DNA from: a virus | IMG/VR virus record: IMGVR_UViG_3300003691_000302 | Coordinates: 1 to 22,631 of that record | DNA length: 22,631 nt | Direction: 5' to 3' (one strand) | In this document: one piece after another, positions 1 to 22,631 of the stretch | Layout of the letters: the number at the start of each line of letters is the position of its first letter | How positions within the stretch are numbered: position 1 is the stretch's first letter | The notes under the pieces: generated by a model | What the model was told of the DNA's origin: nothing | The model's database searches: none | The model's input: only the letters and a program-made list of their open reading frames with translations | Position numbers and translations under genes: made by a program

Positions 1-219
1 CTTACTGCAAACAACTAAGTAGGTCTAAATAGAGCTTAATTAGTCTTTAAAGAAGGGGCTACCCTCTCAAACTCTCCCTAAATATGCGGGGTAGTAACGC
101 TCGAGAAAGGCTCCTCTCCATTAGCACTGGGTTCAGATACATTTTCGGCTCTTTTCTCTTTAGAATCAAGGACTTAACCCCAATAATTTAATGGAAAGAG
201 GTTTACACAAACTTGACAT
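1..219. other. Noncoding stretch downstream of the RNA polymerase gene
   Basis: No convincing gene is seen here. The minus strand has only 17- and 27-codon ORFs, without clear ribosome sites. The stretch has some structure: a 6-bp inverted repeat (CTACCC at 59-64 with GGGTAG at 89-94), and on the minus strand a GAGAGG...TTTCTC hairpin near 105-120. It could hold a promoter for the genes to the left, a leader, or part of another structured RNA that runs off the window. No repeated promoter-like motif could be matched to other gaps. Confidence 0.4.
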
Positions 220-2064
220 TTATAAAAAGAACCTTTTTAGAGTTTTGAGCTGGTCTGGCTCCCAATCTCCTTGCTCTGGAGAGCTTGGTAACTCCAGTCC
301 ATACTTACTTTCCCAGTAATTACGGAGATCTTCTAGGTAGTTTCCACTATATAACTCTATAAAAGTGTCGATAATGTAGGTGTATAAGACATCTCTATGG
401 TTGCAGTGAGTAGAGAACGAGTCATGAATGAAGATCATTGGCAGTCCACTACCACTTAGCTTGGCGGCAACCATCCTGAGGTGAGTGGCATCACATCCAT
501 GAATAATGTTTGGTGCGATGGCAGATCTGTGCTTAGCTGTGTTGGGTATTTCCTTGGTGAAGTCTAGTATTTCAAGGGAAAGCTCTTTGCCAGAACTTAG
601 CATACATACTATCTGTAGCCTCTCTCCCTTTACTTTACGCTGCATAGCCTCGAATCCATCCGGTGTTAGCCAGTGTATTTCTGTGTTACCTAGCTTAGCT
701 ATTGTAGTTGCACAGTCACTAACCCAGTCTACAGCAGCCCTTAAAGGCCCCAAAGTTTCGTTTAGGCGACGGTATAGGTCAGCCCCTAATCGTCCTGATA
801 CGGGCCGCTCCAGCCCCTCTCCCGACACCTTATACTCAGCCAAATCCCTGTCCCAGACATATTTTGCCCCAAACAATTTACTCATGTGCTCCATCGAAGT
901 CATCATAGTGGCATTGTAGCCCCAAGTCATGACAGGTATTTTAGCTGCCTTCCTTGTAGCGAAACACTTCTGCTCCTCAGGTAGTGTATCTTTCCAATCT
1001 TCGGCCACCTTCTCATAAATGTCTAGCTCTGCTTCTTCCTTGTGCATACCTAAGTGTTTAGTAATAGCATTTGATCTAGTTACTGCTGACCAATGTTGGA
1101 GTCCAGAACACCTTCCATCCAAGGGTATAAATGCAGGCAATGCCTGTGTAGGATCTATCTTATATCGCCTGACCAAGTTAGCACAGGCGAGAAATGAGTA
1201 CGGCTTATCTGCCTCTCTCCATACTTCCTCATATCTCTCTGGGTTTCCACCTATTTGAGATATTAAGTCCTCAGGCAAATCCAGCTCTGCATAGCCTAAG
1301 GCAGTTTCTAACAGTGCTGCGTACCCACTTTCTGTAAGTACTTCTGAGTGTACGGGTAAGATAATGGCCTTTTCATGGTCAGCACCCTGTGGAGTCATAC
1401 CGCATGTGGTGCTTACATAGAGCCTAGAACGACTGTCAAGGAAGTAAGGATACCTAAACTCCTTACCCAACAACTCCTTAGCAGAGGACATCATCCTGTT
1501 ATACATATACTCTGAGCCAGCCTCCTCAAACTTGGGTGGCATTGTCTTAAGGAGGTTGTAAATAAACTCATTTACTACGAATTTCTCTTGAGACATTGGC
1601 TTAGTTATCTGTGCTATCTTCTTATTTGTGACAGAGCTTACCCCACCACGGATAGGTGACTTGCTAATCCACTCGCCATTTAGCTTTGGCATGACTACTA
1701 CAGACTCTGGAGCCTTACAATTGCCCAATTCAAGCTCTAGTAACTTCTTTGTTGGGACTACTATACGTTGATCCATACCCTTGTTAAACCTTAAATACCC
1801 AGATGCCTCCATTTCTCCCATGAATCTTAGGGAAATATTGAAAGGGTCTGTAGCTTCAAGCATCTTCTTGGCCATTCTAGGCACTGCTGAGTGCAATGGA
1901 AGCTCAAACAGCAGGTGCATGGAGTATAGGCAATGTGTATAGGCCCTAGTCCAGCGGCTTTTAAGATCTTTGTCCCATCTTCTTTGACTAACATCGTCCG
2001 GCTTGGTAAATCCCTTAACCCTTCTGGGTAGAGGCAATATAACTCCGCCATCTAGTATTAGCAT
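220..2064 (-). CDS. Single-subunit (T7-type) DNA-directed RNA polymerase, short form
   Basis: This is a phage RNA polymerase that should transcribe phage genes from its own promoters in the cytoplasm. All catalytic landmarks of the T7 family are visible: motif A PLDGRCSGLQHWSA with Asp316 (T7 Asp537), motif B RKAAKIPVMTWGY with Lys375 and Tyr383 (T7 Lys631 and Tyr639), and motif C IHDSF with Asp548 (T7 Asp812). The segment YFLDSRSRLY matches the T7 WRGRVY region. The protein has 614 residues against 883 in T7, and nearly all of the loss (about 210 residues) lies before residue 216, so most of the N-terminal promoter-recognition/melting domain is missing. The start is supported by AAGGAGG at 2069-2075. 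It is the last gene of the replication cluster, 16 bases after the ligase. RNAP identity is very sure; promoter specificity is unknown. Confidence 0.96.
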   Translation of the reverse strand: MLILDGGVILPLPRRVKGFTKPDDVSQRRWDKDLKSRWTRAYTHCLYSMHLLFELPLHSAVPRMAKKMLEATDPFNISLRFMGEMEASGYLRFNKGMDQRIVVPTKKLLELELGNCKAPESVVVMPKLNGEWISKSPIRGGVSSVTNKKIAQITKPMSQEKFVVNEFIYNLLKTMPPKFEEAGSEYMYNRMMSSAKELLGKEFRYPYFLDSRSRLYVSTTCGMTPQGADHEKAIILPVHSEVLTESGYAALLETALGYAELDLPEDLISQIGGNPERYEEVWREADKPYSFLACANLVRRYKIDPTQALPAFIPLDGRCSGLQHWSAVTRSNAITKHLGMHKEEAELDIYEKVAEDWKDTLPEEQKCFATRKAAKIPVMTWGYNATMMTSMEHMSKLFGAKYVWDRDLAEYKVSGEGLERPVSGRLGADLYRRLNETLGPLRAAVDWVSDCATTIAKLGNTEIHWLTPDGFEAMQRKVKGERLQIVCMLSSGKELSLEILDFTKEIPNTAKHRSAIAPNIIHGCDATHLRMVAAKLSGSGLPMIFIHDSFSTHCNHRDVLYTYIIDTFIELYSGNYLEDLRNYWESKYGLELPSSPEQGDWEPDQLKTLKRFFL

Positions 2065-2068
2065 ACTG

Positions 2069-2075
2069 CCTCCTT
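2069..2075 (-). promoter_or_regulatory. Strong ribosome binding site of the RNA polymerase gene
   Basis: AAGGAGG lies 4 bases before the ATG at 2064. It is one of the strongest Shine-Dalgarno sequences in the window and fixes the start of the unusually short RNA polymerase, so the missing N-terminus is not a start-site error. Confidence 0.75.
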
Positions 2076-2080
2076 AGTAG

Positions 2081-3037
2081 TTAAACGTCTGGTTCTTCCT
2101 TATCAAATCGGCACTCGCCCACTTTTGGTAGTCGTAGTTTGCCCTTACTTGACTCTTCTAGTGCATATACTTGAAATATCTTACCAATTGGTGTGTCTAA
2201 GTCCATGCGCCTGTTCCACATATCTTCTGCCATAGCGTGAGTCCACCCTTTGCCGAGCATACACTTAATCTGCTTCCCATCTTTCCATGAGAAAATCAGG
2301 TTAGCTACCTTCCCCAAATACTTTCCAGTACCTTCTTCCAAGCCTACACAGAATAAGTCGTAGTCAACTCCCTTGACCTTCTTCATAACTCGCCAGCCCT
2401 TGTGACCAGCTTCCCAACCAGCACTAGGGTCTCTAAATACCACACCTTCCTCTCCTGCATCTACATGCAAGTCGGTAAAGTTTTGTACTTTGTAAGAATC
2501 TGTAAGTGGAGTTATGGGCAGTACTTTAATATAGTTTCCCCCAATGGTGTAGCTCATAATATTAAGGGCCATATCCAGTTCTTCATGCCGCAAGCTGTAA
2601 GGCTTATCTGATTTACCATAGACAAAATCTTTAATACTTATCATGTCAAAGAAGTACATGTCCAAGTATGCAGGAATTTTACTATTTTCATGAGACAGAG
2701 GATTCACTCTGTTTGGATTTACTACTCCAGACAAGACTTCAAGGCTCACAAAGCTACAGCACAGCTCTCCCATGTATACCCCATTAGGCAATCTTAGGGA
2801 GGAAATAGAATTACTAATTAAGGCTGTATTAGTAAACAGCTTGCCTGTCCTGGAAAATATCTTTACTACTCCATCTTGAATGGCTGTCAATGCGCACACA
2901 CCATCCATCTTTACTTGTCCAGCAAATTCTTTGCCCTTGTACTTGTCCGACACCTCATCGTAGTGTTTTACGAACTGAGTTACTTTGTCGCTTTTTCTGT
3001 GGTCTTTGTTGAGACCTAAATACTCAAATATATTCAT
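2081..3037 (-). CDS. ATP-dependent DNA ligase
   Basis: It seals nicks in phage DNA during replication and recombination, by lysine adenylation. The nucleotidyltransferase motifs appear in order: motif I KMDG (adenylated Lys near residue 43), the RTG element in FSRTGK, GEL (motif III), EEGVVFRDP (motif IV) and WRVMKKVKG (motif V). A C-terminal OB-fold-like part follows (VGLEEGTGKYLGKVANL). At about 318 residues it is the size of small phage ligases such as T7 gp1.3 (359 aa). Two starts are possible, ATG at 3043 and ATG at 3037; the second has AGG at a good distance and is used here. It lies between a 62-residue hypothetical gene and RNAP. Confidence 0.93.
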   Translation of the reverse strand: MNIFEYLGLNKDHRKSDKVTQFVKHYDEVSDKYKGKEFAGQVKMDGVCALTAIQDGVVKIFSRTGKLFTNTALISNSISSLRLPNGVYMGELCCSFVSLEVLSGVVNPNRVNPLSHENSKIPAYLDMYFFDMISIKDFVYGKSDKPYSLRHEELDMALNIMSYTIGGNYIKVLPITPLTDSYKVQNFTDLHVDAGEEGVVFRDPSAGWEAGHKGWRVMKKVKGVDYDLFCVGLEEGTGKYLGKVANLIFSWKDGKQIKCMLGKGWTHAMAEDMWNRRMDLDTPIGKIFQVYALEESSKGKLRLPKVGECRFDKEEPDV

Positions 3038-3045
3038 ATACATAC

Positions 3046-3234
3046 CTAGTGCATTGTTGGTGGCTTGCTGGTTTCTAGCATCTTATCTATTATCTGGATA
3101 ACGTATACTAGGGATTTTGCAGTGAACCTTAACACCTCTGTGGTATCTTCTCTGCTTAGCTTGTCTCTATTTGCATCATCTATCATAGTTTGGACAAACT
3201 TCTTTGCTGTATCTATTTCTATCTCTTTTGACAT
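3046..3234 (-). CDS. Small hypothetical protein (62 aa)
   Basis: The gene encodes a 62-residue, charged, probably helical protein starting MSKEIEIDTAKKF and ending KPPTMH. No family is recognised and no membrane segment or cysteine is present. GGAGA precedes the ATG at a good distance. The stop codon is 2-8 bases before the candidate ligase starts, so it probably forms one translational unit with the ligase. It lies between phosphoesterase and ligase, which suggests a minor DNA-metabolism accessory role, but this is only context. Its frame fits the packed array and no better ORF covers the same bases. Confidence 0.65.
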   Translation of the reverse strand: MSKEIEIDTAKKFVQTMIDDANRDKLSREDTTEVLRFTAKSLVYVIQIIDKMLETSKPPTMH

Positions 3235-3274
3235 AAACTCTCCTAAGTGTGCCAGATTCTCTATGGCACAAATT

Positions 3275-4030
3275 TTAGTACTCTTCTATTAGTCTTTCCA
3301 TACTAACAAACTCAACATCATAATCATCGTACCCAAATCTATTCTTGAAATGCTTAAGATGTACAAAACCTCTCAGCTCTGTATTGTTAGCTCCTCTATA
3401 GCTTTCATCGTGCATGTAGAAACTTCCAGCACATACACCGAAATGTGGCTTGCCTTGCATATTCTGCCTTCGGCCATATTGGTATTTCTGCTGATGTCCA
3501 TGTACAAAGCTATGAGAAAACTTGTTGAGTTTATTCTCTATGCTTCCACCAACTGCCCTTGAACTTTCAGGGTTTGGTAAGTAGTGGATAAAGCATATCT
3601 CATCAATCCATAGCGGATCTAGGTAATCATTTACTGTCCAACCTAATCCCTCGACAATCTTAGTTAGATCAACAAACCCAGCCAGTATAGGGTTTCGCTC
3701 TATAAACCTATTCAGCCTAAACTCATGGTTACCCATAATAAAGTGCTTGTTTGGTTTATAAACCCTCTTCTTTCCTGCCTTGTTTTGTCGGTAAACTTCC
3801 TGAGTGATAAGGTCTAGGGCATCGATACCTCCTCTCAAATCATCAATAAGTCTCTTGCCTTCCATCTCGTAAGGAGATGCATAGGAGCTTAGGCTTGGGA
3901 AGTCCCAGTGATCTCCTATGTGGATAATGTCTTTAGGCTTATGTTTCCAAATATACTTGGAAAGTGACCTAAGGTGCTGGTCAGGTGCTCCAAGAAATAC
4001 TTGGGGATCAGCAATAACTATCTTGTCCAT
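3275..4030 (-). CDS. Metallophosphoesterase (calcineurin-like)
   Basis: This is a 251-residue member of the calcineurin-like phosphoesterase superfamily, which uses two metal ions to cut phosphomono- or diesters. The metal-ligand motifs appear in order: IADPQ near the N-terminus, GDHWDF, GNHEFRLNRF, IHY and HGHQ near residue 185. The substrate cannot be told from sequence; phage members are found beside nucleases and are proposed to act on nucleic acids or nucleotides. The ATG at 4030 lies one base after the stop of the endonuclease VII gene, whose last codons (GGAGGAAG) serve as its ribosome site. The neighbourhood of exonuclease, endonuclease VII, this gene and then RNAP resembles phiKMV-like phages. 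Confidence 0.9.
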   Translation of the reverse strand: MDKIVIADPQVFLGAPDQHLRSLSKYIWKHKPKDIIHIGDHWDFPSLSSYASPYEMEGKRLIDDLRGGIDALDLITQEVYRQNKAGKKRVYKPNKHFIMGNHEFRLNRFIERNPILAGFVDLTKIVEGLGWTVNDYLDPLWIDEICFIHYLPNPESSRAVGGSIENKLNKFSHSFVHGHQQKYQYGRRQNMQGKPHFGVCAGSFYMHDESYRGANNTELRGFVHLKHFKNRFGYDDYDVEFVSMERLIEEY

Positions 4031-4031
4031 A

Positions 4032-4412
4032 TTACTTCCTCCGCTTGGTGGATTTCTGTTTTCCTGTTTTTGCGTCGAAGGTAGGGTGAATCAATCCAGA
4101 AGGATTCTTCTTGTGGTATTCTAAGTAGTCTGCCAAGTTTCTTAGCCAAGATATAGAATCCTTGTATGCCAAGTTACTTTTTGAGGTTCTAAATAGCATA
4201 CCTGCTTTTACCTTACCCTCTCCTACATTACAGGACTGACACAAAGCACCACGAACCATGCCGTTTGCATGATCGTGATCCAGTGCTACTACGCCAGAGG
4301 CCAAGGCCCCTTTACAGATGGGACAGCGATATTTTTGCAAGGCAGAAAACTGCTTCCTTAGTGCAGAAATTCCAGTTGTTAATACCTGCCTTGCTACCAG
4401 TACTTTAGTCAT
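4032..4412 (-). CDS. Recombination endonuclease VII (Holliday-junction resolvase type)
   Basis: This 126-residue His-Me finger nuclease is related to T4 gp49. It cuts branched DNA and would clear junctions before packaging. Two CxxC-type knuckles are visible, CPIC at residues 30-33 and LCQSC near 58-62, and they flank the core ALDHDHANGMVRG with the catalytic DHDH. The arrangement CxxC, DHDH, RGxLCxxCN is diagnostic of the family. It is slightly shorter than T4 gp49 (157 aa), as in other T7-like phages. Its ATG overlaps the exonuclease stop (ATGA), so translation is probably coupled. An HNH homing enzyme is less likely because the RGxLCxxCN signature is exact and it sits in the expected syntenic place. 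Confidence 0.92.
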   Translation of the reverse strand: MTKVLVARQVLTTGISALRKQFSALQKYRCPICKGALASGVVALDHDHANGMVRGALCQSCNVGEGKVKAGMLFRTSKSNLAYKDSISWLRNLADYLEYHKKNPSGLIHPTFDAKTGKQKSTKRRK

Positions 4413-5332
4413 TTTATTATTACACCCTTTATTAGGTCAAAGTACTCATCCCTGCCATCACATGTCCAGCGTTTTATTACTTCACCATCAAGCTCCCTTA
4501 CCATAAAGAGCAAATTGGCTTGTGTCTCTATCGCCTCTTTCCAACCTTTACCAAACCTACTTTTATACTGCATAGAAACAGCGTGCAGCGCAGATTCCAG
4601 TAAGCTGTTGTTGCCTTTGTTGATAGCTGCCGTTGTGAGTATTTTAACTGCCTCCATTGGCCCGACACCTTTTCTCTTAAGGTATTTCTCACCTTTCTTA
4701 GCTCCACTTTTGTACACAGTAGGAATACGTTTACCACACCCAACGATGTAGTCAGTGTCATCACCAATAAGAAGTTGGTAATAAAATCCAATAGTTCCAT
4801 CAAAATAAACCTTATTTGTAACCTTCCCAGCTTTAGACACTTTCTTATCTAATCTGAGTGTGCCTTCTTCTGAGATGTTAACCACTTTCTGGGTAGCATC
4901 ATCTAAGTGCATCCCCGGAATTTGTCTTAAGTCTTTATCCAAGCTCCAAAGAATGGAGTTGGAGTTCATGTAAATGCCTAGTAAATCATCTGCCTCTAGT
5001 TTTAAGTGGTAGTGAGTGTTTAAGTTATCCAAACACCACCGCTTAGCCCATGCCAGATTTATTGGCTTATCTGCATCTTTCCGATTTGCCTTGTAATCAT
5101 CTACTAAGTCGTCCCTAAAATTAGTATTGGTAGTGACGAACATGATGTAGGTATCACAGCCAGCAGACCTCAACAGATTATCTATCTTCTTGTTTATGTA
5201 CTTAATAATCTGTCTTCGAGAAAGGTCGTCGTCATCATTAAATACGCAACAAGTCTGGTATACTATTAAGTCTCCATCAATATTAAGTGTGGGGCTTTCA
5301 TAGTCCAGCAGACCTAGATCAACGAGACTCAT
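4409..5332 (-). CDS. 5'-3' exonuclease (FEN/T7 gp6-like)
   Basis: This 307-residue protein of the 5'-nuclease (flap endonuclease) superfamily would degrade host DNA and remove RNA primers in replication. The acidic metal-binding sites are visible: NIDGDLIVY at the N-terminus, LEADDLLGIY near residue 115, SLDKDLRQIPG, and GDDTDYIVGCGKRIP followed by a helix-hairpin-helix-like GVGPMEAVKIL. T7 gp6 is about the same length. The ATG at 5332 lies inside the end of a 44-residue ORF, and its stop overlaps the endonuclease VII start. It begins a nuclease/ligase/RNAP run downstream of the SSB terminator. Confidence 0.93.
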   Translation of the reverse strand: MSLVDLGLLDYESPTLNIDGDLIVYQTCCVFNDDDDLSRRQIIKYINKKIDNLLRSAGCDTYIMFVTTNTNFRDDLVDDYKANRKDADKPINLAWAKRWCLDNLNTHYHLKLEADDLLGIYMNSNSILWSLDKDLRQIPGMHLDDATQKVVNISEEGTLRLDKKVSKAGKVTNKVYFDGTIGFYYQLLIGDDTDYIVGCGKRIPTVYKSGAKKGEKYLKRKGVGPMEAVKILTTAAINKGNNSLLESALHAVSMQYKSRFGKGWKEAIETQANLLFMVRELDGEVIKRWTCDGRDEYFDLIKGVIIK

Positions 5333-5453
5333 AAAAGTCCTTTACTCCAGCATCGCCAGCCCAAGCCACAGCTTTCTGGTGTGCATCTGAGTAGGTAAAC
5401 GCAGCAAAGATAGCTGTTCTGCCATCCCAACTGGTTGCTTGATATGTAGTCAT
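5319..5453 (-). CDS. Small hypothetical protein (44 aa)
   Basis: This short ORF fills most of the gap between the SSB terminator and the exonuclease. It starts MTTYQATSWDGRTAIFA and ends DFYESR, overlapping the exonuclease start by 14 bases. GGAG lies 8 bases upstream of its ATG. The composition (W, Y, A, D rich, no low complexity) looks like a real protein, and without it the gap would be an unusual 180 bases. It is the first gene after the terminator at 5474-5497. No family is recognised; it could serve mainly to couple translation into the exonuclease. Confidence 0.6.
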   Translation of the reverse strand: MTTYQATSWDGRTAIFAAFTYSDAHQKAVAWAGDAGVKDFYESR

Positions 5454-5473
5454 TAGTATTCTCCAAACAAACA

Positions 5474-5497
5474 AGCCCCACCAATTAAGGCAGGGCT
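5474..5497 (-). terminator. Terminator-like hairpin after the SSB gene
   Basis: On the minus strand AGCCCTGCC, loop TTAATT, then GGTGGGGCT form a 9-bp stem (two G-U pairs), followed by TGTTTGTTTGG. It lies just past the SSB stop and before the 44-aa ORF. The T tract is interrupted, so termination may be partial, favouring a high level of SSB over the genes beyond. The arms resemble those of the hairpin at 18200-18226. Confidence 0.7.
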
Positions 5498-5511
5498 AGT
5501 TGTATCAAAAG

Positions 5512-6192
5512 TTAATCAAATACTGGATCAGTATTTGTGTCTTCTTCTTTAATATCTTCTACTTCAGTCTCTTCCAACTCTTCCAAGTCTAGGGAGTCCA
5601 TGTCTTCTTCTGCACCTGATGCCACATACTCAATAAGTTCAGTAATGCAAACTAGCTGAGGGTATAGGTATAAACCTTTTGCACTTTCTACAGGACGGAA
5701 CTGGAAGTGTCCTTTTGAGCCATTACCAACATTAGTATCTTGGTCAATGGTTAACCCATTCATATCCTGAACCTTACCACGAATGCCGATCTGGTTGATT
5801 GGGTAGGATTCTTTACGAACTCCATCTTTGTTGGCCTTACCGACTAGGCAAGTCTGAGAGAACTTAACCAGTACCATGTCATCTGCTAAGTCTCCTTCAT
5901 TGAGGAAATCATAAGCTTCTAACAGGTCGTCCTTCTCCCACTCACGAGCATTTGGTAGGTTCTTAGCACCTTTCTGATCTTTCTTTAATTGCTTAAAGCG
6001 GTCTTCAGAAATAAGGATTTTGACTTCAAATGAGTGAAACTCTAAGTCAAATGTAGGTGAGTTTGCACCAGAGATAGGTGGCTTGTTATCAGTATTTAAC
6101 TGCTTGACTGGCCGACTTACTGAGGTGTACATAAAGATAACATCTTTTAGTGTTACGATATTTGTTTCTTTCTTTTCTGGTTTTGCTGTCAT
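5512..6192 (-). CDS. Single-stranded DNA-binding protein (T7 gp2.5-like)
   Basis: This 226-residue protein is expected to coat ssDNA at the phage fork and to contact polymerase and primase through its acidic tail. It matches T7 gp2.5 in length (232 aa) and plan: an OB-fold-like core of alternating strands (FDLEFHSFEVKILI, DMVLVKFSQTCLVG, GIRGKVQDMNG, QFRPVESAKGLYLYPQLVCI), then from about residue 195 a very acidic tail of E and D, ending DPVFD with an aromatic near the C-terminus. It has its own terminator-like hairpin downstream, which fits a protein needed in large amounts. The sequence match to gp2.5 is by pattern only, but the context (exonuclease, MazG, RNR) fits well. Confidence 0.82.
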   Translation of the reverse strand: MTAKPEKKETNIVTLKDVIFMYTSVSRPVKQLNTDNKPPISGANSPTFDLEFHSFEVKILISEDRFKQLKKDQKGAKNLPNAREWEKDDLLEAYDFLNEGDLADDMVLVKFSQTCLVGKANKDGVRKESYPINQIGIRGKVQDMNGLTIDQDTNVGNGSKGHFQFRPVESAKGLYLYPQLVCITELIEYVASGAEEDMDSLDLEELEETEVEDIKEEDTNTDPVFD

Positions 6193-6212
6193 AGTTTTGT
6201 CTCTAGTTTTAG

Positions 6213-6722
6213 TTAGGTTAAATCATCTTCTTTAACAAAGATTCCGTCTACCATCATGCCCTTGCGATCTTTAATGTCGTTCCAAGAGTGTTCTAGGCAT
6301 TCAAGTATTGTGTGGTTGTGGTACTTAGAGAGTACTACCAGCTCTGCTACTACCCTGTCTATAGCTCTTGCTGGATGTACTCGCTCTTTGCAAATAATAT
6401 CAGATAGATCCCCCAAAAATAACCCTATGCTAAGAGTTGACACAAATATTCTAGTATGTCTATATACATGGGCTAGCGTAATTGGGTCAGAGTTTGGAAA
6501 GAATATAGGTTGGTTATTCCTCACTGCAAGGTTTATAAGGACAACTAACATATCCCCAATATCGTCCACTACATCAAGAGAATTATTTGTATTCTCACAA
6601 AGCTCTCCGTACTCCTGTACTAGCTTCAGCATCTGGTTCTTATCTGTTGATCCAGATATTAGATTTCGGTCATGATGCCAGCCAGAAATCTTACTTACCA
6701 TATTCTCTACTTCGATATTCAT
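6213..6722 (-). CDS. MazG-like nucleotide pyrophosphohydrolase
   Basis: This 169-residue all-alpha NTP pyrophosphohydrolase-like protein probably hydrolyses (d)NTPs to monophosphates, feeding or balancing the dNTP pool; phage MazG proteins have also been discussed in relation to ppGpp. The metal-binding pattern is visible: QEYGELCEN (ExxE) near residues 36-44 and, after a short loop, DDIGDMLVVL (ExxD-like), inside two helices. The C-terminal CLEHSWNDIKDRKGMMVDG is a typical ending of phage MazG-like proteins. The stretch between (about residues 70-135) is longer than in minimal MazG. The start overlaps the NrdB stop (ATGA), tying it to the RNR genes. Confidence in the superfamily is good; the exact substrate is unknown. 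Confidence 0.85.
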   Translation of the reverse strand: MNIEVENMVSKISGWHHDRNLISGSTDKNQMLKLVQEYGELCENTNNSLDVVDDIGDMLVVLINLAVRNNQPIFFPNSDPITLAHVYRHTRIFVSTLSIGLFLGDLSDIICKERVHPARAIDRVVAELVVLSKYHNHTILECLEHSWNDIKDRKGMMVDGIFVKEDDLT

Positions 6723-7768
6723 AAGTTCTCCAGGTCTAGCCCGATTGTGTCATCATCAATAGTACCGATTAAATAAGAACTATTTTGCAGTTCCATGTTT
6801 GCTGTTTGGATCTTGCTAGGGTCAACATACTTATCCATGTACGGCAGAGGATTCTCTCTCGGAGCCACAGGAGCTTTTAAGTCAAACAGCTCGTAAGCAG
6901 GCTTAGCTGAGTACAATATGTACTCTTTAAGCATTTCAGGATTGCATCCTATTACCTCTCTACCATCTGAGAAGACATAGCTAGCAGAGCTAAACTCTCT
7001 ATTCACAATACTATCTAGTAGTCTCTTGATAGAGGGCTTATTTGCCTCAAAGTAAGGCTGCCACTTCGCATCTGCTTTGAGTATACTTATTATCTCGTAG
7101 CTCATTCTTGTGTGAAGAACTTCATCTCTACAAATGAGTTGCACTAACTTGCCAATGCCCTGAAACTTTCCAGTCTCCACAATGGCAAAGGTAACAGCAA
7201 ATGAGGCCATAAATGCAATTGACTCAAGCCCTAGCAAAGCTGCCAACACCATAAGTATGCCTTTCTCCTCATTCTCTACGTTATTCTCTAGTTTATCAAA
7301 TACATCAACAATGGTCTTGCTTCTGCTTAAGATGTCTGCGTCTGCGTAGATGTCACTGATTAACTCATTAGGATCAGTGAAGGTCTGCTTGATAATATGG
7401 CTGTAGGTTCGTGCATGGATTACTTCAAAGAAGCTCCACAGTGTAGCCAAGTTCATTAGCTCACTGTTTGAGATGTACTTACCCAAAGTCTCAATGATAG
7501 ATCTTGCTGCCACAGAATCTGCAACAGTTTGCCACATCAAATTCTTTACCATCAGATCAACAGTGCCCTTGTCAAGAGCAATCATATCCATTTTATCTTG
7601 AGTTAAGTCTACCTCAAACTCATTCCAAATCTGGCTAACTTGCTCTTGGTATAGTTGCTCTAGTTTGGGGTATTGTACATTTACTGTATCAATAATCCCC
7701 AAATCTGGCCCAAGGAATAGCGGGTAGCCATCCTTGTAACCAGTGTTGTCCTCGTTAAATTTAGTCAT
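6719..7768 (-). CDS. nrdB: Ribonucleotide reductase class Ia, small subunit (NrdB)
   Basis: This 349-residue ferritin-like subunit carries the di-iron centre and tyrosyl radical for NrdA. Ligand motifs are in place: WQTVADS (Asp), FFEVIHARTYSHII (Glu, His, and the radical Tyr in the position of E. coli Tyr122), ESIAFMASFA (Glu) and CRDEVLHTRM (Glu, His). The C-terminal peptide ends DLENL, where NrdB proteins bind the large subunit. The radical Tyr is present, arguing for class Ia/Ib rather than Ic; pairing with an NrdA that has an ATP cone supports class Ia. It is 7 bases after nrdA, preceded by TAGGAACACA as ribosome site, and overlaps the MazG-like gene. Confidence 0.97.
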   Translation of the reverse strand: MTKFNEDNTGYKDGYPLFLGPDLGIIDTVNVQYPKLEQLYQEQVSQIWNEFEVDLTQDKMDMIALDKGTVDLMVKNLMWQTVADSVAARSIIETLGKYISNSELMNLATLWSFFEVIHARTYSHIIKQTFTDPNELISDIYADADILSRSKTIVDVFDKLENNVENEEKGILMVLAALLGLESIAFMASFAVTFAIVETGKFQGIGKLVQLICRDEVLHTRMSYEIISILKADAKWQPYFEANKPSIKRLLDSIVNREFSSASYVFSDGREVIGCNPEMLKEYILYSAKPAYELFDLKAPVAPRENPLPYMDKYVDPSKIQTANMELQNSSYLIGTIDDDTIGLDLENL

Positions 7769-7775
7769 TGTGTTC

Positions 7776-9818
7776 CTATAAAGTACAAGTGCCTTCGCAG
7801 GCAGTTAATGGTTGTTGATCTTGTATGCTGCCTCCGTTGTAGTCATTTGTATTTAGGTAGTACATCGACTTCAACCCAAGGTCTGCTTGAATTACCCACT
7901 CTTTGATCATCTGTGACATCGACACTCGCCCATTACCAACGTAATAGTCAGCAGAGATGCCTTGATCTGTATACGCCTGAAATGCTGCGTATGCTTTAGA
8001 CAAGGTAATGTTATCAATATCCCAAGCGTACTCCTCTACTTCAGGTGCGATATATTGAATAGATCCCTTACGAGATTGCTTGTTGATTACTTTGGTACGC
8101 ACTGGGTATAGCCCATTTGTCGCATCACTAAACAGTGCACTGCTTTCTGTAGGCATATGAGCCACTAGTACACTGTTTGCTCTAGGCTTGCCTCGTAGTG
8201 CATCCCAGTTGAAGTGAGTGACCCCTGAGCCGCTCTTTGTGTCAATGGGTAACCAGTCCTCACTAATTCCTTTTACATGCCCAAACTGGGGTACTAGGGC
8301 TTGTGAAGCCTTAAGTAAGAAATAGTAGTGTCGCTCAGCAATATACTCCAGCTCTTTTGTGTCAGAGTACTTAAGACCTTCCTGTGCTAAATAGCCAGCC
8401 AGTCCTGTAATACCAATACCCAAAGACTTCCTATACATTAACTTCCGCTTTAGGGATGGAGCAAACATGGTAGCTTTCTTCATTAGGCTGTTTAGTGTAG
8501 CTACAGCCACATAGCAAACTCTTTCGTAGTCTCGCACCTCTATCTTAGAGATGTTTATAGCTGCTAAAGTACAAAAGCCAACCTCTCCGTAGCTCCCAGC
8601 ACTGTATAGATCATTCATATCTGAATAGGGCTTGGTAGGAATAGCAATCTCCATACACAAGTTGGACTGGTTAATTTTGTCAAGGAAGGGAGTGTGGAAA
8701 TTTGCAGTGTCTAAGTTGAAACAGTATAGTCGCCCGGTCTCCTTACGCACAGTCAAGAAACTCTTTAAGATCTCTCTGGCCATGTACTTGGGCCCCAGAC
8801 CTCCATCAAGAGAAACTGTCTGTATCTCTAAGTCTTTCTTAACAGCCTCTACGAAGAATTTGTCGTAGCACATTGAGTAGTCTAACTTGTCAATGCGCAC
8901 GTTCTCAGGAGTTCGCTGCGACTTAACCATGATGATTTCCATCACCTCTGGGTCATATACACTGAACGAGACTGTGGCACTACCACCACGAGAGACCTGT
9001 GTAAACATCTTAACTGACTTATCTACAGATGCGTAAATAGGCAGCTTACCTAGGTGCTTTACTGTGTCGTTTCTAACACTGTCACCAATGCTTCGGGTGT
9101 TAAACTTAATTCCTATGCCAGCCTTCTTAGCGGTCATGCGATAGGCTAAGTGATCTGCCACCCCAATTGAGGGAATGCTGTCTCCGCCTTCCATAACACT
9201 ACAGCTAATCGTATCCCAATCACCATTACGCACACCGTTCAGTGTTGGTGTAGGTAAGTTAATCTGTCCTTTGATTACACATAGAGCAAGGTCAAAAGCC
9301 AATTCGTTATCATTTGGGTGAGTAGAGTGCCCGATGGCTAAGGCTCCAGCATGGGCTGTCTCAACTGGTAGTCCGTCAAGCTGTAGCGAGTACTTATCCA
9401 TCCACTGCTTTATCTGCCAATACTCTAGGCGAGTACTGAATAGCTCTTGGTACTGAGCTTCCATCTTCCTATCATACTCAAACTCTGTCCATAGCCCTAG
9501 CTCATTATAAACTTTATATAGGTCGTGGAAAGAGCCTTTGTCTGACACTCCAATACGCTTCATATTCTTGCGAAGTTGGGCATAGAGTAATCTTGCAGCT
9601 ACTCGACTGTATTTAATCTGCTCTTTATCAAGGCAGACGTTAATCATAGTCTGGTGAATTTCCTCAGTGGATACTTCGCTTGGCAAGCGGGTTACTGTGG
9701 ATGCTTGAATCTCTTCCCAGTCTACTGAATGTTTGGCTGCATACTTAGCCCAACGACCTACTTTTTCTGGATTAAATGGCTCCTTAGAGCCATCTCGCTT
9801 AATTACCATTCTGCTCAT
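7776..9818 (-). CDS. nrdA: Ribonucleotide reductase class Ia, large subunit (NrdA)
   Basis: This catalytic subunit reduces NDPs to dNDPs. The 680-residue protein starts with an ATP-cone (VIKRDGSKEPFNPEKVGRW), so dATP/ATP activity control may be kept. Active-site features follow: SCSVM (first redox Cys, E. coli Cys225), NLCMEI (Asn, radical Cys and Glu), GFCTLAAINIS (second redox Cys), the radical-transfer tyrosine pair in SMYYLNTND, and the C-terminal shuttle cysteines in ACEGTCTL. No inserted endonuclease or split is seen, unlike the polymerase here. No thioredoxin or glutaredoxin gene is visible in the window, so a host reductant, or a phage one outside the window, is likely. It starts at ATG 9818 after AAGG. 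Confidence 0.97.
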   Translation of the reverse strand: MSRMVIKRDGSKEPFNPEKVGRWAKYAAKHSVDWEEIQASTVTRLPSEVSTEEIHQTMINVCLDKEQIKYSRVAARLLYAQLRKNMKRIGVSDKGSFHDLYKVYNELGLWTEFEYDRKMEAQYQELFSTRLEYWQIKQWMDKYSLQLDGLPVETAHAGALAIGHSTHPNDNELAFDLALCVIKGQINLPTPTLNGVRNGDWDTISCSVMEGGDSIPSIGVADHLAYRMTAKKAGIGIKFNTRSIGDSVRNDTVKHLGKLPIYASVDKSVKMFTQVSRGGSATVSFSVYDPEVMEIIMVKSQRTPENVRIDKLDYSMCYDKFFVEAVKKDLEIQTVSLDGGLGPKYMAREILKSFLTVRKETGRLYCFNLDTANFHTPFLDKINQSNLCMEIAIPTKPYSDMNDLYSAGSYGEVGFCTLAAINISKIEVRDYERVCYVAVATLNSLMKKATMFAPSLKRKLMYRKSLGIGITGLAGYLAQEGLKYSDTKELEYIAERHYYFLLKASQALVPQFGHVKGISEDWLPIDTKSGSGVTHFNWDALRGKPRANSVLVAHMPTESSALFSDATNGLYPVRTKVINKQSRKGSIQYIAPEVEEYAWDIDNITLSKAYAAFQAYTDQGISADYYVGNGRVSMSQMIKEWVIQADLGLKSMYYLNTNDYNGGSIQDQQPLTACEGTCTL

Positions 9819-9826
9819 ACTATACC

Positions 9827-10030
9827 TTAATTAATTCTTGTGTATTTATGATCTGGGGAATACACAGTTTGTCCCACGTCTAAGCTTATTACTTCTTTCT
9901 CAAAACTCTCTCTTTTACCTTCAGCTATGTAGTATAGGAAAGGTATATCCTCTCTGTAGGGATCAACATCTGAAAATTCCAAAACAGATCCCGGATAATT
10001 TTTACTAGATACCACCCATCTTTTAATCAT
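9827..10030 (-). CDS. Small hypothetical protein between thyX and nrdA (67 aa)
   Basis: This 67-residue soluble protein starts MIKRWVVSSKNYPG. The ATG at 10030 is chosen because it comes directly after the thyX stop at 10033; an upstream in-frame ATG at 10063 would overlap thyX. Visible features are an N-terminal strand-like segment, acidic middle (FSDVDPYREDIPF) and a C-terminal VGQTVYSPDHKYTRIN. There is no CxxC, so it is not a glutaredoxin for the RNR. It lies between two nucleotide-metabolism genes and is probably co-translated with nrdA 8 bases downstream. No family is recognised. Confidence 0.7.
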   Translation of the reverse strand: MIKRWVVSSKNYPGSVLEFSDVDPYREDIPFLYYIAEGKRESFEKEVISLDVGQTVYSPDHKYTRIN

Positions 10031-10032
10031 GC

Positions 10033-10860
10033 TTAACTCAAGAATGATCTGTGTTGAGACCAACCTTTGAAGTTTGCATAGAAATCATCATCCTTTTCCG
10101 GTGTTGCTTGGTGTTCAAATGGAGAGGCGTGTATAGGTTTGGAGGAAACTAGCTGCCTATATATTTTCAAGGCTTTATCTAAAGAATCATCTAAGACTCT
10201 ATAGCTTACTTGGGCGCAACATGAAGAGGAGATCATTATGGCCTGCTGTACAGTTAAGTCTGTTTGGTCTTCATTATCTATATAGTAGGTTAAATTCTCA
10301 TATTCTGGGCAACGATAGCGAGATATATAGGGAGTGTGCCACTCTCCTCTACAGAGCTTAAATGGTACACTTTCTTTTGCAGCAGACAGCATAAGTTCAG
10401 CCAACACCCTAAACTCTGGCTGTGCATCTTTGTGTGCTCTTAACTCATAGAAATTTTGCCACTCTGTAGCAGTAACCACCGTTTTCATAGTCTGGAAAGG
10501 CTCAAGAACCCTGTTAACTATCTGCTTGTGTAGCCCTAACTTTTGTAATTCCGCAGCTTGCTCAACAGCACTACTTGCTGCCTTTAGCCAGACCTCTTTG
10601 CACTTCTCTGGATTAGGGTGCTCTTCTTTGGCTTTCATTCCAGACATGTCCATGCCCCAGAAAACTGGCGAGGCTGTAGCTTCTAGTACTTGATCCATCA
10701 TCTTCCAAATAGGAATAGCCCTAGAGCTGGCAGCGTTGCGAGAAAACACTCGGTGAGTCATTAGTTCACTGTGTATAAATCTGGGGTACTCTAACTCAAA
10801 GGTTATTAAGTCAATGCCCTGACTAATACTGTGCTGTATAATCTTAGCTGTTATTTTCAC
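10033..10860 (-). CDS. thyX: Flavin-dependent thymidylate synthase (ThyX)
   Basis: It makes dTMP from dUMP using FAD, NADPH and methylene-tetrahydrofolate. The 275-residue protein shows the ThyX signature in a form with Thr in place of the first Arg: ELMTHRVFSRNAASSRAIP at about residues 32-50 (consensus RHRxxSxNxxSxR). The later segment ELRAHKDAQPEFRVLAELML carries the conserved Arg/His and QxE-type residues of the substrate pocket. It is longer than cellular ThyX (about 220-250 aa), as in other phage versions. It overlaps the DUF5664-like gene upstream by 17 bases. With RNR and two pyrophosphohydrolase-like genes it forms a dNTP block. Confidence 0.95.
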   Translation of the reverse strand: MKITAKIIQHSISQGIDLITFELEYPRFIHSELMTHRVFSRNAASSRAIPIWKMMDQVLEATASPVFWGMDMSGMKAKEEHPNPEKCKEVWLKAASSAVEQAAELQKLGLHKQIVNRVLEPFQTMKTVVTATEWQNFYELRAHKDAQPEFRVLAELMLSAAKESVPFKLCRGEWHTPYISRYRCPEYENLTYYIDNEDQTDLTVQQAIMISSSCCAQVSYRVLDDSLDKALKIYRQLVSSKPIHASPFEHQATPEKDDDFYANFKGWSQHRSFLS

Positions 10861-11494
10861 TTGCCTTTTGCTCCTCTATGAAATCTTTAAAACTCTCTTC
10901 AGATACTTTCAGTGCTTGCTCTACTAAACCAGTCTTGCTTCGATTATCTATAAAGCTGTCTGTGTAGTGGGCATCAACAAGAATAGCACAACATGCCATT
11001 ACATGAGCTAATTCATGTTGCCCCGACTCTTCATCAAAGTCTACCCCATCTTGCCATTTTAGGAAGTGTCGATTGATTGCTCCGATATGTGTCTGAGCAT
11101 CAACTCCAGACTCTCGAAAGTTGTGGAAACCATACTTATAAGCACCACCAGCCATTACGTTAGCCATCTGAATCATGGGTAGCGTGGGCAGTGTGTGCAT
11201 AGGAGCCTTGATAGCACCGGCAGCCTTCTTGGGGTTTACTAGTGGGTCATCAGATAGTGGGCCTGTAGCAGGCCCCAACTTACTCTCCTCTAGCAAGAAC
11301 TCCCAGCTTATAAAGCTTATGTGTCCACACTTACTCGACATGAACTCTGGGTTACGCGATAGGTCATCTCTGTGTAGTGTTATTCGTTCTCCTACGGGGA
11401 AGGTACTTGCTCTAGATCTTACTACAAACGTACCCCCCTTATTGTAGGAAGTAGTCCCATCATTTAGCGGGTACTTATTAGTGGATTTCGGCAT
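10844..11494 (-). CDS. dATP/dGTP diphosphohydrolase-like protein (DUF5664 type)
   Basis: This 216-residue protein resembles the all-alpha phage family annotated as dATP/dGTP diphosphohydrolases with a DUF5664 domain. Visible signature: MIQMANVMAGGAYKYGFHNFRESG (two family motifs, near residues 105-130), then INRHFLKWQDGVDFDEESGQHELAHVMACCAILVDA with the HE/H metal-type residues. The N-terminal 80 residues are not recognised. The start ATG at 11494 is preferred because TTTGGAGAT lies just upstream; an earlier in-frame ATG at 11506 has no such site. It lies directly after the polymerase C-terminal fragment and overlaps thyX. Family activity (removing dATP/dGTP, possibly to adjust the pool) is inferred. 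Confidence 0.75.
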   Translation of the reverse strand: MPKSTNKYPLNDGTTSYNKGGTFVVRSRASTFPVGERITLHRDDLSRNPEFMSSKCGHISFISWEFLLEESKLGPATGPLSDDPLVNPKKAAGAIKAPMHTLPTLPMIQMANVMAGGAYKYGFHNFRESGVDAQTHIGAINRHFLKWQDGVDFDEESGQHELAHVMACCAILVDAHYTDSFIDNRSKTGLVEQALKVSEESFKDFIEEQKASENNS

Positions 11495-12044
11495 AGCTAT
11501 CTCCAAAGCTTACATCACAATCAAGTTTGCGGTTTAGTTTAAGTTCGTTATTTACTTTATCTATTGAGTCTTTCAAAATCTTAGTCATAGCTTCTCTATT
11601 TCCTTTCGGTAGCTCCCAAATTCCCTCATCATGAAACTGGGCAGTTAGTTGCTCTCGGGCTTCAAGGACATGGTATAGCCATCGGTCGAAAGCATATGTG
11701 CCTGTAGACTGGTTAAGTGTTGAGAAACGATCTTTCTCTGCTTTTAAGTATACCCACATGTTAGACACAGGATTCCATAACCACTTCATGCCTCTTGAGT
11801 TCTTAACTAGGCACTCGTCAGCAATCGCATTCAGAGACCAGTTTCGTTCCCAGTATGCTGTGTGTAGCTGCTCTCCAAGGTCTTCGCTAACATTTGCACT
11901 ACGGGCAATAGTAGGCCCAGTAGCACCGTAGGTAGCTGCGTAGTTAGTACTCTTTCCTGCATGTCTTGCTAGGGATATTTTGTCAAACAGCTCCTTCTGC
12001 TCCTTTTCTGGCAGTTTCTTCATTTCTGCAAGTGTCATAGACAT
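11478..12044 (-). CDS. DNA polymerase (family A, T7 gp5-like), C-terminal fragment
   Basis: This is the fingers/palm part of a split T7-type DNA polymerase. The 188 residues hold motif B RHAGKSTNYAATYG (Arg27, Lys31, Tyr35, Tyr39, with the spacing of T7 Arg518, Lys522, Tyr526, Tyr530) and motif C QFHDEGIWEL (His138, Asp139, Glu140), and end SYAEIH like T7 WAECH. Motif A is absent; it is on the upstream fragment, so this piece alone cannot polymerise. It has its own start: AAAGGAGG at 12051-12058, 6 bases before the ATG, and an in-frame TAA just upstream. The start lies inside the HNH endonuclease gene, overlapping it by 62 bases in another frame. It probably assembles with the N-terminal fragment. 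Confidence 0.93.
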   Translation of the reverse strand: MSMTLAEMKKLPEKEQKELFDKISLARHAGKSTNYAATYGATGPTIARSANVSEDLGEQLHTAYWERNWSLNAIADECLVKNSRGMKWLWNPVSNMWVYLKAEKDRFSTLNQSTGTYAFDRWLYHVLEAREQLTAQFHDEGIWELPKGNREAMTKILKDSIDKVNNELKLNRKLDCDVSFGDSYAEIH

Positions 12045-12480
12045 GTTTGGCCTCCTTTAAGGTGTTATAGCAGCCTTTGCTTTTACTTTGAAATCTTACG
12101 CTAAACTTTCCTGCATCTTTTCTTTTAAGTATGCCTAAACATCCTAGTTCAGAGTCTCTGTGCCCTTCGCTAATGTTTAACCCATTTTGTGACTTGGAAA
12201 GTTCTCTTAGGTTGCTTTTGCAATTGTTTAGTTTATTTGTGTCTTCATGATCAACCAGTGCTGGCCACGAAGTATGGTAGATCCAGTATAGTACCCTGTG
12301 TACGTAGTACCTCTTGCCCAGTATTGATAGTGTTTTGTAGCCTCGAAGTCCTATTGTCCCCACTTCAGAGTGTGCCCTCCATTGCTTGTAGGTATTTCGT
12401 CTTAAAAGTTTGCCATCCTTGGCGTAGTAATTGCTTGATATGTATTCCTCAAGCTTTTCTAGTGTTGTTCCTTGTACCAT
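11983..12480 (-). CDS. HNH homing endonuclease with AP2-like domain, inserted in the DNA polymerase
   Basis: This 165-residue mobile endonuclease should cut polymerase genes that lack it and spread by repair. The HNH core is at residues 60-92 (HRVLYWIYH, VDHEDTNKLNN, NLREL), followed by an AP2-like DNA-binding unit (about 113-150, LGCLGILKR...FSVRF...CYNTLKEAKHVY). It is clearly related to the second HNH protein of the window at 13882-14421. The gene starts inside the polymerase N-terminal fragment (overlap 22 bases, SD GGAG) and ends inside the C-terminal fragment (overlap 62 bases). The last dozen residues, rich in E and A, look like polymerase sequence read in another frame, so the stop may have been captured after insertion. 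Confidence 0.93.
   Translation of the reverse strand: MVQGTTLEKLEEYISSNYYAKDGKLLRRNTYKQWRAHSEVGTIGLRGYKTLSILGKRYYVHRVLYWIYHTSWPALVDHEDTNKLNNCKSNLRELSKSQNGLNISEGHRDSELGCLGILKRKDAGKFSVRFQSKSKGCYNTLKEAKHVYDTCRNEETARKGAEGAV
12051..12058 (-). promoter_or_regulatory. Shine-Dalgarno for the polymerase C-terminal fragment, inside the HNH gene
   Basis: AAAGGAGG stands 6 bases before the ATG at 12044 while also encoding LKEA of the AP2-like part of the endonuclease. A near-perfect site here argues that the C-terminal polymerase piece is translated on its own. Confidence 0.75.
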
Positions 12481-13871
12481 CCGTAAAACTCCGACTCATC
12501 CTCTGTCATTAACCCTGCTGCTACTGCCATATCGCAGTGAGGATCAAACCCTGACTTCATCATGTCTCGAACATAGTCGGGGTCATGCTTCCACATATAG
12601 CTTTGTTTAGTGCGATCCTCAAGAGAGGACATATCACTTCCACACAACTCCCACTTCTCACCTTTAGTAGTTAGTAGGCTGCGGATAAGCTCTCCGTGGG
12701 GCTTGCGAGTAGATGGTATATTTACACAAATCTTATGCTTAAACCGTAGGGTATTAGTAAGGCCCTGAATAGCTGCATAGATAAACCCGTTGTAATCTAC
12801 ATTTGTTATGAAGCCGTTTACTATTGATAGCCTGTGCTTAACAACTGACATATCCTCTAGGTATTTTAATGCTGGCTCATACTTAATTAGAGCAAGTACT
12901 GAATCACATAACTCATCAGTTTCTTGATTCTTAATCTGGGGAACCTTTCGTACTTTGTTTGTCTCCTTATTTCGGACAAACTTAAAGCTTTCGGGAACCC
13001 AGCCCATGTAGAATAGCCAGTCCTTAATCTGTTGGGGAGATCCAGCATTAGGCTCTTTGTAGCCTGTGATAACCACTACCTCACCAAAGAAGTCCATTGG
13101 ATCTCCGTGGTAGTATTCTTCAGGATCTACATTCTTCTCTACAGTTTCCTTCCAACGTTTGCCAGTAGCTGACATATCTCCATTTACTAGGAAGGGCTTC
13201 TTAGGACGAGTCCTCTTGGCCTTAATAGGAACTTGAGGCATATTCTTCTCAAGAGCTGTCTTGGCTTCCTCAAACTTTTCAGAGAACATTTCTGAAGCCT
13301 CTGTACACTTAACTAAATCCAGCTTCCACTTACACTTCTCTTGAAGAGTAGCCTGCTTAGCCTTAAAGTTTAGGTGTCGGATTAAGTGCCAGCACTCTTG
13401 TGGGTTTCTGTATAGTAGCATTAGGTGCTTCCATACCTGCTTCCATAGGGCTACTTGTATCTGTACATCTACTTCGCAACGCTCTACATATTCTTCTAAG
13501 GTTAAGCCTACCCAATCATCAATTTCTACTTTGGATATGCCTAGCTCTTCTCCCCATATAGCTAGGCCATGCCTAACCATTTTGGGGTACAAGTACCAAG
13601 ACAGGAACAGAGTATCAATTACCTCTGCCTCCACCTTGATATTATAAATCTTTTCTATTGCAGGCGCATCAAATGCAACTCCATTGTGCATAATGAGGAT
13701 GTTGTTGGGGTCAGTAAACAGTTCTACTATGCCCTCTTTCTCGGTGTGTGTTCCTGCATTCAGTACATCCATGCTTGGTGACATTTCTGCATAACTGGTG
13801 CAGTACACCTTAGTGATCCCATCTAGTAGGTTGTCACCCTCAATATCTGCACAATAAAGTCTATGTTTCAT
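12459..13871 (-). CDS. DNA polymerase (family A, T7 gp5-like), N-terminal fragment
   Basis: This is the proofreading and thumb/palm part of the phage replicative polymerase. The 470 residues begin with a DnaQ-like 3'-5' exonuclease: ADIEGD (Asp9, Glu11), HNGVAFD (Asp68) and YVERCEVD (Asp135), all acidic residues kept. The thumb and palm follow, with motif A GSDMSSLEDR (Asp413, T7 Asp475). It ends soon after motif A at WYKEQH, where a stop created by the HNH gene cuts the frame; motifs B and C are on the separate fragment at 11478-12044. Together the two pieces total about 658 residues (T7 gp5: 704). The start has AAGGAGC just upstream. It follows an HNH gene by 10 bases. Confidence 0.95.
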   Translation of the reverse strand: MKHRLYCADIEGDNLLDGITKVYCTSYAEMSPSMDVLNAGTHTEKEGIVELFTDPNNILIMHNGVAFDAPAIEKIYNIKVEAEVIDTLFLSWYLYPKMVRHGLAIWGEELGISKVEIDDWVGLTLEEYVERCEVDVQIQVALWKQVWKHLMLLYRNPQECWHLIRHLNFKAKQATLQEKCKWKLDLVKCTEASEMFSEKFEEAKTALEKNMPQVPIKAKRTRPKKPFLVNGDMSATGKRWKETVEKNVDPEEYYHGDPMDFFGEVVVITGYKEPNAGSPQQIKDWLFYMGWVPESFKFVRNKETNKVRKVPQIKNQETDELCDSVLALIKYEPALKYLEDMSVVKHRLSIVNGFITNVDYNGFIYAAIQGLTNTLRFKHKICVNIPSTRKPHGELIRSLLTTKGEKWELCGSDMSSLEDRTKQSYMWKHDPDYVRDMMKSGFDPHCDMAVAAGLMTEDESEFYGWYKEQH

Positions 13872-13881
13872 TCTAAGCTCC

Positions 13882-14421
13882 TTAGGCTATTCTATCACTG
13901 CGTAGTTGCATTCTAAAGGTTGACTCTTTTATAAGTACGGCCATCCTTTTCTCTCTTGCTATGTTGTATGCCACAAGTGCTTCTTCAACACTATTGAAAG
14001 TCCCAAGGCAAGTAGATTTGCATCTAAAACTTATTTGAGCCTGAAACTTATCCCTGTGCCTATGTACTCCTGTTGGCAACCCCTCTGCCCTTATTTGCTT
14101 ACTTGGCTGATTAAAACTGTTTAATGCTTTACAAGAATCTCTTAGGTTGCTTGGACTGTTATTTAACTTATTTTGATCTATGTGATCTATAATATCCGGC
14201 CAGTATCCATGCCAAATCCAAAATACTACTCTATGGGACTTTAGCTTTCTACCTAGTATATTTATGTACCTATACCCTTCTCTTAAACTTAAAGTACCTG
14301 CTTCTTCTCCAGCCAAGAACTGTTTGTTAACTGCTACTTTCCTAATTAGCTTTCCATCCGCCAATAGTAAGTTTTCTCTTATATATTCTTCTACTTCATT
14401 ACTAACTCTTTTGGCCTTCAT
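13882..14421 (-). CDS. HNH homing endonuclease with AP2-like domain (free-standing)
   Basis: This 179-residue protein has the same plan as the endonuclease inside the polymerase. The HNH core is at about residues 62-95 (SHRVVFWIWHGYW, IDHIDQNKLNN, NLRDS), and an AP2-like DNA-binding unit follows (about 115-155, TGVHRHRDKFQAQISF...CLGTFNSVEEALVAY). It lies between the primase and polymerase genes: its start overlaps the end of a 56-residue ORF by 20 bases and its stop is 10 bases before the polymerase start. It may have come with, or from, the same element as the inner copy. No intron-like flanks are seen. It could target a site in a neighbouring replication gene of related phages. Confidence 0.92.
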   Translation of the reverse strand: MKAKRVSNEVEEYIRENLLLADGKLIRKVAVNKQFLAGEEAGTLSLREGYRYINILGRKLKSHRVVFWIWHGYWPDIIDHIDQNKLNNSPSNLRDSCKALNSFNQPSKQIRAEGLPTGVHRHRDKFQAQISFRCKSTCLGTFNSVEEALVAYNIAREKRMAVLIKESTFRMQLRSDRIA

Positions 14422-14572
14422 TTTTAATGTATATTCCGTCCCCTATGTAAAATCCTAAGCCTGGGGATTCTTCCCAGCCATCGGTGTTCATTACTGTAGG
14501 TCTTGCGTTTATGTTTACGCCAAGGTCTAGGTCTTCGTCTAGGATCTCAACTATTTCTGGTAATTGTGTCAT
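14402..14572 (-). CDS. Small hypothetical protein between primase and HNH gene (56 aa)
   Basis: This acidic 56-residue ORF begins MTQLPEIVEILDEDLDLG and contains GLGFYIGDGIYIKN near its end. It starts one base after the primase stop (TAACATG) and overlaps the start of the HNH gene by 20 bases. The last few residues (EGQKS) are read from the HNH gene, so the HNH insertion may have trimmed or replaced its natural end. No family is recognised. The regular protein-like composition and exact packing between genes favour a real coding sequence. Confidence 0.55.
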   Translation of the reverse strand: MTQLPEIVEILDEDLDLGVNINARPTVMNTDGWEESPGLGFYIGDGIYIKNEGQKS

Positions 14573-14573
14573 G

Positions 14574-15407
14574 TTATGTTCTATCTATTTCAAGGGCCAT
14601 TTTACCCATTTCTCGGGCTAAGTTGTTAGTCACTGCCTCATTAGCATCTTTGATGCCTTTTGGCTTTTTGGCTGAAGCAACTTCTGGCCATAAATTTTTA
14701 GCAGTTTCTACTGCTCTCTCTCCTACTTTGTCGCTGTCCAGTACTAGGACTTTGTATTTGAACCTGTGCCTCACTCTATTTTGTATGTGGCTTAGGTTCA
14801 TTGCTATGCTATCTCCGCCCATAGTAAGCGATACTACAGGGTACTCTTTGTTTCCTCCAGCAAGTGTTAGGCAGTAGTTTAGTGCTATTGCATCAAACTC
14901 TCCCTCAGTTATCCAGAGTGTGTCTCCACCTATCCTTAGTGCTCGTACCAGTCCGAAGACATCTACATCCTTAGTATCTCCCACACACCAAAAAGTTTTC
15001 TTGCGAAAGGGTCTAGCCTTCCAACCAGATAACTGTCCGTAGTCTGAGAAAGGAAATGCTATAGCGTACTTAGACTTTCCATCAAACTCACTTAGCAATG
15101 TCCTGCATCCCCAGCCCTCAAAGAACTTGGGTGGGATACCTCTATAGGGCCTAGCCACGGAAAATGGCTCGCAACTGGTAACTACGTCAAGCTCTTCCTT
15201 AATTTGCTCAACAGTCTTTACTACAACTGTTGGTGCAAGCTTGCCTGCGTATGGGTCTCCCTTCTGTTCGTAGCACTTGCCAAAACAAAATGAGGAGAAC
15301 CAAGTCATGCCTAGTTCTTTATCCTCATTTGTGAAAGCCTGTACGGAGTCAGAACTGCCGCAATCTCTGCAAGGTATTCTGTCTCCATACGTGCTACTAT
15401 TACTCAC
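14574..15407 (-). CDS. DNA primase (T7 gp4 primase-like, no helicase domain)
   Basis: It should make RNA primers for lagging-strand synthesis. An N-terminal zinc-binding module has CRDCGSSDS and, about 25 residues on, CFGKC. A TOPRIM-type catalytic domain follows with ITEGEFDAIAL (Glu) and KVLVLDSDKVG (Asp-x-Asp). The RNA-polymerase-basic-like middle contains GWGCRTL and GWKARPFRKKTFW. At about 277 residues it stops where T7 gp4 (566 aa) continues into the helicase, which is missing; no DnaB/gp4 helicase occurs in this window. The GTG at 15407 overlaps the stop of the upstream gene (GTGAGTAA) and is preferred; a TTG at 15464 would overlap that gene by 65 bases. Confidence 0.92.
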   Translation of the reverse strand: MSNSSTYGDRIPCRDCGSSDSVQAFTNEDKELGMTWFSSFCFGKCYEQKGDPYAGKLAPTVVVKTVEQIKEELDVVTSCEPFSVARPYRGIPPKFFEGWGCRTLLSEFDGKSKYAIAFPFSDYGQLSGWKARPFRKKTFWCVGDTKDVDVFGLVRALRIGGDTLWITEGEFDAIALNYCLTLAGGNKEYPVVSLTMGGDSIAMNLSHIQNRVRHRFKYKVLVLDSDKVGERAVETAKNLWPEVASAKKPKGIKDANEAVTNNLAREMGKMALEIDRT

Positions 15408-15588
15408 TAAATGATTCCATAATCTGAATGCTTGATAGTAAGTCTTTTGCTTTGTTTCTTGCAACTTTTAAATCTTTTTTACGTGCGTCCTGTTGTATCT
15501 CTACTGTAGCGATCCTACTTAGTCTATCCTTTACAATCTCTTCTTGTGCTAAAAGTGCTTTTCTTAATATCTCAACTGATATACTCAT
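15400..15588 (-). CDS. Small helical hypothetical protein (62 aa)
   Basis: This 62-residue protein is rich in K, A, E, L and S and almost certainly helical, perhaps a short coiled coil (MSISVEILRKALLAQ...). There are no cysteines or membrane segments. The start overlaps the stop of the 217-residue gene (ATGA) and its stop overlaps the primase GTG, so it is the link in a translationally coupled set. Charge and helicity could fit a primase accessory role, but only the position supports this. Confidence 0.65.
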   Translation of the reverse strand: MSISVEILRKALLAQEEIVKDRLSRIATVEIQQDARKKDLKVARNKAKDLLSSIQIMESFSE

Positions 15589-16238
15589 ATTAATACTCCA
15601 ACTATTTTCTTACATATTAGGGCAGACTCAACCTTACCAATCTCTATTATGTCCCTTGGCAAAGATCCTCCCAGCATAATAGCTGGAGTCTTCCTACCGT
15701 TAACTAGTGGCCGCCGTGACCCTGCCTTTATCTCATAGCCAAGCATTTCAAAGTGCTTACATAGCAACTCTCTCGCTTGGGGCAAGGTCACACCAATATC
15801 CAGCTTAGTCTGTATCGTCATAAAGATGTCTAGGGTCTCTACGAGGAGTAGGCCCTTGTATCCTCTTGATGACAACTCAGCAGACAACAAGGACATGGCC
15901 TCGTCATCCAAGCTGGATTCACAATGCTCTAAGTAGTTGAAGATCCCTTCCTCTACCTTGTGCCTCGTTCTTACTGCGTACTCATAAACCTTTCCTAATT
16001 CTTGAAAGGCAGATACCAAGTGGACTTCTTTGAGTTTAACGCTCTGCTCTATCCCTAGTCTTACAGCCTTAATAACCCGCAACATTTCTGTGACGGTAAT
16101 TCTCTGCCAACTGTATCCCGATTTTCTACCTGTAGGGCTAGTGTAGTAGACAGCATAGCCCTCCTTGGCTAAGTAGTGAGCATCCTTTGCTTCTATGTAG
16201 TCTATACAGGCATCAATCAAGTCGTGCGAACTACTCAC
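15585..16238 (-). CDS. Hypothetical protein (217 aa)
   Basis: This is an unrecognised, soluble, mostly helical 217-residue protein. It begins MSSSHDLIDACIDYIEAKDA (GTG start overlapping the lysozyme stop as GTGA) and contains a segment YSWQRITVTEMLRVIKAV that may be a helix-turn-helix-like unit, then further helices, with a C-terminal part holding GSRRPLVNGRKTPAIM and LPRDIIEIG. No catalytic motif could be named. It sits between a lysozyme and the primase, directly coupled to both neighbours. A DNA-binding or replication-accessory role is possible but not shown. Confidence 0.7.
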   Translation of the reverse strand: MSSSHDLIDACIDYIEAKDAHYLAKEGYAVYYTSPTGRKSGYSWQRITVTEMLRVIKAVRLGIEQSVKLKEVHLVSAFQELGKVYEYAVRTRHKVEEGIFNYLEHCESSLDDEAMSLLSAELSSRGYKGLLLVETLDIFMTIQTKLDIGVTLPQARELLCKHFEMLGYEIKAGSRRPLVNGRKTPAIMLGGSLPRDIIEIGKVESALICKKIVGVLI

Positions 16239-16882
16239 TTAACATACATCTCTAAGGAGTTGTTTAGCATTGCCCTCGAGTGTCGCAGTGCTCTGGCATT
16301 AGTCTGTATGGCCCATTTTGAGTCCATCATTTCGTTAGCTGCCCAAACAAAGTTATTACCGTCAATTGCTGCCCACATCTTCTTAAACTTTAGCACTCCA
16401 TAAATGCCCAGCTGGTATGCCATAGATACTATAATAGCTTTCCTCTCTGTGCTTAGTTTGTTAAATGCTCCAGATACTGATGATAGTGTTAACCTAAACA
16501 CCAACCTGCTCACCTCTTCTCTTAAGAAACTTCTGGCGATGTCTGGAGTTACTCTTATTGGGAAATCGTCTGGGTTCATTCCTTTTTGAGTGTGCAGCTT
16601 AGTTCCGTAGCCAACCGTTACATACCCTTCAGAGCACAAGTATGGCACAGCCCTAAACCCTTCTTCAAGTTCTATAATGTTCTCAATCATTTGCGTTATG
16701 ACCTCTATTTCCGGTTTAGGTAAACTTTTGTTTACATTAGTTTTTACAACTATTTCAATTTCTTGTGGTGCTTGAGTGGCTACCTCTCCAGTTTTGTAGG
16801 TAAGTATTTCCATAAATACTGAACAAATCAAACCAATAAACAGCACCACAAGAATTGCTATCCTACACATCTCTCGATTCAT
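16235..16882 (-). CDS. Membrane-anchored lysozyme/endolysin (T4/P1 Lyz-type, GH24)
   Basis: It cleaves peptidoglycan glycan strands for lysis. The 215 residues start with a short basic end and a hydrophobic segment at about 7-27 (RIAILVVLFIGLICSVFMEI), a signal-anchor or SAR-type domain, then a linker of about 40 residues. The catalytic core has Glu74, Cys83 and Thr89 in EEGFRAVPYLCSEGYVT. Spacing equals T4 lysozyme Glu11, Asp20, Thr26 and P1 Lyz Glu42, Cys51, Thr57. The only cysteines are 6, 20 and 83, two in or near the membrane segment, so disulfide caging as in P1 Lyz is possible. GLIC at 17-20 is not a proper lipobox. It lies unusually among replication genes. Confidence 0.85.
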   Translation of the reverse strand: MNREMCRIAILVVLFIGLICSVFMEILTYKTGEVATQAPQEIEIVVKTNVNKSLPKPEIEVITQMIENIIELEEGFRAVPYLCSEGYVTVGYGTKLHTQKGMNPDDFPIRVTPDIARSFLREEVSRLVFRLTLSSVSGAFNKLSTERKAIIVSMAYQLGIYGVLKFKKMWAAIDGNNFVWAANEMMDSKWAIQTNARALRHSRAMLNNSLEMYVK

Positions 16883-18176
16883 AAGCTCCCCATGGACTCA
16901 TATCTAGTAAGTTATCATACTCGTCAAGTATTTGACTGTACTCTATCTGGAACTCCCTATGCACCCAAAGACCTCTGACTAGCAGGCAAGTCCTTACAGG
17001 AACCAACATTTTCTCATCATGCTTAATAAATGCCATGACTTCTTCTATTGCTTCCTCCTTAGGCTCTATCTCACCCAGTTCTAGTTGATCTTCCTTGTTC
17101 TTGATGTACTCATCTAGGTAGTCATCAAATACCCACACATCATCTACTTCTGTACAGCTATCTTGTAGACAAGTTTTAACATCTTCTGAGTCGTCTACTA
17201 TGGCCTCTACACAATCTTCCTTGTGCTCATACTCATCTTCGAAGGTTAGTATAGAGTCATTCATGTGAATACATCCTCTCGATGACTGTACTACGTCATC
17301 AGTTAGGTAGTACTCCCCATCTTCTGTCTCTGCTACTTTCTCGCCTCCAACCCAGTACGTACTTCCGTCAAGCCAGACTGTAGTATTGTCCCAGCAGTCG
17401 GAGCACATGAACTCTTCTCTTTCACTACAGTACATTTCCTCTTCTTGATTAGTGGTATCTCCACAACGCTCACACCTGCGGGTATTTAAGTACCCATCTA
17501 CATCTTGTGTTGAGTGCTCCCCATAGTTAGTAAGTTCTATACTGTACTCTCCTATAGTTGCCCTAGTTCCACAGTCTAGGTACGGACAAAGTACTATGTC
17601 GTCTTCTTCTATCTTGCTTAAGGTACACCCTTCTAAGTCTCCAGAGGTATATCCCTCCACCTCTAACAAAGACTTAAGCAGCTTTGAGTCTCCATAAATC
17701 GTGCTGTACATAGGATTTTCTTCATCAGACAGGTTTAATACTGCCCTAGCCACAATCCTATCTTCTACCTGAGCAAATCCTACACCTATATTAGGGGACT
17801 CATAAGCTCTTACAGACCTGCTCGTAGACATGCACGAGGTTGGCCCTGTTTCGTATACAAACTCTATCTCATCTCCTGTTCTAGCTATTTCAAGTTTTAC
17901 CCCTGCATATTGCTTAACTAGGGTACTCATGCTAGCTGATAAGTCTGGTATTGTGCTCTCTGGTACTCCCAGTTTATAGAGCATTTTACCAAACTTCATA
18001 AATCTTTTTGTAACCTTGTCTACCTGAACTTCTACCAAGCCTGTCTCTAGGTCTAAACCTATCAAGCCCTCAGGTAGGCTATCCTTAAACTCGCCAAACA
18101 CTGCAAATTGGTCTAGTGCATCCATTACTCTTACAGCTGATATAGGTCCTGAATCTAGTGCGCGATGTTGCCACAT
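16863..18176 (-). CDS. Phage protein with zinc-cluster and degenerate repeats (437 aa)
   Basis: The protein is unrecognised but has clear structure. The N-terminal half carries a segment found in uncharacterised phage proteins as I remember them (CMSTSRSVRAYESPNIGVGFAQ, then RAVLN and IYGDSKLLKSLLEVEGY). The middle has a five-cysteine cluster, Cys235, Cys238, Cys250, Cys258 and Cys261 (CERC...YC...CSDC), likely binding zinc. After it come degenerate acidic repeats containing W/Y-D-G-x-Y patterns, and the whole C-terminal half is very acidic. There is no membrane segment. GGAGA precedes the ATG. It is the first gene after the terminator at 18200-18226, so it opens the primase/lysozyme transcription unit. 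Nucleic-acid or host-protein binding is only a guess. Confidence 0.8.
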   Translation of the reverse strand: MWQHRALDSGPISAVRVMDALDQFAVFGEFKDSLPEGLIGLDLETGLVEVQVDKVTKRFMKFGKMLYKLGVPESTIPDLSASMSTLVKQYAGVKLEIARTGDEIEFVYETGPTSCMSTSRSVRAYESPNIGVGFAQVEDRIVARAVLNLSDEENPMYSTIYGDSKLLKSLLEVEGYTSGDLEGCTLSKIEEDDIVLCPYLDCGTRATIGEYSIELTNYGEHSTQDVDGYLNTRRCERCGDTTNQEEEMYCSEREEFMCSDCWDNTTVWLDGSTYWVGGEKVAETEDGEYYLTDDVVQSSRGCIHMNDSILTFEDEYEHKEDCVEAIVDDSEDVKTCLQDSCTEVDDVWVFDDYLDEYIKNKEDQLELGEIEPKEEAIEEVMAFIKHDEKMLVPVRTCLLVRGLWVHREFQIEYSQILDEYDNLLDMSPWGAYESRDV

Positions 18177-18199
18177 AAAAATCTCCTTAGCTCAAATTA

Positions 18200-18226
18200 A
18201 AAAGCCCCACACTAGGCAGGGCTTTT
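18200..18226 (-). terminator. Rho-independent terminator
   Basis: On the minus strand AAAAGCCC pairs with GGGCTTTT (8 bp, extended by G-U and G-C pairs to about 11) around loop CTAGT, followed by TTTTTAATTTG. It lies after the acidic 93-aa gene and before the 437-aa gene. The arms resemble the hairpin after SSB (5474-5497). Confidence 0.85.
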
Positions 18227-18231
18227 GTCAA

Positions 18232-18251
18232 ACTAAGCAGTAGTGCTTAGT
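18232..18251. repeat. Perfect 8-bp palindrome over a stop codon
   Basis: ACTAAGCA, spacer GTAG, TGCTTAGT: a perfect hairpin spanning the stop codon of the acidic 93-aa gene, directly before its terminator. It could be an mRNA 3' stabilising hairpin, a second part of the terminator, or a binding site. Confidence 0.7.
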
Positions 18252-18528
18252 CTTCTTCGCCATCTTCGTCGTCAACTACAGGGCCAGGCTGGCCAGCTTC
18301 TTGCCATTGCAGGAAGGCAACGATTACGTTGGACTTACCTTTGGCATTCTTTGAACCGGCTTCGATACCAGCGTGAGCACAGAAGTCAGCAGCGATTTCA
18401 CGCTGTGCTGCACCGTTCTCATACTCGCTCAAGGCAGCCAGTGCGTCAGCTTCTACTGGGAAAAGGACGGGGCCTTCACCAAGATCAACTGCGAATTGGC
18501 CAAATACTTCTTGAATCTTATCGTTCAT
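18247..18528 (-). CDS. Small acidic-tailed protein (93 aa)
   Basis: This 93-residue protein begins MNDKIQEVFGQFAVDLGEGP and ends in an acidic tail DDEDGEED. The ATG at 18528 is chosen because AGAGAGAAG lies just upstream; an in-frame ATG at 18555 is less likely. The middle has alternating helices rich in Ala (ADALAALSEYENGAAQREIAADF) and AGSKNAKGKSNVIVAFLQW. The acidic tail is the type used by ssDNA-binding proteins or DNA mimics to contact partners, but no family is recognised. A strong terminator follows and its codon and amino acid use (Ala-rich, GC-richer) differs from its neighbours, both of which fit high expression. Confidence 0.75.
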   Translation of the reverse strand: MNDKIQEVFGQFAVDLGEGPVLFPVEADALAALSEYENGAAQREIAADFCAHAGIEAGSKNAKGKSNVIVAFLQWQEAGQPGPVVDDEDGEED

Positions 18529-18591
18529 ATAACTTCTCTCTTTAATGTACATCATGAGCGGAATTGCTCGTTGGTAGTAAGATACCAGCTA

Positions 18592-18801
18592 TCAAGCAGA
18601 CTTAAGAATTTTGTAAGTACTGCGTGGATTATTAACAAGCCTTAGGGTAGCTGTTTTAAGGCTGCCTAAAGGAGTGCCAGATATGTCTTTGAATATTTTG
18701 TTTCGTTGGGTGTGTGGAATCTCTTCGTATTTACGATCTTCCTGAGTTTCCTTAGTTACACCGGCTAAGCCTCGTAATCGTTTTGCTGTAGCTCCTCTCA
18801 T
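18592..18801 (-). CDS. Small basic protein (69 aa)
   Basis: This 69-residue lysine/arginine-rich protein starts MRGATAKRLRGLAGV and ends TYKILKSA. Its ATG overlaps the stop of the 57-residue ORF upstream (ATGA). Basic N-terminus plus small size fits a nucleic-acid-binding or virion-related phage protein, without a known family. Between it and the next gene (18529-18591) are two short inverted repeats (TGGTA/TACCA and GAGC/GCTC on the minus strand) that may slow transcription. Confidence 0.7.
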   Translation of the reverse strand: MRGATAKRLRGLAGVTKETQEDRKYEEIPHTQRNKIFKDISGTPLGSLKTATLRLVNNPRSTYKILKSA

Positions 18802-18971
18802 GGCTTAGCTCCTAACCACTTCTTCCGAGAAATCTTTAAAGGCTTCCGATTCTGCCTAGCTCGCCAATCATCTACATCATTTGCAGAGCAACCATGGCTT
18901 GACGTGTGTACCTGATTCTTAATTTCACCATTCTTCACGATATTCTCCAGTTCATTTAAGTTAGTTTGCAT
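18798..18971 (-). CDS. Small hypothetical protein (57 aa)
   Basis: This short ORF fills the gap after the helicase. It starts MQTNLNELENIVKNGEIKN within the last codons of the helicase gene (overlap 11 bases) and has a basic C-terminal half (RQNRKPLKISRKKWLGAKP). Its stop overlaps the start of the next gene. The middle contains HTSSHGCSANDVDDWRARQN. The exact overlaps at both ends argue for a real gene. Without a family match, DNA binding is only a suggestion from charge. Confidence 0.6.
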   Translation of the reverse strand: MQTNLNELENIVKNGEIKNQVHTSSHGCSANDVDDWRARQNRKPLKISRKKWLGAKP

Positions 18972-20304
18972 CTAATTCTCCCTCTATAGTCACATAATCA
19001 GAGGCCCTTGACACTGCTGTGTAAGCCAGCCTAGTCTTTTGCTCTTGGTCACGTACTGTGTTAATGTCCCATAAATCAATCAGGGCATGGCTTAGGGTAG
19101 TCCCTTGTGCCTTGTTCACGGTCATGGCATAGGTAAACCTAATATCTGCACAACCCTCTTTAAGGCTATAGAAAGCTCTCCATCTATCTTTAGAGCCTTG
19201 CTCGTCACCATCTAGGAGGCAAGCTTTGGCCTCGTTTGCTATCTTCTTCAGCCTATCTTGAAGCTTTGCAGGGCTTGCAGGTACAAAGACTGTCTCTTCA
19301 ACCTCTTCTCCCTCTGCATTATTAAAGGTAATAAATGCTCCTGCCAGACCATAGCTCTCAGTCTTCTCTACCTCTGCTACTATGAGTAGTTGGTTGTTCT
19401 TAATTAGTACATCATCTCCAGTTGCAGTAGGGATAGCTGTGTTAGCCACCATCTCCTCTCCCACGATAGGGGTAGGGTCTGACAGGCCCATTACCTTCTT
19501 GCGTATTTTCCTGTTCAAGTTAAGGCATCGCTTGTTTGTGAAGGCTAACACCTTAATATCTTTGACATTTCCATCACGTACACCTGCCTCAAAGGCTAAG
19601 TATGCGTATTCCTCTATGTCATCCACTACTCTTACACCCTTGCCAGACCCGTCAGTGTTTAACATGGTCTTTAGCTCAGGCTGTCTTGCACCATCCACTG
19701 CTTTCCTATAGGCTAGGGAGAGCTTGTAGATCATATCACCCTCATCAGTACGCTTTGGTATCGTCAGGGTGAACTTTGTTTCTGTTGCATCATAGGCTGG
19801 GACACATAATTCCTGCCCATCCCGCACTACTGGGAAGCACTGCTTATTGTCACCAATAAATAGCACCCTAGCCCCTGTCTCGTCGCACTCTTGCAACAGT
19901 AGTCGAAGCTCGTCATGCCCAGTTAGTCCTGCTTCATCAAGCATGATGAGCATGTTAGACGTTAAGCGTGGGTCTGAGTTGGGATCTCTCATCTTGGGAG
20001 TACTTAAATATGTCTCCCCAGTCTCTTTATCTGCCTTAGGAAGCCAACCCATGACACTGTGTATTGTATTGGCCTCTCGCTCTGTAAATTCAGACAAGAC
20101 AGCCACAGCGGAATGGGTCATGCTTACCAATATTGGTTGGTAATTGGAGTTCTTCAGCACTACCTCATCAATAAGGTGCTTAGTCATGTGTGACTTTCCG
20201 AAGCCAGCCCCAGCCCACAAACCAGCAGTCTGTATAGTGGTGTTGTTTAGCCAATCTTCAAACTCTATGGCTACTTTCTCTTGATCTTCGTAAAGCCCTT
20301 TCAT
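18961..20304 (-). CDS. Dda/RecD-like SF1 helicase
   Basis: This 447-residue SF1B 5'-3' helicase resembles T4 Dda and RecD. Motifs appear in order: Walker A GAGFGKSHM near residue 33, motif Ia VSMTHSAVAV, Walker B IMLDEAG near 118, motif III GDNKQCFPV, motif IV-like LAFTNKRCLN, motif V TVNKAQGTTL and motif VI AYTAVSRA near the C-terminus. T4 Dda has 439 residues. In T4 it loads early replication forks and moves proteins off DNA; in this phage it is the only helicase in the window and might partly stand in for the missing gp4 helicase domain. It starts 2 bases after the stop of the 114-residue gene. Confidence 0.95.
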   Translation of the reverse strand: MKGLYEDQEKVAIEFEDWLNNTTIQTAGLWAGAGFGKSHMTKHLIDEVVLKNSNYQPILVSMTHSAVAVLSEFTEREANTIHSVMGWLPKADKETGETYLSTPKMRDPNSDPRLTSNMLIMLDEAGLTGHDELRLLLQECDETGARVLFIGDNKQCFPVVRDGQELCVPAYDATETKFTLTIPKRTDEGDMIYKLSLAYRKAVDGARQPELKTMLNTDGSGKGVRVVDDIEEYAYLAFEAGVRDGNVKDIKVLAFTNKRCLNLNRKIRKKVMGLSDPTPIVGEEMVANTAIPTATGDDVLIKNNQLLIVAEVEKTESYGLAGAFITFNNAEGEEVEETVFVPASPAKLQDRLKKIANEAKACLLDGDEQGSKDRWRAFYSLKEGCADIRFTYAMTVNKAQGTTLSHALIDLWDINTVRDQEQKTRLAYTAVSRASDYVTIEGELDAN

Positions 20305-20306
20305 GA

Positions 20307-20651
20307 TTAAGTCTCTATTGTTAGGTTAAGTCGTCTAGCTGCCTCTTCCAAGGCTTCTCTGGTACTAAGCCTCTTGTTCATTAGCAGCTCACAAATAACT
20401 CGTACATCAGCTAATCGGCTAGCATCACGGAAAGCTGTGTATTCCTCTACATACTTCTTAAGTGCAGTGTCTGACTCTATTAAAGTCCTGTTGCTAGTTT
20501 GGTTAATCAGCTTAACAAGCTTAATTCTGGTTAGTGGGCGATCTGTTTCAGACAAGCAAGTTACTGCTCTTACTTTATATCGCCCATCCGCTACTAGTAA
20601 ATCAATTATCTGTCTTGCCGATATGTCTGCATCTAAAATTAGCTTTGCCAT
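20307..20651 (-). CDS. Hypothetical protein upstream of helicase (114 aa)
   Basis: This unrecognised soluble, helical 114-residue protein begins MAKLILDADISARQIIDLL and ends RRLNLTIET. It contains evenly spaced Arg/Lys (RPLTRIKLVKLINQTSNRTL) and a helix-rich C-terminal half (LADVRVICELLMNKRLSTREALEEAARRL). It starts one base after the stop of the preceding small gene (TAGAATG) and ends just before the helicase, so the three are probably coupled. A helicase partner or DNA-binding role is suggested only by position. Confidence 0.72.
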   Translation of the reverse strand: MAKLILDADISARQIIDLLVADGRYKVRAVTCLSETDRPLTRIKLVKLINQTSNRTLIESDTALKKYVEEYTAFRDASRLADVRVICELLMNKRLSTREALEEAARRLNLTIET

Positions 20652-20652
20652 T

Positions 20653-20829
20653 CTAAGCCCTCACTGTATCTTCTATTTGTTTGTACAGTATATCAACACA
20701 CTGCGATACTTCTTCTAGGTTATACCCTTCAGAGATCATGGCTACTAAAATACTAACCTTCAACCCTGCTTCTTTGTAAAATTCTTCTGAGTGTACCCTT
20801 GGTTTTGGTTTTGGCCTATTCATATTCAT
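20653..20829 (-). CDS. Small hypothetical protein (about 58 aa)
   Basis: This small helical protein ends DILYKQIEDTVRA. The longest frame starts at 20871, inside the hairpin at 20846-20880 and with no ribosome site. Internal ATGs at 20835, 20829 and 20823 are more likely; 20829 is used because GGA lies at a fair distance. That product begins MNMNRPKPKPRVHSEEF and holds two helices (GLKVSILVAMISEGYN and LEEVSQCVDILYKQIE). No family is recognised. The start is uncertain, the gene itself fairly sure from packing. Confidence 0.6.
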   Translation of the reverse strand: MNMNRPKPKPRVHSEEFYKEAGLKVSILVAMISEGYNLEEVSQCVDILYKQIEDTVRA

Positions 20830-20845
20830 AATCATCCAGACAAGA

Positions 20846-20880
20846 AAGCTACCTACGTCTGTTAAGACCATAGGTAGCTT
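20846..20880 (-). terminator. Long hairpin after the acidic 144-aa gene, probable terminator
   Basis: AAGCTACCTA (20846-20855) pairs perfectly with TAGGTAGCTT (20871-20880); within the loop a further GTCT/AGAC pair closes on TAAC. The minus-strand tail is TTTCTTGTC, only partly T-rich, so it may be a partial terminator or an mRNA 3' stabiliser. It separates the acidic 144-aa gene from the helicase set. Confidence 0.7.
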
Positions 20881-20892
20881 AGTTAGTTAGCC

Positions 20893-21327
20893 CTAGAAAG
20901 GGTTGTCTTCTGTGTTTACTGAACCCATTACGCAAGGCTCATCACCATTTGCTTGGGCTAACACTGTAATGTTACGCTCATCTTCGAGCCAAGTAGTGAA
21001 TTCTTCGTGTGACTCAGCAACCTTGACATCGAACTCGCCTGCAACAGCCTTCTCACCGAAGTAAGCTACCGAGACAATTGAACCAACAGCAGCGGCTACG
21101 TCAGCATTACTGAAGTTTCCGAAGTTATTCCACTCATCATCGTAGTTAATTGCTACGCGATAGGGTAGGTCAATGTCAAATCGGTTAGGATGTACATTAT
21201 ATCCTCGGTTGTCACGAAGGATTGCTTCTTTGCACTGTACAAACTGCTCGTCAGTCATTGGTGTACGACGCTTGCTTGCATCTACTTTGTTAAGCTTGCT
21301 CATTTTTGCTAGGATTGATGTGGTCAT
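20893..21327 (-). CDS. Acidic hypothetical protein with SSB-like C-terminal tip (144 aa)
   Basis: This unrecognised 144-residue protein begins MTTSILAKMSKLNKVDAS after AAGGAAG. The first 25 residues are basic; the rest is acidic, with beta-rich YRVAINYDDEWNNFGNF and VGSIVSVAYFGEKAVAGEFDVKV. It ends NTEDNPF, which looks like the C-terminal tip of bacterial SSB (DDDIPF), the part bound by many DNA-repair proteins. That likeness is short and may be chance. GC-richer codons and a hairpin directly downstream suggest strong expression. It is the second gene after the large noncoding region. Confidence 0.75.
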   Translation of the reverse strand: MTTSILAKMSKLNKVDASKRRTPMTDEQFVQCKEAILRDNRGYNVHPNRFDIDLPYRVAINYDDEWNNFGNFSNADVAAAVGSIVSVAYFGEKAVAGEFDVKVAESHEEFTTWLEDERNITVLAQANGDEPCVMGSVNTEDNPF

Positions 21328-21445
21328 AGGATTCTTCCTTAGGTAAAGTTAGTTTCTTGATTAGTTTCGCTACGGCTCTCCAACAGATTTCTAGAAAGGC
21401 TAACCATAGTAATATACATACAGCTACTGTTATCCAAGTAATCAT
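21290..21445 (-). CDS. Small single-pass membrane protein (51 aa)
   Basis: This 51-residue protein starts MITWITVAVCILLWLAFLEI, with one membrane segment at residues 2-20 and then a basic cytoplasmic-like tail (RAVAKLIKKL) ending in a polar end. The ATG at 21445 follows CGGAGATTTAAC and is preferred over the in-frame ATG at 21475. It overlaps the start of the 144-aa gene by 38 bases. It could be an inner-membrane factor that alters host physiology or lysis (holin-like size, but holins usually have more hydrophobic length). The function is unknown. Confidence 0.65.
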   Translation of the reverse strand: MITWITVAVCILLWLAFLEICWRAVAKLIKKLTLPKEESYDHINPSKNEQA

Positions 21446-21481
21446 GTTAAATCTCCGTTGTAGTGCTGAATACACTACTAG

Positions 21482-21534
21482 ATATGCTCACATTCACCAA
21501 GCTAGGGTATTAAGCCTTGATGTTTAGAGCATAT
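21482..21534 (-). other. Long two-part hairpin at the 3' side of the noncoding region
   Basis: On the minus strand ATATGCTC pairs with GAGCATAT (8 bp). Inside, CATCAAG(G)CT pairs with AGCTTGGTG (about 9 bp, one bulge and one G-U). It ends the structured region 37 bases before the 51-aa gene. There is no T tract, so a simple terminator is unlikely; it may be the 3' closing domain or a processing hairpin of the candidate RNA. Confidence 0.65.
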
Positions 21535-22368
21535 TTAGTAATATACTTTGAGTGGGTTAGGTATACTACAGGCCGGTTACTATCTCAACAGTTGCTACAC
21601 TGCACTTCGATAGCCTCCCGGCCTGTAGGTATTCCCAGCTAAAATATTGGCAAAGATCTTTTAGTCGCAGCTAGTCCATGTGCATCCCTTTTCGGGAAGG
21701 AGACTGCGTAGCCATCGGGAGCAACCCCGAATCAAGCCCAATCTAAGTACACCCAATAATATAACAACTCCTCGCCCGCTAAAGCTTGAAGTAGAGTTAC
21801 CACCTCCTTATTTAAAGCCGTTTGGCTGGTTACGGATTACGCATAGTCACCTTGCACAATGCATCGGGGGCTAAGTTAACTTCGTTTCTACAAAGAGTAA
21901 CCAACTCTCCTTACAATGGTTTGGCTGACATAAGTCAGCAGTGCTTTCAACACCTTAGCATGTTCTCCATACTAGCCAGATAGTTTTAATTGCTTCTGAC
22001 ATACGCAAAGCTATATATTTAAACTGGCGAGCAACCAGTATGAAACTGCTCCAACACTAGTAATCGGGCAGTTAGACATTTGGACGCCGACCTAAAGCAG
22101 GCATGACTTACATAGGTCGGCTAGAGCCAGATTTACTTGAATGCAGACTCTAATTATCAAGGCCATTAGCTATCTGGCAGTATTGAACAACACCTCGGAA
22201 CCCCAAGACATTGACAATTTGGTTGCCAGCCAGTTATTAAGGCTGGACTAAGAGCTTATGCTTTTACTTGCCTGCTCCCTCAGTGAGGTATGAACAGTAC
22301 TCCTGTGGCAAGGTCTAGGTCTCGTTTTGTGGGCTAATTAATAGCTAATATGAGATGCCTAGAGGAAA
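21482..22368 (-). ncRNA. Candidate large structured noncoding RNA (about 0.9 kb)
   Basis: There is no credible gene across nearly 900 bases in a genome where gaps are otherwise under 100 bases, yet the sequence is full of inverted repeats. Examples: 11 bp perfect (21566-21576 with 21618-21628), 9 bp (22086-22094 with 22113-22121), 8+9 bp (21482-21534), a 6-bp tetraloop hairpin (21924-21939), a 6-bp hairpin with AGAA loop on the minus strand (21880-21895), TCGGG/CCCGA (21715-21730), and a three-way-junction-like fold closed by CTTGCC/GGCAAG (22267-22312). The minus strand is favoured because all genes run that way. Length, phage origin and lack of ORFs recall GOLLD and ROOL RNAs. No family match could be run, and a replication origin is an alternative. 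Confidence 0.55.
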
Positions 22369-22414
22369 TCTTTAATGTGTTTAATCTTTTGTCTTTAAGG
22401 TGTTTAATATTTGG
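22369..22414. repeat. Tandem 23-bp direct repeat at the edge of the noncoding region
   Basis: Two adjacent 23-bp units, 22369-22391 and 22392-22414, agree at 20 of 23 positions (core TCTTTAA[T/G]GTGTTTAAT). The repeat covers the stop codon of the 71-aa gene and abuts the 5' side of the candidate RNA. It could be a regulator site or phage promoter pair; no third full copy was found in the gaps checked. Confidence 0.7.
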
Positions 22415-22596
22415 TCTAAGCTTTCCCCAGATTTGAGTATGTTGTTGCGGTGTCTTTTCCAAGTCCAACCCGTATCTACCTTGACACGCTCTCCAAGGTC
22501 TCCGATCTGCTTGTTTTGTGCTAGGCAGATCTCTGTCAATTCATTTACTGCTTCTGTTAAGGCGTTGATTTGTAGTTGTAGCGTTGCATGATTCAT
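22381..22596 (-). CDS. Small coiled-coil protein (71 aa)
   Basis: This 71-residue protein starts MNHATLQLQINALTEAVNEL. Heptad-like spacing of L, I and V through residues 5-40 predicts a coiled coil, so it probably forms dimers or trimers. The ATG at 22596 follows GGAGAATCTA; an in-frame ATG at 22608 has no ribosome site. The C-terminal half (WTWKRHRNNILKSGESL) is basic. It is the first gene in the window for leftward transcription. No family is recognised; a phage regulator or structural accessory are both possible. Confidence 0.7.
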   Translation of the reverse strand: MNHATLQLQINALTEAVNELTEICLAQNKQIGDLGERVKVDTGWTWKRHRNNILKSGESLDQILNTLKTKD

Positions 22597-22631
22597 TAGA
22601 TTCTCCAAGTTGAGTTGCCCTCTAGCCAGTA

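What the first reader, a model, noticed from the sequence alone, without database searches (positions are those of the whole stretch)
21482..22368. Roughly 0.9-kb hairpin-rich region: candidate giant phage RNA
The region has no ORF worth calling, in a genome with almost no gaps. It holds at least ten inverted repeats, several perfect at 8-11 bp, with nested stems and three-way-junction-like folds along the whole length. That is the expected form of a large ornate RNA. GOLLD and ROOL are phage-associated RNAs of about 0.6-0.9 kb with unclear roles, GOLLD being induced during phage production. This could be a member or a new class. No tRNA was seen beside it, although GOLLD is often near tRNAs.
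Basis: partly seen in the sequence, partly recalled or inferred. Interest (0 to 1): 0.88.

Follow-up and report, generated by a model that had tools for sequence, protein, structure and literature searches.

The report
Long structured phage RNA, new class
A 0.9-kb stretch of a phage genome that codes for no protein folds far better than chance as RNA; it sits where a whole family of related-looking phages carries an undescribed 1-kb RNA whose shape evolution demonstrably protects, so phages may hold a large unexplained RNA in plain sight.

Summary
The region is real and unusual. It is the only large gap (905 nt, 21476-22380) in a tightly packed leftward gene cluster. It has no credible ORF and no Rfam match. 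As leftward RNA it folds better than all 24 gene-covered windows of the same record (-290.7 against -238 +/- 14 kcal/mol; z about -5, stronger than the other strand). The signal lies in a 3' domain and a central domain; 21660-21860 is no better than chance, and perfect inverted repeats (3 of 8 bp or more) are not above chance in number. GOLLD and ROOL membership is not supported. No sequence relative of the region was found, so its stems could not be tested by covariation. Distant relatives carry a 0.5-1.4 kb ORF-poor gap between a T7-like RNA polymerase gene and the SSB-like gene. All 23 Chaseviridae-type genomes read have about 1.0-1.4 kb of such sequence after their polymerase gene; in Cleopatravirinae its stems show strong compensatory change (0/500 shuffles). 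No description of it appeared in Rfam or the held literature. Covariance models from that RNA do not hit the window, so the link is position and character only. Best reading: a long structured noncoding RNA of a new class; function unproven.

The parts
21466..22365 (-). Structured noncoding region, read leftward; proposed long RNA of about 0.88 kb
   Evidence: No ORF; E -304.2 against shuffled mean -259.9, z -5.8, 0/100 shuffles; strand-biased
21469..21547 (-). 3'-terminal long hairpin (12 + 8 bp main stem), just upstream of the start codon of the next small gene; no U run, so not an ordinary terminator; possible processing site or RNA end
   Evidence: Inverted repeat I1, 19 nt, 84%; pair probabilities 0.95-0.99
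21566..21628 (-). Hairpin with perfect 11-bp CTACAGGCCGG/CCGGCCTGTAG stem (21566-21576 with 21618-21628) and nested inner stems
   Evidence: Inverted repeat I4, 100%; pair probability 1.00; 21466-21650 z -6.8
22020..22240 (-). Central domain closed by a long-range helix (22235-22220 with 22037-22022), enclosing stem-loops at 22213-22188, 22178-22126, 22121-22086 and 22073-22044
   Evidence: Inverted repeat I2, 16 nt, 88%; pair probability 0.86-0.89; z -5.0
21849..22011 (-). Second multibranched domain
   Evidence: z -3.3 for 21850-22015
22347..22377 (-). Weak phage-promoter-like sequence ACATTAAAGATTTCCTCTAGGCATCTCATAT at the 5' edge; candidate start point only
   Evidence: Resembles repeated TCTAGG sites of relatives by eye, but scores 6.4 against 14-32 for those sites and is not above chance in this window
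22381..22629 (-). Small ORF upstream of the region (82 aa, open at the record's end), no family match
21290..21475 (-). Small hydrophobic ORF directly downstream (ATG at 21443)
   Evidence: no family match
20893..21327 (-). SSB-like small protein (144 aa, acidic tail ending in EDNPF); the anchor used to find relatives
   Evidence: 38-62% identical relatives in L002-L007, L009, L014, L017, L018; the SSB assignment is inference, no family match
220..2064 (-). T7-like single-subunit RNA polymerase at the far end of the cluster; relatives carry a further polymerase gene just before the gap
   Evidence: Pfam RNA_pol 5.1e-49

Best explanation
The region is a noncoding gene for a long structured RNA of about 0.85-0.9 kb, transcribed leftward with the neighbouring genes. 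It belongs, by position and character, to a class of long structured RNAs that lie just after a T7-like RNA polymerase gene and before an SSB-like gene in this phage group and, separately testable, in Chaseviridae. Most likely way of working (inferred): the phage polymerase or the host enzyme reads it early in infection, the transcript is set off from the downstream mRNA at or near its 3' hairpin, and it persists as a folded RNA that acts as RNA, binding a phage or host component. Shown here: absence of coding, strand-biased folding beyond chance, recurrence of such gaps in relatives, and covariation in the chasevirus RNA. Inferred: transcription, processing, stability, the target, and that the window RNA and the chasevirus RNA do the same job.
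For: Only large gap in the cluster, no ORF. Folding energy 3.8 SD below gene-covered windows of the same record and z -4.9 to -5.8 on the coding strand. Relatives found through the SSB-like protein have ORF-poor gaps of 0.5-1.4 kb after an RNA polymerase gene (L003 3869-4870, L006 4556-6003, L007 5102-6003, L009 7894-8630, L014 2138-2860; L017 has two such stretches either side of one ORF). The gaps of L003, L006 and L017b also fold beyond chance in gene sense (z -4.6, -4.6, -4.8). Phage-promoter-like sites, often in tandem, stand at the head of these gaps in L003, L006, L007, L009, L014 and L017. Chaseviridae gaps of about 1.0-1.4 kb (part of the interval carries small ORFs in some): all 23 fold beyond chance in polymerase sense, z -3.8 to -20.8, stronger than antisense in most. 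In Cleopatravirinae the 5' domain has 98.3% of cells paired, 12 of 25 pairs with two-sided changes, covariation score 0.414 against 0.151 (0/500 shuffles) and collapse on sliding; a second hairpin has 100% paired and 0.386 against 0.065.
Against: No homologue of the window region, so no covariation for its own stems; single-sequence folding above chance is weaker evidence. L002 and L005, also relatives, have ordinary small genes or at most a short gap at this place, so the element is not universal. Covariance models from chaseviruses miss the window. No statistically supported promoter and no expression data. Part of the region (21660-21860) folds no better than chance. L007 and L009 gaps fold only weakly (z -1.3 and -0.9).
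Confidence: 0.55

Rival explanations
1. Cis-acting replication origin of the T7 kind: transcripts started by the phage polymerase just after its own gene prime DNA synthesis, and the folded RNA shapes the primer or R-loop, as RNA II does for ColE1 plasmids.
For: In relatives the gap directly follows an RNA polymerase gene and starts with one or several phage-promoter-like sites, the layout I recall for the T7 primary origin (gene 1, then phi1.1A and phi1.1B; own knowledge). An SSB-like gene follows. L006 and L007 gaps hold repeats; some Nefertitivirinae gaps contain AT-rich stretches.
Against: T7's origin is short, not a kilobase of conserved RNA structure. The window gap has no AT-rich block (GC 0.42-0.44) and no iterons. 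Nothing here measures replication.
Confidence: 0.18
2. Long 5' leader: the structure is the untranslated head of the early operon mRNA and controls its translation, decay or processing.
For: The region lies directly upstream of, and on the same strand as, the small ORF and the SSB-like gene; the 3' hairpin ends about 25 nt before that start codon.
Against: Phage promoter-like sites reappear after the structured stretch and before the next genes in GJ1 and SA91KD (annotated), L006 (5888) and L009/L014 (8590, 2828), so the downstream genes need not share the leader. A terminator is annotated before it in SA91KD. About 0.9-1.2 kb is very long for a leader.
Confidence: 0.13
3. DNA-level packaging or genome-end site: the sequence carries the terminase recognition or cut site, and the hairpins are incidental.
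For: In Myduc, 4HA13 and Mangalitsa the annotated right end of the direct terminal repeat (3202, 3120, 3234) falls inside the gap. The window record itself ends about 0.25 kb upstream of the gap.
Against: Compensatory base changes that keep RNA pairs, and stronger folding in one strand, are not expected of a protein-DNA site. A cut site explains little of 1 kb. No end data exist for the window phage.
Confidence: 0.06
4. Decayed or junk intergenic sequence left by gene loss, with chance stems.
For: No relative to the sequence; region 21660-21860 folds like shuffled sequence; number of perfect inverted repeats not above chance.
Against: Fold energy outlier in its own record, strand bias, and repeated occurrence of such gaps at the same place in relatives.
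Confidence: 0.08

Closest known systems
GOLLD RNA (Rfam; phage and prophage)
   Same: Phage-borne, 0.8-0.9 kb, many stems and junctions, function unknown (PMC12286853)
   Different: No match to any Rfam model; no tRNA gene beside it; lies after an RNA polymerase gene in relatives, not in a tRNA island
ROOL RNA (Rfam; phage and prophage)
   Same: Long ornate phage RNA of unknown function (PMC12286853)
   Different: No Rfam match; different neighbourhood; no tRNA island
Post-polymerase structured RNA of Chaseviridae (found here; not in Rfam or the held literature)
   Same: Position after a T7-like RNA polymerase gene and upstream of an SSB gene; length about 1 kb; no protein; strong folding in gene sense
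   Different: No sequence similarity, and covariance models R1 and R2 do not hit the window; the polymerase gene expected on that side lies beyond the record's end; Chaseviridae SSB and the window SSB-like protein show no profile similarity
T7 primary replication origin (gene 1 / phi1.1A / phi1.1B)
   Same: In relatives: polymerase gene, polymerase promoters, noncoding stretch
   Different: T7's is short and AT-rich; not a kilobase of conserved RNA structure (own knowledge)

Membership tests
GOLLD RNA | Match to the Rfam covariance model | tested here: not met
   No match at gathering threshold in the window; permissive search of 21250-22631 lists only MIR7994, TLS-PK4 and an L31 leader, all at chance level
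GOLLD RNA | Near or containing tRNA genes | tested here: not met
   ARAGORN finds none in the window; 'often', not always, in the literature (PMC12286853)
GOLLD RNA | Expressed, rising during phage lysis; oligomeric cage | not testable with these tools
   Needs RNA from infected cells and cryo-EM
ROOL RNA | Match to the Rfam covariance model | tested here: not met
ROOL RNA | Typically near tRNA islands | tested here: not met
Chaseviridae post-polymerase RNA (defined here) | 5' three-way domain (model R1) | tested here: not met
   R1 hits L019 at 79 bits and nothing in the window, environmental relatives, Nefertitivirinae or Myduc at E up to 10
Chaseviridae post-polymerase RNA (defined here) | CCTATTATAAAGGCCC..CACAAGCCGGGA hairpin (model R2) | tested here: not met
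   R2 hits only L019 and, twice, L030 among the 19 sources
Chaseviridae post-polymerase RNA (defined here) | Lies directly after a T7-like RNA polymerase gene | tested here: inconclusive
   True in relatives L003, L006, L007, L009, L014, L017; the window record ends 0.25 kb upstream of the gap
T7-type replication origin | Phage-polymerase promoters at the start of the noncoding stretch | tested here: inconclusive
   Clear in relatives; the window site scores 6.4, not above chance
T7-type replication origin | Initiates DNA synthesis | not testable with these tools
   Needs infection experiments

The most novel reading that the evidence does not exclude
Phages that carry T7-like RNA polymerases outside Autographiviridae share a class of about 0.5-1.2 kb structured RNAs placed right after the polymerase gene; sequence has diverged beyond recognition between clades while position and RNA character persist, and the window holds one of them. 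The RNA has a dedicated role tied to the phage polymerase or the start of replication.
Probability: 0.3. Interest if true: 0.88.

Novelty: new variant of a known kind. Interest (0 to 1): 0.64.

Why it matters
Large structured phage RNAs are few and unexplained. A long RNA with demonstrable covariation, present in every chasevirus examined, including phages of laboratory E. coli, would give an easily grown system in which to delete, express and image such an RNA. It may also bear on how polymerase-carrying myoviruses start transcription or replication; the ICTV profile of 2022 says chasevirus promoters are unidentified (PMC12842549).

Tried and rejected
Rfam on the window, on the region permissively and on relatives: nothing relevant. 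BLASTN of the region in 50,697 phage records: one 26-nt chance match. BLASTN of the region against fetched loci: chance level. Exact 21-mer of the region in viral contigs: none. Two scans of genome contigs with the SSB-like and helicase alignments: none. The chasevirus hairpin pattern in viral contigs: none. Promoter argument for the window: attractive by eye, rejected as evidence after a position weight matrix built on relatives scored it no better than chance. Homology with the chasevirus RNA: rejected at the sensitivity of R1 and R2. Hidden coding: short ORFs inside have no family match. A first fold run over all gaps timed out and was repeated with a 250-nt pair-span limit.

Full report
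What is there. The window is a whole virus record of 22,631 bases with unresolved ends, from a phage with replication and nucleotide-metabolism genes all read leftward: SSB-like protein, Dda-like helicase, primase-like protein, DNA polymerase, ribonucleotide reductase, ligase-like protein, T7-like RNA polymerase (names not backed by a family hit are my reading of the translations). Between adjacent genes there is almost no space; the second-largest gap in the cluster is about 70 nt. The exception is 21476-22380, 905 nt. The longest ORF inside is 64 aa, antisense to the neighbours and without a family match.

Is the folding more than chance? Read leftward, 21480-22370 has z -5.2 against dinucleotide shuffles and -2.9 on the other strand. 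With 100 shuffles, 21466-22365 gives z -5.8, none reaching it. Compared with 24 windows of 880 nt covering the genes of the same record, same strand, its energy is -290.7 against -238 +/- 14 and its z -4.9 against -1.3 +/- 1.2. The signal comes from a 3' domain (21466-21650, z -6.8), a central domain closed by a 15-bp long-range helix (22020-22240, z -5.0) and a further domain (21850-22015, z -3.3); 21660-21860 is at -0.5. These sub-windows were chosen after seeing the fold, so their z-scores are somewhat flattered. Perfect inverted repeats of 8 bp or more number 3 against 1.6 expected, so counting repeats is not the evidence; one perfect 11-bp stem is unusual.

Known RNA? No Rfam family reaches its threshold anywhere in the window, and the permissive search of the region returns only chance-level families. 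There is no tRNA. GOLLD and ROOL are therefore not supported. What it resembles in kind is a long ornate phage RNA (PMC12286853).

Relatives. The region itself has no relative in any collection searched. The flanking SSB-like protein and the helicase do (45-70% identity in most cases). In L003, L006, L007, L009 and L014 a T7-like RNA polymerase gene is followed by an ORF-poor gap of 0.5-1.4 kb before the SSB-like gene or the small genes leading to it; L017 has two such stretches around one ORF. These gaps do not align with the window's or, L009/L014 excepted, with each other. Gene-sense folding is beyond chance in L003 (-4.6) and L006 (-4.6) and L017b (-4.8) and weak in L007 and L009. A promoter-like motif, consensus about TcTtTCTAGGnAGAcTAg, stands at the heads of these gaps, often in tandem, and scores 14-32 bits in relatives. 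The best-placed candidate in the window (22361, minus) scores 6.4, below several unrelated places; I do not count it as evidence. L002 and L005 lack such a long gap, so the element is not fixed in the group.

Chaseviridae. TBLASTN with the L006 polymerase reaches Chaseviridae. Pectobacterium phage PM1 and Erwinia phage Berlingot both have about 1.2 kb without genes after the polymerase. I then read the same interval in 21 further genomes, of both subfamilies, with hosts Escherichia, Erwinia, Proteus, Aeromonas, Shewanella and Vibrio. All have about 1.0-1.4 kb there that is not convincingly coding; some annotations place one or two small ORFs at its start or, in automatic annotations, inside it. 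All 23 fold beyond chance in polymerase sense, z -3.8 to -20.8, more strongly than antisense in most (15 shuffles each, so individual values are rough).

Covariation. In 14 Cleopatravirinae the 5' domain is a three-way junction: 98.3% of 345 cells pair, 12 of 25 pairs change on both sides, the covariation score is 0.414 against 0.151 in shuffles (0/500), and all measures collapse when partners are slid by one column. A second hairpin, CCTATTATAAAGGCCC..CACAAGCCGGGA, pairs in 100% of cells with score 0.386 against 0.065. A third, roughly 175-nt structure is predicted but less varied. Shuffles do not remove relatedness, but the collapse on sliding and four different pair types at one position argue for real selection on pairing. 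In Aeromonas Nefertitivirinae the fold is also beyond column shuffles (z -11.7) with 43 two-sided pairs against 22 shuffled, but the antisense strand is nearly as strong (-10.7, 34 pairs), so this is weaker evidence. Rfam has no match in PM1, and the papers on the family that I could read do not mention such an RNA; most subscription papers, including the phiEcoM-GJ1 genome paper, are not held.

Same family as the window? Not shown. Covariance models R1 and R2 find chaseviruses only: not the window, not its environmental relatives, and not even Nefertitivirinae. The SSB proteins of the two groups do not match by profile and the polymerases share about 27% identity. The common ground is position, length, lack of coding and RNA-sense folding.

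How it may work. GJ1 and SA91KD carry annotated putative phage promoters on both sides of the RNA, and SA91KD an annotated terminator before it. That suggests a separate transcription unit rather than a leader of the next genes. The window's 3' hairpin lacks a U run, so an end there would need processing. I therefore favour a discrete folded RNA acting as RNA. The main rival is a T7-like origin, where transcription right after the polymerase gene primes replication; the two are not exclusive. In three chaseviruses the annotated end of the terminal repeat falls inside the gap, so a packaging role of part of the sequence stays open.

Verdict. The wider finding, an apparently undescribed covarying RNA in Chaseviridae, is the stronger result and gives a laboratory system in which to test what such RNAs do.

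Noticed in passing
L019 2151-3371, L021 1752-3195, L031-L041: Cleopatravirinae post-polymerase RNA carries about 8-14 copies of GCATGT, a hexamer that is self-complementary when G-U pairs are allowed; several copies are predicted to pair with each other, so intra- or intermolecular contacts are possible.
   Followed up: partly
L023-L029: Nefertitivirinae gaps contain arrays of short hairpins such as GGCTC-TTC-GAGCC or GGCTC-TAAC-GAGCC, repeatedly followed by ACAAG or AAAAG.
   Followed up: partly
L030 769-821 and 987-1039: Proteus phage Myduc has the conserved R2 hairpin twice, as an identical copy 218 nt apart, and shows a G-C to C-G swap in its inner stem.
   Followed up: no
L030, L031, L034: The annotated PhageTerm right end of the terminal repeat lies inside the post-polymerase gap in all three genomes (record positions 3202, 3120, 3234).
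   Followed up: no
L006 5065-5530: The gap of L006 holds tandem repeats (TAGTTAGTATC, 11 nt; a 22-nt unit containing ACTTACTTAGTCAATATCAAGT), unlike the window.
   Followed up: no
L009 8115-8600, L014 2375-2840: Two relatives about 80% identical in the aligned part of the gap share repeated small hairpins CTGTCGAGATNCTTAACAG; paired folding is better in gene sense (z -3.4) than antisense (-1.5).
   Followed up: partly
window 11478-13871: DNA polymerase is split into two ORFs (12459-13871 and 11478-12044) with a 165-aa ORF between them (11983-12480) that reads like a homing endonuclease, and a similar ORF lies at 13882-14421: possibly an intron or inserted endonuclease genes.
   Followed up: no
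window 18177-18246: Intrinsic-terminator-like hairpin (AAAAGCCCTGCCTAGTGTGGGGCTTTTT) in the second-largest gap of the cluster.
   Followed up: no
L050 1800-2200, L017 2754-2864: Further noncoding stretch after the SSB-like gene; L050 holds a tRNA T-arm-like motif (GGGTTCGATTCCC) not called by ARAGORN, and L017 has a weak Rfam tRNA match (30.8 bits).
   Followed up: partly
window 220-2064; L003 1826-3868, L006 2603-4555, L007 2909-5101: The group appears to carry two different T7-like RNA polymerases, one before the gap and one at the far end of the replication cluster (about 23% identical where they align).
   Followed up: partly
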